Assembly: GCA_023129715.1 (NCBI GenBank)
Contig: JAGMBO010000045.1
Coordinates: 62,001 to 126,000 of the forward strand
Length of the DNA stretch: 64,000 bases
Source: Candidatus Eiseniibacteriota bacterium
GTDB lineage: Bacteria > Eisenbacteria > RBG-16-71-46 > CAIMUX01 > WJJG01
Direction: 5' to 3'
Shown: positions 1-64,000 of the stretch, piece by piece
Numbering within the stretch: position 1 is the first letter of the stretch
Layout of the letters: the number at the start of each line of letters is the position of its first letter
Program-made: the position numbers and the translations under genes
Notes under the pieces: generated by a model
The model's database searches: none
The model's input: only the letters and a program-made list of their open reading frames with translations
Told to the model about the DNA's origin: nothing

Positions 1-469
1 AGGCCGCTTCTCCCCCGCCGATCACGATCACCAGCTCCGACCGGATGGGAAGCGCCTGCAGGTGACGGTACTCGTAGTAGAGCCCCCGCCCTTCCAGCTC
101 GGCAGCGCCCGGAATCGTCAGGCGCCGCGGCCGCGTGCCTGTCGCCACGATGACCGCCCGGGCGCCGAGATCAGCGGTGGTGCCCCTCAGCGAGAACCCC
201 TCCTCACAGATCTGCAGCGTCTCGACACGCTCTCGGCGTGGCGTGACCTCGAAGCGCGATAGGTGGGCCGCGAGACGCGCGGCGAACTCGGGGCCCGACA
301 GTGGGGCGAGGCCCGGGTAGTTCTCGATTCTCTGCGCATTGCAGGCCAGCCCCCCCACCTCACCGCTCTCCTCGAGCAGCAGGACGGAGAGGCCCAGCCG
401 GCGGCACTGCACCGCCGCGGCACATCCGGCCGGACCGGCACCCACGACGACTACATCTGCGCCCGACAT
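1..469 (-). CDS. Thioredoxin-reductase-like FAD/NAD(P) oxidoreductase, C-terminal part outside window
   Basis: The reading frame is open from an ATG at 469 to the window edge, about 156 residues with no stop. Residues 10-15 are GAGPAG, the dinucleotide-binding loop for FAD, followed by LLEESGEVGG, and ATGTRPRRL closes the first FAD half. A second loop, VIGGGEA, begins at the edge as expected for the NAD(P) domain. In E. coli TrxB the CxxC redox pair sits just before this second loop. Here that place reads YYEYRHLQ without cysteines, so a classical thioredoxin reductase is unlikely; a TrxR-like flavin oxidoreductase fits better. The start overlaps the end of the upstream isochorismatase-family gene by 19 bases, so the two are probably co-transcribed. 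Confidence 0.8.
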   Translation of the reverse strand, partial: MSGADVVVVGAGPAGCAAAVQCRRLGLSVLLLEESGEVGGLACNAQRIENYPGLAPLSGPEFAARLAAHLSRFEVTPRRERVETLQICEEGFSLRGTTADLGARAVIVATGTRPRRLTIPGAAELEGRGLYYEYRHLQALPIRSELVIVIGGGEAA

Positions 470-1122
470 CGCGCCAGCACCTCTTCAGTGGTCATCACGA
501 TCGCCACCGCGTCGGCCATCGCCAAGAGGGAACCGAGATGGAGATCCTCGCTGCTCGTGGCCATGGCATCGGCGGCGACGAAGACCTCGTAGCCCCGACA
601 GAAACCCGCCCGCGCGCTCGTCTCGCAGCACATGTGCGTCAGGACTCCGCTGATCAGAAGCTGATCGCGGCCCGTCTCCTCCAGGAACTCCCCCAGCGAC
701 GTCCCGAGAAACGCATCGTAGGTCGTCTTGCGGATCACCGGTTCGCCGGGAGCAGGCTGAAGCGCGGAGATGATCTCCGCCTCGGGTTCATCCGCGCGGA
801 TATAGTCGTCGAAGAAGCGACCGAGCATACCGAGGTCGGTCTCATCCCGGTGCCCGTGACGGGTGAAGACCACCGGATGTCCCCCGGCCCGCCAGGCGGT
901 GAGAAGGGCGGCAATCTGCGGGATGACCGCGCGGGTGGCGGGCAGGTGACAGCGGCCGGCGGGATCGGCGAAGTAGCGCAGCATGTCGATCACGACCAGC
1001 ACCGCGCGCTGCGGATCGAGCTGCAAACGGGGGCGCGGCGCGACGCGACTGCGGATCGCCGCCAGCCACGCCTGGGTCCGCGGCACAAGGGTCTCGGGGG
1101 TCACATAAGGCCCGCTGCGCAC
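451..1122 (-). CDS. Isochorismatase-family cysteine hydrolase
   Basis: The protein has about 223 residues, usual for this alpha/beta hydrolase family, which hydrolyses amides such as nicotinamide, biuret or N-carbamoyl compounds, or isochorismate. The catalytic triad is visible: Asp46 in VVIDM, Lys132 in IRKTTYDAF and the nucleophile Cys165 in GVLTHMCCETSARA. The GTG at 1122 is chosen because a purine-rich AGGAGAGGAG lies about a dozen bases upstream. The longer frame, reaching 1269, would run into the end of radA. The substrate cannot be read from the sequence. It lies between radA and the flavoprotein, all on the minus strand. Confidence 0.85.
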   Translation of the reverse strand: MRSGPYVTPETLVPRTQAWLAAIRSRVAPRPRLQLDPQRAVLVVIDMLRYFADPAGRCHLPATRAVIPQIAALLTAWRAGGHPVVFTRHGHRDETDLGMLGRFFDDYIRADEPEAEIISALQPAPGEPVIRKTTYDAFLGTSLGEFLEETGRDQLLISGVLTHMCCETSARAGFCRGYEVFVAADAMATSSEDLHLGSLLAMADAVAIVMTTEEVLARCRAQM

Positions 1123-1184
1123 GGTCGGCCTGCTCCTCTCCTGCTCCCCGACGGAGCTCACTCTCGGCGATCGATCGTGAGGCC

Positions 1185-2813
1185 CTAGCGCCGCTCGCCG
1201 AGGGCTTCCTGTAACGCGTCGCTCAACGTCGCCACCGGCAGCAGACGGCACCCGGCCGGCGGTGACCAATCGCGGGCCTCGAGGTCACGCTGCGTCGCCG
1301 CCGGTACCATCACGCGCCTGAATCCCAAACGCACCGCCTCGCGAATGCGCCGCTCGGGATCGCTGACCCGGCGCACTTCGCCCCCGAGACCGACCTCGCC
1401 GAACGTGGCCAACTCATCTCCGGTGGGACGATCCCTCGCACTCGAGGCGATCGCGAGCAGAACCCCGAGATCGACACCGGGCTCCTCGATGCGTAAGCCG
1501 CCGACGATGTTGACGAAGACATCACTGTTGGTGACATCCACTCCACCTCGCTTGACGAGCACCGCCAAGAGAATCGCCAGGCGCCGGCCGTCGAACCCGG
1601 TGGCAATGCGTTGCGGGATCCCATAGCGCGTCGGGTGAACCAGCGCCTGCACCTCGACGAGCAACGAGCGCGATCCCTCCGTCCCGGCGACGATCGCGCT
1701 GCCGGCGGCGCGCCCCGCCTCCTCACCAAGGAAAAGCAGCGAAGGGTTCGAGACCTCGTGCAGGCCGTCGGCGCGCATGTCGAAGACGCCGATCTCGTGC
1801 ACACTGCCGAAACGGTTCTTCGCACTGCGCAGCAACCGGTGGGCGTGAAAGCGCTCCCCCTCCATGCTGAGCACCGCATCGACGATATGCTCGAGGGTCC
1901 GCGGACCGGCAAGATTGCCTTCCTTGGTCACGTGTCCGACCAGGAGCACGGTCACACCCTTGCGTTTGGCCATCTGGGTGAGTTGCAAGGCTCCCTCGCG
2001 AACCTGGAGCACACTGCCGGGCGCCGAGGGCAGATCGGGCAGATAGGTCGACTGGATCGAGTCGATGAAGACGACCTCGACGGGACGGGTCGCTCCAGGC
2101 GGCTCAGCTTCGACTTGCCGCTCGGAATCCGGCCCGCCGGCCGGCTCCACCTCGACCGAGGCATCGGTGATTGGCCCGCGCGCCGCTCCCGATGCCGCCT
2201 CGCGCTCCACCGCAAGCGCCGGGACGCCCTCACTGATCGCCTCGAGCACGCGTTCGAGATCCCCTTCCGCCATCACGGGCAGCTGCTGGCTCACGCTCAG
2301 CCGCACGGCGCGCAGTTTGGTCTGCGGCGCGGATTCCTCGCCCGAGACATAGAGCACCCCGTGGCCGGCGGTGACGAGGTTCGAGGCGGCCTGCAAGAGG
2401 AGGGTCGACTTGCCGACCCCCGGATCGCCGCCGATCAGGACAACCGATCCGGGCACGAGGCCCCCGCCCAGCACTCGGTCGAACTCCTCGAGCCCTGTGG
2501 AGAGGCGCTCGGGCCCCCGGGCAGGCACGGCCGAGAGCAGCTGTACGCCCGCTTCGAAGCGGGGATCGCGCTCGAACCGGGACCAGGGACGGGCGCCCTC
2601 GGGCGGGGATGGGCGCGCCGGCGTCCCCAGGCCTCGCGCGAGGCGACCACTCGGGCGTCCCGGCCGGCCCGAGCCGGGCACCGAGCTGGGGGGCCGGTAG
2701 GACACGAGGGTATTCCACTCGCCGCAGTTCGGGCACTTCCCGAACCACTTCGAGAAATCTTCACCACAGTTGCGGCAGAGGAAGGTTTGTGTTTGGCGCT
2801 TGCGTCGAGCCAC
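1185..2813 (-). CDS. radA: DNA repair protein RadA/Sms
   Basis: This is a 542-residue RadA, a RecA-like ATPase that helps branch migration during recombinational repair. The N-terminal C4 zinc finger has cysteines at residues 13, 16, 27 and 30. Walker A is GGDPGVGKST at 128-137. The RadA signature KNRFG is at 332-336. The C-terminal third is the Lon-protease-like domain. The GTG at 2813 is preferred because the protein then begins VARRKRQTQTFLCRNCG like family members, with GGGAG about seven bases upstream. Two low-complexity insertions are unusual: a Pro/Arg-rich linker at about 41-85 and a stretch of about 43 residues rich in Glu, Pro and Ala (about 202-244) just before the Walker B strand VEVVFID. 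Confidence 0.95.
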   Translation of the reverse strand: MARRKRQTQTFLCRNCGEDFSKWFGKCPNCGEWNTLVSYRPPSSVPGSGRPGRPSGRLARGLGTPARPSPPEGARPWSRFERDPRFEAGVQLLSAVPARGPERLSTGLEEFDRVLGGGLVPGSVVLIGGDPGVGKSTLLLQAASNLVTAGHGVLYVSGEESAPQTKLRAVRLSVSQQLPVMAEGDLERVLEAISEGVPALAVEREAASGAARGPITDASVEVEPAGGPDSERQVEAEPPGATRPVEVVFIDSIQSTYLPDLPSAPGSVLQVREGALQLTQMAKRKGVTVLLVGHVTKEGNLAGPRTLEHIVDAVLSMEGERFHAHRLLRSAKNRFGSVHEIGVFDMRADGLHEVSNPSLLFLGEEAGRAAGSAIVAGTEGSRSLLVEVQALVHPTRYGIPQRIATGFDGRRLAILLAVLVKRGGVDVTNSDVFVNIVGGLRIEEPGVDLGVLLAIASSARDRPTGDELATFGEVGLGGEVRRVSDPERRIREAVRLGFRRVMVPAATQRDLEARDWSPPAGCRLLPVATLSDALQEALGERR

Positions 2814-3127
2814 GGCACGCTCCCGCGATCGGACCAGTCCCTCGTCGACACATCCTAGCAATCTCGGGGCCACGTGACACCCCCCGAGCTGAAGGCCGAC
2901 AAGGCCCCCGCCGATGGTCCCCACAGGGGGGGGAGAGACCTGCCGGCGGACTCGGCCTGGACTGCCCCACCCCGCCTGGACTAGAATGAGGATTCTACGT
3001 TCGATCGGAGACGAGGCCGGCGACGCCTTCGTGGCGCGCCGCGGTCGTGCCCGAACCGCAGATCGGTCTCGAGCCGCACCGCAGGTCGCACCACCGATCG
3101 CGTCTGCTCGCATGGGAGGAGGTCGTC

Positions 3128-3580
3128 ATGCCCGAGATGCGCAATCGCGTCGAAATCATGGTTCCCCACGGACAGTTCGTCGTCCGTCAAGCCCGATGTC
3201 CGCAGGGATGCGACCTGATGGATGCCGAACACCCGATCCACGATCACCACTCGATCCACGTCGAGGCGACATGTGAGGGGCAGACCGGATCGCTCTACCT
3301 CGACCCCGTCTATGGCAGCCATGACAACATCGCCGAGCTCGAGATCCCCAAGGGCGAGATTGTCGAGTTCACTTGCCCGCATTGCGGCACGTCCCTGTCC
3401 GACCCCGACCGCAGTTGTGCGAAGTGTTCGGCCGGCATCTTCACGATTCATCTGCCCAAGGGAGGGTTCATCGAGGCGTGCCGGCGCGGCGGGTGCTTGA
3501 ACCACCGCCTCCAGCTCGTGACCGGCGAGCAGGCGATGCAGCGCGTCTTCGATGAGCTGGGGATGGATGCGTTTCTTTGA
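3128..3580 (+). CDS. Small zinc-ribbon protein of unknown function
   Basis: This is a 150-residue protein that I do not recognise. Starting at the ATG at 3128, which has GGAGGAGG just upstream, it carries CPQGC near residue 25, a CEG cysteine, a CPHCG...CAKC pair that looks like a zinc ribbon, and CRRGGC near the C-terminus. It is rich in His and Asp around DAEHPIHDHHSIHVEA. There is no signal peptide or membrane segment, so it is probably cytosolic. It is divergently transcribed from radA. Its last codons (MDAFL and stop) are also the first unit of the 13-bp tandem repeat that follows, so the C-terminus may have been reshaped by repeat growth. Confidence 0.75.
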   Translation: MPEMRNRVEIMVPHGQFVVRQARCPQGCDLMDAEHPIHDHHSIHVEATCEGQTGSLYLDPVYGSHDNIAELEIPKGEIVEFTCPHCGTSLSDPDRSCAKCSAGIFTIHLPKGGFIEACRRGGCLNHRLQLVTGEQAMQRVFDELGMDAFL

Positions 3581-3656
3581 TGCGCTTTTCTGATGTACTT
3601 CCTTGATGCGCTTTCTGGATGCGCATCTTTGACGTGCTTCCTGGACACATCTCCCT
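3566..3656 (+). repeat. 13-bp degenerate tandem repeat, 7 units
   Basis: Seven consecutive 13-base units follow the pattern GATGCGCTTCCTT with one to four changes each. They start at 3566, 3579, 3592, 3605, 3618, 3631 and 3644. The first unit overlaps the stop of the zinc-ribbon gene and the last runs into a methyltransferase-like fragment. Five related units occur at 17534-17598 before a second copy of the same fragment. The period is not a multiple of three, and the units are adjacent without unique spacers, so this is not a CRISPR array. Confidence 0.9.
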
Positions 3657-3811
3657 TCGTCACGAACTAGCCGCGGGTGTCGGTGCGATCCTCGATATCG
3701 GGCAAGTACGGGCCGGATCGCCCTTGCTCTGGCCCGCGATGGCCACGACGCCTGGTGCGTCGAGCCTTCACCGGAGATGCGGGCCGTGTTGAGGAAGAGG
3801 TGCGTCGCCGC
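3644..3811 (+). pseudogene. Decayed fragment of class I SAM-methyltransferase (copy 1)
   Basis: This stretch aligns base by base with 17586-17755, where the frame reads as methyltransferase motif I (ILDIGAGTGRIALALA) and the following CVEPS strand. Here a single base is missing after CTTCGTCACG and another in the glycine loop codons, so the frame is broken and an early TAG appears. Only about 55 codons of the family are represented; no substrate-binding or C-terminal part follows. The rest of the gap up to 3951 holds no recognisable gene except a possible promoter at 3892-3907. Confidence 0.7.
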
Positions 3812-3891
3812 ATAGGCCGACACCAGCGCCCAGCTACCGAGCCATCTGCAGCTGAGGGCGACGGCTTCTTCCACGACGTATCCCTGGAGCG

Positions 3892-3907
3892 TGCTATCTG
3901 CTACGCT
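3892..3907 (+). promoter_or_regulatory. Possible extended -10 promoter for the DUF3179 gene
   Basis: Two overlapping TGCTAnnnT-like motifs (TGCTATCTG and TGCTACGCT) lie 45-60 bases before the ATG at 3952. The same shape precedes genes at 17979, 30596, 33461 and 60690. No clear -35 box is visible. Confidence 0.3.
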
Positions 3908-3951
3908 GCGGTACGCAGTGTTCCCGCCACAGCCCCGAGAGGAATCTCGCC

Positions 3952-5016
3952 ATGGTTCACCCCGCACAGCGGATGCGTGTGCCTCTATGCATTGGACTCT
4001 GCCTGGCAGTGAGCCTGAGTCTCACGAGTCCCGTGCGGCCGCAGACGAGTGATGCCGAGCTCTATGCCATTTTCGATGGCGACTCGATGTACACCGTGCT
4101 TCCAGCCAACACGATTCCAGCGATCCTGGCGCCCGAGTTCGTCACCAGTGAGGACGCCGCCGCTCAGATGCTGCCCGCTGAGCCGGTGATCGGGATCGTC
4201 CTCGCCGGCCGGGCGCGGGCCTACTCGACCTGGCACCTCGATGGACACGAGATCGTCAACGATGAACTCTCCGGCAGGCTGATTGCCGCCACCTGGTGAC
4301 CGCTGTTGCGTACGGGCGTGGTCTACGCTCGCGAGTCGCTCGGAGATACCCTGACCTTCATCGTTTCGGGAAAGCTATGGCGTAATGGGCTGGTGATGCA
4401 GGACCGCGAGACCGAGACCCTCTGGAGCCAACCGATCGGCGAGGCGATGGAGGGGCCGCTGATGGGACGGCTGCTCGAACCCCTTCCGAGTGTGCAGACG
4501 ACGTGGAGTGAGTGGAACTCGGCGCATCCTGAGTCCGACGTGCTGCGCAAGAAGGAGGAGGTCACTCACTCGGTCTATCAACGCTATTTCGATGATTCCG
4601 ATCGGATGGGGATCTTCCCGATCCATTGGGATGCAGACCGCTTGCCCGCCAAGATTCTCGTCCATGGCCTGCGGCACTGGCCTCACACGCTAGCGATTAC
4701 CGAGGATACCCTCTCCGCCGGATACCCGCTCCACGCGTCCCTCGGTGAGCATCCGATCGTCGCGTTCCGCGGATCGGATGGAGGCGTGCGGGCCTTCAGC
4801 ACACGGGTCGGTTCACGATCACTGACCTTCGAGGCAACTGAACGCGAGGGCCCCATCCGGGATCAGGAGACCGGCTCGAGCTGGGACCTGACCCGCGGGT
4901 ACTGCACCGCGGGACCCTGCGCGGGAGCTGAGTTGACCGAAGAGGTCGTTCGGACCGCCTTCTGGTTCGCCTGGAGTGCCTTCTATCCCGAAACTGACGT
5001 CATCTCTGGACAATAG
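3952..5016 (+). CDS. DUF3179-family exported protein with an in-frame TGA, possible selenoprotein
   Basis: The 354-codon frame begins MVHPAQRMRV with a signal peptide and a GAGAGGA site upstream. It runs through HEIVND, VSGKLWRNGLVMQDR, ETLWSQ, DRMGIFPI and a C-terminal WFAWSAFYPETD, all typical of DUF3179, a family of unknown function. The frame is uninterrupted except for TGA at 4297-4299, codon 116. Family members as I recall them read CPLC at this point; here it is ATW-TGA-P-L-L-R-T-G, so the TGA replaces the first Cys and Leu (TTG) the second. A hairpin with a GGTCT loop lies 20 bases after the TGA (4313-4331). Either the TGA encodes selenocysteine, giving one full-length protein, or this is a one-lesion pseudogene. 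The remaining 238 codons show no other damage. Confidence 0.75.
4313..4331 (+). promoter_or_regulatory. Putative bacterial SECIS hairpin
   Basis: The RNA can form a seven-pair stem (4313-4319 with 4325-4331, one G-U pair at 4315/4329) closed by the five-base loop GGUCU at 4320-4324. Twenty bases separate the TGA from the loop. In E. coli fdhF the SelB-binding hairpin also carries GGUCU in its loop at nearly the same distance from the UGA. The bulged U of the E. coli element is not present. The element lies within coding sequence, as bacterial SECIS elements do. Confidence 0.55.
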
Positions 5017-5100
5017 CGGCGCACCGGGGCGGCTGGGGTCCATTGGATCCAGGCCCGGACACTGGAAGAAGTTCAGCGGGCACGGTTGGTGGTCGTGGGG

Positions 5101-5128
5101 TAGTATCATCACAATCTGACCGTCTACG
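5101..5128. repeat. 28-bp direct repeat, upstream copy
   Basis: This begins TAGTATCATCACAATCTGAC and matches 14675-14702 with two C/T differences. The pair brackets the five-gene sigma/CHAT operon. The surrounding gap 5017-5356 has no convincing gene. It also holds a short G-run/C-run inverted repeat near 5156-5170 and must carry the operon promoter. Confidence 0.8.
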
Positions 5129-5356
5129 GATTTCCGGCGGCCATCTTCCGAGGGCGAGGGGGCCGCCCCCTGGACCACACCACGGAGGCAACGGAGAAGG
5201 CCGGTCGCTTCGGCGAGAAACGATGCTGATCGTCGTGGGTTGCGCCAGCGATGAGTTAACTGCAAGATCCGGCAACCGATAGAGTGCCCTGGTGCCACGA
5301 GATCAGGGAATCGGGATGTTTCTTTCTGTGATTCGCGAGGGTTTCAGGCGTTTCCC

Positions 5357-5959
5357 ATGAACGAGGGCTCTCCTCCAGCGGCCGAGGACAGGGACCGGCC
5401 CGAGCGGGACCTGATCCACGTAATCGTGACCCGATCCGGGAGCGATGACGCAGAGCGGGCCTGCTCCACCTTGCTCGGTCGCTACCGGGAGCGAGTCTAC
5501 CTCTGGTGCTATCGGTACACGCAGAACCATGATCGGGCGCTGGATCTGGCCCAGGAGGTCCTCCTGAATGCCTACCGAAGTCTGGGCACCTACGAGGATC
5601 GCTCTCGTTTCGGGGCCTGGTTGTTCACGATCGCCAGGAACCGGTGTCTGAGTGATCTGCGGCGGCCCGCGCTGTTGATCGATGACGAGGTGGATCCCAA
5701 TGGACTGCCCAACCCGCAAGGCAACCCGCACCAGATGCTGGTGGAAAAAAAGTCAGAGGCAGAACTGCTGGATCTGATCGAAGAACACTTGGATCCTCTT
5801 GAGCGAAGAGCGCTCTGGCTGCGGTGCATCGAACGGATGCCCGTCGATGCAATCACCAGCCTGCTGATGATCGAAGAGGCATCGGGTGCACGGGCACTCC
5901 TGCAGCGTGCCCGACGCAAGCTGAGAGCTGCTCTGCAGAGAGAAGGGGACGGCGCGTGA
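5357..5959 (+). CDS. ECF-type RNA polymerase sigma factor
   Basis: This is a 200-residue sigma-70 family protein of ECF size. Region 2 spans about residues 42-105 (LLGRYRERVYLWCYRYTQNHD, then ALDLAQEVLLNAYRSLGTY and RFGAWLFTIARNRCLSDLRR). Region 4 spans about 140-195 (LDPLERRALWLRCIERMPVDAI...RARRKLRAAL). There is a hydrophilic N-terminal extension of about 35 residues. It heads an operon in which the next start codon overlaps its stop (GTGA), a common arrangement for ECF sigma/anti-sigma pairs. It probably directs its own operon, but no promoter motif can be assigned from one example. Confidence 0.92.
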   Translation: MNEGSPPAAEDRDRPERDLIHVIVTRSGSDDAERACSTLLGRYRERVYLWCYRYTQNHDRALDLAQEVLLNAYRSLGTYEDRSRFGAWLFTIARNRCLSDLRRPALLIDDEVDPNGLPNPQGNPHQMLVEKKSEAELLDLIEEHLDPLERRALWLRCIERMPVDAITSLLMIEEASGARALLQRARRKLRAALQREGDGA

Positions 5960-6687
5960 GGAAGGGCTGCCTATCCATCGAGGAGCTGGCTGCGGCCGCG
6001 TCCTGGGCGCCGGGTGACCCTCGGCGGCGTCACCTCGACGGCTGCACGCGCTGTCAGAGCCTGTTGCTCTGCCTCGATGGCTTCTTGTCCCCAGCCGATA
6101 CGCCCCCTGGATCCGATCCGGTGGCCGCTCGCGACTGTCTCGTTACGGACTTCCGAGACGAGAAACCAATCGGGATTCCGACGCGTCGCCATATGCCCGG
6201 CACGCCCCAGAGGGATGGGAAGCGGGGTCATGCCAGAGGCCTTCTCCTCTCCCTGCTCCGGCCCGCCTGGCGACCAATCCTGGCACTGGCTGTCCTGCTG
6301 GTCGTGGTGATCGAGCTGCCACGCATGCTCGAGAGACCGGCCGAGAGAGCCCGGATCGTCCTGCGCGATGGGGGCGACCAACCGGATGCTAGGACGATCA
6401 GGACCCGGCCCCCGTTCTCGGGCGACGAGGCTGGCAGTTCCACTGTGATCCTCTCCTGGCATCCCGTGGCCGGCATCGAGTCCTACCGGGTCGCCTTCTT
6501 CAATACCGACTTCCAGGAGATTGCGTGGCGCCAAGCCGGTGCTGATACGGTGATGACGCTCCTGCATTTCGACCTACCGGTTCCGTTCGAACAGTGGGGC
6601 CACCTCTTCTGGCAAGTGACCGGATGGCGGGGGCAAGACCCGGTCGCGCAGTCGAACATGACCACCCTCGATCTCCCCGAGGAGTAA
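5956..6687 (+). CDS. Membrane anti-sigma factor candidate with zf-HC2-like N-terminus and Ig/Fn3-like C-terminus
   Basis: The protein has 243 residues starting at GTG 5956, which overlaps the sigma stop by four bases. The first 50 residues carry RRHLDGCTRCQSLLLCLDGF, an H-x3-C-x2-C pattern like the zinc-binding anti-sigma domain. One membrane segment follows (WRPILALAVLLVVVIEL, about residues 107-124). The rest is exported and resembles a fibronectin/Ig-type strand set (VILSWHPVAGIESYRVAFF...LFWQVTGWRGQD). By analogy the cytosolic part would hold the sigma factor and the outer part would sense. Position and topology support this; no direct homology could be tested. Confidence 0.7.
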   Translation: MRKGCLSIEELAAAASWAPGDPRRRHLDGCTRCQSLLLCLDGFLSPADTPPGSDPVAARDCLVTDFRDEKPIGIPTRRHMPGTPQRDGKRGHARGLLLSLLRPAWRPILALAVLLVVVIELPRMLERPAERARIVLRDGGDQPDARTIRTRPPFSGDEAGSSTVILSWHPVAGIESYRVAFFNTDFQEIAWRQAGADTVMTLLHFDLPVPFEQWGHLFWQVTGWRGQDPVAQSNMTTLDLPEE

Positions 6688-6690
6688 GGC

Positions 6691-9591
6691 ATGGCGGGGG
6701 GCGGCAGACGGCGCCTGTCATCCATCCGCAGCGGATACGCGGCGGCAATGGCCATCGTCGCCGTGGTGGGACTTGCGACGCTGGTCTCACCTTCGGACTC
6801 CGCCCCACTGAGCGATGAGCAGCGGCGCGTCATTGCTCGCATCGACTCGCTTCGAGCCATGTCCCAGCCGGCCCTGGCGCACACGGTCATCGATTCCCTG
6901 CTGCCGCACGCCCGCGCTACCAACGACTCGACCTACCTGGCCGACTTGCTCCTCCGCAAGGGCGTGGTGTGGGTGACGGTGGGGCAACCCCGCCCGGCCA
7001 CACCCGTTCTGCAGGAGGCTGTCGGCATATCCACGGCACTGCGGGACTCGGCGCGGCTCTGCGCGGCCGTGCGTTGGACTGCCGTGGCCCTCGGGGACCT
7101 CGGGCACAACGAGGAATCCAGGGCCCAGTACCAGCGGCTGCTCGACCTGGCCGATGCCATTGGCGATCGCCGGCACCAGGGCTGGGCACGGATCGGACTG
7201 GCCTGGCATGCGGGCCGGGTGGCGGAGTTCGAGGCCGCCACCCGCGAGTACCGTCTGGCAGCGGAGCTGCTGCAGGAGGCGGGCGATCTCAATGGTCTGA
7301 TCTGGGCCCGAAACGGCCTGGGGACGATGCTCGGAGAACTCGGAGACCACGAAGGCGCCCAGGCGTGCTACCTGGAAACAGCGCGCGTGGCCCACGAAAA
7401 CAACTTGCGCCAGGTCGCGGCCTACGCTCTGAACAACCTCGGTACCATCCACTACATCTACGGAAGTGCAGAGCAGGCGATGGTCTGCTTCCAGCAGTCC
7501 TTCGACTTGCATCAGGAGATCGGCAGTCTCAGGGAAGCGATCACCCCTGCCAACAATATCGTGTACTGCCAAATCCAGCTCGGCCGTCTGGAGGAGGCGG
7601 CGCAGACTCTGCTGGACTTGCTGGACGAGTGTCGGCAGAAGGACCATCAGCCGCTGTTCGCGACCCTGTTGAACAACTTGGCCAGAGTGCGCGTGCGACA
7701 GGGCCGCCCCCACGAAGCCGCCGCCCTGTTCCGACAGACGCTCGCCCGTGGAAAGACTGTTTCCTTCAAGCATCAGCTGGAGGCACTAACGGGACTTGCC
7801 GCCACCTTGGCGGAGGTGGACAGCACAGAGGCGGCCCTCGCCGCTCTCGAGGCCAGAGGCGACATCGCCGGCCAGCTGACAGGCGAGTTCATCGTGCAAT
7901 GGCACGATGAACTGGGCCATCGCCTCGCCGACGCCGGGCGGTGGCACGAGGCATTACATCACCTTCTTCTGGCGGCCACTGAGGCAGAGCGCATCGGTAC
8001 CGTGGGATACCGGGTGGGTGCTCTGGCCCGCGCAGGTGAGGTCTACCGGGAACTCGACATGCCGGATAGCGGCGTGGCTGTTCTGACCCGGGCAGCCGAG
8101 GTCTGGGAATCCGAGCGCATCACGACGCGGGATCCGGAGTGGCGCGAGTTGTGGGGCGAAGCAGGCCGGGCGGTCTACACCTCCCTTGCGGATCTCCTCT
8201 TGCACTCATCGCCGGGGAAGACCGGCGCGGGGAATGAGTCAACGATCTTCGATCGATTGCAGATCTTCAAGGCCCGCACGCTGCTCGAACGGATGTCTGG
8301 GCCGATCACGAAACGAGCGCTCTCCACGACGGATTCCTCCATCACCCTGAGCAGGCTAGCCACGTTGCAGCAGACCGTTCTGGAGCCGGGAGAGCTGTTT
8401 CTGGACGCCTACCTGGGACCCCAGGTCTCGATTCTCTTCGCCGTGACCCCGGCCGAGGCGCGGGTACTGCGACTTCCCGCTCAGGAGGAACTGGAGCGAC
8501 GCCTGCGCGGCTATCACCAGGCGATCTCCACCCCCCCGCACAGCGTCTCGTCCCAGGTCGGGGCAGCCGGTCGGCGGGAGGCGGGTCGGAACCTGTCGGA
8601 CCTGCTCTTGGGAGAGGTGGCAGATCTGCTCGCCGGCGCGCGACGTGTCATCGTTGCACCGGACGGAGCCCTGAACCTGCTTCCCTTTCAGGCTCTCCCG
8701 GCACCGGGCACGACCAGCGACCTGCAAGGCGAGGCGCCCGCAGTCCGCTCGTGGACCCGCGTTCCTTCAGCCACCATCTTGGCCAAGATCCGGCGGACCT
8801 CGGAACGGAGAGAGACACACCGGGCTTCCGACGTCCATTCGGGAACCGCGTCGGCTACCAACGTGCTGGTTGTCGCCGGGCGCCCCGATGAAAGCGTGGA
8901 GGCCCTGCCGGGAGCCGAGGCTGAGGCACGGAGGCTTGGGCAGCTCTATCGGAACGTGGACGTGTGTCTCTTGCCCGCGACACGAATGGCCCCCGAGCTG
9001 GCCGATCTGCCCCGGTATGATGTCCTGCACTTTGCCTCGCACGTTCGCGTCGACGACCAGTATCCGTGGCGATCGCGCATCCTGCTGGGCTCTGGCGGAG
9101 ATACCGACCGCTTCACTGCAGAGAATATCGCCGATCTCCGACTGCCTGGGCGTCTGGTGATCCTGGCAAGCTGCCAGTCAGCCGCCGGACGCATTGTCTC
9201 CGGCGAGGGGATACTCGGCCTGTCGAGCGCGTTTCTAGGCGCCGGCATCCCGGTGGTGGTCGCGACGCTCTGGCCGGTGGATGACCAGGCCACCCGCCGA
9301 TTGATGGATCACTTCTATGCAGAGCTGGCCGGAGGCATCTGTGTGGCTCGTGCCCTGGTTCGGGCGCAACACGCGCTGCGCAAGGATCCGGCTACGCAGC
9401 ATCCCTTCTTCTGGTCCGGCTTCGTCGTCATCGGCGATGGCGCCGTGTGCGTGCCCCTGACGCGACGGTCGACGCTGCCTCCGGCCGCACTGACCGCTCT
9501 GACCGCACTGGCCGTGCTGGTCGCCTGCTCGCTGATCATTCTGGCGATCCGGCTTCACCATCGCCGCGCTCGGCGGCTCGTCAGGCCCTGA
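6691..9591 (+). CDS. Exported TPR-CHAT (caspase-like) protein
   Basis: This is a 966-residue protein in three parts. An N-terminal signal/anchor (AAAMAIVAVVGLATLVS, about residues 15-31) comes first. A long helical TPR-type array at about 90-470 includes repeats such as LGTMLGELGDHEGAQACYLETARVA and ALNNLGTIHYIYGSAEQAMVCFQQSFDL. A CHAT domain occupies about 570-925. The clan CD dyad is present: His784 in LHFASH and Cys828 in ILASCQSA, with GEGILGLSSAFLGAGIPVVVATLWPVDD as in active members. A final membrane segment (about 931-950) ends in Arg-rich residues. CHAT proteins paired with TPRs are proteases or scaffolds in signalling and cell-death systems. Here the topology would place the domain outside the cytosol. 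GAGGAG precedes the ATG, three bases after the previous stop. Confidence 0.9.
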   Translation: MAGGGRRRLSSIRSGYAAAMAIVAVVGLATLVSPSDSAPLSDEQRRVIARIDSLRAMSQPALAHTVIDSLLPHARATNDSTYLADLLLRKGVVWVTVGQPRPATPVLQEAVGISTALRDSARLCAAVRWTAVALGDLGHNEESRAQYQRLLDLADAIGDRRHQGWARIGLAWHAGRVAEFEAATREYRLAAELLQEAGDLNGLIWARNGLGTMLGELGDHEGAQACYLETARVAHENNLRQVAAYALNNLGTIHYIYGSAEQAMVCFQQSFDLHQEIGSLREAITPANNIVYCQIQLGRLEEAAQTLLDLLDECRQKDHQPLFATLLNNLARVRVRQGRPHEAAALFRQTLARGKTVSFKHQLEALTGLAATLAEVDSTEAALAALEARGDIAGQLTGEFIVQWHDELGHRLADAGRWHEALHHLLLAATEAERIGTVGYRVGALARAGEVYRELDMPDSGVAVLTRAAEVWESERITTRDPEWRELWGEAGRAVYTSLADLLLHSSPGKTGAGNESTIFDRLQIFKARTLLERMSGPITKRALSTTDSSITLSRLATLQQTVLEPGELFLDAYLGPQVSILFAVTPAEARVLRLPAQEELERRLRGYHQAISTPPHSVSSQVGAAGRREAGRNLSDLLLGEVADLLAGARRVIVAPDGALNLLPFQALPAPGTTSDLQGEAPAVRSWTRVPSATILAKIRRTSERRETHRASDVHSGTASATNVLVVAGRPDESVEALPGAEAEARRLGQLYRNVDVCLLPATRMAPELADLPRYDVLHFASHVRVDDQYPWRSRILLGSGGDTDRFTAENIADLRLPGRLVILASCQSAAGRIVSGEGILGLSSAFLGAGIPVVVATLWPVDDQATRRLMDHFYAELAGGICVARALVRAQHALRKDPATQHPFFWSGFVVIGDGAVCVPLTRRSTLPPAALTALTALAVLVACSLIILAIRLHHRRARRLVRP

Positions 9592-9713
9592 TCCTCTTGC
9601 CCTCCGGCCGCCTGTGATTTTCGGGCGGGATTCTCGTTACTCCCCATGGAAGCGTTTATCCGCCGCTGCCGTGAGTAGGTGACGTGATGGCAGGGCCGTG
9701 AGGAGAGGAGGTC

Positions 9714-10196
9714 ATGATGAAGGCCGCAACGATTGCTGGTGCGACCGTTCTGTTGATCCTGGCAGGGGCCGTGGTCTTGGCGCAATCCGTCCCCGACAAG
9801 ACGCCACAGTCCCCGGCAGCGACCGGCAGCCAGACGCCGGATGACCTGAACCGCAATGCCCCATTCCCGCCGCTCTTCGCGGCCTCACCGCTGCACCAGA
9901 GGATCCAGGCCACCTTGGATCGAGAGGCAGAGGCCTTGGCCGTCATTCTTGAGCGCCTCGATCAAACGGATAACGACCGCGATGTGCTTCAGCTTCAGCG
10001 CGAGGCAGAGGCCCTGAAGCTGGCGGCCGAGATCGAGATCCTCACCCTGCAAGCCGAGTTCGCCCGAGAGCAGGATCGTCACGAGCAGGCCGAGCGCATC
10101 GACACCGCTATCGCGAGACTGCAAGACCCGATCATTCCCGCATCCCGCGAGGGTGCGGTCGGTACGCCGAAGGAAGCGGGGAGGTCGGAGCCATGA
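9714..10196 (+). CDS. Small exported coiled-coil protein
   Basis: This 160-residue protein has a clear signal peptide (MMKAATIAGATVLLILAGAVVLAQS). A Pro-rich linker is followed by a charged helix at about 62-135 (DREAEALAVILERLDQ...LQREAEALKLAAEIEILTLQAEFAREQDRHEQAERI) that should form a coiled coil. The ribosome site AGGAGAGGAGG is strong. The ATG of the next gene overlaps its stop. The function is unknown; its position suggests an accessory or adaptor for the CHAT protein or the large secreted protein. Confidence 0.75.
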   Translation: MMKAATIAGATVLLILAGAVVLAQSVPDKTPQSPAATGSQTPDDLNRNAPFPPLFAASPLHQRIQATLDREAEALAVILERLDQTDNDRDVLQLQREAEALKLAAEIEILTLQAEFAREQDRHEQAERIDTAIARLQDPIIPASREGAVGTPKEAGRSEP

Positions 10197-13100
10197 AACG
10201 CATCTGCCGGACTGCTCCGTTCAGCCTGGTCTTTCTATTGCTTGCCACGGTAGCGTCGGCCAGTCACGGCCCGCTCGTGCAAGTCCGGCTCATGGATCTC
10301 GAGAGTCCTGCGAAGGCAGGTGAAAGACTGGCGGCCACTGTGGTGATCCACTCTCGTGCCAACTTGATCGTGACAGACGTGCGCTGCGGGGGCGACGGGT
10401 GGTATGATGTCCAGCTCGACGCACCGCTCGCCCTCGCCCTCGGTCCCGAGGAGGAGGTGCGGCTCCAGCTGCATGCGATCCCGTCGGACCCGGACCGTCC
10501 CCTGATCATTAGTCTCGAATATGACGGCCGGTCTTATCGGCGCTCATTCGACCTCTCAGCACCGACTCACGATGCGGCCCACCATGGTCGGCCGATCGCC
10601 ACGATTGCAGCCAGCTCGCCGCCGCCTCCTGAGCCCTCGTGCCTCGTGGCGCCGGCGCCCCCAGAACCGGATTTCTCCAAGCGGTCACAAGAAGAGTTGG
10701 TCGCACTGGACGAGGTGGGCAGCGATCCGCAACGTCCTGAGCGCTCGGGCTACGAGATCCGGGTTACCGGCCGCTTCGTCTACTACTACCCGGCGGATCA
10801 GACCCACCCGGTGGAGGAGAATGGGGCTCACGGTGTCACGGTCCGCGTTTACGATCAGGACAGCGGGCCCGACGATTTCCTGGCCGCGACGACGGCCAGC
10901 GCCTCCGGCTACTTCGAGGTGACTTTCACTTGGGATCCGTGCGCGCTCTGCGACGGCACGCCCGATCTCTATGTTGAAATCGAGGCGGCCAATGTTGCTT
11001 TCGACGTCGAGGAATCGGATATCTGGGAGACGAACTACAAGTTTGTCACCGAGACCTACCACGACTACACGGGCACGGAGCTCGATTTCGGTGTCATGTC
11101 ACCTGCCGATCCGGGGCTCTACCCGGCGCTTCACATTCTCAAGACGCTGACCCGCGGATGGCTGATCCTCTACGAAGAGGCAGGGTACGAGGTCCCCCAT
11201 ATCGACGCGCAATGGCCCGACAACAGCCACCACACTTCGTTCTACGACGGGAGCGAGATCCACTACACGTCGGATAGCCAGTGGTCCGAGAACACGATCT
11301 TCCATGAATGGGGGCACCATTGGGTCCATAGCTTCGCGGAGAGCCCCCCGCCCGAGTACTGCAATCCCGGCGGTCACTGTGACGACCCCGAATGCGGCCA
11401 CTGCTACTGGTGCCCCGAGAATGAGACGGTGGCCTTCACGGAGGGAGTTCCCGACTGGTGGGCCGGCTATCTGATCGGCCGGGTGGAGGACCTCTACGAT
11501 CCCGATCCCCGGTTCAGACCGAACTTCGAGCTCTCGTTCACGTGTTGGGAGAACGGTGAGTACGGCAACCCCTATACCACTGAAGGTTGGTTCTGCATTC
11601 TGCTCAATGATTTCGAGGATGCCACCGAGGAGGATCATGACACCTCCGTCTACGGCAAAGACGTCGTCAACCTTGGCTTCACAACAGTCTTGAATTTCAT
11701 CGATGCCTATCATCCGACAACACCCAGGGCGTTCCTCGATCAGATGATGGCCGTCTCCTCGCCCGATTTCCGTGAGGCGGTCTGGCAGACGGCAGCGAAT
11801 CTCGGCTTCACTCATCTCGACACCGAACCCCCGCCGGTGCCGATCGACGTAGTCTGCCTGAGCCATGAGATCGGCGTGCCTTCGGTCGACCACACCTTTC
11901 ACATGGCCTGGACGCCCCCCGTGGATGAGGCCTCGGGCGTATGGGGCTATGACTACTCCATCTCAGAGGGCGGCCCGGAGGATCCGGGTCAGTTTCCCCT
12001 GATCGATGATGTAGATTTCTTCATTGTGGACTACTTCCCGGCCGGCACCTACTGGTTCAATCTGCGCACGATTGACCATGCCTGGCACGAGAGCACCGAC
12101 TATGTCTCGGTCGGGCCGTTGATCATCGAGGATGGCGGCGACTGCAACCTCGCCTACTGGTCCTCCTTCGACTGGTCACGGCCGCTGATCCCCAGGGCGG
12201 CTCCCGATGTCGTCTGGGGTGGGCCCTACGTCGACGATCCCCAGACGCTGGACGGGAACGTCGCCACGACCTATCTCAATGCCTACACGGGAAACTTCGG
12301 CGGCGAGCCGACCTGGCACGCCTTCTGGGACTACTTCTGGGTGGATGAGGAGCTGGTCTGGTGGAACAACTGGGTGGAGCAACCCGCGTGGGAGACGATG
12401 GTGGCCTTGAACCTGGGGCCGGTTGTGGTGCCTTCGGGAAGACATACCCTCCATGCGATGCTCGATCATACGGAGAAGGTTGGCGAACTCTGGGAGACTG
12501 ACAACTTCGAGGGCCACCAGTGGATCTGGTCCCCCTTCGTGATCGTGCCGGGGTCACCCGTGCTCTGCAATCCGCCGCCCTGGAAGAATGCGGGCTGGAC
12601 GTCGGTCACCGACGGGCAGACCCTGTGGTCCAACTGCGACGGATTCCGCTACACGCAGACCGGTTGGTGGCAGGCGGCCTATCTCGTCCAGTACGAATAT
12701 GAATCCGACTACGATCTGCGGCTGCATACACCCTCCGCCGGAGCGAGCGACGGCTTCGGCGCCTATCTAGCCAGCTCTGCGAGAACCGGCGGTTATCTCG
12801 ACGCCATCCTGGTCAATGGCAATCAGGTGGCCTGGCAGGATTGGGATGTGGGCGTCTCCAACTGGAACTACCACGACGCACTCTATTCCATGGTGACAAC
12901 CACCAGCCAGGGGATCGCTCTCGAAACACCGGAAACCATCGCCCTCGGTGAATTCGAGATGCTCGCCTTACGGGAGTTCCTCGGCGATCCAGGCTTGTAC
13001 ACCATCGCTGTGGAGATCGATTTGCCTTACCGACCTGTCTCAGTCGCCTGGTTTGACTCGGAGTTCACGATGGGAGGGCTGAGCAGTATGGGGGGGCTCG

Positions 13101-14677
13101 CCCGGACCGACTCAACGGGACGGGCATGGCTTGACGTGACGCTGCCGCAGGCCGGCTGGCACGGCATCGCGGTCTACCGGGATCAACGAGACAACGTCTA
13201 CCCGGTGCAGGTTACGCTCGAGGTCTATCCTATGCGGCCTGAGCTCTACCCGGTAACACCCGAGGGGTGGTACTCGCCTCTGGTGCCAAGACCCGCGGCG
13301 GATGCCCTGGCGGACGACGTCTCCATACCGGACTCCCTTACGGGTGAAACGGACCAGACGTGGTTCAACGTGGCGGTGACCAATGAGAGTCCCGTGAACG
13401 CTCCGTCGCCCATCGCCCATGTCTATCTCGACGGAGACGACATCACGCCCGTGTCGATCGGTTATCCTGAGTTCACGGGGGATTTCCCCCTGATCAATGT
13501 CCTGTCCGCCGTGACGATTCCAGGTGGCCGTCACAGCCTCTGGATGTGGATCGACGATGCTGAGGCAATCCCTGAGCGGACGGAGTTGAACAACGTCTAT
13601 GGCGAACAATGGGTTTGGTCGCCCTGCCAGTTCGTGGACGAGGCGCCGATCGTACGCTCGGCGCCTCCCTGGCGCATGGGCGGTGTTGACGGCATGACCG
13701 TCATGGAGATCTACTACTACAACTGCGACGGCCTGCGCACACCGGTCCTCACACCGGGTGTTCCTGGACCGGACGACGGCTGGTGGGAAGCCATTGCGAT
13801 GCAGGCCGGAGCGGGCACCAGCTATGACCTACGGCTCTATGAGCGGGCAATCAGTGCCAAGGAAGGTTTCGACAGCCATCTGGCACGCTCGGCCTGGGTG
13901 GGTGACGCAACTGAGTTCGTTCTGGTGAACCTGACGATGACCGGCGAGCGTCAGTTCGATGTGGGGGTCGTCAACTACGGGGGTGAGGAGGACTACCTCG
14001 TTCACACCGATGCCTCTGGCTACCACGGCGCGGCCATGCGGGGCGTCTTTGGGCCCTTCACGCTCGATGCGTGGGACATCATCGACGTGCACGAATTCGA
14101 TCTTGATGCGAGCAGACTGATGTTCACCGTGCGGGATCTTAGCGGGGAGGTGGACTGGGGGGTGAGCCTCTATCCCCATGCCCAGGCCTACATGGGAAAG
14201 TCCGACGCCATCGACGGGGCAATGTCATTCCTCGCCGGTTCCGGCGCGGATGAGTCGTTCGTCTGCGAGATCCCGCAGGCGGGGCGGTACGCACTGGCGG
14301 TCTGGAGGGTCGGTGGTGGAGATCTGTCCGTCTCGGGAGAGTATCAGTTGGAGATCGCGGTGGACCCGGCCGGTGTGCCCGAAGAGGATCCGCATTCAGG
14401 GTATGCGTTGGCCCAAAACTCGCCCAACCCCTTCGGTCCCGGCACGACTATCCGCTTCGACCTCCTCCACGACACGGCTGCAGATCTCCGCATCTTCGAT
14501 ATGTCGGGTCGACTGGTCCGGGTGCTGCTGAGGAAGGACGACGCACCAGCGGGGCACCACGAGGTGATCTGGGACGGCACCGATGCCCTGGGCCGCGAGG
14601 TGGCAGCCGGCGTGTACTTCTACCGCCTCGAAGCAGGAACGTTCAATACGACGAAGCGGATGATTCTCTTGCGATAG
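10193..14677 (+). CDS. Large exported HExxH protein with repeated CARDB-like modules and C-terminal sorting domain
   Basis: The protein has 1494 residues and a signal peptide (MKRICRTAPFSLVFLLLATVASA). HEWGHHW at 371-377 is a zincin HExxH motif with a third His next to it, in a Trp/Tyr-rich region of about 200-560, so it may be a metalloprotease. Two long modules follow, at about 650-960 and 1015-1330. Each has a CARDB-like sandwich (VVVPSGRHTLHAMLDHTE... and VTIPGGRHSLWMWIDDAE...) and an ESDYDLRLH/GTSYDLRLY part, so they arose by duplication. The last 90 residues are the Por/FlgD-like sorting domain (NSPNPFGPGTTIRFDL, DMSGRLVRVL, WDGTDALGREVAAGVYFYRL). It is the last gene of the operon and the likely secreted effector. 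Confidence 0.85.
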   Translation: MKRICRTAPFSLVFLLLATVASASHGPLVQVRLMDLESPAKAGERLAATVVIHSRANLIVTDVRCGGDGWYDVQLDAPLALALGPEEEVRLQLHAIPSDPDRPLIISLEYDGRSYRRSFDLSAPTHDAAHHGRPIATIAASSPPPPEPSCLVAPAPPEPDFSKRSQEELVALDEVGSDPQRPERSGYEIRVTGRFVYYYPADQTHPVEENGAHGVTVRVYDQDSGPDDFLAATTASASGYFEVTFTWDPCALCDGTPDLYVEIEAANVAFDVEESDIWETNYKFVTETYHDYTGTELDFGVMSPADPGLYPALHILKTLTRGWLILYEEAGYEVPHIDAQWPDNSHHTSFYDGSEIHYTSDSQWSENTIFHEWGHHWVHSFAESPPPEYCNPGGHCDDPECGHCYWCPENETVAFTEGVPDWWAGYLIGRVEDLYDPDPRFRPNFELSFTCWENGEYGNPYTTEGWFCILLNDFEDATEEDHDTSVYGKDVVNLGFTTVLNFIDAYHPTTPRAFLDQMMAVSSPDFREAVWQTAANLGFTHLDTEPPPVPIDVVCLSHEIGVPSVDHTFHMAWTPPVDEASGVWGYDYSISEGGPEDPGQFPLIDDVDFFIVDYFPAGTYWFNLRTIDHAWHESTDYVSVGPLIIEDGGDCNLAYWSSFDWSRPLIPRAAPDVVWGGPYVDDPQTLDGNVATTYLNAYTGNFGGEPTWHAFWDYFWVDEELVWWNNWVEQPAWETMVALNLGPVVVPSGRHTLHAMLDHTEKVGELWETDNFEGHQWIWSPFVIVPGSPVLCNPPPWKNAGWTSVTDGQTLWSNCDGFRYTQTGWWQAAYLVQYEYESDYDLRLHTPSAGASDGFGAYLASSARTGGYLDAILVNGNQVAWQDWDVGVSNWNYHDALYSMVTTTSQGIALETPETIALGEFEMLALREFLGDPGLYTIAVEIDLPYRPVSVAWFDSEFTMGGLSSMGGLARTDSTGRAWLDVTLPQAGWHGIAVYRDQRDNVYPVQVTLEVYPMRPELYPVTPEGWYSPLVPRPAADALADDVSIPDSLTGETDQTWFNVAVTNESPVNAPSPIAHVYLDGDDITPVSIGYPEFTGDFPLINVLSAVTIPGGRHSLWMWIDDAEAIPERTELNNVYGEQWVWSPCQFVDEAPIVRSAPPWRMGGVDGMTVMEIYYYNCDGLRTPVLTPGVPGPDDGWWEAIAMQAGAGTSYDLRLYERAISAKEGFDSHLARSAWVGDATEFVLVNLTMTGERQFDVGVVNYGGEEDYLVHTDASGYHGAAMRGVFGPFTLDAWDIIDVHEFDLDASRLMFTVRDLSGEVDWGVSLYPHAQAYMGKSDAIDGAMSFLAGSGADESFVCEIPQAGRYALAVWRVGGGDLSVSGEYQLEIAVDPAGVPEEDPHSGYALAQNSPNPFGPGTTIRFDLLHDTAADLRIFDMSGRLVRVLLRKDDAPAGHHEVIWDGTDALGREVAAGVYFYRLEAGTFNTTKRMILLR

Positions 14678-14702
14678 TATCATCACAATCCGACCGTCCA
14701 CG
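14675..14702. repeat. 28-bp direct repeat, downstream copy
   Basis: The repeat begins at the TAG stop codon of the large exported protein and differs from 5101-5128 at two C/T positions. No other copy was noticed in the window. Confidence 0.8.
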
Positions 14703-14707
14703 ACTTC

Positions 14708-14755
14708 GAGGCGGGCAAGGGGCATTGGTTCTTGGCAATGCCTTTCGCCCGCCTC
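14708..14755 (+). terminator. Large hairpin after the sigma/CHAT operon
   Basis: Arms of 20 bases at 14708-14727 and 14736-14755 pair at 17 positions (outer GAGGCGGGC with GCCCGCCTC, inner GGCATTG with CAATGCC) around an eight-base loop. No T-run follows, so it may be a Rho-type or processing structure rather than a classical intrinsic terminator. Confidence 0.6.
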
Positions 14756-14858
14756 TCGCCGCCCGGGTCTCTTGGCTTCTGTGGGATGTCTTCGAGCGCA
14801 GGGATTGGGCAGCGGCCGCCCTGTGGTACGCTTCCCTATCTCTTCAAGGGTGCTCGGA

Positions 14859-14981
14859 TTAACTTATCAACAACGCGGGCGTCACGGTCGGAGCCACCAC
14901 CTCGACGATCACCGGACCCAGGGCCTCCAGACGGCGCTTCAGGGCTAGAAACTCTCTATTTAGTAATTCGTTCGATTTCAT
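14859..14981 (-). CDS. Possible 40-residue protein, unusually AT-rich start
   Basis: The frame starts MKSNELLNREFLALKRRL and ends VTPALLIS. GGAGGGG lies about twelve bases before the ATG. The first twelve codons (AAA, GAA, TTA, CTA, AAT, AGA) are much more AT-rich than neighbouring genes, suggesting recent arrival or the remnant of a larger foreign gene. There is no recognisable family. It lies downstream of the large lipoprotein gene on the same strand. The remaining gap on both sides contains no other gene. Confidence 0.3.
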   Translation of the reverse strand: MKSNELLNREFLALKRRLEALGPVIVEVVAPTVTPALLIS

Positions 14982-15083
14982 AGTCTATCCATGCCCCTCC
15001 AAAGAACTCATCCGCCCTGCCACGACCGTTTCATGGCCGTTCGCCGAGATCTCGACGGCGCGGTCGACCGCGAATCGGCCGGA

Positions 15084-17288
15084 TCAGTAGAACTCAATAT
15101 AGATGTAGCTGTCGTCGTCACAGTCGAAGTCTTCGAACCCGCTCCACCAGCCGCCAGAGTAGGAGACCCCGTCCTTGAACTCCTGGATGTACGATTTCGC
15201 GTTCTGTCCTTCGACCCCGAACTGCATCCCTCCGTCATCCGTCATTTGGACGAAGGGGAGGTTCTTCGCCTGAACCGTCGTCGTATAGGTGATGCCGAAG
15301 CCTTCGTATTCGTAGTAGCTGCTCATGCTGTCGATCGTCGTTCCCGCGTCGTTGACCCAGACAAAGACCTCTCCCTCCGCGGCGCTTCCGTGAGCGGCCG
15401 GGTTCCAATCGCCCATGTAGCTGTCGCCTTCGAAGCTCCCCTCCGCCACGCCTTCGTAATTGTAGCCCGCCAGCCATTGGGAGTTGTCCGAGTCCCGGTA
15501 GCGGCCGATGGCGGAAACGAAGATCGAGCAGTTCTCGTAGGTGAGCTGGCGGCTTCCGGATACCCTCACCTCCAGTTCGATTCTCGTTTGCGTATCGTAA
15601 CTCGGCGGGTGGTAGCTGCTGTTCACAACGAGAACGATCAGGTCGGCAAACTGGTCGGTGAGAGCCCTCACCCCGTCTACCTCGACCCGGGTATTTCCCT
15701 CGCCGATCCGCTCCATCGTCGTTCCGATCAGCTTGTACACGAGAATCCTCAACTCGTCCGCCGCGATGGTCGTGTTCGTCAGTTTGAACTCGATCTTGGC
15801 GTTCTCGGCGATGGTGGAGTGGTTCAGATCGATCAGGAAACGGCCGGTCGACAGGTCCGGGTAATCGATGGGAATGACCTTGAGCGTGTCGTCGTCCGAG
15901 GCGATCTCCCAAGAACCCGCCATGTTCTCCTCGTCGGTGAACGCGGTCCAGTCGGGGCGGTAGATATAGGCGAGGAAGTACTTGCTGATGAAGAACGGCC
16001 ACCAATTCTTGAGCAAACCGTCGCCCCCGCTGAAAGCCGTGGCTACCGCCTCGACCGGGTGCTTCGCCGGGCCGGGCCGGCTTCCGAGACCGGCGTGTAT
16101 ATTGCGGGCAGCCGTGTACCCCAAGTTCTGCGGATCGATCCAGTCGCCTAGATACTTGAACATCGCCGCCATGCCGTGGCCGTGCATCTTGGCCGACGTC
16201 CCCGTGGGGTCATGCATGAGCATGGCGCCGGCGTGCATGCCGACGAAGGGGGCGAACTCGTTCCCTTCGAACTCGGAAGGTTTGTAGGTGGCCATCTCGC
16301 TTTCGGGAACGAACTTCTCGCCGATCCAAGTGACCGCCGCCTCGTTCAGCCAGTGATAATCCCGCTGGTTCGGCGCCGTCATCACCGGGTAGTGCGGATC
16401 GTATTCGTAGGAGAAAAGTATGATCCGGTAGATCTCCCGGCCGAGGGCGACCTTCATTTTCGGAAGCTCGGTTACGCTCAGCTTGGCCGGATCGATCACG
16501 AGGCGCGCGAAGTGGTCCCGGTTTCGATAGACGAACCGACAATACTCCCCCGTGGGGAGACGATTCACGATGATCTCGGGAAGTCCCGGAGTGTGGGACG
16601 GCGAGTAACCCATCGATAGGATCGTATTGAAAGACTGGTCGACGAGATCGACGAGCTCGGTCAGACCGACACTGATGCCGTTCGGAACGAAGATGTTGTA
16701 CTGGATGTTGCCCGATCCGGCGCCGCGCCGGACGAGGTATTTGCTGGCAACCGTGAACTTCCTGCCCGGCGGGAGCAATCCACCCTGTCCCTGCTTGCCC
16801 GCTCCCTTTCCCCCGCTCCAGGCGGGCATCTCGCAGTGCAAATAGCCGTCCGAGTCGGCGGCGGAGAAGAACTGGTAGAAATGATCCGTCTCGCCTGTGG
16901 CGGCGACCATCGCCTCTTCGCCGACGGCTAGGAAGGTCGAATCCTCGAGCGTCCCGTCGTATTGGATGCGGACCGCAAGCGGCTCGGAGCATTCCTCGGG
17001 GAGGCCGTCGACGCGGTAGGTTTTGGAGAAGCCGTATTCTTCAAAGGGATCGTCATCGGAAGAGACGTACAGCTTGATCTCGGTCTCCGAATCGAACGCC
17101 CCTCCGGGGACGGTGAGACCGAAACCCTCGCTTTCGACGACTCCGCCGCCGGATCCGATCGTCGCCGATGCCTGAAGGGTGTAGTCGTCCGCCGGCGAAT
17201 CGCCGGACTCCGGTTCGGTCGAGGTGTCATCGCAACCGGCGAGGAGTGCGGAGACGCAGATAATGGCAAGGAGGAGAGCCCTGTTCAT
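15084..17288 (-). CDS. Large lipoprotein with ZU5-like domain, function unknown
   Basis: This 734-residue protein has a lipobox, LLAGC, after MNRALLLAIICVSA, so it is predicted to be lipid-anchored. Residues about 40-110 (ATIGSGGGVVESEGFGLTVPGGAF) have the look of a ZU5 domain. A middle region, about 190-470, contains NEAAVTWIGEKF and alternating aromatic segments similar to surface glycoside- or peptidase-like proteins, but there is no intact HExxH. The last 250 residues look like beta sandwiches. AAAGGAG precedes the ATG. It stands alone between the CHAT cassette and the second methyltransferase-fragment element. Confidence 0.8.
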   Translation of the reverse strand: MNRALLLAIICVSALLAGCDDTSTEPESGDSPADDYTLQASATIGSGGGVVESEGFGLTVPGGAFDSETEIKLYVSSDDDPFEEYGFSKTYRVDGLPEECSEPLAVRIQYDGTLEDSTFLAVGEEAMVAATGETDHFYQFFSAADSDGYLHCEMPAWSGGKGAGKQGQGGLLPPGRKFTVASKYLVRRGAGSGNIQYNIFVPNGISVGLTELVDLVDQSFNTILSMGYSPSHTPGLPEIIVNRLPTGEYCRFVYRNRDHFARLVIDPAKLSVTELPKMKVALGREIYRIILFSYEYDPHYPVMTAPNQRDYHWLNEAAVTWIGEKFVPESEMATYKPSEFEGNEFAPFVGMHAGAMLMHDPTGTSAKMHGHGMAAMFKYLGDWIDPQNLGYTAARNIHAGLGSRPGPAKHPVEAVATAFSGGDGLLKNWWPFFISKYFLAYIYRPDWTAFTDEENMAGSWEIASDDDTLKVIPIDYPDLSTGRFLIDLNHSTIAENAKIEFKLTNTTIAADELRILVYKLIGTTMERIGEGNTRVEVDGVRALTDQFADLIVLVVNSSYHPPSYDTQTRIELEVRVSGSRQLTYENCSIFVSAIGRYRDSDNSQWLAGYNYEGVAEGSFEGDSYMGDWNPAAHGSAAEGEVFVWVNDAGTTIDSMSSYYEYEGFGITYTTTVQAKNLPFVQMTDDGGMQFGVEGQNAKSYIQEFKDGVSYSGGWWSGFEDFDCDDDSYIYIEFY

Positions 17289-17531
17289 CGGTCCGCTCCT
17301 TTCATTTTCACTCGTGATGAAACAAGGTGCGGTACATGGCTTGGTTCGACTAGCATCCTACGCCTCCGGGCAGCGCGGATCAAGGAAGTCGTGGATCATG
17401 AGCGGTCCGGCGCGGGCGGCTCGCGCCGTCGCGAACTGAGATTTACCGGACATCGACCACCGGCCGGCCGGTCGAGACGCCTGTAGCTCATGAAGGCTCG
17501 TCCGCGCTGAGTTACATGTACTGGTACTTCC

Positions 17532-17870
17532 TTGATGCGCTTCCTTGATGCGCATCTTGGACGTACTTCTGTGACGTGCTTCCTGGACACATCTCCCTTC
17601 TTCACGCAACTGGCCGAGGGTGTCGATGCGATCCTCGATATCGGTGCGGGTACGGGCCGGATCGCCCTTGCCCTAGCCCGCGATGGCCACGACGTCTGGT
17701 GCGTCGAGCCATCACCGACGATGCTGGCCGTGTTGAAGAAGAAGCGTGCCGCGCAGCAGAAGCTGTCGGGCGCATGCCGCGACCCGCGAGCGGGATCCAG
17801 GATCTCCGGCGGGAGGAGTGGGGCCACAAGCGGCGGGACAGGCGGCCGCCCGCAACTGTCTTGCAAATAG
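17532..17870 (+). pseudogene. Truncated class I SAM-methyltransferase fragment (copy 2)
   Basis: A TTG-initiated frame of 112 codons first translates the 13-bp repeats (MMRFLDAHLGRTSVTCFLDT). It then reads QLAEGVDAILDIGAG, TGRIALALARDGHDVWCVEP and SPTMLAVLKKKRA: motif I and the acidic strand of a Rossmann-like methyltransferase. After about residue 75 the sequence turns into Arg/Gly/Ser-rich text without family character, so most of the domain is missing. The frame is intact here, unlike copy 1 at 3644. It may be a remnant or an exchangeable short element; an active enzyme is unlikely. Confidence 0.6.
17534..17598 (+). repeat. 13-bp degenerate tandem repeat, 5 units
   Basis: Units start at 17534, 17547, 17560, 17573 and 17586 and match the 13-bp family at 3566-3656. 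The last three units of both arrays are nearly identical, so they descend from one ancestral element together with the methyltransferase-like sequence that follows. Confidence 0.9.
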
Positions 17871-17911
17871 CGAGTTACCGTGACCGTCCCTGTACTTCAT
17901 CTGCTGGCCTG

Positions 17912-17920
17912 TGCTACGCT
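17912..17920 (+). promoter_or_regulatory. Possible extended -10 promoter for the TPR/polyferredoxin pair
   Basis: TGCTACGCT lies about 60 bases before the ATG at 17979, matching the TGCTAnnnT shape seen before several genes here. No clear -35 box is visible. Confidence 0.3.
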
Positions 17921-17978
17921 TCTTCATCTTCTTCGGCAGCAACTGGCGCAAATGCTCAGCAGGGGGGGGGATATCCCT

Positions 17979-18866
17979 ATGCACCGTCGTTCGATTCTCG
18001 GCCATTCAACGGTCCTCTTCGTCATCGCACTGCTTTTCTCTCACTTCACAGCGACCCCGGCGCCCGCAGCCGATGGCGATCCGGCGTCTCCAGTACAAGA
18101 GCTGCTCCAGGCGGGCGATTTCTCCGGCGCCCTGCAGCTCTATGCCGACGCGGTCCGAGTGGCCCCCGACAATCAAGAACTCCGGCAGCGGCATGCCATC
18201 CTGCGCCAAGTGACCGCCCTGCGCGAACTGCTCGGCAAGGAGCATGACGCCTCCCGCTGGGAGCAGGCGGCCGGTGCGCTGCGGGCGTTCTACTGGGATG
18301 AGGGGCTGTTGCGCGAGTCGCTCGTACTCGATACGCGGTGGCATCAGCGCGACGCATCAGCCGAGACGGCCGCGCGGCTCGCCAAGACACAACTCGAGCT
18401 GGGCATGAACGCCGAGGCGGAAACGACCCTGGCCGGCATGATCGAAGATCAATCCCCCATCGAGCTGCGCCTGCTCTACGGGATAGCTCTCGCCCGTCAG
18501 TCCCGTATCGAACCGGCCCGTGCGGTGCTGGCTTCCCTATCACTCTCCGATGGGACGGCACCCGAACCGCGCTATCACCTGGCGCGCCTGCAAGCGCTCG
18601 CCGGAGAACGCGAGGCTGCGCAGCAGTCCCTGACGCAGGTGCTGGCCGCCACCGCGCCCAGCCAGCAGGCAGCGTTGCGCGACCGGGCCAAGGCGTGCCC
18701 CGACTTCTCCGTCCTCGCCGAGACGACGACCTTTGCTCAGGTGCTCGCCACCAAATCACAGATCAAGGAATCGAGCTGCAGCACCGGCAAGACCTGCGGG
18801 GGCTGTCCGCGAGCAACCGCCTGTAGCGGCGCCTCTAAGACCAAGGCCTTGGGCACCGACGACTAG
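17979..18866 (+). CDS. Exported TPR protein with Cys-rich C-terminus
   Basis: The protein has about 295 residues starting MHRRSILGHSTVLFVIALLFS, a signal peptide, with a G-rich AGGGGGGGG site upstream. Residues about 40-240 form TPR-like helical pairs (AGDFSGALQLYADAVRVAPDN, ARLAKTQLELGMNAEAETTL). The tail SSCSTGKTCGGCPRATACSG holds four cysteines in C-x5-C-x2-C-x4-C spacing, able to bind a metal or an iron-sulfur cluster. The polyferredoxin gene starts 17 bases later, so the pair probably works together, for example in electron transfer or assembly of a respiratory complex. Confidence 0.7.
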   Translation: MHRRSILGHSTVLFVIALLFSHFTATPAPAADGDPASPVQELLQAGDFSGALQLYADAVRVAPDNQELRQRHAILRQVTALRELLGKEHDASRWEQAAGALRAFYWDEGLLRESLVLDTRWHQRDASAETAARLAKTQLELGMNAEAETTLAGMIEDQSPIELRLLYGIALARQSRIEPARAVLASLSLSDGTAPEPRYHLARLQALAGEREAAQQSLTQVLAATAPSQQAALRDRAKACPDFSVLAETTTFAQVLATKSQIKESSCSTGKTCGGCPRATACSGASKTKALGTDD

Positions 18867-18883
18867 CAAGATACGAGCAAGTC

Positions 18884-20065
18884 ATGCAGCGGCACGGGAC
18901 GGCGATTCGGACCCGGCGGGCGATCCAGTTCGCCGCGCTCCTCCTCGTGATCGTCGGCGTCTTCCTGCTGCCCGGGAACCCGGAGCGCTGGTGCCCCTTC
19001 GGCGGTCTCGAGACCGTCTATGCATACTTCAGCGAAGGGAACATGCCCTGTTCCCTCGGCGTCTCGAACCTCTTCATCTTCGCCGCGCTGCTCGCAATGA
19101 CGCTCCTGCTGCGGCGCGCCTTCTGCAGTCACCTCTGTCCCGTCGGAACGATCTCCGAATGGGTTCACCGGCTCGCCCGCAAGTTGGGCCTGCGTCCACG
19201 CGTCGTTCCCCGACGCCTGGACCGAAGCCTGGGGGTCTTGAAGTACATCCTGCTCGCAGTGATTCTCTACTTCACCTATCGAACGGGCGAGCTCATCTTC
19301 CGCGGCTTCGATCCCTTCTATGCGCTGATCGGCCGGCACGGTGAGGACATCACTGTCTGGGCTTATGTCGTCTCGGGCGCCATTCTGATCGGCTCGGTCT
19401 TCGTGATGATCCCCTTCTGCCGCTGGCTCTGTCCGTTGGCCGCGATCCTGCAGCCCTTCTCCCGGATCGGATTGGCGCGGATCAAGCGGGATGCGCGCTA
19501 CTGCACCGACTGCGGACTCTGCGCCCGGGTCTGTCCCGTAGGTCTCGCCGTCGACCGCGCGCGTGATGTGACGGCCGCCGATTGTCTCGCGTGCATGGAA
19601 TGCACCGCCGCCTGTCCGGTGAAAGACGAGGCGGCGATCGGTTGGGGCCCTCCCGGTGCCGCCGGCCGGCGCTGGTCACCCGCCCTGTTGGCCGCGGGGC
19701 TGGTGATCGTCCTGGGCGCCGGGGTGGTGGCGAGTTCCGCCTTTCCCTCCCCATCCTATCTCTACGAACGGGGAGTGCTGCCCGACGAATCGGCCGCTTT
19801 CGAGTGTGAAGTCCACGATCTGACCTGCCGCGGCCGCGCCACGTTGCTCACCTTCTTCCTCGACCGCGACGATCTCTTCGCCGTTCCGGGACCCTTGCGC
19901 CTGGAAGCGTGGCCCGCCCCCGGTGCGGGCCGGGTGAAGATCTCCCACGATCCACAACAGACGGACCGCAGGGCCATTGAAGACGCGATCACCGAACCCT
20001 ACTACGACATGGCCACCGATCGCTGGCATCTCTCACCGTTCGCCATGCTAGCCGGCAACCGCTGA
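18884..20065 (+). CDS. Membrane polyferredoxin, NapH/NosR/CcoG-like 4Fe-4S protein
   Basis: This 393-residue protein has about five membrane helices. Two paired motifs CSHLCPVG and CRWLCPL are typical of the NapH/CcoG membrane family. Two ferredoxin-type clusters follow (CTDCGLCARVCPVG near residue 207 and CLACMECTAACPVK near 231). After a further membrane helix the C-terminal 100 residues are outside the usual ferredoxin region and contain CEVHDLTC. Such proteins pass electrons from quinol or thiol donors across the inner membrane. The upstream TPR protein with its Cys-rich tail is a plausible partner. Confidence 0.85.
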   Translation: MQRHGTAIRTRRAIQFAALLLVIVGVFLLPGNPERWCPFGGLETVYAYFSEGNMPCSLGVSNLFIFAALLAMTLLLRRAFCSHLCPVGTISEWVHRLARKLGLRPRVVPRRLDRSLGVLKYILLAVILYFTYRTGELIFRGFDPFYALIGRHGEDITVWAYVVSGAILIGSVFVMIPFCRWLCPLAAILQPFSRIGLARIKRDARYCTDCGLCARVCPVGLAVDRARDVTAADCLACMECTAACPVKDEAAIGWGPPGAAGRRWSPALLAAGLVIVLGAGVVASSAFPSPSYLYERGVLPDESAAFECEVHDLTCRGRATLLTFFLDRDDLFAVPGPLRLEAWPAPGAGRVKISHDPQQTDRRAIEDAITEPYYDMATDRWHLSPFAMLAGNR

Positions 20066-20175
20066 ACCCGCGTAACCAGCACCCCACAAGCCTGCTCAGC
20101 CGGTGACCCTCGAGCCTGAGAAACCGGCACCCCTTAGACCCGCGTAACCAGCACCCCACAAGCCTGCTCAGCCGG
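20066..20175. repeat. 38-bp perfect direct repeat, period 72
   Basis: Bases 20066-20103 are repeated exactly at 20138-20175. The 34 bases between contain a weaker third version (AGCCTGAGAAACCGGCACCCC). The repeat lies just after the polyferredoxin stop in the spacer before the PhzF-like gene. Confidence 0.85.
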
Positions 20176-20297
20176 CGCCTCCCGCCTCTTCGCAATCGGG
20201 ACCACCCAACTGCAAGGACGCCCTTGCATAGTTCCTCTTGCTTGCGGTCGAATGTACGCGGATTCCCCCACCCCGAAACGGAGAGGAGACCGGCACG

Positions 20298-21080
20298 ATG
20301 GAGCTCCCGTTCTACCAGGTCGATGCGTTCAGCGATCACCCCTTCGGAGGCAACCCGGCCGGCGTCGTGCTGCTCGAGGCGCCCCTACCCGATGAGACGC
20401 TGCAGGCCATTGCCGCCGAGAACAATCTCTCGGAGACAGCGTTTCTTCACACTCAGGATCCCCGCCTGCCCTTGCGGTGGTTCACGCCGGTTGCCGAGGT
20501 CGATCTCTGCGGGCACGCCACGCTCGCGACCGCCTATGTCCTGTTCCACCATGAAGGCTGGTCCCAGAAGACGATCACCTTCCACAGCCCCAGCGGCCCG
20601 CTCACCGTGCAACGCAGGCAGGACCTGCTGACGATGGACCTCCCGGCGTGGCCCCCCAGCCCCTGCCCATTTCCCCCAGGGCTGGCCGCGGCAATCGGCG
20701 GTGAGCCCTTGCAGGTCTATCGGGCACGCGACCACTTGCTGCTCTTCGAGCGCGAGGAGCAAGTCGCCCGGCTCGAACCCCAGCACGAGAAGCTCGCGGC
20801 GATCGACGCTTTCGCCTTCATCGCCACCGCCCCGGGGCGGGAGGTCGATTTCGTCTCGCGTTTCTTCGCCCCGCGAGCCGGGATTCCCGAGGATCCGGTG
20901 ACCGGATCAGCCCACTGCACCTTGACGCCGTTCTGGGCGGAACGTCTCGGCAAGACCACCTTGCACGCCCGGCAGATCTCGCCACGCGGTGGGGCGCTGA
21001 CCTGCGAGACCAGTGGCGACCGCGTGCTGCTGAGTGGGCGGGCGGCTCTCTACCTCAAAGGCACGATTCGGATCACATAG
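20298..21080 (+). CDS. PhzF-family isomerase
   Basis: The protein has 260 residues, a normal length for the family. MELPFYQVDAFSDHPFGGNPAGVVL is the standard start and EDPVTGSAHC the second-half signature. The catalytic Glu is in NLSETAF, and DLCGHATLATAYVL is present. PhzF proteins catalyse an isomerisation through a diaminopimelate-epimerase-like fold; outside phenazine clusters their substrate is usually unknown and no phenazine genes are here. The ATG at 20298 has GAGAGGAG upstream. It converges with the minus-strand beta-helix gene, whose stop is 18 bases away. Confidence 0.93.
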   Translation: MELPFYQVDAFSDHPFGGNPAGVVLLEAPLPDETLQAIAAENNLSETAFLHTQDPRLPLRWFTPVAEVDLCGHATLATAYVLFHHEGWSQKTITFHSPSGPLTVQRRQDLLTMDLPAWPPSPCPFPPGLAAAIGGEPLQVYRARDHLLLFEREEQVARLEPQHEKLAAIDAFAFIATAPGREVDFVSRFFAPRAGIPEDPVTGSAHCTLTPFWAERLGKTTLHARQISPRGGALTCETSGDRVLLSGRAALYLKGTIRIT

Positions 21081-21098
21081 CCTGGGGCACGACTCGGA

Positions 21099-22463
21099 TC
21101 AGGGAGCCCCTTCCGCAGTGGTCGTTCTTGCCGCCTGCCCCTCGGTCACCTGAGCACGGAAGCGCGCCTTCAGCCCGCCCCAGCTATCGATCTGCGTGCC
21201 GGTCGGACCGCAGGCGGCACCCCAGGCGCCGATCAGGCCGCACCCGGGGTGCACGGGCCCTCCCGGGGCGCAGGGAGAATCGGCGTGTAGGTGGTAGTCA
21301 CCGTTCTCCGGATCGCAGAAGAGTGGATCGAGCGTGATGTTGCCGTTGACGTTCTCTTGGCTCGCGATACAGCCGGTCCAATCACCTCCCGAATTGCCGT
21401 AGAGATCGCAGCACGTCAGAATGGCGCCGCCATCCTCGCAGGCAACCGCGGCGGCGCGAGTGCCGAAGGCAATGATCGTGTTCTCCAGAATCGCGGTCGA
21501 AGCCGCAAAGATGCCGATCCCTCCCGCGATCGCCGCTCCATTGGCCACGAACGTGCAGGAACGGATGGTAGGCAGCGACCACTCGCAGAAGAGACCACCC
21601 CCCACATCGGCAAGGTTCCGGGCAAACACGCATTCTTCGAAGAGCGGCCAGGCATTGTTCTGACAGACCACGCCGCCGCCGGCGATGGCGGCGAAGTTTC
21701 CGACGATGAGGCTGGTTCGGAAGGTGGGACTCGCCCGGTCGAGATAGATTCCGCCCCCCGAGAGCGCGGTGCCGCCGATGATCCAGCAGTTCTCGAAGAT
21801 CGGCCGCGCATCCTCGGTCATCAGGATCGCACCACCGCGACTCCCCAGGACGCCGCCGGCGTAGCCATTGACGATCGCGATGCCCTCGACTCGGCAGCCG
21901 GCCGGCTCGGCCGACAGAAAGAGCAGCCCCCGGTGCGGCTGGGCGGAGGTGCCCTCGCAATCGATGACGCAGGCAGCCGGATCTCCCGCCTTCGATCGCA
22001 GGACGATCGCCTTGCCCTCCAAGTCGATGTCGCGATTGCCCGGGCCCTGGAATGTCCCGGACGCGAGGAGCAACGTGTCGCTCGCGACGGCCGCGGAAAC
22101 ACCCACCTGGATCGTGGGTACATCGCCCGAGCCGTCAGGCGCGATCCAGTAGGTGGTGGCCCACCCGGCGCCGGGGAATGCGCCCCCACCCAGTAGGACG
22201 AGCAGACAGAGACCGATTCCACCTCGGAGCCGGAACCCGGCGACAACGGGACGGATTCTGGTGCCTGCGCTGGTACGTGCACTGGTGCGTATGCTGGTAC
22301 GTGCGGTGATGCCTGCGCTGGTGCGTGCACTGGTGCGTATGCTGGTGATGCCTGCGCTCGCACGTGCACTGATGCGTGTGCTGGTACGTGCGCTGGAGCC
22401 TGCGCTGGTGCCTGCGCCGATGCGTGCACTGGCACGTGCACTGATCCGACCCCTCGATGCCAT
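21099..22463 (-). CDS. Exported right-handed beta-helix protein with Arg-rich tetrapeptide-repeat leader
   Basis: Starting at ATG 22463, with GGGGAGG about seven bases upstream, the protein has 454 residues. Residues 8-68 are tandem tetrapeptides such as SARA, TSAG and TSIR encoded by a 12-bp minisatellite. A hydrophobic signal (IGLCLLVLLGGGAF) follows only then. The exported part has repeats of a parallel beta-helix (GGGIYLDRASPTFRTSLIVGN, GGGVVCQNNAWPLFEECVFARN). It closes with GDWTGC, DPLFC, YHLHADSPC and a final SWGGLKARFR. The protein at 33461 shares this plan but lacks the leader. It begins 47 bases after purN and may be transcribed with it. Confidence 0.8.
   Translation of the reverse strand: MASRGRISARASARIGAGTSAGSSARTSTRISARASAGITSIRTSARTSAGITARTSIRTSARTSAGTRIRPVVAGFRLRGGIGLCLLVLLGGGAFPGAGWATTYWIAPDGSGDVPTIQVGVSAAVASDTLLLASGTFQGPGNRDIDLEGKAIVLRSKAGDPAACVIDCEGTSAQPHRGLLFLSAEPAGCRVEGIAIVNGYAGGVLGSRGGAILMTEDARPIFENCWIIGGTALSGGGIYLDRASPTFRTSLIVGNFAAIAGGGVVCQNNAWPLFEECVFARNLADVGGGLFCEWSLPTIRSCTFVANGAAIAGGIGIFAASTAILENTIIAFGTRAAAVACEDGGAILTCCDLYGNSGGDWTGCIASQENVNGNITLDPLFCDPENGDYHLHADSPCAPGGPVHPGCGLIGAWGAACGPTGTQIDSWGGLKARFRAQVTEGQAARTTTAEGAP
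22261..22443 (-). repeat. 12-bp coding minisatellite, 15 units
   Basis: Fifteen 12-base units (types GTGCGTGCACTG, GTACGTGCGCTG, ATGCCTGCGCTG on the plus strand) fill 22261-22443 with a single 3-base insertion at 22345-22347, so the reading frame is kept. Larger blocks of three to four units are themselves repeated. They encode the Arg/Ser/Ala/Thr leader of the beta-helix protein. Confidence 0.92.
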
Positions 22464-22510
22464 GGCCGACCTCCCCGCGAGTCGTTCTCCGACCGGGGCG
22501 CTCCCGCAGA

Positions 22511-23155
22511 CTAGGAAAGCCGGATCGCCCGCGCTCCCTCCAGGCGGAAGCGTCCCTCGGCAAGGAGTCCAAGCGCCTCGGGATAGATCCGGTGTTCTTC
22601 GACGAGCACCCGGGCGGCAATCTCCTCGGGACTGCGGCAATCGTCGATCGCCACCGCCCGCTGCATCAGGATCGGTCCGTGGTCGTAGTGTTCGTCGACC
22701 AAGTGGACGGTCGCTCCTGAGACCTTCATGCCGGCTTCAAGAACCGCCCTGTGCACTCGCATCCCGTAGAAACCCGGCCCCCCGAAAAGCGGCAACAGGG
22801 CGGGATGGATGTTTGTCATCCAGCCCGCATAGCGTTCGACGACTTGCGGCGGGATGCGTTGCATGAACCCCGCCAGGGCGACGAGATCGATGCGATGCCG
22901 CGCGAGGATCTCCAGGAGGTGCGTGGCATAGGCCGCGTCGTCGGCGAACCGCTTGCGCGGCACCCACTCCGTGGCGATCCCGCGCGCCGCCGCCTTCTCC
23001 TTGGCGCCGGCGTAGGCGTTGTTGTGGACCATGAGGACGACGTCGACTGGAATCGCACCGCCTTGCGCGGCATCGGCGATGGCGGCGAAGTTGGATCCGC
23101 CATGGGAGCAGAAGGCTGCCAGACGTTTCCTCATCGCACTTCGCCTCTCGCTCAT
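22511..23155 (-). CDS. purN: Phosphoribosylglycinamide formyltransferase
   Basis: This 214-residue GART enzyme transfers a formyl group from 10-formyl-THF to GAR in purine synthesis. FCSHGGSNFAAI is the phosphate-binding start, NIHPALLPLFGG holds the catalytic Asn-His, and GATVHLVDEHYDHGPIL supplies the conserved Asp. The ATG at 23155 directly follows the stop of the upstream gene, with GGGGAG four bases before; a second ATG at 23134 is possible and would match the family length more closely. No other pur gene is in the window. Confidence 0.93.
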   Translation of the reverse strand: MSERRSAMRKRLAAFCSHGGSNFAAIADAAQGGAIPVDVVLMVHNNAYAGAKEKAAARGIATEWVPRKRFADDAAYATHLLEILARHRIDLVALAGFMQRIPPQVVERYAGWMTNIHPALLPLFGGPGFYGMRVHRAVLEAGMKVSGATVHLVDEHYDHGPILMQRAVAIDDCRSPEEIAARVLVEEHRIYPEALGLLAEGRFRLEGARAIRLS

Positions 23156-23548
23156 CTAGCTCCCCGAACAGCGGTTCGTCTCCGGGGGGATCGCACCTGT
23201 CCCTCTGGATCTTGCAGAGCCCGCCGAGTCGCGCGCGTTCTCCCGCTCCTCCACCTCCGCCGACTCCCGCGCCTGCTCCTGCTCCTGCCCGGTAGAACCT
23301 TCCCGTGACTCCTTGCGCACGTAGCGCTCCGCGATCTTCCACTGCGGCTCATACATCTTCATACGCCGGCGGCGTTCGTCCCAGGTTCGCGCGCGATCGA
23401 GCCGCGTGGACCGCCGTTCATTGGTTTTTTGCCGCCAGAGTTCCCGCCCGTGGGCCCCCTTGCGGCGCTTGCCGCGCAGGAAGCGGTAGTAGAGAAAACC
23501 CGCAACGAGCAGGAAGATCAGGATGTATCCCAGCGGCAGGTCCTGCAT
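23156..23548 (-). CDS. Small membrane-anchored charged protein, unknown
   Basis: This 130-residue protein starts MQDLPLGYILIFLLVAGFLYYRFL, a single N-terminal anchor. A very basic stretch follows (RGKRRKGAHGRELWRQK, RLDRARTWDERRRR), then an acidic, Glu/Ser-rich tail that looks disordered. No family is recognised. It sits 29 bases after the next membrane protein gene and abuts purN. Confidence 0.65.
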   Translation of the reverse strand: MQDLPLGYILIFLLVAGFLYYRFLRGKRRKGAHGRELWRQKTNERRSTRLDRARTWDERRRRMKMYEPQWKIAERYVRKESREGSTGQEQEQARESAEVEERENARDSAGSARSRGTGAIPPETNRCSGS

Positions 23549-23577
23549 CAGACTCGTCCCACCTCATCTTGGGCAGG

Positions 23578-24420
23578 TTACTCACCCAACGTAAGCGTAG
23601 CCTCGATCGCGTCGACCGGGTGGGACAAACCCGCCCGCACCCGCCGAACCCCATCGAGGGCAACATGCTCGACCGGGAGCGCCACCGCGCAGGTCGCCAC
23701 GGGATTGAGATCGGGGTAGAGCAGAATCTCGCTTCCCTGATAGAGCACGAGCTCCTCGGGCTCCGGGGCCTTCTTCCAGAACTGCCACCAGGGAATCTCG
23801 GGCTGCGGCTCCGGCGGCGGGAGGTCAAGGCCGGGAGCCAGGAGACCCAGGGCCTCGGCCACCTCAACCGACACAAAGGCAAGCAGATAGATCTGGCCTC
23901 CCTCTCCCCGGTGGAGTTCGTAATCGGTCCAGGGACGATGCTCGACGCCCAAGGGCAAGTCTCCCCAGGCTTCGGGAATGAGCCGGCCCGCGGCCGATGC
24001 CGCCACCAGCTCGCCCGCCTCCAGGAAACCCGCCCCTCCTGGCCCCACCTCTCCGAGACTGACGTGACGGACCTCGCGCAAGAGGGCACGCACGTCGGCT
24101 GCATCACCCAAGGTCTCCGCGGCAATGGGGGGGAGCAGATCGCCTGGGTCGGGCGCTTCGAAGGGCTCTCCAAGGCTCAAGACATGCGCGCCGAGCACGG
24201 TATCTTGCTCCACGGCAACCGCTTGAGCTGGGTGGGCCTGGGTGGTGTCGGAGCCCCCGCTACTCCCGAGCACTCCGGGAGAGCCGGTGCCGCGATTCAG
24301 GTGCGCCATCAGCAGCCCGGCAACCGCCAGGACGATGGCGATGGCGCCAATGAGGAGCGGGGGCCGTTCGTACCAGGGGACTTTGACCCGCACGCGCTTG
24401 GTAACCTTGATCTTCTTCAC
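23578..24420 (-). CDS. Inner-membrane-anchored protein, unknown
   Basis: This 280-residue protein starts at GTG 24420 with AGGAGAG upstream. A basic N-terminus (MKKIKVTKRVRVKVP) precedes one membrane helix (LLIGAIAIVLAVAGLLMAHL). The remaining 240 residues are outside and rich in Leu, Glu and Pro, with PEPQPEIPWWQFWKKAPEPEE as an odd Trp/Pro-rich patch. No catalytic motif is seen. It is divergent from yicC, with a 190-base shared promoter region, and heads the minus-strand set that leads to purN. Confidence 0.6.
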   Translation of the reverse strand: MKKIKVTKRVRVKVPWYERPPLLIGAIAIVLAVAGLLMAHLNRGTGSPGVLGSSGGSDTTQAHPAQAVAVEQDTVLGAHVLSLGEPFEAPDPGDLLPPIAAETLGDAADVRALLREVRHVSLGEVGPGGAGFLEAGELVAASAAGRLIPEAWGDLPLGVEHRPWTDYELHRGEGGQIYLLAFVSVEVAEALGLLAPGLDLPPPEPQPEIPWWQFWKKAPEPEELVLYQGSEILLYPDLNPVATCAVALPVEHVALDGVRRVRAGLSHPVDAIEATLTLGE

Positions 24421-24611
24421 TCTCTACTCTCCTGCTCTTGCTGGTCCGTAGCTCGGGGAGAGGCGGGTGAGACCGGCACTTACCCCCGGCCGGACCGCCT
24501 CTCGGTGTCGCGATTCTAGCCAATCCCAGCGCGCTTGACCACCGCCGGTAGCGTTGACACCCGCTTTGCTGCTGGCGTACCCTTGGGTGCTTTCAGTTCC
24601 AGGGAGGATAC

Positions 24612-25490
24612 ATGGTGCACTCGATGACCGGCTTCGGTCGTGGTGAGCGCCTGGACGGTGCGTACCGGGTGACAATCGAGGTCCGGTCGGTCAACCATCG
24701 CTTCCTCGAGATCTCTACCCGGCTGCCGCGGCGGTTTGCCACGCTCGAAAACCGAATACGCGAACAACTGCAGGGCCAGCTCTCGCGGGGCAAGGTCCAT
24801 GTCTCTGTGTCGATCAACGGAGAGGTGACCCAGCCGGCGAACCTGAAGGTCAACGAGGAGTTGGCGGAGCGCTATCTTCAGATCTTCCAAGAGGTCAAGG
24901 CACGGTTCGCGCTACGGGGAGAGCTGGAGCTCTCCTCGTTCCTGACGCTGCCGGAGATTCTCATCCGCGAGGAGGAGGATCTCAGCGAGGATGCCGGCTG
25001 GAATCTCATCAAGACCCCGCTGGCCGAGGCCCTCGCAAGCTTCGAGGCAATGCGGGCGCGCGAGGGCGAGCTGCTCGCCAAGGACCTCCGCCAGCGGCTG
25101 GAGGCGATTTGCGCGGCGGTCACCCGCGTCGAGAAACGGCAGCCCGAGGTCGTGGCCCGGGTCCATGAGCGGCTGCGGGAACGCTTGGCGAAGATCTCGC
25201 AGGATGTCGAGTACAATCGCTACCGGCTCGAGGCGGAGCTGGCTATCTTCGCCGACCGGTCGGATGTCACCGAGGAGTGCGTCCGCCTGCGATCCCATGC
25301 CGACCAGTTCGAGGCCTCGCTCGCCTCGACCGAGGCGGCTGGACGCCGGCTCAATTTCCTGCTGCAGGAGATGAACCGGGAGGCCAATACGATCGGATCG
25401 AAGTGCCAGGACCTGAGCCTGAGCCACGAGGTGATCTTCTTGCGCGAGGAGATCGAGAAGATCCGTCAACAGATTCAGAACATCGAGTAG
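24612..25490 (+). CDS. yicC: YicC-family endoribonuclease
   Basis: The protein has 292 residues, beginning MVHSMTGFGRGE as the family does, with RSVNHRFLEISTRLP next and a C-terminal DUF1732 part (EMNREANTIGSKCQDLSLSHEVIFLREEIEKIRQQIQNIE). YicC proteins are hexameric RNases implicated in small-RNA turnover. GGGAGGA precedes the ATG. The order yicC-gmk-rpoZ-coaBC is conserved in many bacteria and supports the call. Confidence 0.95.
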   Translation: MVHSMTGFGRGERLDGAYRVTIEVRSVNHRFLEISTRLPRRFATLENRIREQLQGQLSRGKVHVSVSINGEVTQPANLKVNEELAERYLQIFQEVKARFALRGELELSSFLTLPEILIREEEDLSEDAGWNLIKTPLAEALASFEAMRAREGELLAKDLRQRLEAICAAVTRVEKRQPEVVARVHERLRERLAKISQDVEYNRYRLEAELAIFADRSDVTEECVRLRSHADQFEASLASTEAAGRRLNFLLQEMNREANTIGSKCQDLSLSHEVIFLREEIEKIRQQIQNIE

Positions 25491-25529
25491 GGTCTCAACC
25501 AGACGCTGCCCGGTGCGGGGGATCAAGCC

Positions 25530-26150
25530 GTGGAACCGTGTGAATGTCCCCGCCTGATCGAACGCCCTTTTCCCGTGGTCGTTTCCGCCCCCTCGGGGAC
25601 GGGCAAGACCTCGGTGGTCGACAAGCTTCTGGCGCTCGATGGGCGGATGATTCGCGCAATGACGGCAACGACCCGGCCCGCGCGCAAGGAAGAAGGCAAC
25701 GGCACCGACTATCTCTTCCTCTCCGAGGAGGAGTTCGGCCGGCGGCGGGAGCAGGGCTATTTCGCCGAGAGCGCTCAGGTGCACGGGCACTGGTACGGCG
25801 TGCCCAAGGAGAACGTCTCCACCGGTCTGAAGAAGGGCAAGTGGGTCGTGCTCAATGTCGACATCCAGGGTGGGCTCGCGGTCAAGGAGACCTACGCGGA
25901 CGCGGTGCTGATCTTTCTCCTGCCACCCTCGATGGAGGCCCTCGAGGAGCGACTGCGCGGGCGGGGCACGGAATCGGAAGAGGAAATCACAGAGCGCATG
26001 AAGAACGCTCGTGAAGAAATGCTGGTCGCGCCACAATACCAGTACGTGGTCGTCAACGACGACATCAAGGCCTGCGCTAACCGGCTGCTGGCCATCGTGT
26101 GGGCGGAAACCAGCCGGACTTCGCGGGGTTTGGTGATGCCCAAGGACTGA
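25530..26150 (+). CDS. gmk: Guanylate kinase
   Basis: This 206-residue protein makes GDP from GMP and ATP. The P-loop is SAPSGTGKTSVVD near residue 19. The GMP-binding stretch TATTRPARKEEGNGTDYLFLS and the Asp-containing VLNVDIQGG strand are both present. The start is GTG 25530, after GGGGGA. It is between yicC and rpoZ as in many genomes. Confidence 0.96.
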   Translation: MEPCECPRLIERPFPVVVSAPSGTGKTSVVDKLLALDGRMIRAMTATTRPARKEEGNGTDYLFLSEEEFGRRREQGYFAESAQVHGHWYGVPKENVSTGLKKGKWVVLNVDIQGGLAVKETYADAVLIFLLPPSMEALEERLRGRGTESEEEITERMKNAREEMLVAPQYQYVVVNDDIKACANRLLAIVWAETSRTSRGLVMPKD

Positions 26151-26230
26151 TCCGCCTGCCGGCGCCCGGCGTGATTCTTCCGGCGCGCTCCGGCAGCGGG
26201 AATCCCAAGGCGAGGAGGTCGAGTACAACT

Positions 26231-26647
26231 ATGGCCGATGAAAAGACAACACCCGATGAGCAGACCCAGGCTGAGCAGCCCGAAGCGGCCCTGAGCCAGG
26301 AGGAGCAGCTCGAGCAGGAAGCCGGGGAAGAGGCGATCGAGATTCCATCGAACAAGTATGAGCGCGTGATGATGGCCGCCGCCGAGGCATCCCGGCTCAA
26401 CGAGGAGATGCGCCGCAAGGGCACCAAGCTCGACACCAAGATCACCCTCGCCGCCCTGGAGCGCGTCGATGACCGCAAGGTCAAGGCGGTCATCGGGGGC
26501 AAGGAGCCGGCCGGCCGCCGCCGCGTCCCCCTGCCGCCGCGTGAGGCGCCGTCCCGGGACACGCTCTTCGGGAGCCCTCCGCTGGTGCCCGAGGCGGGAT
26601 CGGCACCGAGCAAAGAGCAGAAGAACAACGGCGATTCCAAGGACTGA
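26231..26647 (+). CDS. rpoZ: RNA polymerase omega subunit, extended
   Basis: This 138-residue protein has the omega core at about 42-92 (SNKYERVMMAAAEASRLNEE, TKLDTKITLAALERVDDRKVKAVI). An acidic Gln/Glu-rich N-terminal extension and a Pro-rich tail make it longer than the usual 70-90 residues. Omega helps assemble beta-prime and, in some bacteria, binds ppGpp. The ATG at 26231 is used because the extension starts there with GGAGG upstream. Confidence 0.85.
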   Translation: MADEKTTPDEQTQAEQPEAALSQEEQLEQEAGEEAIEIPSNKYERVMMAAAEASRLNEEMRRKGTKLDTKITLAALERVDDRKVKAVIGGKEPAGRRRVPLPPREAPSRDTLFGSPPLVPEAGSAPSKEQKNNGDSKD

Positions 26648-26655
26648 GGCCGACC

Positions 26656-27924
26656 ATGGCAGCGCGGCGGACGCTGGCGGAGTGCACCGTCGGCCTGGGA
26701 GTAACCGGAAGCATCGCGGCCTACAAGTCGGCCGCGATCGTCCGCCTGCTGACCAAGTCTGGAATCCGCGTCCCGGTAATCATGACCCGGGCCGCGACGC
26801 GCCTGATCTCTCCCGACACGCTCGCCACGCTTTCCGGCCTCCCGGTGGCGACCGAGATCTTTCCGCCCCGCAGCGGCAGCTCCCCCGAGATGGCTCATCT
26901 CGAGACGGGGCAGTCGGTCGATCTGATGCTTGTTGCTCCGGCAACTGCGAACATCATCGGTAAGGTCGCTGCCGGTATCGCCGACGACTTGCTCTCGACC
27001 GCGATCATGGCCTGCAACCAGCCGGTGCTCTTCGCTCCGGCGATGAACGAGCGCATGTGGACGAATCCGATCGTTCAGCGCAACGTAGCCACGCTGCAGG
27101 AACGCGGATATCAGTTCGTCGGTCCCGAGGAGGGAGAACTCGCCTGCCGCGAGGCGGGCACCGGCCGGATGGTGGCGCCGGAGACGGCGGTCGACCGGGC
27201 GCTGCAGATCCTGCTCAGCCGTCTCGAGGGCCTGCGCATCCTGATCACCACCGGACCGACCGAGGAGCCGGTCGATGCCGTGCGGGTGCTTGCAAATCGC
27301 TCGAGCGGCAAGATGGGCGTCCGCATCGCCGAGGCGGCCCGCGATCGGGGTCATCGGGTGACCCTCGTCGCCGGACCGCTGCACTGCGCCGCGCCCCTCG
27401 GGGTCGAGCGCATCGATGTCACCACCGCCGCCGAGATGCAGCGCGTGTTGGAGGAGACCGAGGCGGGCGCCGAGATCTTGATCATGGCGGCGGCGGTCGC
27501 CGACTACCGCCCCGCCCATCCCGAGCAGGGCAAGATCCGCTCGGGGGCTCAGCAGTGGGACCTGCGACTGACGCGCAATCCCGACATTCTTGCCCGCATC
27601 GCACCGCCCCGGGCGGAGCGCGGGGCGGTGACGATCGGCTTTGCCCTCGAAGTCGGCGAGGGCGGTGAAGAACGGGCGATGCAGAAGCTGAAGAGCAAGG
27701 GACTCGACATGATCGTGCTCAACGATGCCACGCGTCCCGACTCGGCATTCGGCGCCGAGACGACGCAGCCCGCCTTCCTCTTCGCCGATGGACGCATCGA
27801 ACATCTGCCCTTGTTGAGCAAGGCGGACGCCGGACTGGCGGTCATCGAGGGCGCGGAAGTCCTCCATGGTCTGAAGAGCAACAAGGCGGCCAAGGGCGTC
27901 GGGACCTCCGCCAAGACCTCCTGA
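26656..27924 (+). CDS. coaBC: Bifunctional phosphopantothenoylcysteine decarboxylase/synthetase
   Basis: The 422-residue fusion catalyses two coenzyme A steps. The flavin-binding CoaC half runs to about residue 185 (GVTGSIAAYKSAAIVRLL, EMAHLETGQSVDLMLVAPATANIIGK with the active His, and PAMNERMW). The CoaB half follows from LRILITTGPTEEPVDAVR, with NRSSGKMG, AAAVADYRP and the Lys-containing KLKSKGLDMIVLND. It starts nine bases after the rpoZ stop, in the yicC-gmk-rpoZ operon. Confidence 0.96.
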   Translation: MAARRTLAECTVGLGVTGSIAAYKSAAIVRLLTKSGIRVPVIMTRAATRLISPDTLATLSGLPVATEIFPPRSGSSPEMAHLETGQSVDLMLVAPATANIIGKVAAGIADDLLSTAIMACNQPVLFAPAMNERMWTNPIVQRNVATLQERGYQFVGPEEGELACREAGTGRMVAPETAVDRALQILLSRLEGLRILITTGPTEEPVDAVRVLANRSSGKMGVRIAEAARDRGHRVTLVAGPLHCAAPLGVERIDVTTAAEMQRVLEETEAGAEILIMAAAVADYRPAHPEQGKIRSGAQQWDLRLTRNPDILARIAPPRAERGAVTIGFALEVGEGGEERAMQKLKSKGLDMIVLNDATRPDSAFGAETTQPAFLFADGRIEHLPLLSKADAGLAVIEGAEVLHGLKSNKAAKGVGTSAKTS

Positions 27925-28057
27925 GACCGCCTGCTCATCCGCCGGCAAGAGATCCGGAACAGCGGAGTGTGGATCTGAGAGCCCGCACGCCTGAGACGAA
28001 GCCTGGGGGCCCGCGCCCCAGGGCGGGACCTCGCAAGCGAGCGGCGATGAGGCGGTG

Positions 28058-28996
28058 ATGAGATCGAAGATGGACCGCGAGCAGATTCGCAAGGAACTCG
28101 CCCTGCAACTCGAGGGCGAAATCGGCCGGGGCATCGCCTTCTGGGCCGACGAGGAGTGGAACGCCGCCGCCCGGCGGTTGCTGTCTCGGCAACCCGCCCC
28201 GGCGGAGTCCGCCGAACCCCGGGAGAGCGCTCGCGTCGATCCCAAAGGACCGCCGACCGAGGCCCCCGGCGCGCCGGCGCCGCGGCGCACCCCGCGACGC
28301 ACGCCGCGACCTCAGTTTGGCCCGCCGCCGCTCGCCACCGGACGCGATCCTGACTGGGAGGCACAGCTCGCGGCGCTCAGCGAAGAGGCCCACCAGTGTG
28401 TGAAGTGCCGGCTGCACGAGACGCGCCGGAAGGTGGTCGTCAGCTCGGGATCGGGACGGGTTCCGCTGGTCTTCGCCAGTGAGGCGCCCGGCGCGGATGA
28501 GGACGCCCAGGGGGAGGCCTTCGTCGGTCGCGCGGGACAGCTGTTGACGAAGATCATCGCCGCCATCGGTCTCGATCGCAAGGACGTCTACATCTGCAAC
28601 GTGCTGAAGTGCCGCCCTCCGGGAAACCGCAACCCGATGGCCGATGAGATCGAGTCCTGCACGCCCTACCTGCAGCGGCAACTCGCGATCCTGAAACCGC
28701 GCCTGATCTGCACGCTGGGGCTCTTCGCGACCCAGGTGCTGCTGGAGAGCAAGGCTCCGATCGGCAAGCTGCGTGGCCGAGTCTTCCGCTACCAGGGAAT
28801 CCCACTGGTGCCGACCTATCACCCGGCCGCCCTGTTGCGCAATCCCAACCTGAAACGTAACGTCTGGGAAGACATGCTGCTGGTGCGTAAGATCCTCGAT
28901 GAGGGTCTCCCCGCCCCGGCGGTCCCCGCTGAGGAGGTTCCCGCGCGCAGCGCGAAGCCGCGAATCGAGAGCGGCAACCTCTTCGGGCAGAGTTGA
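28058..28996 (+). CDS. udg: Family 4 uracil-DNA glycosylase
   Basis: The protein has about 312 residues. The conserved domain occupies the last 220; the first 100 are a variable Pro/Arg-rich linker. Four cysteines for a 4Fe-4S cluster are in CVKCRLH, NVLKCRPPGN and the SCTPY segment. The catalytic motif is ASEAPGADEDAQGEAFVGRAGQLL, and PTYHPAALLRN is the second one. It removes uracil from DNA. A GTG three bases upstream and an ATG twelve bases downstream are other possible starts. It sits between coaBC and dnaB, where priA is often found in this gene order. Confidence 0.93.
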   Translation: MRSKMDREQIRKELALQLEGEIGRGIAFWADEEWNAAARRLLSRQPAPAESAEPRESARVDPKGPPTEAPGAPAPRRTPRRTPRPQFGPPPLATGRDPDWEAQLAALSEEAHQCVKCRLHETRRKVVVSSGSGRVPLVFASEAPGADEDAQGEAFVGRAGQLLTKIIAAIGLDRKDVYICNVLKCRPPGNRNPMADEIESCTPYLQRQLAILKPRLICTLGLFATQVLLESKAPIGKLRGRVFRYQGIPLVPTYHPAALLRNPNLKRNVWEDMLLVRKILDEGLPAPAVPAEEVPARSAKPRIESGNLFGQS

Positions 28997-29040
28997 CGGC
29001 GGGGCATACTGCCCGAGCCGCATACGAAACGAGACGAGCC

Positions 29041-30498
29041 ATGGAAGAACGCGACGCCGCCACCAATTCCCAGAGTCAGGCCGCCGGCCCCGCAGAAGAG
29101 CCGCGCGCTCGCGGCGGCGGTCGCCCGGCGCGCGAACGATCGAGCCCTCCAGCCGGACGCATCCCTCCGCAGAACCTCGACGCGGAGCAGGCGGTGCTCG
29201 CCTCGATGCTTCTCGAGCAGTCGGCGATCGACAAGGTCGAGGAGATCCTCGATGGGGACGTCTTCTATCGGGATGCGCACCGGCGCGTCTTCCGGGCGAT
29301 CGCGACGCTGAGCGCCCGCAACGAGTCGGTCGACCTGATCACGGCGACCGAGGAATTGCGCCGCAACAAGGACCTCGAGCCGATCGGCGGCGTCACCTTC
29401 CTGCAGAGCCTGCTCGATGCGGTGCCCTCGGCGGCCAATGTGGAATTCCATGCCCGGCTCGTCCTCGAGAAGGCGGTGTTGCGACGGATGATCAGCGCCG
29501 CTACCGAGATCACCGAGAAGAGCTACGCCGCCGGACAGCCCTGGATGACGATCCTCGACCAGGCCGAGCAACTGCTCTTCGCGATCGGCCAAACGCGGCT
29601 GAAGAAGGAATTCACACCCCTGAAGGAGGTGCTGCGTAGCACCTTCGAGATCATCGAAGATCTCTACGAGAACAAACGGGCGGTCACCGGCGTGCCGACC
29701 GGCTATGAAGATCTCGACCGGATGACCTCGGGGTTCCAGCGCTCGGACCTGATCGTCGTCGCCGGCCGCCCCTCCATGGGCAAGACGAGCCTGATGCTCA
29801 ATATCGCCGAGCATGTCGCCATCGACCACAAGATCCCCGTCGGCATCTTCAGCCTCGAGATGTCGAAGGAACAGGTCGTCCAGCGCTTCCTCTGCTCGCG
29901 GGCCCGCGTGCCGGCGCAGCGCCTGCGCACCGGCTTCTTGAAGGAAAGCGAGTGGCCCCACCTGACCCAGGCGGCCGCGCACCTGAGCGAGGCGCCGATC
30001 TTCATCGACGACACGCCGGCGATCGGCTTGATGGAAATGCGTGCCAAGGCGCGGCGCCTGAAGTCGCGCTTCGGCCTCGGCCTGCTCTTCGTCGACTATC
30101 TCCAGCTCGCCCAGGGACTGCAGAGCCCCGAGAGCCGCCAGCAGGAGATCTCCCAGATTTCCAGAGGCTTGAAGGCGCTGGCCAAGGAGCTCGAGATCCC
30201 GGTCGTCGCCGGCTCGCAGCTCTCCCGCGCCGTGGAGGCGCGCGAGAGCAAACGTCCGCTGCTCTCCGACCTGCGCGAGTCGGGGGCAATCGAGCAGGAC
30301 GCCGACCTGGTCATGTTCATCTTCCGCGAGGAGCTGTACAAGCCTGACAAGGAGGAGGTCAGGGGGCAGGCCGATCTGATCATCGGCAAGCACCGTAATG
30401 GGCCGACCGGCTCGGTGCCGCTGGTTTTCCTCGGCGAGTACACGCGCTTCGAGAGCCGGGCCCGCATCGGGGATGAATTCATCCCCGATACGATGTGA
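29041..30498 (+). CDS. dnaB: Replicative DNA helicase DnaB
   Basis: The protein has 485 residues. After a Gly/Arg-rich disordered N-terminus of about 45 residues, the DnaB N-terminal domain starts at IPPQNLDAEQAVLASML. The RecA-like motor has Walker A GRPSMGKTS, the GIFSLEMSKEQVVQR helix, Walker B LLFVDYLQL and the C-terminal DLRESGAIEQDAD and KHRNGPTG. It is the ring helicase at the replication fork. ATG 29041 is used; the frame upstream overlaps the UDG end. Confidence 0.96.
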   Translation: MEERDAATNSQSQAAGPAEEPRARGGGRPARERSSPPAGRIPPQNLDAEQAVLASMLLEQSAIDKVEEILDGDVFYRDAHRRVFRAIATLSARNESVDLITATEELRRNKDLEPIGGVTFLQSLLDAVPSAANVEFHARLVLEKAVLRRMISAATEITEKSYAAGQPWMTILDQAEQLLFAIGQTRLKKEFTPLKEVLRSTFEIIEDLYENKRAVTGVPTGYEDLDRMTSGFQRSDLIVVAGRPSMGKTSLMLNIAEHVAIDHKIPVGIFSLEMSKEQVVQRFLCSRARVPAQRLRTGFLKESEWPHLTQAAAHLSEAPIFIDDTPAIGLMEMRAKARRLKSRFGLGLLFVDYLQLAQGLQSPESRQQEISQISRGLKALAKELEIPVVAGSQLSRAVEARESKRPLLSDLRESGAIEQDADLVMFIFREELYKPDKEEVRGQADLIIGKHRNGPTGSVPLVFLGEYTRFESRARIGDEFIPDTM

Positions 30499-30560
30499 TC
30501 GCATGATGCGGGGCACGGCGACCGATCTCACCATCCGTAGCCTGACGGATAACCGTACCA

Positions 30561-30569
30561 TGCTAAGAT
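30561..30569 (+). promoter_or_regulatory. Possible extended -10 promoter for the M14 peptidase
   Basis: TGCTAAGAT follows the dnaB stop by 62 bases and lies 27 bases before ATG 30596. If used, it rules out the ATG at 30560 as the start. Confidence 0.35.
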
Positions 30570-30595
30570 CACTTCGCGCGATTCGGCACAGTCCA

Positions 30596-32467
30596 ATGGG
30601 GCGAGCGGGCCGCACGCATCGTAGTCTGCGGATCCTGGGGGTTCTGCTGCTCGCTCTGCCGATTCTGATTGGAGGCATGCGCCGGCCGGCAGCCGCGATC
30701 GAACCGTCGGCGATCGACGCGGTCGCGCGCGCGGCGATCCGCGCCGCCGCCGATCCCGGTCCGACACCGGTCGAGCAGGCCGATTTTCAGGTCAGCCCGA
30801 ACCGGGAGGAGACGATCGCCTATCTGCGCAGCGTCGCCGCCGCCTGCGGGCATGTAGAGGTGTCGAGCTTCGGCTACTCGACCGAAGGCCGGCGGTTGCC
30901 GCTCATCCTCGTCCGCGATGCCGCCACTCGCAAGGACCCGCCCGGCACCGCGCGCCCTAAGCCGGTGATCCTGATCACGGCGGGAATTCATTCAGGCGAG
31001 ATCTGCGGCAATGATGCCCTGCAACTCCTACTGCGCGACATCGCCCGGGGCCTCGAACCCGACATCGTCGCCAATCTCGATCTCCTCATCGTCCCGATCT
31101 TCAACATCGATGGCCATGTGCGGCGCGACCCCCATCACCGTCTCACCCAGGTCGGGCCCGCCGATGGGTTTGGCACCCGGCGCAACGCGCTGCGTTTGGA
31201 CCTCAATCGCGACTTCGCCAAGCTGGAGACGCCCGAGTGCCAGGCCCTGGTGCGTCTCGCCTCCCAATTCCAGCCCCATATCTACATCGATCTGCACACC
31301 AACGACGGGTTCGATCACCAGTACGAGTTGACCTTCAGCGCAGGTATCAATCCCAGCTATCCGGGCCGACGGGACGCACTCGTCAGGAAGAGACTGATCC
31401 CGCACATTCTGGAGAGGATGTCGGCCGAGGGCCACCCCGCTCACCTGATGGCCTATCCGCTCGATGAATTCGACCTGACCCAAGGGCTATCCGCCTTCGG
31501 GGTCTTCACGCGTTACTCCACCGGCTACTTCGAGACGCGCCAGACGATCTCGATCCTCTCCGAGGCTCATCCCTATGTTTCCTACGAACAGCGCGTGCGC
31601 GCGACGCTCGCGTTGCTGCGCGCGATCATGGACTTCGCGGTACGCCAGCGCATCGAGCTGGTCGAGACGGTCGCGGAGGCTCGCCGCACCGTGCAGCGCT
31701 GGGCGTTCCAGCCCGGGAAGCACGAGATCGCCATCGGCTGCAAGGCAGATCCCGACCGTTCGCGGATGATTCCTTTCCTCGGCAATGCATTCGACATCGT
31801 CACCAGCCCGATCACCGGCCGCGACTACGCCCGCTACGGCGATGAGCGGGTCACCTATGAAGTTCCCTTCCACGATCACTACATCCCGGTGGCAACGGCG
31901 ACCATGCCGCGGGGTTACCTGATCGAGCGTGCCTGGGGCCCGGTCGCGGCGACCCTGCAGCGGCACGCGATCGAGGTGCAGCGGCTCACCGCGCCCTTCC
32001 GCGCCCGTGTCGAGGTCACCGACTTCACCGATGTGCAATTCGAGGCAGAACCCTACCAGGGCCATCACCGCATCCGGGAACTCGAGACCCGCGTCGCCAT
32101 CGAGGAACGCACCTTCCCGGCGGGCACCTACTGGATCCCGCTCGATCAGCCGGCGGGTCTGACCGCGATGCACCTGCTCGAGGCGCACTCGCCCAACGCG
32201 CTGCTCGTTTGGAATGCCTTCGACACGATCTTCGAGCGCGGCATCGTCGCCGAGGATTGGGCGGTCGAGGAGATGGCCTGGGAGATGCTCAGCGAACCGG
32301 GGGTGCGTGCGGCCTATGAGGACGCGCTGCAGGACTCCGCCTTTGCCGCCGACCCCGATGCGCGCCTGGAGTTCTTCTTCCAGCGCAGCCCCTATGTGGA
32401 TGAAGGGGAGAGGCGGTATCCGGTGTATCGGGTGCTGGATGCCGACGCTCCTGTGCGCGTGCGCTAG
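30596..32467 (+). CDS. Exported M14-family zinc carboxypeptidase
   Basis: This 623-residue protein has a signal peptide (LRILGVLLLALPILIGG). The M14 zinc ligands are His132 and Glu135 in AGIHSGEICGND and His234 in YIDLHTNDG; the catalytic Glu is probably Glu323 in ILSEAHPYVSYEQ. NRDFAKLETPECQAL is also typical. The last 250 residues, after the peptidase domain, form an extra region common in large bacterial M14 proteins. The start at 30596 fits a promoter at 30561-30569; ATG 30560 is the alternative. It would act in the periplasm or outside. Confidence 0.88.
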   Translation: MGRAGRTHRSLRILGVLLLALPILIGGMRRPAAAIEPSAIDAVARAAIRAAADPGPTPVEQADFQVSPNREETIAYLRSVAAACGHVEVSSFGYSTEGRRLPLILVRDAATRKDPPGTARPKPVILITAGIHSGEICGNDALQLLLRDIARGLEPDIVANLDLLIVPIFNIDGHVRRDPHHRLTQVGPADGFGTRRNALRLDLNRDFAKLETPECQALVRLASQFQPHIYIDLHTNDGFDHQYELTFSAGINPSYPGRRDALVRKRLIPHILERMSAEGHPAHLMAYPLDEFDLTQGLSAFGVFTRYSTGYFETRQTISILSEAHPYVSYEQRVRATLALLRAIMDFAVRQRIELVETVAEARRTVQRWAFQPGKHEIAIGCKADPDRSRMIPFLGNAFDIVTSPITGRDYARYGDERVTYEVPFHDHYIPVATATMPRGYLIERAWGPVAATLQRHAIEVQRLTAPFRARVEVTDFTDVQFEAEPYQGHHRIRELETRVAIEERTFPAGTYWIPLDQPAGLTAMHLLEAHSPNALLVWNAFDTIFERGIVAEDWAVEEMAWEMLSEPGVRAAYEDALQDSAFAADPDARLEFFFQRSPYVDEGERRYPVYRVLDADAPVRVR

Positions 32468-32514
32468 CTGCTCTGGCTTCCGCAGGTGCGGTGGGCACGA
32501 AAGGCGTGACGGAA

Positions 32515-32539
32515 ACCGAGGAGGATGAGATTCCTCGGT
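32515..32539 (+). terminator. Weak hairpin after the M14 gene
   Basis: ACCGAGGA pairs with TCCTCGGT around a nine-base loop, 48 bases after the stop. No T-run follows. Confidence 0.35.
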
Positions 32540-33405
32540 CGAGATCACTTGACCTGGGCCGTCAAGGCCGGGGCGATCCTCGGAACCGCACGTTGGGACC
32601 ATGGACATGTTCGCATATCTCGGGCAGATCGCCATTGTCTGGATAGGTCGCGCTATCCATTGGGCGGACCACTCCCAATCCCACGATTCGCGCGCCTATC
32701 CACCTAGCAGGGTATTGGCCGGACGGCAGAGGTGCAGCGGCTTCCAACCCGCCCAGGTTCTCTCTGGCGCAGGAATGCGCAACTGAGTTATCCTGCAACA
32801 GTTCACGTGCCCCCGACGATGCCGAATTGGCTCGACGTGTCGCCACTGAAGGACTTGACCGGGTAGGGGGCAGGCCGCGAAGACCCTGGGATCACTGAAG
32901 TCAGGAGAATCAGTGGTTGGCGCGCTCTGTTTCGATCAGGGTTCACACTCGTCCTCTGCTCTCCGGGAGTCGTCCCTGTCTCGATTGCCAATTGCCCCCG
33001 GAAGCGACTGCCTCTTCGAAGCAAGATCAAGATCAAGACGCGTTCCCCGGATCGGCCGGCTCTCGCGGGGCCGTCAGGTCTTCTGCTCCTCAGGTTTCGC
33101 AGCTAGGGTCCTGGCCAGGCATCCATGATGGCCAAGAATCCTCACCGACCTTGGAATGGCGAGCCGGCTGCCCGAAGTGGAATGGCCGAGCTTCCCGTGA
33201 TAGAATCTGCCTTAGGCTGCAGCGACAGAGAGCAATGCAAGCGAGCCGCCAACCATCGAATTGAGCGGGCAGGCGCACCCGGCGCGGCCCTGGCCGACGA
33301 AGGCAGCGAGATAGTCGGCGGGTCTTGGTGTGGGCCAGGCCCGTGCCGTGGCGGCTTCGCCGCCTGCGCCCGCCGCTCATTCGTGACGTTAGCGGCCAGA
33401 AGCGG
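32540..33405. other. Long gap with no recognisable gene
   Basis: About 870 bases on either strand hold only short frames without family features, signal peptides or ribosome sites. No tRNA-like cloverleaf or tandem repeat was seen. The region may be regulatory or hold the residue of lost genes. Confidence 0.5.
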
Positions 33406-33414
33406 TGCTATACT
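33406..33414 (+). promoter_or_regulatory. Extended -10 promoter for the second beta-helix gene
   Basis: TGCTATACT is the best match in the window to an extended -10 (TGn-TATACT), 46 bases before ATG 33461, giving a leader of about 40 bases that holds GGGAGGGG. Confidence 0.45.
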
Positions 33415-33460
33415 GACTACTGAGTGGTGATCGTCATCCCCTTCTGGGAGGGGACCTTCA

Positions 33461-34624
33461 ATGCTGCGCTACCTATTGATTCTCAGTGCATTTGCAGCGG
33501 TCACCTGCGCAACCCAGGCGGACACATTCCTTGTTCTGCCCGACGGATCCGGAGACTTCCCAACCATCCAGGCGGCAGTGGATGCAGCCTCCGATGGAGA
33601 TGTCGTCGAGCTCTCCAACGGGACGTTTCGGGGTTCTGGGAATCGCAATGTCGTCTGTGACAGAAAGGCGATCACTATTCGCTCATCCAGTGATGACCCC
33701 GAACACTGCTCAATTGACTGCGAAGCCGATTGCTCAACGTACCGCCGCGGATTCAGTATCCAGTGTCCGGCAAGCGGTGAGGTCCTCCTCAGGGCCATCA
33801 CGGTCATGAATGGCTGTTCCGAATTCGGCGGCGGCGCCGTTTGCTGCGGAGGGGGAGCTCGTGTCAGATTCGTCCGGTGCGTCTTCCGCGACAACAGAGA
33901 CACCAATCACGCCGAAGGCGAAGGTGGTGGAGCAGTCCTTTGCGGATGTGGCGACACGACATTTGAGGATTGCCTCTTCGATCACAATGAAGCGATCTGC
34001 GGTGGCGCCTTGACAGGCATAGGGTCAACGAATCTCACCGTGGATCGTTGCGTGTTCCGAGCAAACACTGCAGCCGATCGTGGGGGAGCTTGCCACCTCT
34101 CTATGGGCTCCGCGGCGCACTTCAGCGATTGCCTGTTCTTCGGAAACATAGCCACTGCTGGCGGGGCCATCTGGGCGATCTGGGAGGCATCCGCAATCCT
34201 TGATCACTGCACGCTCGCCAATAACACAGCCACGGCCGCTGGGAATGGTCTGGTCCTCTTCTTGGATTCGCACGCGGAGATTAGCCACTCCCTCTTCGCC
34301 TTCAACCATGGACCCCACGCAATCGCCTGCGAGACCGGATTGACCGTTTCGATTGTCTGCACCAATATCTTCGACAACGAAGGTGGCGATTGGACTGGAT
34401 GCGTCGAGGGCGCAGAGGGGATTGACGGCAATATCTCCTTCGATCCGCTCTTCTGTGGATCCAGCGTGGAGGATTATGCGTTGCATGCCGATTCTCCATG
34501 TGCGGCTGGTAACAACCCAGAGTGCGGGCGGATCGGGGCCTTGGGGGTCGACTGTGCTGGCAGCCCTGTTGATGATTTCACATGGGGTCGGCTCAAGGCA
34601 TTGTTCCGACAAGAAAGTAGCTAA
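33461..34624 (+). CDS. Exported right-handed beta-helix protein, Cys-rich
   Basis: This 387-residue protein has a signal peptide (MLRYLLILSAFAAVTCATQA). It starts with the pattern FLVLPDGSGDFPTIQAAVDAA common to pectate-lyase-like beta-helix proteins. Repeats follow (GGGAVLCGCGDTTFEDCLFDHN, GGACHLSMGSAAHFSDCLFFGN), with many cysteines that could form disulfides. The end matches the protein at 21099-22463: GDWTGC, DGNISFDPLFC, YALHADSPC and TWGRLKALFR. The shared tail is probably a family-specific end, perhaps for export or anchoring. Its codons are somewhat less GC-rich than those of neighbouring genes. Confidence 0.85.
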   Translation: MLRYLLILSAFAAVTCATQADTFLVLPDGSGDFPTIQAAVDAASDGDVVELSNGTFRGSGNRNVVCDRKAITIRSSSDDPEHCSIDCEADCSTYRRGFSIQCPASGEVLLRAITVMNGCSEFGGGAVCCGGGARVRFVRCVFRDNRDTNHAEGEGGGAVLCGCGDTTFEDCLFDHNEAICGGALTGIGSTNLTVDRCVFRANTAADRGGACHLSMGSAAHFSDCLFFGNIATAGGAIWAIWEASAILDHCTLANNTATAAGNGLVLFLDSHAEISHSLFAFNHGPHAIACETGLTVSIVCTNIFDNEGGDWTGCVEGAEGIDGNISFDPLFCGSSVEDYALHADSPCAAGNNPECGRIGALGVDCAGSPVDDFTWGRLKALFRQESS

Positions 34625-34639
34625 GGCACTAACCTGATG

Positions 34640-34671
34640 GGCTTGCCGGCACGGCCCTGCCGGGCCAAGCC
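34640..34671. terminator. Terminator hairpin between convergent genes
   Basis: GGCTTG and CCGGCA (34640-34651) pair with TGCCGG and CAAGCC (34658-34671) around a six-base loop, with a two-base bulge at 34664-34665. It lies between the beta-helix gene and the minus-strand barrel gene and could serve both. Confidence 0.55.
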
Positions 34672-34814
34672 GCGCCAGGTCCACCCGCTCGTGCCGCCTG
34701 CTAGCCAACTACATATGGCACCAAGCGCGACGGACACCGGATCCGGACCGAACCCCTCGCCCCCAGAGTCCACATCCTCGATCAGGTGATAGCCCGGACG
34801 CTCAGCACCTGCCC

Positions 34815-36026
34815 TTAGCGGGTCCAGAAGATCCCGAAACTACGCCCGAACTCATCCTGCCGGGCGGTGAGGCCAGGCGGCGCCTCCCAGAGTCCCTGGT
34901 CGATCCGCACGCTCACGCTGTGGGGGCCCGCAGCCAGGGGAAGTATTACCTCCCAGATGCCGGCCGACATCCCGACCATCGGGACCGGCTCCCAATCGGT
35001 GAAGGTGCCGCTCACGGCCACGCGCTCTGCGCCTGGCGCACGCATCCTGATGCGATACAGATCGCCCGACACCGGCTGAGCGGAAAAGGCGGGAAGCAGC
35101 GGGCTCGGAGTCGTTCGGTCGAGGGAGGGCGTGGTTGCCGGGCGCCCATTGAGGAACAGGCGCAATGCCACGGACGCCAAGTTTCGGCTCGGCCGGCCCT
35201 CCTCGGGAGCCGCCGGAACCCGGCCCGCTGCCGCGGTCAATGCTAGGCGCGGCGTGAGCCAGAAGAGGCCCTGGGCCTGGGCCCAGGAGCCGGGACTTGA
35301 GGCAGGTTCCAGGCGCAGGCCGCCAAGGAGATCGATCTCCATCCGCCCCCAGGGAAAGGCCAGCCCCAACTGCAGGTTCGTATAGGAACGCGAGGCTGTG
35401 CGGCTCCCGTCGGGAATGCTGGTCGATGTCCAGAGGGAATCGAGGCCGAAGGACAGGGTGTCCCGGTAGGCGGCCGTCTCACCCTGATAGAGGACCTCGC
35501 GGGCACTGAAGCTGATGTGCGCGGCACCCAAGCGGGTCCGCCAACCCGCCTCGGCCAGCGTGTAGGCCAACCAGCCGGCACCATCGGATCCGCGCCCCCC
35601 ACCAGCACCCAGCCAGAATTCCCCTAGGCGCCTCGCGGTGATGCCGCGCAGCAGCAGTTCCTGACGCTGTGAGCTCGCCGGCTGGCGATCGCGACTGGAG
35701 CGCAACAGGCCGCGTAGCTCCAGATCCCAGGCGGTGCGAAGCGTCCGCCGGAGGAAGCCGCTCGCCTCGCCCTCCCCTCTCCATCCTCCGTACGCGTCGC
35801 TCCAGGCATCCCAATCGAGAGACAGGCCTCGTCCCGCTCCCTGAAGTTCGATGCGCGTACCTAGCCAAGTGACACTCTCACGACCACCGAGCATGTCCCG
35901 TTGCTGGGTCCCCGCGCTCAGGGAGGGGTAGATATCCGCCCGGGCTGCGGCGATCAGGCCCAGCCACAAGAAGCAGAAAGCCAGCGTCGGGATCAGACGG
36001 GCAGTGGCGGAGTCCTGCTTGTACAT
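34815..36026 (-). CDS. Outer-membrane barrel-like protein with C-terminal glycogen-binding-like E-set domain
   Basis: This 403-residue protein has a signal peptide (IPTLAFCFLWLGLIAAARA). The middle, about 35-300, has alternating short hydrophobic strands with many Trp, Arg and Gly, as in small outer-membrane barrels. The last 90 residues (RVAVSGTFTDWEPVPMVGM...GIWEVILPLAAGPHSVSVRID) are an AMPK/CBM48-like E-set fold. The same domain is found in the anti-sigma candidate two genes upstream. It is the last of four genes headed by an ECF sigma factor, so it may be the regulated surface product. Confidence 0.75.
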   Translation of the reverse strand: MYKQDSATARLIPTLAFCFLWLGLIAAARADIYPSLSAGTQQRDMLGGRESVTWLGTRIELQGAGRGLSLDWDAWSDAYGGWRGEGEASGFLRRTLRTAWDLELRGLLRSSRDRQPASSQRQELLLRGITARRLGEFWLGAGGGRGSDGAGWLAYTLAEAGWRTRLGAAHISFSAREVLYQGETAAYRDTLSFGLDSLWTSTSIPDGSRTASRSYTNLQLGLAFPWGRMEIDLLGGLRLEPASSPGSWAQAQGLFWLTPRLALTAAAGRVPAAPEEGRPSRNLASVALRLFLNGRPATTPSLDRTTPSPLLPAFSAQPVSGDLYRIRMRAPGAERVAVSGTFTDWEPVPMVGMSAGIWEVILPLAAGPHSVSVRIDQGLWEAPPGLTARQDEFGRSFGIFWTR

Positions 36027-36030
36027 CGAA

Positions 36031-36717
36031 TCACCTTATCTTGCGGTCTGGACCTGAGGAGGGAACCGCCTGGGGAGCAGGCCCGCGGGAAAGGGCTCCC
36101 CGTGTCCAGGACTCGGCCGCCTCGAGCGGCGGGCGCCCTCGACCGATGTCATATTCCACGCTACGACGGAATTCAAGAAGAGTCGCATCGGCAACCCCCG
36201 CTGACGTCAGGGAAAGAACCAACTCCGAAGCGCTCGCGGGGGGAACGCCGCGGGCAATCAAGTCAGAGAGAACTACCAGTTCGACCGTCAGCGTCGGTGC
36301 AGACGAGGTATCGGCAGCCGCGCGGAGGGTGGCGTCATGCAACTGCCCCAAGATGGTCGTGTCGACCCCTGCATAGAGAGCGCTGGCCGCCGCGGTCAGC
36401 TCCGGAGCGGGCGCAGCGGGACCCAGAATCTCCCGCGCCAATCGCAGGCGGTCCAATAGGGAATGGACCGCCCACGCGATGCGCTCTCCATCAGCGCCTT
36501 TGGTGACCCCCTCCAGAGCCTTCTGGATCAACGGTTCCGTCGGCAGAGTCTCGCGACGCGCGGAGTCGACCAGGACGGCCACCCGCCCGAGCGTCTCGGG
36601 AGCAAGGCGTTCGGCCAGGCGCGCATCGACCTCCGGACTCGCCACCGCCACCTCGGCGAGCAGGGTGATCGCAATCAGCAACTTGGCCGCCGTGAACAAC
36701 ATCCGCATGCTCTTCAT
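36031..36717 (-). CDS. Exported helical protein, unknown
   Basis: This 228-residue protein has a signal peptide (FTAAKLLIAITLLAEVAVA). The rest is Ala/Leu-rich helix with no cysteines or catalytic motifs and ends Pro-rich. Its ATG overlaps the stop of the anti-sigma candidate (ATGA). It lies five bases before the barrel gene, so it must belong to the same operon. A periplasmic link between sensor and barrel is one guess. Confidence 0.65.
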   Translation of the reverse strand: MKSMRMLFTAAKLLIAITLLAEVAVASPEVDARLAERLAPETLGRVAVLVDSARRETLPTEPLIQKALEGVTKGADGERIAWAVHSLLDRLRLAREILGPAAPAPELTAAASALYAGVDTTILGQLHDATLRAAADTSSAPTLTVELVVLSDLIARGVPPASASELVLSLTSAGVADATLLEFRRSVEYDIGRGRPPLEAAESWTRGALSRGPAPQAVPSSGPDRKIR

Positions 36718-37307
36718 GCCTCGTCGTCGACCAGGATCACCGATCCTGGAGTCCCGAACTCATCCGCGGGAACTCGTGGGGCTCCGTCAGCGGGGAGCCA
36801 CGTCTTTCCATCGACCACGAACGAGTATACATGCCGTCCGGGGGGCAGAGGAACGACCACGACCCAGATCCCGTCAGCACCTTGTCTTACCATGAGAGTG
36901 GCAGTCGGATCCCAATCGTTGAAGTCACCAACTAGGGAGACCTCTGTCGCCGATTCATCCACGAAGACGAACGGCATCGATTGAAGGGCGAAATCCACGA
37001 CCGGAACTCCTCCGACTCCAACGGATTCCGGTGGGGCGGTGCCACGCGGCAGCAGCGATCCGACCAAGACCACCGCCATGGTCAGCGCCACCCACAAGAC
37101 CGCCACCGCAGGGCGTACCATGATCGGCCGGGGGCGTAGCCACCAGCGCCACCCGGAGTCGGCCGCGCGGCGTTTCTGAATTCGCGTCTCGGGAGGCGGC
37201 AGGCGACGAACCGCATCCATGATGCGTCGCGGCCCCTCCCCATCATCCGGCACGGGCGCGCGTAGCTCGGCCACCACGCGTTCCAGCCAGCGATTGCGCC
37301 TAGCCAT
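36714..37307 (-). CDS. Membrane anti-sigma factor candidate with extracytoplasmic glycogen-binding-like domain
   Basis: This 197-residue protein starts at ATG 37307, eight bases inside the sigma gene, with GGGAG upstream. A cytosolic part of about 70 residues is followed by one membrane helix (PAVAVLWVALTMAVVLVGSLL). The outer domain (VSLVGDFNDWDPTATLMV, IWVVVVPLPPGRHVYSF) is of the AMPK/CBM48 E-set type. A sigma gene directly before it and the single-span topology indicate an anti-sigma role, although no zinc motif is visible. The E-set domain may bind glycan or match the one in the barrel protein. Confidence 0.72.
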   Translation of the reverse strand: MARRNRWLERVVAELRAPVPDDGEGPRRIMDAVRRLPPPETRIQKRRAADSGWRWWLRPRPIMVRPAVAVLWVALTMAVVLVGSLLPRGTAPPESVGVGGVPVVDFALQSMPFVFVDESATEVSLVGDFNDWDPTATLMVRQGADGIWVVVVPLPPGRHVYSFVVDGKTWLPADGAPRVPADEFGTPGSVILVDDEA

Positions 37308-37842
37308 CGTCTTGCTCTCCCAACAGGCGTCGCAACTCCGCACGCGCCCGCTTGACGCGCATCTTCAGCGCGGAGATCTCGGTGCGAGTGATGCGCTTCA
37401 TCTCCGAATAGGACCAGCCCTCCACATGCTTCAAGAGGAATGCCTCGCGTTGCCGATGGGGCAGCTTCTGTAAGGCTTCGTGAAGGCGGCGACGCAGAAC
37501 CGGATCGCCCGCGGAAGCTGCCGTCTCATCGGACGCAGGAAGCTGCCCTTCCGGACGGAACATCGTCCGAGTGCGACTTAGCCGTACCGCCCGCGTCCGG
37601 CACCGGTTGATCAAGATAGACGAGAGCCAAGCATGGAAGTGGCCGCGATGGTCGTAGTTGGCGAGGCCGCGATAGGCCCGCACAAACGTGTCCTGCACCA
37701 CCTCCTCGGCGTCTTCGCGGCTGCCCAGCAGATGAACTGCCAGGCGCAGGCAGCTGGCGTAGTACGCATTCACCAGCCCGGCGAAAGCCGCGCAGTTTCC
37801 GGCCAGGACGTCCCGTATGGCATCGTCGTCCGATATCGGCAT
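37300..37842 (-). CDS. ECF-type RNA polymerase sigma factor
   Basis: This is a 180-residue ECF sigma factor. Region 2 is LVNAYYASCLRLAVHLLGSREDAEEVVQDTFVRAYRGLANY...FHAWLSSILINRCRTRAVR; region 4 is LHEALQKLPHRQREAFLLKHVEGWSYSEMKRI...LKMRVKRARAELRRLL. It heads a four-gene minus-strand operon and is divergent from the lipoprotein gene at 38074. Confidence 0.93.
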   Translation of the reverse strand: MPISDDDAIRDVLAGNCAAFAGLVNAYYASCLRLAVHLLGSREDAEEVVQDTFVRAYRGLANYDHRGHFHAWLSSILINRCRTRAVRLSRTRTMFRPEGQLPASDETAASAGDPVLRRRLHEALQKLPHRQREAFLLKHVEGWSYSEMKRITRTEISALKMRVKRARAELRRLLGEQDDG

Positions 37843-38073
37843 CCTGCATGATAAACCCCGCGGGGCGGCAAAAGGTCACATCTCTAGCAGGGCACCTACG
37901 CTCGGGGAGGCTGCGGGTCCAAGCATGTGACCAACAGCGGACAGCAAGGGTTACAGGTAGATGGAGCCCCGAGACACCTGGAACAAAGCAGGGCACGGAC
38001 GCAGTTGGATCCCGGCAGTCCGCAGCCATCCCCATCCGTGACGCCGGGGGAAGTCGTGACGGGAGGAACGATT

Positions 38074-39654
38074 ATGCTTCGCAAACATGCCTCGGAACTC
38101 GTACGAACCCTCTTCTTTGTCGCCCTCATCGGCGGCTTGGCAGCCGGCTGCGGGGAGGAGAGCAGCACGAACCCTATCGGCGAGGGGGACCAGACGGGAG
38201 GCCGGGTTGTCGGCCAGGTCACAATCGACGGCACACAGGCCTCCGAGACCACCATCTTGGAGATGTGGCGTGGTGCCCAGGCGCTGCGCACGACGCAGAC
38301 CAATCAACAGGGCGATTTCGTCTTTGATGACGTTGCCCCCGGCGCCTACGAGCTGATGGTCTGGCCGCCATCGGGCTATCGGCCCGCTCAGCCGGAAGGC
38401 CTTTCTCGATCTGTCGTCGTGAGTGAGAGGGATGAGACGCGCGTCGACGTCTCCCTAACGCATGATACGTCGCTGCCCCCCGACTCGACCTCCTCGGGAC
38501 GCCTACTGGTCAAGGTGTGGCAGATCGGGGCGGACAGCCTGGCGACCTCCGGTATTGGCGTATCGGTCTGGGACTCTGATGAAACGCCGATCTTCACCGG
38601 CCCGACCGACGAGCAGGGACGGATCATCTTCGACGACATCGCCCCGGGCACCTACCGGGTGGGCATTGATGTGCCCCCGGGGCTCGAGCTCTTCGATGGC
38701 CAGGAAAATCCACGCGAGAACGTGATCGTCTACTCGGGTGGATCGACCTCGGTCATCTTCACGCTCTGGGACCCCGACGTCCCCCTGCCCGATGGCATCC
38801 TGCGTGTCTTTGTCGCGGGCGATAGCCTGCCCGTGCCGGCCGTGACGGTTGCGATCATGCCGTGCGACGGCACCGAGATCCTCCATCGTCTCGAGACCGA
38901 CGCCAATGGAACCGCCGAATTCAGCCTCGCGCCGGGAGCCTACGATGTGGCGATCGATGTGCCGGAGGGCTGGGAACTGGCCGCCTGGCAGCAGAATCCG
39001 CTGCGTGGGGTGGCCGTCTATTCCAGCCGCACGACCTGGGTGCACTTCGATCTGATCGATCCCGACGCACAGTCCGCGCCGGGATGGCTCCGAATCCAAG
39101 CCAGTCCGCTCTGGAACGGGGCTGAGCTGCCCACCGGCATCGAGGTGCACGTATCCGGAGAAGATCCGACGTCGTTCGATGCCACGGGCGCGACGGATGA
39201 ATCGGGCCAAGTGAGCTTCGAGGTTGCCGCTGGAACCTACACCGTGGAGATGCTCGTCCCCGAGTCATGGGCGTTGTGCACGGGTACGCACAATCCACAG
39301 ACGGACCTGCGAGTCTTCCCGGGCGGCACGCGAACTGTCGACTTCTGCTTATGGGATCCGTCTGCGCCGCAACCCCGCGGGGCACTGGCCGTGTTCGTGG
39401 TCGCCGACAGCCTTCCCGAGGCCGACATCCCGGTCGCCGTGTATGAGGAGGGGGCGACAGCCCCCCTGGCGACAGGTATGACCGATGCCTACGGCCGCGC
39501 CCTCTTCTCGCTAGAGGCGGGCAGCTATGCCGCCGGGATCACGATCCCGGACGGATTTGAGCTGCGTCCGCCTGTGCCGAACCCCCAGCCGGGGCTAGTG
39601 GTGGCGCCTCAGGACACGACGATGGCATGGTTCCTGATCTGGGAAGCACACTAG
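38074..39654 (+). CDS. Lipoprotein with about five tandem prealbumin-like (Cna-B-like) modules
   Basis: This 526-residue protein has a lipobox, LAAGC, after MLRKHASELVRTLFFVALIGG. About five modules of 95-105 residues follow. Each ends with a TDEQGRIIFDDIAPGTYRVGID-type turn, then a conserved PPGLELFDGQENPRENV-like stretch and FTLWDPD before the next begins. Such modules are stalks in surface proteins. The repeated Trp and Pro positions show expansion by duplication. GGGAGG precedes ATG 38074. It ends just before a strong hairpin at 39690. Confidence 0.8.
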   Translation: MLRKHASELVRTLFFVALIGGLAAGCGEESSTNPIGEGDQTGGRVVGQVTIDGTQASETTILEMWRGAQALRTTQTNQQGDFVFDDVAPGAYELMVWPPSGYRPAQPEGLSRSVVVSERDETRVDVSLTHDTSLPPDSTSSGRLLVKVWQIGADSLATSGIGVSVWDSDETPIFTGPTDEQGRIIFDDIAPGTYRVGIDVPPGLELFDGQENPRENVIVYSGGSTSVIFTLWDPDVPLPDGILRVFVAGDSLPVPAVTVAIMPCDGTEILHRLETDANGTAEFSLAPGAYDVAIDVPEGWELAAWQQNPLRGVAVYSSRTTWVHFDLIDPDAQSAPGWLRIQASPLWNGAELPTGIEVHVSGEDPTSFDATGATDESGQVSFEVAAGTYTVEMLVPESWALCTGTHNPQTDLRVFPGGTRTVDFCLWDPSAPQPRGALAVFVVADSLPEADIPVAVYEEGATAPLATGMTDAYGRALFSLEAGSYAAGITIPDGFELRPPVPNPQPGLVVAPQDTTMAWFLIWEAH

Positions 39655-39689
39655 CATCTCCTCCACGCCCACCGAGGCAGATCCACGGG

Positions 39690-39723
39690 ACCGACGGGAG
39701 CCGGGCTAGCGGCTCCCGTCGGT
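39690..39723 (+). terminator. Strong 14-bp hairpin
   Basis: A perfect 14-base stem (39690-39703 with 39710-39723, ACCGACGGGAGCCG) closes a six-base loop, 36 bases after the lipoprotein stop and before the convergent gene. No T-run follows. Confidence 0.65.
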
Positions 39724-39841
39724 GCATGGGTATTGGCTTCACCTCGTCCGCGGCGGATCAGAGGCCCAGGCATCCGGCGATGCGCCAGGGATCGACGACC
39801 AGGCCGTGCTTGCATGCCCGCGGCACACACATCCACAGAGA

Positions 39842-40534
39842 CTACCAGACGAACTCCACCGTCCGCTTCGACCAGCCGGCGTCGAAGTAGTAGGCGATCG
39901 CCGCTGCATAGGTCTGTCCATCGGAGAAGGGTGGGGTTTGAATGCGGCCTGCACGGGCGTGGGGATCGACCTCGACGGCCGCCTTGGCGTTACCGTAGAC
40001 GATCAGCATCGTCCAGGCATCGTCGGGGATCTCGGTGGGAGGAGTCCAGGTGAAGCAGAGGTCGTTCTCGCAGCGCTCGACCGACATCTCGGAAACGCAC
40101 CCGATGTAGTCCAGCTCGTACTCGACGGCGAAGTTGATCTCCTCACCCGTATCGAGCGTGATCGTGAAGATATAGTCGCCTGATGGCGGGAACCCCGCAG
40201 CCGGCGGACCATGGACCGCGTAGCGGCGCATGTCACCGGTGAACTCTTCGATCAGGGCCACCTGCCTGCGTCCGCCGGGGAAGGTCACAAGTGCCTCGTC
40301 GACATGCTCGAGCAGGCACTCCCCTTCTTCGTTCTCGCAGTTGACCTTGACCTCGTAGCTGTCGCCCGTCTCGCACAGTCGCTCCGACCAGATCTCCCCG
40401 CTCAGGCCGTAGAAGCCGTCGGCGTAACGGACCTCTTCGCATCCGGCCACGAGCAAGACACTGCAGGCAAGCAGGGCAAGCACGCTCCTGCAGCTCCTGC
40501 GTCTCCACCGCCTAGCTGTCGTAACTAAGGCCAT
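39842..40534 (-). CDS. Lipoprotein, unknown
   Basis: This 230-residue protein has a lipobox, LLVAGC, after a basic N-terminus and hydrophobic segment. Six cysteines occur in pairs (LCETGDSYEVKVNCENEEGECL, CVSEMSVERCENDLCF) and may form disulfides. The rest looks like an Ig/Fn3-type sandwich ending YYFDAGWSKRTVEFVW. No family is named. It stands alone on the minus strand, facing the repeat lipoprotein. Confidence 0.7.
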   Translation of the reverse strand: MALVTTARRWRRRSCRSVLALLACSVLLVAGCEEVRYADGFYGLSGEIWSERLCETGDSYEVKVNCENEEGECLLEHVDEALVTFPGGRRQVALIEEFTGDMRRYAVHGPPAAGFPPSGDYIFTITLDTGEEINFAVEYELDYIGCVSEMSVERCENDLCFTWTPPTEIPDDAWTMLIVYGNAKAAVEVDPHARAGRIQTPPFSDGQTYAAAIAYYFDAGWSKRTVEFVW

Positions 40535-40645
40535 ATCGTCATTCTCTCGCAGTCATGGCACGAGGTCGCTGCAATCCAGCTTCCCTCTCCCATCCAGCGC
40601 GTCGCGCTTGCCTCTTCTGTCACCTCGACCCTGTGGCGTACGACC

Positions 40646-41197
40646 CTACAGACAATAGCTAACGCCGAGGCTGGTGAAGACCACCCCCTGCCAGCGATGC
40701 AGATAGTCATGGCTCAGCCGTAACGCAGCGAAGTCGGCGCCGGCCGCCAACTCCACGCGTCGGATCGAGAAGGGCTGCCAGTGGAATCCGAGCCCGAGGC
40801 CTGCGCCCGGCGAGGGGCGATGATAAATCGACCCGGAAAAGACTGCCAGATGCAGCGAGAGGCTTGTCTCCAGAGACCAGCGCCGCTTGCGCAGGAAGAC
40901 GAACTGGGGACCACTGGAGAGAAAGACATCTCCGGGACCGTTCAGCAGGATGCAACCGCGCGCGTTCAGCGACCAGCGTTCGTTGAGCGGATGTTCCCAG
41001 CCCCCCGCGATACCCCAACCCATGCCGCCGTAGGGCCCGGCGATCATCTCGCCGGCGAGTGTGAGCTGATCGGCGGCGGCCGGCACCGGCAGGCAGGGCA
41101 GCAGCAAGACGAGGATCACGAGGAGCAGCGCGCCCCGAGCGGCCGCACTCCCCCATCTCGAGGTTCCAATCATGGCACTCACTCGGCTCGTGTCCAT
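40646..41197 (-). CDS. Small outer-membrane barrel-like protein
   Basis: This protein of about 183 residues has a signal peptide (ARGALLLVILVLLLPCLPVPAAA). The rest is short amphipathic strands with Gly and aromatic residues (GMGWGIAGGWEHPLNERWSLNARG) and an end, VVFTSLGVSYCL, as in eight-stranded barrels. The last residue should be aromatic in many barrels; here it is Leu. Its ATG overlaps the Wzi-like gene stop, so the two form an operon. Confidence 0.65.
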   Translation of the reverse strand: MDTSRVSAMIGTSRWGSAAARGALLLVILVLLLPCLPVPAAADQLTLAGEMIAGPYGGMGWGIAGGWEHPLNERWSLNARGCILLNGPGDVFLSSGPQFVFLRKRRWSLETSLSLHLAVFSGSIYHRPSPGAGLGLGFHWQPFSIRRVELAAGADFAALRLSHDYLHRWQGVVFTSLGVSYCL

Positions 41198-42951
41198 CAG
41201 ATCCCGGCACTCAAGTAGAAGCTGAACAGAAGCTCGCGTTTGTGTTCAGGAAACCATCCCCCACAACCACCGGGACATGCGTAGACATCTTGATTCGCCG
41301 CCACCCGCTCGATGCTCGCCCCGCCCCACAGCACCGGTCCCCGCCGGTAGTCGACCGCGAATCCGGTGCGCCAGACGTTGAGCGGGTTGGCAGGGAACGA
41401 CCAGGCACCGACCTCGCCGCAGTTCTCACTCGCCGCCGGGTCGCAGCCGGTCGACTCGGGCTGCCAGGGCACGCCGAGGGTTCCCCCGCCTCTACGGATG
41501 TGGCGCACCCAGCCTCGCAGCGACCAGCGGGGACTGGCCGCCACACCCGCGCGCAGCAGGATCTCCTCGACATCGGGACCGCCGGGGTAACCGAGCGAGC
41601 GCCCCTGGTGATCCCAATCGCATTGGCACTGGTTCTGATAGTAGACCGAGTAGGTGTAGTCCGAGACGCGCGTGTACTGCAGCCCAAGCGTCCAATCCCG
41701 CCACCGGTGCTGCGGCGCCCAGGTTGTCCCCAACTGGAACCCTCCACGCGTGGGCGCCTCCGAGGTCTCGGTGACGATATCATCGGCGAGCAGCTCGCCA
41801 TAGAGGAACCACCCCGGCTGCACGCGCCAGGCAACATCGAGGCTCCAGAGCACGTTGTTGCGCAGGTAGTTCTCGGTCGAATCTGAAGGCTCATCCTGCA
41901 TCTGCAGCCGCTCGACCAGGGTGTAGGGCACGATGCCACTGAGATAGAGCATCGAGGGTGAGTCGGCCTGATAGCGCGCGCCCTCGGAGAGTCCGACACA
42001 GAGATCAGGGGTGATCGTCCAGAGCAAGCGGTGGGCGGAGAGGAAGCGGTGCCGGCCGGGATTGGCGGCGGGCGCGGAGGAGGCCCGATCGACTGCCACG
42101 GCGGCACTGGTCTCACCCGTCAGCGCGAGAAAGCGGAACTGCCGCCCGAGCCGTAGCTGATACTCGACGAAATCGAAGGGCACCGCGGTCTCGGAGAGCA
42201 GCAGCGTGCCCCCCAGTCCCGGCCCCCAGTGATGGCGGTCCCGTCCGAGGCGCAGCTGCAGGCCACCTAAGTCTGCCGAGAGGGTCACCTCGTCCGCATG
42301 CAGAATCACATCGCTGCCGGCGACCAAGGGGTCGGCAAAGCCGCGCGCGCGATCGATCTCGGCCGCGTAGAACCCGCTGCTGATCACGACCGAGCGTCCG
42401 GCATAGAAGATCGCCCGGAAGCCGACCCGGGTGGAATCGGTCCAGTCGATGCGTTCTCCGGTGCGAAACGCCGGCATGAAGCGGGCATAGGGGGCGAGCA
42501 GAAGCAGGCGGTCATCGGCCGCAAACTGGATCAGCGCACCGGGCCGGCGGCTTTTCCCCGGTGTCGGGCCCGACCAGCGCTGAGCATCCCAGGCGAGGAG
42601 CGCGGCCAGCCGCTGCCGTGAGGGATTGTCGGCATATGGAGCTCCGGCCACGTCCGGTAGGCGGGAGGCCCCGCTCGGCACCCCGGTCGCACCCGGCACC
42701 CACCGGATGTGCGCTGCATTTCCCCGCTCCGACAACCACCCTGCCAGCTCCCCCCGGTCGACCGGGCGGAAACTCCACGCCTCGAACGGCAGCTCGCCGC
42801 GGGCAACGAGAAACTCGATCTCGCGATCCACGCCCGCCCAGGGCGAGAGCGGCTCGGGCGGCGCAAGCCGAGTCGCATCCTCACTGCCAATGGCAGCAGT
42901 GCCAAGGCTCAGGATGAGCGCGCCGGCCAGACAGGCGAACCCGATTCTCAC
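41197..42951 (-). CDS. Wzi/capsule-assembly-like outer-membrane protein
   Basis: This 584-residue protein has a signal peptide (MRIGFACLAGALILSLGTAA). An N-terminal helical part (about 35-100) is followed by a barrel with many aromatic strands. GRDRHHWGPGLGGTLLLSETAVPF is close to the central pattern of the Wzi/capsule assembly family, where the barrel helps hold surface polysaccharide. The end FSFYLSAGI is a plausible barrel end. No capsule synthesis genes are nearby, so the polymer is unknown. Confidence 0.78.
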   Translation of the reverse strand: MRIGFACLAGALILSLGTAAIGSEDATRLAPPEPLSPWAGVDREIEFLVARGELPFEAWSFRPVDRGELAGWLSERGNAAHIRWVPGATGVPSGASRLPDVAGAPYADNPSRQRLAALLAWDAQRWSGPTPGKSRRPGALIQFAADDRLLLLAPYARFMPAFRTGERIDWTDSTRVGFRAIFYAGRSVVISSGFYAAEIDRARGFADPLVAGSDVILHADEVTLSADLGGLQLRLGRDRHHWGPGLGGTLLLSETAVPFDFVEYQLRLGRQFRFLALTGETSAAVAVDRASSAPAANPGRHRFLSAHRLLWTITPDLCVGLSEGARYQADSPSMLYLSGIVPYTLVERLQMQDEPSDSTENYLRNNVLWSLDVAWRVQPGWFLYGELLADDIVTETSEAPTRGGFQLGTTWAPQHRWRDWTLGLQYTRVSDYTYSVYYQNQCQCDWDHQGRSLGYPGGPDVEEILLRAGVAASPRWSLRGWVRHIRRGGGTLGVPWQPESTGCDPAASENCGEVGAWSFPANPLNVWRTGFAVDYRRGPVLWGGASIERVAANQDVYACPGGCGGWFPEHKRELLFSFYLSAGI

Positions 42952-43031
42952 GCATCCCCTCCCGGATTGCTGCCGTCACCACCATGCGGGACAACCAAGT
43001 CGCTGTCCAAGACTCTCGTTGCTACGAAGGG

Positions 43032-43192
43032 CGCCGGAGCCGGAGGGGGTCGGAGGGATGTAAGCGCCGCGCAACGAGCAGGCGCTGAGGCAGACACTCA
43101 CGATGCTCGCGCGGCGCGCCCAAGGCGCGCGCCCCTGACAGGAACCTATCCCTGGCGCGCGCCGTTCCCGCAGACCCCCTCCGACTCCGGTG
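43032..43192. repeat. Long-range inverted repeat in the gap before the Wzi-like gene
   Basis: Arms 43032-43053 and 43171-43192 match as an inverted repeat at 19 of 22 bases (GGAGCCGGAGGGGG against CCCCCTCCGACTCC). The 117 bases between them are very GC-rich with several GGCGCGC runs. No gene is found in the gap 42952-43265. It could be a structured 3' end of the protease gene or a leader of the Wzi-like gene. Confidence 0.6.
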
Positions 43193-43265
43193 CCCGCGCA
43201 TCCGCTCCTACTTGATCCGACGTAGCGTCTTGCCCCACTCACTCGATCTGTCGCGGCGCCTCGTT

Positions 43266-46200
43266 TCACTCGATCTGCCGCAACGCCTCCGCGATCGCCC
43301 GCTCGAGCTGATGATCAACTCCGCGCACCATCGCGCCGGGAGGGTTCTCGACTTCGATGTCGGGCAGGCAGCCAGTGCCCTCGAGATTCGATCCGTCGAG
43401 ATTCGAGTACCAGCCGCGGCCGGGCAGGCGCACCCAGGCGCCGTCGAGCAGGCGGATGCCCCCGGTCGAGACGACTCCACCATGAGTCTGCTGCCCCACG
43501 ACCGGACCGCGCTCGAGCGCGCGGATCGCCCAGGAGAAGATCTCGGCGTTGGAGAAGCTGTGTTCGTTGCACAAGACCACGATCGGCTTCGCCCAGGCAT
43601 AGAGCAGACGGCGCCCCTCGGGATAGCCGGAGCCGCCACCGCGACCGATGGTGGTCGCATGATCGGCGGCCATCAAGCTCGTCAACAAGAGATCGGTTGT
43701 CCAACCCCCGCCGTTGTTGCGCACATCGATAATCAACGCCTCCTTGCCATGCGCTTCGGCGTAGAGATCACGTTCGTACGTGTCGAGCGACGCGATTCCC
43801 ATGCGGCGGACATGGATGTAGGCAACCTCGCCATCGCTCGCCTCGGCCACACAACGCCGGCGGGCCTCGACCGCTTCCTCATAGACGAGGCCGCGCAGAT
43901 CGCGCCCCGAGATCGGGCGGATGACGACCTGGCGGCGCGCGCCTTCCATGTTCTCGACCTCCAATAGGGTTGGTTTGTCTACCGCCCGTGTCAGATGCCG
44001 CCAGAGGTTGTCCTCAGCGCCGAGGGAGACATGATTGACCGCCCGGACGATCTCGCCCGCCTCGAGCCGGCTCTCCACGCGGTCGGCCGGCGATCCCTTG
44101 ATCACGTGGCCGACCCGCACACCAGGGCCTCGATAGCCTGCATCGAGGATGATCCCCAATTCCCCCGTCTGGACCTCGAGCGCCGAGCCGCGGATCTTCG
44201 GGTCACCGGGGCCATCCCACATGCCGAGATGCGAGGCATTCAGCTCGCCCATCATCATCTCGATCACTTCCTGAAAGTCCCGGTAGGTCGAGGCGCCCAG
44301 AGCCCAGGGGCGGTAGCGCTTGCGCATCGCATCCCAGTCGCAGCCATGGAAGTCGGGGTCGTAGAAGTGATCGCGCAGCGCCCGCCAGGCTTCCTCGAAG
44401 ACGAAGCGGCGCTGCTCGGCGCGATCGATGAGTATCTCGGCTTCGTAGGTGTAGGACTTGCTTTCCCCGCCGCTCAGCGGCACCGCGGAGATCCCTCCGC
44501 CCTTCTTCAGATAGAAGAGCTTCTCCCCGTTCTCGTTCCACTGGACGTACTGCGGTTCCTGCCCGCCGCGCGTCAGGCGCTCGGGCTCGCTGCCGTCCCA
44601 CTTGATCTTCCACAAGTCCCGCTCGCCATCCTGCTCGGCGACGAAGACCAACTCGGTGCTCTCCTTGGAGATGAGCACGTTGCTCTCGTTACCGGTCAGG
44701 GTCGTCAGCCGATGGACGCGCTTGTAGATGTCCTCGAAGTCGATGCGGACTTCGACTTCATCCTCTTCCGCCTCATCGTCCTCTTCATCTGCTTCTTCTC
44801 CGTCCTCCCGCGCATCGCCACTGGCGTCTTTGTCCTCCCCATTGGGTTGATCCGTCTTCGGCTCGGGCTTGTCGCCGGAAATCGCGTCAAGCCGTTCCTC
44901 GCGCGAGAGCTCCTCGTCCTCGCGCGTCAGCCAGACATACCAGATGTCGGCCTGATTCAGGTACGCGCGCATCGACTCGAAGGCGATCATGCGCCCATCG
45001 GCCGACCAGTAAGGGGCACCATCCCAATCGGGATGCTGGCTGATGTTGACCGGATCGTGGTGGCCGTCGAGTGGCAGGACCCAGACATCGGTGTTGTAGT
45101 CGTCGTCCTCGAGTGTGTAGGCGAGCCACTTGCCGTCCGGCGACCAGGCGAAGGTGATCTCGCGCGGACTCTCGACCAGCGCGCGCTCATCCGAGCCGTC
45201 GGCATCCATGACCATCAGCGTCCCATTGCCCCGCCGGAAGGCGATCTGTTCCCCGTCGGGTGAGAACTTCGGCGTCCACTCTTCCTGCTTGCTGTCGGTC
45301 AGACGCGTAACCTCATGCAGCAGGGTGCGAGCCAAGCGGGATTCATCCTCATCGCCCGAAGTCACCTGATAGATCTCGCGCCGCCCGTCGCGATCCGAGA
45401 CGAAAATCAGCGAGTCGGAATTCGGCGCCCAGGCGATATCGCCCTCCCGCGCCGGCGAGTTCGAAACGTTGTACGCATAGGGTTCTTCATCGCTGGCCTT
45501 CATCACGAAGACCTCGCCCGCGTAAACGAAGGCGATCTGCTTGCCATCCGGCGAGAGCGCCATCTCATCGGCCCCGCTGCGCACGGCGAGCCACTCGCGC
45601 CGGTCCATCCGGTGATCCAGAGGAATGCGGATCGCGAGCCGCTCGGGCTCGGGCACCGGCTCGGGCCACTGCGACGACCCGTCAGCAGGCAACGCCGCGG
45701 GGATCGCAACGGTGTAGATGCCGTCCTCGTACTCGAAGGCAGCCAGCCGGCCGTTGTGCGCCAAGGTGGGGAAGCGCAGGCGGCCCTTGCGCAGACGGGT
45801 GACCCAGGCCCGCGATCCGCTCTGGACCGCCAGGACCTTCAGGTTCGAGACCCCCTTGGACTCGCTGAGATAGAGCACGTGCTCGCCGTCCGGAAACCAG
45901 GCCGGCCAGCGGTTGATGCCGGTCTCGAGATCGGGGCGCCTCCAATCGGGTGCCTGCTCCTCGTGCTCGGCCCAGAACTCGCCGCGCTGGCGGCGGGGAT
46001 CTTCGGTGAGACTCGCCAGCGCCGTCAGGTTGCGGAACTGGGGCGCCGGACGCAAGGCACCGATCGCCTGCATACCGGCAGCGGTGCACGACTCGCGCGC
46101 GATCGCTTCCGGCAATCCCGCCCCCGCGGGCCGCACCAAGCCGCCACTCCCCGGCACGCCCACCGGAGGATCGAGATCACAGAGCCAGAGCCGGTGGCGG

Positions 46201-46826
46201 GCATTGCCCTGGTAGTTGCGGCGAGACCAGGCGCCCCCGCCGCGGGTGAAAACGAGCTGCCGGCCATCGGGCGCGAGGACCGCGTCTTCTCCGCCGGCGG
46301 GAATCAGCGCGACCGGCGTTCCCCCGTCGAGAGAGGCACAGAAGATCCCGGGACTGTCGGTCTCATGGACGTAGCGCCAACTGCGGAAGATCACCGCGCG
46401 GCTATCAGGTGTCCAGTCGGTCGGGATGTCCTGGTAGCTGTTCCAAGTGAGCTGGCGCAACTCACCTCCGGCAACGGGCAGGAGATAGATGTCGAAGGTC
46501 CCGGCGCGATCGGAGGCGAAGGCGATCCAAGCACCGTCGGGGGACCAGCGCGGGTGATCGTCATGCGCCACGTGCACCGTCACCCGGCGCGCCGTCCCAC
46601 CTTCGCTGGACACGATCCAGATGTCACCCTGGTAAGAAAAGGCAATCCGGTCGCCCGCGGGACTGGGCGCCGGATGCCGTGGCATCACGACGATCGCCTC
46701 ATCGCTCCCAGCTTCAACCATCGAGGGCGCCAGCAGCGCGCCCCCGCTTGCGCCGCAAATCGCCAACGCCCAACCGAGGGCCGCCACCGGGCGCCACCGC
46801 CCCGGCCCGTTACTCCAATTCCCCAT
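43266..46826 (-). CDS. Tricorn-like S41-family protease
   Basis: This protein of about 1186 residues has a signal-like N-terminus. Six- and seven-bladed propeller repeats (AFSYQGDIWIVSSEGGTARRVT, RWSPDGAWIAFASDRAGTFDIYLLP) fill the first two thirds. A PDZ domain (GPGVRVGHVIKGSPADRVESRLEAGEIVRAVN) and an S41 peptidase core follow. The nucleophile is probably Ser1092 in HSFSNAEIFSWAI and RNNGGGWTTD is present. A highly acidic insertion (EDGEEADEEDDEAEEDE) interrupts the middle. Tricorn proteases degrade peptides into short pieces. ATG 46826 has GGAGGAG six bases upstream. The exported form is common in Bacteroidetes and relatives. Confidence 0.92.
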   Translation of the reverse strand: MGNWSNGPGRWRPVAALGWALAICGASGGALLAPSMVEAGSDEAIVVMPRHPAPSPAGDRIAFSYQGDIWIVSSEGGTARRVTVHVAHDDHPRWSPDGAWIAFASDRAGTFDIYLLPVAGGELRQLTWNSYQDIPTDWTPDSRAVIFRSWRYVHETDSPGIFCASLDGGTPVALIPAGGEDAVLAPDGRQLVFTRGGGAWSRRNYQGNARHRLWLCDLDPPVGVPGSGGLVRPAGAGLPEAIARESCTAAGMQAIGALRPAPQFRNLTALASLTEDPRRQRGEFWAEHEEQAPDWRRPDLETGINRWPAWFPDGEHVLYLSESKGVSNLKVLAVQSGSRAWVTRLRKGRLRFPTLAHNGRLAAFEYEDGIYTVAIPAALPADGSSQWPEPVPEPERLAIRIPLDHRMDRREWLAVRSGADEMALSPDGKQIAFVYAGEVFVMKASDEEPYAYNVSNSPAREGDIAWAPNSDSLIFVSDRDGRREIYQVTSGDEDESRLARTLLHEVTRLTDSKQEEWTPKFSPDGEQIAFRRGNGTLMVMDADGSDERALVESPREITFAWSPDGKWLAYTLEDDDYNTDVWVLPLDGHHDPVNISQHPDWDGAPYWSADGRMIAFESMRAYLNQADIWYVWLTREDEELSREERLDAISGDKPEPKTDQPNGEDKDASGDAREDGEEADEEDDEAEEDEVEVRIDFEDIYKRVHRLTTLTGNESNVLISKESTELVFVAEQDGERDLWKIKWDGSEPERLTRGGQEPQYVQWNENGEKLFYLKKGGGISAVPLSGGESKSYTYEAEILIDRAEQRRFVFEEAWRALRDHFYDPDFHGCDWDAMRKRYRPWALGASTYRDFQEVIEMMMGELNASHLGMWDGPGDPKIRGSALEVQTGELGIILDAGYRGPGVRVGHVIKGSPADRVESRLEAGEIVRAVNHVSLGAEDNLWRHLTRAVDKPTLLEVENMEGARRQVVIRPISGRDLRGLVYEEAVEARRRCVAEASDGEVAYIHVRRMGIASLDTYERDLYAEAHGKEALIIDVRNNGGGWTTDLLLTSLMAADHATTIGRGGGSGYPEGRRLLYAWAKPIVVLCNEHSFSNAEIFSWAIRALERGPVVGQQTHGGVVSTGGIRLLDGAWVRLPGRGWYSNLDGSNLEGTGCLPDIEVENPPGAMVRGVDHQLERAIAEALRQIE

Positions 46827-46844
46827 CGGCACTCCTCCGGATCG

Positions 46845-49800
46845 TCAGTTCTTGTCCAGGCACTCCAGAATCTGTCTCGCCACGAGTAGGGCCGCGCCGC
46901 GCACCTCCTCGCGGTCGACTTCCAGCCGATGCCGCCCATGAGTGGTGAACACCACCGGCACCGGCATCTCACGGATCAACCGCTGCACATCCTGCCGGGT
47001 CAGCTTGCGCCCCATATCCATCTTCACGCCCCCCGCGCGCAGGGTCAACGTCTCGACGCCCGCCGCGGTCGCCCGGACGCGTAGACGGCGCAGCTCGAAC
47101 AGGTTCTCGGCCGCCGGGGGCATCTCGCCGAAGCGATCGATGATTTCTTCCGCCAACTCGTCGACCTTCTCCACGCCGGCCGCATCCGCGAGACTCTTGT
47201 ACAAGTTCATCTTCTCGGGATCGTCGGCGATGTAGCCCGACGGGATGAAGGCCTCGAGATCGGTAATCACCAGCGCGGTAGGCTTCTCCTTAATCGGCTG
47301 ACCCTTGATCTCCTGCATCGCCTCGTTGAGCAGGCGCATGTAGAGATCGAAACCGACATTGAGAACGAATCCATGCTGCTCGGTGCCCAGGATGTTGCCT
47401 GAACCGCGGATCTCGAGATCACGCATCGCCAGCTGGAAGCCGCTGCCCAAGTCCTCGAACTCCTCGATCGCCTTCAAGCGTTTCATCGCCTGCTCGGTAA
47501 TCACCCGGTGGGGCGGCAACAGCAAGTATGCATAGGCCAGCCGCGCCGAGCGCCCGACCCGTCCGCGGAGCTGATAGAGTTGGGCCAGACCGAAGGTGTC
47601 GGTGCGGTTGACGAGGATCGTATTGACGTTGGGCATGTCGAGCCCCGACTCGATGATCATCGTTGACACGAGCACGTCGTACTCGCGCTGGAGGAACTTG
47701 CGCATCACATCTTCCAGCTTCCGTTCACGCATCTGGCCATGAGCAACGGCGATGCGCAGATGGGGCACGAGCGAGCGCACGTAGTTCGCGACTGCATCGA
47801 TCGATTCGACCCGATTGTGGACGAAGAAGCTCTGACCGCCTCGATCGGCCTCGCGCATCAGTGCATAGCGAATCACCTCGTCGCCGAATTCGACGAGCTC
47901 GGTGCGGATCGGGCGCCGGTCGCGGGGGGGCGTGCGGATCGCGCTCATGTCCCGGGCGCCCATCAGCGCAAGGTTCATCGTCCGGGGGATCGGAGTCGCG
48001 GTCATCGTCAACACATCGATCTGCGTGCGCAACTGTTTCAAGCGCTCCTTGTGCGCAACACCGAAGCGCTGTTCCTCATCGACGATGAGCAATCCCAGGT
48101 CCTTGAAGCGGACATCCTTCTGGATCAGGCGATGCGTTCCGACGGCGATATCGACCTTGCCCGCGGCGAGATCCTTCAACACCGCGGTCAGCTCGCCGCG
48201 CGTGCGGAAACGGCTCAGCATCTCGACGCGGACCGGGTAGCCCTTCAGCCGCTCGGTGATCGTGTCGTAGTGCTGCTGCGCCAGCAGGGTCGTCGGGACG
48301 AGGAAGGCGACTTGCTTGCCGTCCATCACCACCTTGAACGCGGCCCGGATGGCGACTTCCGTCTTGCCATAGCCGACATCCCCGCAGATCAACCGGTCCA
48401 TCGGCACCGGGTGCTCCATGTCGCCCTTGACATCTTGGATCGCGGTGAACTGGTCGGGCGTCTCGTCATAGGGGAAGCGCGCCTCCATTTCGGCCTGCCA
48501 GACCGTGTCGGGAGGGAAGGCGTGTCCGGGCTGCGCCTTGCGCACGGCATAGAGGCGCAGCAGCTCATCGGCCATGTCCTTGATCGCCTTCTTGACCCGC
48601 GCCTTGGTCTTGGCCCACTGATTCGTGCCGAGCCTGCTCAGCGCCGGCCGATGCCCCTCCTCGGCAGAGTACTTCTGCACCAGGTTGAGCTGGTCGACGG
48701 GGATGAAGAGCTTATCGCCCCGCGCATACTCGATCTTCATGCAGTCGGTCAGTTGGCTGTTGACCGGCAAGCGCTCGATCCCGCGATAGACCCCGATGCC
48801 ATGATCGATGTGCACGACGAAGTCGCCCGGACGCATGGCGAGGAGTTCTTTGAGCGAGATCCCGCGGCTGTAGCGCCGTCCCGCGCGCCGGCGGCGCAGG
48901 CGCTCGAAGATCTCATGGTCGGTCAGAACCGCGAGCTTGAGCGCGGGAACGGTGAATCCGCCGGCCAGATTACCGACGACGAAATCGGCGTGCGCCCCCT
49001 CCATCAGCTCGGCCAGCCGATCGCGGTGGTGAGTCGTATCACACAGAACGGTCACCGCGATTCCGCTGCGGTGGAGACGCTCGATGTAGGCGCGGGTGAG
49101 TTTGAGATTGCGGCCGAAGCGCTCCTGGGGCTGTGTGCGCAGGGTGAAGTAGCGCGTGGCATAGGGCAGCAACAGCGAGCCCTCGCGCTCGTCGCCCCAC
49201 CCGCCGCCCGCACCACGCCACGCGTCTGCGAGGGTGGCGTCGATGTCGAGCGCTTTCCCACGCTCCCCGGTCTCCGGGTCTGAGTCGGGGGCGTCCCACT
49301 GCCCGGTGTCGCGCTGTCTGGCGTCCCCCTGCCCGGCGTCCCGCCGCTCTGAATCCTGGTTCCCGGCGCTGTGGGTAATCAGCTTGCGCCAGGCATCGGC
49401 CGAGGGGACCTCGGCCGGGTCCACGGTGAGCGGATCGGGCGGGTGCAGCTGCTCGCCGGCCGTCCAGCCGCGGTTGCGTGGCGGGGCCTCCCGGGCAGCG
49501 TCCTCCCGTGGCTCCTCTGTCGAGCGCGCGCCGATGCCCATGTAGACGGTCGGATGGGAGGCGAGCAAATCGGCGAGCCCGCCCTCCATGACGAAGAGCT
49601 CCTCGGGCGCCGAGAAGAGACTCGCGAGTCCCCCCTCCTCCTCGTCTTCCTCACCGGCATCTCCCGCCGCGGGGTGGGGATCGCCGGCAACGCACTCGGA
49701 CGCCGCGACACGCACCGCTTCGTGTGCTTCCCGCAGTTGCCCCTCGAGGTGCAACGGATCGTCGGCTATCACCCAGGTTTCTTCGCCGGTGAAGTCGAGC

Positions 49801-50741
49801 AAGGTGCCTCGCGGGATGCCGAGCCCGGCCATCATCCACTCGATGCCCTCGAAGCTTCCATCGCTGCGCAGCATGCTCAAGTACTCGTGCTGCGGCCCCT
49901 CCGTGGGCAGAAAGCCTGACTGCGCCGCCCGCGTCCAGTCCTCGTCGTCGACGATCACCTCCCACAACGGCAGAATGGTGAACTGCGCGAGGATCTCCTT
50001 CGAGCGTTGGGTGAAGACGTCGAACTCCCGCAGAGAGCGGATATCGTCGTCATCGAATTCGATGCGCACCGGATTGAGCCGCCCGAAGCTGTAGACGTCG
50101 ACGATCCCCCCGCGGCGGCTCATGTCCCCATACTCGCCGACCAGCGACTGGGGCTGATAGCCGAGGCGCCCCAGGAAGCCGAGGAGATCGTCCATGTCAA
50201 CCCGCTCACCGACGCGCAGGGTACGCACGAAGCGACCGAGATGCTCCGGCCGCGGGATCCGCTGGAAAAGCGCCCCGGGCGTGGTCAGGACGACCTGAAG
50301 ATCCGCGGCTTCCCCCGCGCGGCGTTGGATCAGGCGGGCGAGGGTCTCCAGACGGGCGGCCCGTTGGCGGGCACGCGGAATCTGGAGATCGTAGGGAGCG
50401 ACGCCGGAGTCGGGGAAGGGGGCGACGTGCTTACTGCCCAACAGGAAGATGAAGTCCTCGCGGGCCTCTTCCAGCGTCGAGCTGTCGGCGACCAGATAGA
50501 CCAGGGGGCCGCGGCGATGTGAGGCGAGATGGCGCGCTAGGTGGGCGGCCGCGACCGTGCTCGCCGAGGCCCCCAGGCCGAGCAGACCGACGTGCCGGCC
50601 CGCCGCCCGGGCCGGCTCACCGGCGGGCTTCGACTCCAGGTGGGCAACCAGTTCCTGGAGATTCTCGGACCGGCCGATCGCCTCGAGGAGTGCGGTGCCC
50701 ACCGGCACCTCTTCGCTCAGCCATCTCATTGCGCTGATCAT
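46845..50741 (-). CDS. mfd: Transcription-repair coupling factor
   Basis: This 1298-residue ATPase frees stalled RNA polymerase and recruits UvrA. The N-terminal UvrB-like module runs to about residue 340. The CarD-like RNAP-interaction domain is at [21 protein letters not shown]. Walker A is [17 protein letters not shown], the DEEQ box is VDEEQRFG, and the TRCF C-terminal domain is complete. A hydrophilic insertion at about 365-510 contains a 15-bp coding repeat (49291-49350). ATG 50741 is used; ATG 50729 is possible. Confidence 0.96.
49291..49350 (-). repeat. 15-bp coding repeat inside mfd
   Basis: Four units of 15 bases (GCGTCCCACTGCCCG, GTGTCGCGCTGTCTG, GCGTCCCCCTGCCCG, GCGTCCCGCCGCTCT) encode five-residue steps [20 protein letters not shown] in the linker of Mfd. 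Confidence 0.75.
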
Positions 50742-50903
50742 CCAGGATCCCCGCCGCCGATGCTACCCCCTGCCGCGCCGCCTCCGGCCTCCACGCGATC
50801 TGTCGCGGTTCGGCTGATCACGGCATCCGGGTGGAGGCTTCGGGACCGGCGCGCGGGATCGCTGTGTGCCGCGTGGTGGCCGGTGACGGCGGGGCAAGTG
50901 GCG

Positions 50904-53396
50904 TCAGGACAGGCTTCGGCCGCGGCCGATCAGACTCTCGGCGACCAGGAAGAGGAAGGCGAACAGCAAGCAGAGGCGCCAGAGTTCGCGCCCATAGCGC
51001 GCCTCGAGAATCTGGCGCGTAATCTCATCGCCCGGGGCGAGACGGATCGCCTCGCTGCCGAAGAGCAACGCCCCCTGTTCGACCGACATGGATTGCAGAT
51101 CAGACTCGCGCATATCGACATTCACCGCCACGATCGGCAAGGTGGGGCTGCCGGCCGCCCCAGTGGCGACCGGCCGGTAGAAGCCAGGCTCGGGCACTGG
51201 ATCGGATCGCAACACCGGCCCGCGATCGGTCTCGGTCACGCGCAGCGGCATCTCGAGCCCTCCGGGACCGAGACAGCGGTAGGCCTCCCCCGCCCCGTCA
51301 CGCGGCAGCGGCCAACTCAGCGGCTCACCGACAAGCGGTTCCCCACGCCCCAGGTCGGAGCCGAGGGTGAGGTGGAGCAACGCCCGGTGAAGGAAGGGCA
51401 GGTACGAGGCGCTGGTGGGGAAATCACTCCAACGCATGTCGAGCGATGAGGCGAAGAGCAGCAGACCGGGCTCCTCCACCAGGGCGGGCCGGCCGCCGGA
51501 GAACTCCGCCAAGACGCGCGAGGACTCCCCAGTGCGCACCTCGATGATCCGCTGGAACCGTGCGCCGGTCAGCGCCCCCCCCGGCGCGATCGGGAAGCCG
51601 TCAAAGATCGCGTGGCCGACCACCGCCGGCCGCAGGGTGAAGCGCTGCCAGCCTTGATCTTCTCCGGCGATGTTCTCGAGCCGCAGGCTGCCCAAGCGCG
51701 GGAGGATCTGGCTGTTGTACATCCGTGGGTCGACGCGGTCGCCGAGGGCGATCATGATCCCGCCCCCCTCGCGCTGAAAGCGATCGAGGAGTTCGACCGC
51801 CGTCGCGCTCAGCCGACCGACGTTGAGCAAGAAGACCACATCGGCATCGATCGTCCCGATCAACCCGAGATCGGCTTCCGCAACCGTCTCGATGTCGAAC
51901 AGCGCGGAGGCCGCGTCGCTCCCCACGGCCTCGTCCGGCCCGACGGAACGCACGCCGGAGCGCACCCCAGGCTCACCGTCCACCAGCTCGCCCCCATGGT
52001 AGGGATCGAGTGCCAGGATCGCGTAGCGTGCCTCCTCCTTGATCTCCGCTTGATCGAGTGACTCACCCGTCACCAGGAGAACATCGAAACGGCTCGTGGC
52101 AGTGGTGAGCAGATAGCGCACATCGTCGCGCTCGAGCAGATCCGGCGCGGCACGGATGGTGAGCATGCCCTCGGGAGGCACCTCCGGCACGGAGATGACC
52201 GCCTGCCCAAGTGCGTGCGGTTCCAGCTTGAGGAAGCCTTCTCCGAGCAGCATGCCGCGCTCCTCACCTCCCAGCGCCTGGACCATCACCTCCTCGACCG
52301 GCCGGTCGCTCCAGTTGCGCAGGCGCACGGCGAGGCGGCCTCCCTGACCGCCGGGGTCGCTCTCGTAGCGAGCGCCGGCAATCGAATGGTTCATCGTCGC
52401 CGCCGTACCGACCGGCAGGAGATAGAGCCGCGTCTGCGCGGGGATCGGAAGCAGTGGACGCGAGGGCGCTGCATTCGCCGGAGCGGCCCCGCCCGGCAGC
52501 GAACGGGCGGCCGGTTCAGACGATCCGGTCACATCGGCCAATCCGATGCCTTCGTTCCCCTCGACCCCTTCGGCCGGCGCGCCCCCCTCGTCCCGCGCGA
52601 CCCCCGCGTCCCGCCTGACTCCTGCGTTCCGCCCAACCCCTGCGGCCGGCGGAATCCCGGCGGATCCTGGTACCGCCGCACTATCGCCGAGAGCCCCCGG
52701 CTGGAGTTCGGCGCCAAAGCTGTGCAGGAGTTCGGCAGCCTGGCTCTGCTGGAAATCCGAGATCACCAGAATCTCACGATTCAGCGTCCGCGCCCCGGCG
52801 AGGATCGGATAGACCCGCTCCAGGGCGCCCGGAAAGTCCGCGCGGGCAGGTCTCGGACGGGCGCGTTCGAGTTCTTCGATCAAGAGGGCCGGATCACGCA
52901 CGGTGCTCTCGTAGGGCACCTCGACAGGACCCGCCATGAAGACCAGCACGGCGCGATCGCCCTCCTCGAGCAGTTCAATCGCCTCACGCGCGCGCTGGCG
53001 CGCCTCGTCGAAACGGGTCGGGAGATCGAGACCGGCACCCTCCGCATCGACCGGCAACATGCCGCCGGTGACCCGCGCCTCCATGCTGTAGCTGTCATCG
53101 ATCAGGATCGCCACCGTCGAGGAACCCCGCCGGGATCCGCCCCCCGCGCCGTGCCACACCGGCCGGCTGAGGGCGAGCGCGATCGCGACGATCGCCAGCG
53201 TGCGCAGGGCGAGCAGCAACCACTGGCGCAACCGCATGCGCCGAACCTTGCGGCGCGTGATCTCATCGAGAAAGGCGAGGTGCGAGAAGGGCACCTCGCG
53301 CGCCCGGCGCCGGCTGAGCAGATGGATCAGGATCGGCAGCGCGGCGGCCGCCAGCGCCACCAGGAAGGCACCGTTGAGGAACGAGAGACCACCCAT
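50904..53396 (-). CDS. BatA/VWA-type inner-membrane protein
   Basis: This 830-residue protein starts MGGLSFLNGAFLVALAAAALPILIHLLSRRRAREVPFSHLAFL, the standard BatA N-terminal helix and motif. A second helix and a VWA-type domain with IDDSYSM as the metal site follow. The rest is exported (CARDB- and glutamine-amidotransferase-like strands). A final helix (LWRLCLLFAFLFLVAESL) ends it. A six-residue repeat occurs at about 245-285. ATGA overlap joins it to the DUF58 gene. Bat proteins act with MoxR ATPases in envelope stress or protein folding. Confidence 0.85.
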   Translation of the reverse strand: MGGLSFLNGAFLVALAAAALPILIHLLSRRRAREVPFSHLAFLDEITRRKVRRMRLRQWLLLALRTLAIVAIALALSRPVWHGAGGGSRRGSSTVAILIDDSYSMEARVTGGMLPVDAEGAGLDLPTRFDEARQRAREAIELLEEGDRAVLVFMAGPVEVPYESTVRDPALLIEELERARPRPARADFPGALERVYPILAGARTLNREILVISDFQQSQAAELLHSFGAELQPGALGDSAAVPGSAGIPPAAGVGRNAGVRRDAGVARDEGGAPAEGVEGNEGIGLADVTGSSEPAARSLPGGAAPANAAPSRPLLPIPAQTRLYLLPVGTAATMNHSIAGARYESDPGGQGGRLAVRLRNWSDRPVEEVMVQALGGEERGMLLGEGFLKLEPHALGQAVISVPEVPPEGMLTIRAAPDLLERDDVRYLLTTATSRFDVLLVTGESLDQAEIKEEARYAILALDPYHGGELVDGEPGVRSGVRSVGPDEAVGSDAASALFDIETVAEADLGLIGTIDADVVFLLNVGRLSATAVELLDRFQREGGGIMIALGDRVDPRMYNSQILPRLGSLRLENIAGEDQGWQRFTLRPAVVGHAIFDGFPIAPGGALTGARFQRIIEVRTGESSRVLAEFSGGRPALVEEPGLLLFASSLDMRWSDFPTSASYLPFLHRALLHLTLGSDLGRGEPLVGEPLSWPLPRDGAGEAYRCLGPGGLEMPLRVTETDRGPVLRSDPVPEPGFYRPVATGAAGSPTLPIVAVNVDMRESDLQSMSVEQGALLFGSEAIRLAPGDEITRQILEARYGRELWRLCLLFAFLFLVAESLIGRGRSLS
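52540..52660 (-). repeat. 18-bp coding repeat inside the BatA-type gene
   Basis: About seven 18-base units encode six-residue steps GIPPAA, GVGRNA, GVRRDA, GVARDE, GGAPAE, GVEGNE, GIGLAD. The frame is preserved. Confidence 0.8.
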
Positions 53397-54325
53397 CAGT
53401 GCAGCCTCCTGCGTTTCTCCAGGTAGCGCAGCAGGGCGACGTCGTAGGGCGTATCGGTGTGGATCTCGGCGTAGCCGATCGAATGCTCCGCACAGGTGCG
53501 CCGGTAGGCCTGGCGCCAACTCTCGACGCGCTCGCGGTACTCACGCGCGAGCTCCCAGGGGATCGTGCTGATCTGCTCGCGGGTCTCCATGTCGATAAAG
53601 ACCGTCTCCTCGCGGAAGGGAAACTGGATCTCAGCGGGATCGAGGATGTTCAGCACAACGACCTCGTGCTGCCGGTGACGGAAGTGCTTCAGACCGGTAA
53701 GAACGCTCTCGGGATCATCCATCAAGTCGCTGAGCAAGATCACCAAGCCGCGTCGTGACATGCGATCGGCGAGATAGTGCAGGCTCTTACCGATGCGCGT
53801 GCGCCGCCCGGCGGCGACTTCGGAGGCGGTCGGATCGATGCGCGAGAGTTCGCCGAGGATCACCCGCAGGTGCGCCCCGACACTGCGGGCCGGGATCATG
53901 CGGCGCACTTGTTCGTCGAAGGTCAGCAGGCCCACGGCGTCTTGCTGCTGGATCATCAGGTAGGCCAGAGCCGCGGCCAGATAGACCCCATACTCGAGCT
54001 TGGTCAGGAGCTTGTCACTCGAACGATAGGCCATCGAGGAGCTGATGTCGAAGAGCAGGTAGCTGCGCAGGTTGGTCTCCTCTTCGAACTCCTTGATGAA
54101 GTAGCGATCGGTCTTGGCGAAGATCCGCCAGTCGACCGAGCGGATCGGATCGCCGGGCATGTAGGGCCGGTGTTCAGCGAACTCGACGCTGAAGCCATGG
54201 TAGGGGCTCTTGTGCAGGCCGGTGATGAAACCCTCGACTACCAGCCGGGCAATCAAATCGAGCCGCCGCAACTTGCTGACGAAGTAGGGATCGAGCAGGC
54301 GGCGTTGATCCTCTCGGTGACCCAC
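53396..54325 (-). CDS. DUF58-family protein (BatB-associated)
   Basis: This 309-residue protein carries the DUF58 signature PGDPIRSVDWRIFAKTDRYFIKEFEEE and a VWA-like FDISSSM site. GTG 54325 has GGGAG seven bases upstream and is preferred to the TTG at 54343. The family works next to MoxR ATPases. Its stop overlaps the ATG of the BatA-type gene. Confidence 0.9.
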   Translation of the reverse strand: MGHREDQRRLLDPYFVSKLRRLDLIARLVVEGFITGLHKSPYHGFSVEFAEHRPYMPGDPIRSVDWRIFAKTDRYFIKEFEEETNLRSYLLFDISSSMAYRSSDKLLTKLEYGVYLAAALAYLMIQQQDAVGLLTFDEQVRRMIPARSVGAHLRVILGELSRIDPTASEVAAGRRTRIGKSLHYLADRMSRRGLVILLSDLMDDPESVLTGLKHFRHRQHEVVVLNILDPAEIQFPFREETVFIDMETREQISTIPWELAREYRERVESWRQAYRRTCAEHSIGYAEIHTDTPYDVALLRYLEKRRRLH

Positions 54326-54444
54326 GAAGCTTCTCCCGTACAAGTCGCGACATCCAACGCGGCGTGGCCGCCGGCGCGATCACACGCTGGATACGATCAT
54401 CGGCGAACGCCCCCACCGCTTGGGCCGGCAGCAGGCACCCCGGC

Positions 54445-55455
54445 CTAGGCCTTCTCCGGCACCGACTCGAGCAGCATGGTGATGATCCGGTCGGGTTTGA
54501 CCCCCTCGGCCTCGGCGTTGAAGTTCGTCACCAGGCGATGGCGGAAGACCGCCGGCGCGACCGCCTGGATGTCCCCAATCGTAGGCGTCTCCCGTCCATG
54601 CAGGATCGCCCGCGCCTTGGCCCCGAGGACGAGATACTGCGACGCTCGCGGCCCGGCGCCCCAGGCGATCCAATCGCGGATGAACCCCGGGGCCCCCTCG
54701 GCGGGTCGTGTCGACCGGGCCAAGCGGACCGCATAGCTGACGATTGGGTCGGCGACGGGCACGCGGCGCACGACCTGCTGCAAGCGGACGATGTCGGCGG
54801 CGTTCAAGACCTTGCTGACCTCCGGCACCTCGGCCCCCGTCGTCGAGGTCACGATCTCGACTTCCTCGGGCTCGTCGGGATAGTCGACCAGGATATTGAA
54901 CATGAAGCGGTCGAGCTGCGCCTCGGGCAGCGGATAGGTGCCCTCGAGCTCGATCGGGTTCTGCGTGGCGAGCACGAAGAAGGGAAGATCGAGCGAGTAG
55001 GTCTCCCCGGCCGCTGTCACCTGCTTCTCCTGCATCGCCTGCAACAGGGCCGCCTGCGTCTTCGGCGGCGTGCGGTTGATCTCATCGGCAAGGACAAGAT
55101 TGGCGAAGACGGGTCCGCGAACGAACTTGAAGGTGCGCTGGCCGGTGGAGCGATTCTCCTCGAGGATCTCGGTGCCGGTAATATCACTCGGCATCAGATC
55201 CGGCGTGAACTGGATGCGGCTGAAGCGCAGATCGAAGATCTGCGCCAGGGTCGAGATCAGCAGCGTCTTGGCCAACCCGGGAACGCCGACCAGCAGACCA
55301 TGGCCGTCAGCGAAGAGCGCCAGCAGCAACTCGTCGACCACCCGCTCCTGGCCGACGATCACCCGGCGGACCTGCTCGAGGATCTTATCGCGCGCCCCCG
55401 TCAGTTCGCCGATCGCCGCCTGTCCCGCCGCCACATCCCCGTGCTCGTTGCTCAT
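54445..55455 (-). CDS. moxR: MoxR-family AAA ATPase
   Basis: This 336-residue AAA+ protein has Walker A GVPGLAKT, Walker B LVLADEINRTPPKTQAALLQAM, and sensor region ATQNPIELEGTYPLPEAQLDRFM. It heads the moxR-DUF58-batA set. ATG 55455 (MSNEHGD) has AAGGG upstream. MoxR proteins act as chaperones with VWA-domain partners. Confidence 0.95.
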   Translation of the reverse strand: MSNEHGDVAAGQAAIGELTGARDKILEQVRRVIVGQERVVDELLLALFADGHGLLVGVPGLAKTLLISTLAQIFDLRFSRIQFTPDLMPSDITGTEILEENRSTGQRTFKFVRGPVFANLVLADEINRTPPKTQAALLQAMQEKQVTAAGETYSLDLPFFVLATQNPIELEGTYPLPEAQLDRFMFNILVDYPDEPEEVEIVTSTTGAEVPEVSKVLNAADIVRLQQVVRRVPVADPIVSYAVRLARSTRPAEGAPGFIRDWIAWGAGPRASQYLVLGAKARAILHGRETPTIGDIQAVAPAVFRHRLVTNFNAEAEGVKPDRIITMLLESVPEKA

Positions 55456-55760
55456 CAGGTGGCCCTTTCTGATCTCCTTGGGAGACAATACGTTAGGGCT
55501 TGGCCCCATCCTGGTCCCACCTGGGATCGGATTCGGTCCCCAGAGGGCAAGACGACCATTCTAGCCGACCGGAGGGGGTCCCGCCAATGCCGGGTTCACC
55601 TTCCATCAACGCAAAGGGAGACGGGGAGTTCCCGTCAAGTGGCCGCCTTGCCGTGGACTCGGTGATCTCAATGGCGTGGAACACCCAGCCCGCGGGACCT
55701 GGTAGTGTACCGATCTCGGTTGGGACTTGAAGCAACCTCCAGATCTGGTAACAAGGTAGA
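55456..55760. other. Gap between divergent moxR and the FmdE operon
   Basis: About 305 bases without a gene. It must contain promoters in both directions; no strong hairpin or repeat was noticed. Confidence 0.5.
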
Positions 55761-56447
55761 GTGTCACATCTTCAAGTCTCCACCTCGGAAAATCGGATGG
55801 GTTTCAAAGGAACTCACCCACTGCTATTGCAGCCAAGAAGACTCGGGATTGCAGTGCTCGCCGGCGCGGTGGGCGCGGTCTTCTTCCTTTTCATCTTTCC
55901 CAAGGGCTCGATCTCCACGCTCATGCACCATGTGCTGCACCTTCCAGGGCCCGGGGCGGGAATCGCTCTGATCCTGGGCCCAGTGGCGCTGGTATTCGCC
56001 CTCATTTCCTCCCACTTGGCCCGGGGAGCAGCAGGCGGTGCACTGCTTGCCGCCCTTGCGTTCTCCGTGGCCTACGCAACAGTGGTGGCTGTCCTGAGGC
56101 TGCCTACGAGTGAGAAGGGCATGTTCGGCAGCCTCTGGTTCGTCATGGCCCTCACCGCATGCGGCGTCCTAGTGGAGGGGTTGTTGTTTCTGACCAGGGG
56201 TCTGCGATTGCGGTGGCGGTTCATTCTCGCCGCCTCTGGGGCCAACACGGGGTTGCTTGTCTTCTACTGGGTTGTCATCTTCCCCCGTACAGAGGGATGG
56301 GTCTCGTGGGGCGCGGTACCGTTGCTCCTTGCAATGAGTTTGGCAGGCGGTCTCGTCGCTGGAGCTGCCGCCTGGGCACTGTCGATCCGAATCCCGGACC
56401 TCGTAGGTCTAGTTCCAAGGAGGGAGAGCGATGTGCGCACCCGCTGA
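55761..56447 (+). CDS. Integral membrane protein, possible ECF-transporter S-component-like
   Basis: This 228-residue protein has six probable membrane helices (LGIAVLAGAVGAVFFLFIF, GIALILGPVALVFALISSHL, and others). It contains HHVLHLPGPGAGIAL and a basic C-terminus. The size and the next genes (FmdE, DUF364-like) make a metal or cofactor transporter part likely, but no ATPase or T-component is visible. GTG 55761 follows AAGGTAGA; ATG 55797 is another choice. The next gene overlaps its end by 17 bases. Confidence 0.5.
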   Translation: MSHLQVSTSENRMGFKGTHPLLLQPRRLGIAVLAGAVGAVFFLFIFPKGSISTLMHHVLHLPGPGAGIALILGPVALVFALISSHLARGAAGGALLAALAFSVAYATVVAVLRLPTSEKGMFGSLWFVMALTACGVLVEGLLFLTRGLRLRWRFILAASGANTGLLVFYWVVIFPRTEGWVSWGAVPLLLAMSLAGGLVAGAAAWALSIRIPDLVGLVPRRESDVRTR

Positions 56448-56646
56448 CTACGACGCGCTTCAGACATGCGTCTTGCGGGTCGTGGCGTTGTCGACCGCTG
56501 GTATTACCACCCACGCGCTCCATCGGGCGATCAAGCTCTTCGGCGAGTTGCGAAGGGAGAGACCGGAGCGGCCAGCAATTCCATTGATTCTGGAGGCGCC
56601 TGGCATCTTGGCTGAGGCAAAGCATGGTGGATCCCCTCCTCGATGA
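56431..56646 (+). CDS. 71-residue helical protein, unknown
   Basis: AGGAGG seven bases before ATG 56431 and overlaps with both neighbours make this small gene convincing. It reads MCAPADYDALQTCVLRVVAL and a helix HRAIKLFGELRRERPERP, with two cysteines. No family is known to me. It would be translated together with the membrane protein and FmdE. Confidence 0.6.
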   Translation: MCAPADYDALQTCVLRVVALSTAGITTHALHRAIKLFGELRRERPERPAIPLILEAPGILAEAKHGGSPPR

Positions 56647-57184
56647 ACTGCTGGATCGCTGCGTTTCGTACCATGGCCACCTTTGCATGGGACAGCCCCT
56701 GGGCGTCCGGCTGGCCCTGAAGGGAATGGAGCTGATCTCCACGCGCGACCCCCGTCAGATGATCGTGCTGATCGAGAACGACCGCTGTATCGCGGACGCG
56801 ATACAGATCGTCACCGGCACGCGTATCGGCAGGCGCAGCGCCAAGCTCGTTGACCTGGGGAAGATGGCTGCGACATTCGTTCATACCGAGACCGGCCTGG
56901 CCTACCGGGTCAACGTCAGGCGCGTGGACGCCAACGCGACGCACGGCGAGGACGCATGCCGCTCCATCCTTCGCGTTCCAGACGCGGAGCTGCTTTCATG
57001 GCGACGAGTCTGCGTACACCTCAAGCCCGAGGAACTGCCCGGAAAGCCCAAGAAGACGGTTCGGTGCACGCTCTGTGGCGAGAAGGTCTTCGACGGCAAG
57101 GAGGTGCAAGGCGCCGCAGGCCCGCTTTGTCGGTCGTGTGCGGAGAAGCCCTACTACAGGGAGCCGACGATGGAGGAAGAGTGA
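56624..57184 (+). CDS. FmdE-domain protein with C-terminal zinc finger
   Basis: This 186-residue protein has the FmdE signature CVSYHGHLCMGQPLGVRLALKGM at residues 12-34, which holds a cysteine and histidines for a metal or cofactor. A C-terminal zinc knuckle is CTLCGEKVF...CRSCAEKP. FmdE is named for a molybdenum formylmethanofuran dehydrogenase subunit, but bacterial homologues are not part of that enzyme and often lie next to metal transport genes. The next GTG overlaps its stop. Confidence 0.88.
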   Translation: MVDPLLDELLDRCVSYHGHLCMGQPLGVRLALKGMELISTRDPRQMIVLIENDRCIADAIQIVTGTRIGRRSAKLVDLGKMAATFVHTETGLAYRVNVRRVDANATHGEDACRSILRVPDAELLSWRRVCVHLKPEELPGKPKKTVRCTLCGEKVFDGKEVQGAAGPLCRSCAEKPYYREPTMEEE

Positions 57185-57912
57185 AGCTGATAGAGGATCT
57201 GTTGCAGAGCGTGGCTGACTTCGATTGCGAGGTCAGGCGCGTTTGCATCGGTCTCCACTGGACGGTCGTCGAGAGCAGGTTTGCGGGCGTAGCCCATACG
57301 TACAAGACGAGCCGGAAGGTGGAGGTGGCTGAGTCCGGGGATCTCGCCGGAAGAAGCGCGCTGGACCTGGCTTCCCGTCTGCGGAGCTGGGAGCCGCTGG
57401 AGGCGAGCGTGGGCCTGGCGGCGCTCAACTCCCTGATCGAACCGTTGGGAGATCCTGGCAACGTATTCGAGGATATCCTGCAAATCGTGCCCGGCAGAAC
57501 TGTCACCGTGATCGGCCGGTTCCCTTCCAACGAGCAGGTGGCGGCAGTTGCAGGAAAGGCGCATTTCCTGGAGATGCAGCCAGAGCGCAACGAACTGCCG
57601 CCAGCAGCGGCAGAGGAGGTCATCCCACAGTCGGACATCAACGTGATCACCGCCACGGCCCTGATCAACAAAACCCTTCCCCGCCTCCTGGAACTTGGCC
57701 GAGGTGGAACGACGCTCGTCCTGGGGCCGAGCACACCAATGAACGACGTTCTTTTCGATCATGGCGCCACCATGCTGGCAGGCGTGCGGGTCGGGGATGC
57801 CGATGCCCTGATCCACAGTGTGATGCAGGGGGCAAAGTCGTTCAAGCGCTTGGCGGGAATCGAGCCGCTGGTTCGCAGGCGACGGCGCCTCCCAAGAAAC
57901 CGAATCCATTGA
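57181..57912 (+). CDS. DUF364/DUF4213-like putative heavy-metal chelation protein
   Basis: This 243-residue protein starts at GTG 57181, overlapping the FmdE stop. The first part (VCIGLHWTVVESRFAGVAHTYKTS) looks like DUF4213. The second (VTVIGRFPSNEQVA, DINVITATALINKTLPRLLEL, LGPSTPMNDVLFDHGATMLAGVRV) is like DUF364, which structural work links to an enolase-like fold and a suggested chelation role. Together with FmdE and the membrane protein it points to a metal or metal-cofactor task. Confidence 0.82.
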   Translation: MKLIEDLLQSVADFDCEVRRVCIGLHWTVVESRFAGVAHTYKTSRKVEVAESGDLAGRSALDLASRLRSWEPLEASVGLAALNSLIEPLGDPGNVFEDILQIVPGRTVTVIGRFPSNEQVAAVAGKAHFLEMQPERNELPPAAAEEVIPQSDINVITATALINKTLPRLLELGRGGTTLVLGPSTPMNDVLFDHGATMLAGVRVGDADALIHSVMQGAKSFKRLAGIEPLVRRRRRLPRNRIH

Positions 57913-58098
57913 GATCATCGAGCATCCCGCGGTCGCCAAGCGATCGTGTGATGCGGTTGAACAACCACCAGTGCGACACACCAGTGGATTGGCGGCCTGT
58001 TGCGAGCACTGATCGCGATTGCTTCCGCGCGGGCGCAGCCGGCTGACCGGCATCGGGGGCACCGCAGCCCGGCTTTCTCGACCAGGGCCTAGCTCGAA

Positions 58099-58131
58099 AT
58101 GGCCGCCTCGCGATCACCGCGAGGCGGCCAT
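58099..58131 (+). terminator. Strong 14-bp hairpin in the gap after the FmdE operon
   Basis: A perfect 14-base stem (58099-58112 with 58118-58131, ATGGCCGCCTCGCG) closes a five-base loop. No T-run follows. The rest of the gap 57913-58406 has no gene. A short palindrome GTGTGTTACAC lies near 58289, before the next gene. Confidence 0.65.
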
Positions 58132-58406
58132 GAAGTCCGGAGGAGTTGCGGGTGGGGCGCAGGATCGCCTAACCGCCTGTCCCTCACAGTACACACGCTG
58201 CACGCGGCGGGTCAGTCACGCCCGTCATTCCTGCCGGTCCCGCCATCCGCACGATCGGCTCGCTGCTCCTACTCCATGCATGACAGTGTGTTACACTTCC
58301 AGGAGTCACAGCTCCCGGCCCGCTGGAGAAGGCACACTTGTTGCACTAGGGAACACCAAGCGGGAAGTAACTCTCTTCAGGATATGGACAACGACGGGGG
58401 GCAACG

Positions 58407-60431
58407 ATGCGCTGGGCACTGCTGTGTGTGACGCTCGTCATGGTCGGGGGGCTCGGACGCCCCAATTCCGTATATGGACGTGAGGCCCAAGGATCGGATT
58501 ACCCGCAGCGCAGGGTTGATGAAGCCGTTCTCGAGCAATGGCGCCAGCGCACCGCTCCAAACGCGGCGACACCGGCCGCCGATGTCGCTTCACCTTTTGC
58601 CGTCTGCCGGAACAGCGTTGCGTCGCTGGCAGAGCCCCATCTCGTCGAACCGCGGTTTCTCGAGCTACCCGATAGCAGCAGCACACTGTATGTCGGTCCC
58701 GGGGCAGATACCCTCTTCATCGACGTCGACGACGCCCACGACGGCGACTTGGTCATCTTCGGCGACGGTGTTCTTATTGTCGACAATGCGTGTCTCACTC
58801 TCCGCGGGCACCTCTACCAGCAGGACAACGGCACCGCCATCTTGCGCAATGGCGCCTACCTCCACGTGCCCCAGGAATACAATGCGCAGTATCTTCACCT
58901 CCTCCATGACAATGCCCGCTTCCAGGCAGACAGCGCCACGGTGTTTGCAAATACCGTCCACCAGATCCGACACTACGGTCAAAGCGAGTACATCGCCAGG
59001 CAGACCGACTTCCCACATTGGAACTACCATCGGTTGTGGGATAGCTCGAAGCTGATCCTGGAAGATGCCAAGATGGTCGGCGATCTCCAGATCAATGACT
59101 CGTGTGAGGTTTCGTTCACACGCTGTGACACGATCATGCCCTGGCTGGGCGTCGCCTCCGGTGAGAGCGTGGACTTGTCCTTCCCCGACTGGGAGCTGGT
59201 ACCTGATTACACCTTCGATTCAAACCTGGCCGGAGTGGATGGCATCGACTACTCGGTGACCTTCGATTCCTGCGGGATGGTCATGTGGGGCATCGAGAGC
59301 TGGCCCGGCAGTTCCATTCACATCTGGGATACGTCTTTCCTGGGCGTGCCTTTGAGGATCTTCGAGGACATCGCCATGGAGGACATCCATGACTACACCG
59401 TTTACGCGGATCTCTCTTTCCCGTTTGCGGACCGGGAGTGCCGGTTGACAGACACGTATCTGCATTTCTGGTTTCCTTATGCCTACGAGCAGGCCGTTGT
59501 TGACATCGAGTCATGCAGATTTGCCGAATCCAAGGCCTACGACGACTCAGAGATCCATGCATCGAGTACGATCGCCGACGGTCTCCCGAGCTCGGCGACG
59601 GCGCAGGACAACGGCTTCTTCTGCTTCGCCGACGGTGAGTGCCGCACATTTACGAGTTCGTGGCACAACGCGACCCTGCTGCTGATCAACACGAGCGTTG
59701 TCCCCCGGCCGCGCTCATCGCAGCTGACCAACCTTGCCCATGGACATTCCCGCTACCTGGCCGTCAACTGCCATTTCGACTTCGAGCCTCAGGCACTGGA
59801 TACCGCGCTGGTAGTCGTCGCGGCGCTCGATCCCGGTCCATCGAATACGGCTGGAACATGTGTCGATATACCGGGCTCGGCCTGGATCAGTACGGGACCT
59901 CACAGCCCCATCAAATTCGATCGCTACCGGGTCTATTGGTCCGATCATGACAGCTTCTCCTGGACGCTGATCGGGGAAGCGGCCGATTCGGTCCACGGCG
60001 GCGTCCTCGCGACATGGGATACCTCCGGCAGGGAGGGTGGTGACTACGACCTTCGCCTGACAGTCTGGGACACCGCCCAGGACAGCCTGACCGCGCTGGC
60101 GATGATCACCCTGCAGGAACCGTCCACGACCGACGAGCGGGAGGGCGGCTCCGCGGGACTGGTTCTACTCCACAATTGCCCCAATCCATTCACTCCCCAG
60201 ACGCGTTTCATCTATGAGCTACCTGCCGGAGGCGATGTCGTGCTCACGATCTTCGATCAGTCGGGCCGGCAGGTGAAGACCTGGACCATGGACGCACAGC
60301 CCGCCGGCAGGCATTCGATCGCTTGGGATGGAACGGACGCGGGCGGGGGTAGCGTTGGATCCGGGGTCTATTTCTACCGGCTCACCGGGCCCGGGTGCCC
60401 CGCAGCCGGCAGGTGCAGCATCGTGAGGTGA
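58407..60431 (+). CDS. Exported protein with C-terminal Por/FlgD-like sorting domain
   Basis: This 674-residue protein has a signal peptide (MRWALLCVTLVMVGGLG). The long middle has beta-helix/LamG-like strand repeats with many His, Asp and Cys residues but no enzyme motif. The end is the sorting domain (NCPNPFTPQTRFIYEL, FDQSGRQVKTW, WDGTDAGGGSVGSGVYFYRL). It is probably exported across the outer membrane and attached to the surface. It is the first of three exported proteins in a row. Confidence 0.78.
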   Translation: MRWALLCVTLVMVGGLGRPNSVYGREAQGSDYPQRRVDEAVLEQWRQRTAPNAATPAADVASPFAVCRNSVASLAEPHLVEPRFLELPDSSSTLYVGPGADTLFIDVDDAHDGDLVIFGDGVLIVDNACLTLRGHLYQQDNGTAILRNGAYLHVPQEYNAQYLHLLHDNARFQADSATVFANTVHQIRHYGQSEYIARQTDFPHWNYHRLWDSSKLILEDAKMVGDLQINDSCEVSFTRCDTIMPWLGVASGESVDLSFPDWELVPDYTFDSNLAGVDGIDYSVTFDSCGMVMWGIESWPGSSIHIWDTSFLGVPLRIFEDIAMEDIHDYTVYADLSFPFADRECRLTDTYLHFWFPYAYEQAVVDIESCRFAESKAYDDSEIHASSTIADGLPSSATAQDNGFFCFADGECRTFTSSWHNATLLLINTSVVPRPRSSQLTNLAHGHSRYLAVNCHFDFEPQALDTALVVVAALDPGPSNTAGTCVDIPGSAWISTGPHSPIKFDRYRVYWSDHDSFSWTLIGEAADSVHGGVLATWDTSGREGGDYDLRLTVWDTAQDSLTALAMITLQEPSTTDEREGGSAGLVLLHNCPNPFTPQTRFIYELPAGGDVVLTIFDQSGRQVKTWTMDAQPAGRHSIAWDGTDAGGGSVGSGVYFYRLTGPGCPAAGRCSIVR

Positions 60432-60438
60432 TCATATG

Positions 60439-60454
60439 CCCCCCCCGGGGGGGG
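60439..60454. repeat. C8G8 palindrome
   Basis: Eight C then eight G form a perfect palindrome eight bases after the stop of the previous gene, flanked by TGATCA and TGATC. It could act as a transcription block or a slippage-prone homopolymer site. Confidence 0.8.
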
Positions 60455-60565
60455 TGATCGGAAGTCTGAGCAGGGACCAGCCGCCAGGCGACCACCACGC
60501 CCCGCCCAGCGTAGATGACTCCACCGTGGAACCGCAATTACGGCTCCCGCTGCCACCTATTCCCG

Positions 60566-60574
60566 TGCTACAAT
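60566..60574 (+). promoter_or_regulatory. Extended -10 promoter for the C25-like peptidase
   Basis: TGCTACAAT is a good extended -10 about 115 bases before ATG 60690. No clear -35 is visible. Confidence 0.4.
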
Positions 60575-60689
60575 GTTTCACGTGCGGTCTGCTCGGGCAG
60601 CACCGGTGACTCCTCACCGCGCTGTGCATCCGGGGGTCAGGAGGAACGACGCGCCCCAGGACTCCCCATCACACCCAAGGAGGATGGCA

Positions 60690-62447
60690 ATGAAACCCAC
60701 CCGCCTGGTCTCACGGATTACCGTTGCCCTCGTCTTCTGCGCCCTCTTCGCCTCTGCGGAGGGGTTGCTGAACAGCGATGTCAGCGCCGCTCCATCGGCC
60801 CTCACGGCCCGAGATCATTTCGCCTATGCCGTGGTGATCAAACAGTCAACCTATGATGATCCCGCCTGGCAGGCGGTAGCGGATGCCCTTCTGGCGCGCT
60901 ATCAAGGCCAGCTCTTTATCTGGGACACGGCCCTCAACGACGTCCAGGAGGATATGGGGGCCTATGAGCCGACGCATATCGGTTTCGTCTGTGAGCACAC
61001 TACCGTCTCGCAGAGCTTCGTCCAGTACACTCTCTGGCCCTTCACTCGCCATCTGGACGAGGATATCTACTGCGATGCCATCTGGGGGATTCTCACGGGT
61101 TATGATGCAGAGGACGCGCTCAATCTCGCAACCGGTCCCGAGGGCTTCGAGGTGAAGACAGTCCTTGGCGGCACGACCTCATGTGACTTGGCCTACTACA
61201 CGCAGGGCATCAGCACCAGCGAGGCGACCTACAACAGGTACTACGTGAAACACCCCGATTCCCTCGGCACGACCACCTTTGATGACGGTCCGACCGACAG
61301 AACCGAATGGCTTGTCACCATGATCAATGAGGGTATTGACATCTTTGATTACGACCCCGTCGATATCATGTACACCAGCGGCCATGGCAACTACAATAAC
61401 TGGCAACTGCACTACCCGTCGCCGGACCTTGAAGGGTTCTTCCGCTCCAGCGCCGGGCAGGTCTATGGAGCCCCGCACTCGGGACCGGACATCAACATAA
61501 ACTCCACTAATCCGAAGATCTACTTTGGCCTGGGGAACTGCTACATCGGCAAGATCCTGGGCAGCGGAAGCATGGCCCCTTCCTGGATCCACACCGGTGG
61601 GGCACATCAGTATACGGGATACGTGATTGCCGAGGGGTCCACCTCTTACCAGCATGGTGCAACCAAGGCCTATTTCTATAAGGCCGGCCGGCAGTTCACC
61701 TGGGCGGAGGCCTTCTACCTCGGCAACCAGGCACTGCGGTTCGACAAGCTGAACCTCACACCCGGCGCCAACCCTCCGGACAAGAATGGCTCGGCGCTCT
61801 ACGGCAATCCGGCGATGCAGGCCCTGATGTCACATGAAGGCGTCTACCAGGAACCCCTCTTCTCGACTGAGCTGCTCGTGACCCAGGGCAGTACCCAGGA
61901 CACGGTGACCTTCCGGATGACGATGAATCGGTCGGGCAATCCCGGCTACACGAGCAAGTGGGGAGAACGGCATCCGGCGACAATCCTCCCCTTCCGGGCG
62001 AGGAATCCGGAGGTCATTTCCACGGATGCCATGCAGGCCGTGGTCATGGATGATTTCGTCCTGTTGTATGTCTGGCACCAGGGACAGGTGTCACTGGCGG
62101 AGGGAGACACGCGGGAGGTCGTCTTCACCACTGACCGCGACCCAGCCGGCGTTGATGAGGATGCCCCAGCGGGAATGAGTGTTCCCTCCTTGATTGTGCG
62201 GCAGAATGACCCGAATCCGTTCGGTCCATCGACGCGGATCTCCTACACTCTCCCCGAGAGAACCCGCGCCTGCCTGCAGGTCTTCGACATCAGCGGCCGC
62301 CTAGTGGAATGCATCGTTGACCGCGTAGAGGATGCGGGCGAGCACTCGGTCGTTTGGGACACTGGGAATGCCCCCTCCGGCCCCTATTTCTACAAGCTCA
62401 GCGCCGGGGGGATCAGCGTCACCAAGCGCTGCGTGGCACTGAAGTGA
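60690..62447 (+). CDS. Gingipain-like C25-type cysteine peptidase with sorting domain
   Basis: This 585-residue protein has AAGGAGG six bases before ATG 60690 and a signal peptide (ISRIT-like, VALVFCALFASA). The clan CD dyad is likely His232 in YTSGHGNYNNW and Cys284 in FGLGNCYIG, as in C25 peptidases. NDVQEDMGAYEPTHIGFV is also typical. The last 90 residues are the sorting domain (NDPNPFGPSTRISYTL, FDISGRLVECI, GPYFYKL). It would be exported and act outside the cell. Its dyad resembles that of the CHAT protein at 6691. Confidence 0.85.
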   Translation: MKPTRLVSRITVALVFCALFASAEGLLNSDVSAAPSALTARDHFAYAVVIKQSTYDDPAWQAVADALLARYQGQLFIWDTALNDVQEDMGAYEPTHIGFVCEHTTVSQSFVQYTLWPFTRHLDEDIYCDAIWGILTGYDAEDALNLATGPEGFEVKTVLGGTTSCDLAYYTQGISTSEATYNRYYVKHPDSLGTTTFDDGPTDRTEWLVTMINEGIDIFDYDPVDIMYTSGHGNYNNWQLHYPSPDLEGFFRSSAGQVYGAPHSGPDININSTNPKIYFGLGNCYIGKILGSGSMAPSWIHTGGAHQYTGYVIAEGSTSYQHGATKAYFYKAGRQFTWAEAFYLGNQALRFDKLNLTPGANPPDKNGSALYGNPAMQALMSHEGVYQEPLFSTELLVTQGSTQDTVTFRMTMNRSGNPGYTSKWGERHPATILPFRARNPEVISTDAMQAVVMDDFVLLYVWHQGQVSLAEGDTREVVFTTDRDPAGVDEDAPAGMSVPSLIVRQNDPNPFGPSTRISYTLPERTRACLQVFDISGRLVECIVDRVEDAGEHSVVWDTGNAPSGPYFYKLSAGGISVTKRCVALK

Positions 62448-62589
62448 GCCGGCCCCTGGTTATGCCGGCCCCTGCTCCTGCGGCCCCTGGTCATGCGGCC
62501 CGCCGGTCTCGACAGCGTCCGCCGTCGGCAGTAGCCGACCTCGCGGCTGGCTTCCTGCCGCCACGCCAACAGCGAAGGAGATGGCAATC

Positions 62590-64000
62590 ATGCAGCACGC
62601 ATTCAAGCTGAGCGCCGCGTTCCTTGGCATCGTTCTTGGCTGCATATTTGTTCCGGCCAGCGCTACCGCGCAGTGGGTGCTGGTGGACTCGACTTCCTTC
62701 ACCGCGCTCATCGCAGCCGGAGAGGATTGCTATGTCCGCATCCCATCTTTCAGCGACTACTTCGAGGTCGTCGCGCCGCCCGAGAACCTCACCGCCGATG
62801 CCCTGACCGCTGTGAGCATCGCACCAAGCTGGCTGCAGATGGACCTGCGAGACAACTTCCGCAGACTTGACCAAGCCAAGCAGGATGTCTACGCCGACCT
62901 GATCATCAACGCGACCGCCCCGTACATCGATGAGATCTGCTTTGAGATTGCGCACATCGCTCCCCAGACACTCTCCACCTCGATGAATCCGCAGGTGCTG
63001 GTAGAGAATGTCGTATCCCTCTATGCCATTGATGCTTCCCTCGACTACGTGGACATCGTCGACTATGACACTGGCGCTGACTTCTACTCGACGACGGTAT
63101 ATCGGGTCCTGGAAGGGGAGGACGTTCTAGAATTCGAATTGCCCCGGGAGATCTACTACTGGTACGTCGTCCATCCGAAACTACACCAGGAACGGCCCGG
63201 CTACATCGACCCGAACAGCGGATTTGCCATCGATCCACCGACCGGGGTCTTCTGGCGCGACTATCTGATGAATCATAGCGATGACGGCTATCCCCTTTTG
63301 CTGGCGTGCATCGACACCTGCGACGTGCTTTGGAAGAACACGCAGAATTCGGTGGACAATGGAGCCGTAGGCGCGGTCACCCAGTGGATCAAGGATGTGA
63401 TGACCTTTACCTCCAACCCGCACCATGACCAGCCGGTGCGCATCTACACCATGCATATCGGGACGTGCAGCGTTCACTCCTATCTCACCGCTGCCGCCGG
63501 GAGGGCTGCGCTGATACCGACACTCGTGGATGTCATGTACAGCGACAACCACAAGATCAATGAGTTCTGGGAGCGGCGCTGGATTGCCTGGGAACCGGTG
63601 AACACGTTCGTGGACTACCCGGAGGGCTACGAGAACTGGGGATGGGATGTCGCGGCGGCATTCAATTGGCGCGGCGACAGCTACATCTGGGACGCCACTC
63701 CACGATACACCGAGGTGTGCACGCTGAATGTTCATGTGACGGACAGCGAGGGCCACACGGTCGACGGGGCGCGCATCAAAGTCAACAGCGAGCCATGTGT
63801 CGACTGGGGCGCAACAGCGGGATGGACGGATTGCAATGGTGACCAGCAAATCCTGCTGGGCGACAATCGAACCTTCGAGGCGCTGGTCAATAGCTCTCTT
63901 GGAAACTACCCTCCCAGTGGCATGGAGACCATCATCGTTGCCAGCGAGGCGGGTACCAGCTACGAATGGAATGTCACCCTGCCTGGCGCTGCTACAGCGA
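62590..64000 (+). CDS. Exported transglutaminase-like protein, cut by the window end
   Basis: The frame starts at ATG 62590 (AAGGAG upstream) and is open to the window end, 470 residues. A signal peptide (LSAAFLGIVLGCIFVPASATA) is followed by a region of Asp/Tyr-rich strands. A transglutaminase-like core has Cys293 in GTCSVHSYLTAAAGRAALIPTLVDV and His321 in YSDNHKINEFWERRWIAWEPVN. Such enzymes cross-link or cleave amide bonds. A carboxypeptidase-regulatory-like module (LNVHVTDSEGHTVDGARIKVN) begins near residue 379. It follows the C25 peptidase by 142 bases. Confidence 0.75.
   Translation, partial: MQHAFKLSAAFLGIVLGCIFVPASATAQWVLVDSTSFTALIAAGEDCYVRIPSFSDYFEVVAPPENLTADALTAVSIAPSWLQMDLRDNFRRLDQAKQDVYADLIINATAPYIDEICFEIAHIAPQTLSTSMNPQVLVENVVSLYAIDASLDYVDIVDYDTGADFYSTTVYRVLEGEDVLEFELPREIYYWYVVHPKLHQERPGYIDPNSGFAIDPPTGVFWRDYLMNHSDDGYPLLLACIDTCDVLWKNTQNSVDNGAVGAVTQWIKDVMTFTSNPHHDQPVRIYTMHIGTCSVHSYLTAAAGRAALIPTLVDVMYSDNHKINEFWERRWIAWEPVNTFVDYPEGYENWGWDVAAAFNWRGDSYIWDATPRYTEVCTLNVHVTDSEGHTVDGARIKVNSEPCVDWGATAGWTDCNGDQQILLGDNRTFEALVNSSLGNYPPSGMETIIVASEAGTSYEWNVTLPGAATA

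Follow-up and report, generated by a model that had tools for sequence, protein, structure and literature searches.

A gene of the DUF3179 family (PF11376), on the forward strand of a 64-kb stretch of Candidatus Eiseniibacteriota DNA (the window), contains one in-frame TGA, which raises the question of whether this codon is read as selenocysteine (Sec) or ends the protein. The gene occupies positions 3952–5016, from an ATG at 3952 to a TAG at 5014–5016, and comprises 354 codons including the one putative Sec-UGA. On re-reading the frame, we found that its sole internal stop is the TGA at 4297–4299 (codon 116), as an earlier sequence-only reading of the locus had described. Sec at codon 116 is very likely, because the machinery for its insertion is present in the genome, the TGA is conserved, the hairpin that follows it covaries and the genetic code is standard. 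TGA conservation, the genomic machinery and the conserved hairpin are established by sequence comparison; Sec insertion is what we infer from them.

The reading frame and its homologues

When the TGA is read through, the protein scores 239.3 bits against PF11376 over profile positions 2–292 (gathering cut-off 27 bits), which places it in DUF3179. The profile search matched contiguously on both sides of the TGA (profile positions 2–64, then 66–292), the domain covers about 4108–4995 on the plus strand, and codon-position bias is alike upstream and downstream of the codon. The protein is probably exported, since its N-terminus (3952–4044, plus strand; MVHPAQRMRVPLCIGLCLAVSLSLTSPVRPQ, with the boundary set by eye) resembles a signal sequence. 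The protein of the nearest relative begins MMRRVLLLVLLATGVAAAQ, and the signal-like N-terminus is more evident in the relative from genome G008 than in the window protein.

Most homologues have Cys at the position of the TGA. Within a sample of 47 genomes of the phylum, DUF3179 was present in six; the equivalent of codon 116 is TGA in the source genome (G000), G008 and G011, and Ser in G005, G015 and G002. When the search was widened to a single genome for each GTDB species, with a two-sequence alignment as query, it yielded 74 loci. Of the 84 scored proteins, 14 have TGA in this column, 66 have Cys and four have Ser, so that the earlier placement of this TGA at an expected Cys was borne out; the 84 exclude 12 further rows with Asp or Asn, which arise from the second-half repeat or are weak secondary matches and do not represent separate proteins. 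The UGA thus aligns with Cys and is conserved as UGA in other homologues, the pattern by which a selenoprotein is recognised. Furthermore, each of the 14 TGA genes has exactly one TGA within the matched region, and the alignment of homologues that had been proposed as a check revealed no other stop there.

These 14 genes span Krumholzibacteriota, Eisenbacteria, Calditrichota, Zixibacteria, Neomarinimicrobiota, GN15 and one Dehalococcoidia genome. A tree of 78 proteins has a supported branch (98/82) that sets apart 13 of the 14 TGA sequences as a group with no other forms, and inside this group the window protein belongs to a seven-member clade (100/97); the fourteenth, L024, sits on a very long branch outside the group of 13. 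We detected tRNA-Sec in 12 of the 14 TGA genomes compared with nine of the 22 Cys or Ser genomes examined (Fisher P-value 0.009, kinship ignored); it was undetected in the other two TGA genomes, whose completeness is not given. Within the phylum sample, all three TGA genomes have tRNA-Sec, and among the three Ser genomes only G002 does.

The Ser forms are L022, L023, L025 and L126, and of the genomes that carry them tRNA-Sec was undetected in G005 and G015 and present in G002 and G076. Five homologues (L116, L122, L123, L124 and L129) appear to be circularly permuted, with the C-terminal profile segment matching before the N-terminal one. In many homologues, profile positions 78–134, which hold the Sec/Cys motif region, match again at about residues 234–290, with Asp at the Sec column. 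Because of these internal repeat matches and permuted homologues, the comparison suggests a two-repeat architecture for DUF3179.

The downstream hairpin

In Escherichia coli fdhF, the bSECIS lies shortly after the UGA and has a short stem capped by a GGUCU loop. A hairpin in the window (4313–4331, plus strand) has a similar stem and the same loop, although it lacks the bulged U and belongs to a different gene. Its seven-pair stem (4313–4319 with 4325–4331, including one G-U pair) encloses the loop GGUCU at 4320–4324. The sequence-only reading had reported such a stem and loop twenty bases past the TGA; the stem and the loop are as reported, whereas it is the loop that starts at 20 nt and the stem begins at 13 nt. 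Scored against the bSECIS model of PMC13188914, the hairpin presents GGUCU at 20 nt with 7 pairs and −9.1 kcal/mol. A bulged U is not among the features of this published general model (PMC13188914), and its absence, which had been raised as an objection, was therefore given too much weight.

Judged singly, the window hairpin is no more than would be expected by chance: its folding energy is ordinary (z −1.09 over 35 nt and +0.58 over 45 nt). Its significance comes from the comparative evidence, since pairing and covariation are conserved across the TGA genes. A generic bSECIS energy test was passed by 46 of 66 Cys genes and nine of 14 TGA genes. Energy alone failed to separate the two groups, and we therefore scored pairing at the fixed stem position. 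By this measure the TGA genes form on average 6.14 of the 7 pairs and the Cys genes 2.97, with all 7 formed in the window; the hairpin is absent from the bSECIS position of the Cys homologues. The stem occurs at an identical place in 13 of the 14 TGA genes, where the loops (GGUUC, CGUGU, GGUCU, AGUUU and AGUCU) follow the pattern NGUNY. The exception, L024, has a different hairpin with the loop GUU, 18 nt past its TGA.

In the alignment of these 13 sequences, 92.3% of cells pair, compared with 26–48% when one side is slid by 1–3 columns. Columns 22 and 30 are G-C in seven sequences and A-U in six, with no exception. The first of these changes exchanges Val and Ile, and the second is a synonymous third base of a Tyr or His codon; RNA pairing is the simplest explanation of the two columns. 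In addition, both sides of the pair formed by columns 18 and 34 changed in four sequences. The covariation score of 0.361 (0.215 after shuffling) was reached in 0 of 500 shuffles, although related sequences share changes and the counts are not independent.

Selenocysteine machinery and alternative readings

The source genome (4.83 Mb in 186 contigs, 95.9% complete) was searched for the Sec genes, a check that had been proposed from the sequence. It contains a tRNA-Sec gene that scores 68.8 bits, over the Rfam cut-off, and is confirmed by ARAGORN (anticodon TCA), together with selB (338 bits, cut-off 242), selA (538 bits) and two copies of selD. The genome accordingly has the full set of selA, selB, selC and selD that is taken to mark a bacterial genome with selenoproteins. 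The genes are located elsewhere in the genome, and none of selA, selB, selD and tRNA-Sec lies inside the 64-kb window. Taken together, the Sec machinery, the TGA in relatives and the covarying hairpin support the selenoprotein reading that the sequence had first suggested.

The two selD copies differ at the active site. One (L131, contig C109 of G000) has Cys there; the other (L132, G000:C138:42670-43593) has TGA at the catalytic-Cys position, in the context GAG[TGA]ASK, and is likely an independent selenoprotein of the same genome.

We considered four other accounts of the TGA. The first is that the gene descends from a selenoprotein and is decaying, its function gone after the loss of the Cys at position 119. 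The window protein is the only TGA member with Leu at this site (U+3), and its divergence from the G008 relative at first, second and third codon positions is somewhat greater downstream of the TGA (0.352/0.322/0.572) than upstream (0.235/0.198/0.469). However, third positions are the most diverged on both sides, and 238 more codons have stayed open with this coding-position bias; moreover, the hairpin retains all of its pairs and the conserved C-terminal motif TAFWFAW is kept. We regard decay as improbable.

A sequencing or assembly error that turned TGC or TGT into TGA, or a nonsense mutation in an ordinary Cys protein, might be invoked for a sequence that comes from one genome, but the codon is TGA in 13 other homologues as well, accompanied by a conserved hairpin that matches, and we rejected this explanation as highly improbable. 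Equally hard to credit is a pair of separate products, a secreted peptide of 115 residues and a protein of 236 residues restarted at the TTG at 4306. An in-frame TTG start codon does follow the TGA, but the PF11376 domain is unbroken across it, the restarted protein would have no signal sequence and TTG is absent from this place in relatives; this account was also rejected. Finally, if UGA were generally reassigned here (to Gly or Trp, for instance), the in-frame TGA would likewise be read through; such reassignment has a negligible probability and was rejected, because TGA ends 14 of the 28 long non-overlapping ORFs in the window, so that UGA is not reassigned and the code is standard, and because the DUF3179 frame has one TGA only and the Sec machinery is present.

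The UxxL motif and leads to function

Selenocysteine at codon 116 would make this gene a member of a known family. DUF3179 (pfam11376) is listed as a selenoprotein family with the motif UxxC/T (PMC9312934, PMC13188914), contrary to the earlier statement that no DUF3179 selenoprotein had been described; PMC9312934 credits the DUF3179 selenoprotein to Zhang and Gladyshev 2007, in an Olavius algarvensis symbiont. The window gene shares with the listed family the Pfam domain and Sec as the first residue of the redox motif, and differs in having UxxL in place of UxxC/T. UxxC/T is a descriptor in review tables and not a definition of the family; the window motif, U-P-L-L, departs from it, yet the protein lies inside the TGA clade. 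It is therefore well supported that the gene is a slightly unusual further member and not new in kind, since the family is already catalogued. The Cys-containing DUF3179 proteins (CPLC or CPLT, mainly from Pseudomonadota, Gemmatimonadota and Nitrospirota in our tree) have the same domain, with Cys at the Sec column; unlike the window gene, they have neither the TGA nor the hairpin, and their motif is Cys/Cys or Cys/Thr.

None of the papers searched mentions a selenoprotein together with Krumholzibacteriota, or selenocysteine together with Eisenbacteria; this is only weak evidence that the distribution of Sec-DUF3179 among phyla is little described. The present set places candidate DUF3179 selenoproteins with a covarying bSECIS in Krumholzibacteriota, Eisenbacteria, Zixibacteria and further phyla that are mostly uncultured. 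In standard gene calling, such genes would be truncated at the TGA.

As for mechanism, SelB carrying Sec-tRNA(UCA) would bind the hairpin just downstream of the UGA, and codon 116 would be decoded as Sec with no termination. The selenol, at the first-Cys position of the CPLC/T motif, would most likely serve as a redox nucleophile. In the relatives, Sec would pair with the Cys at U+3; this residue is Cys in 12 of the 14 TGA proteins, Thr in L024 and Leu in the window protein. The change of CPLC to [TGA]-P-L-L with loss of the second Cys, reported earlier, is confirmed by the homologue alignment, in which U+3 of the window gene is the TTG at 4306–4308 (Leu119, plus strand). As this Cys is lost, Sec would have to act by itself, together with an external thiol, or through a new C-terminal Cys pair.

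The pair in question is Cys318 (TGC, 4903–4905, plus strand), a candidate relocated resolving thiol, and Cys323 (TGC, 4918–4920, plus strand), with which it pairs in GYCTAGPC. These are the only cysteines of the window protein outside the signal region. The pair is unique within the TGA set; L060 has one Cys nearby. That the redox partner moved from the neighbouring Cys to Cys318/Cys323, giving a catalytic cycle unlike that of the relatives, is conceivable and, in our judgement, rather unlikely.

The protein is probably a thiol/selenol redox protein, since the Sec/Cys motif sits at a conserved position. The neighbourhoods of 12 TGA loci had no partner in common; the commonest Pfam family was FlpD, in three of 49 neighbouring ORFs. 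A UxxL member, together with the occurrence of Sec, Cys and Ser at a single column, could help to reveal the function of the probably exported DUF3179 family.

The structure was predicted with high confidence (mean pLDDT 95.4). A sequence search for solved structures gave no match other than chance matches to ubiquitin. Foldseek matched part of the model to Rieske domains (including arsenite oxidase small subunit and ring-hydroxylating dioxygenases) with a probability of 0.99–1.0, E-values of 0.01–0.1 and a TM-score of at most 0.6 on the target, and hhalign gave a weak collinear match over the C-terminal half (probability 1.7). The likeness of fold is partial: the Rieske ligands CxH/CxxH are absent from the aligned C-terminal half, which sets the protein outside the Rieske [2Fe-2S] proteins. 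The Pfam Rieske profile did not match the window protein and had one match (E 0.074) among 54 members. The model thus offers a Rieske-like beta fold as a weak lead. BFVD structure matches were two uncharacterised giant-virus proteins, which are uninformative on function.

Around the gene, a small zinc-ribbon ORF (3047–3580) lies just upstream, with an imperfect 13-bp tandem repeat (GATGCGCTTCTTT, 5.8 copies) at its end (3564–3642). Downstream are a sigma-70 region 2 protein (5357–5959) and then a TPR-CHAT protein of 966 aa (6691–9591).
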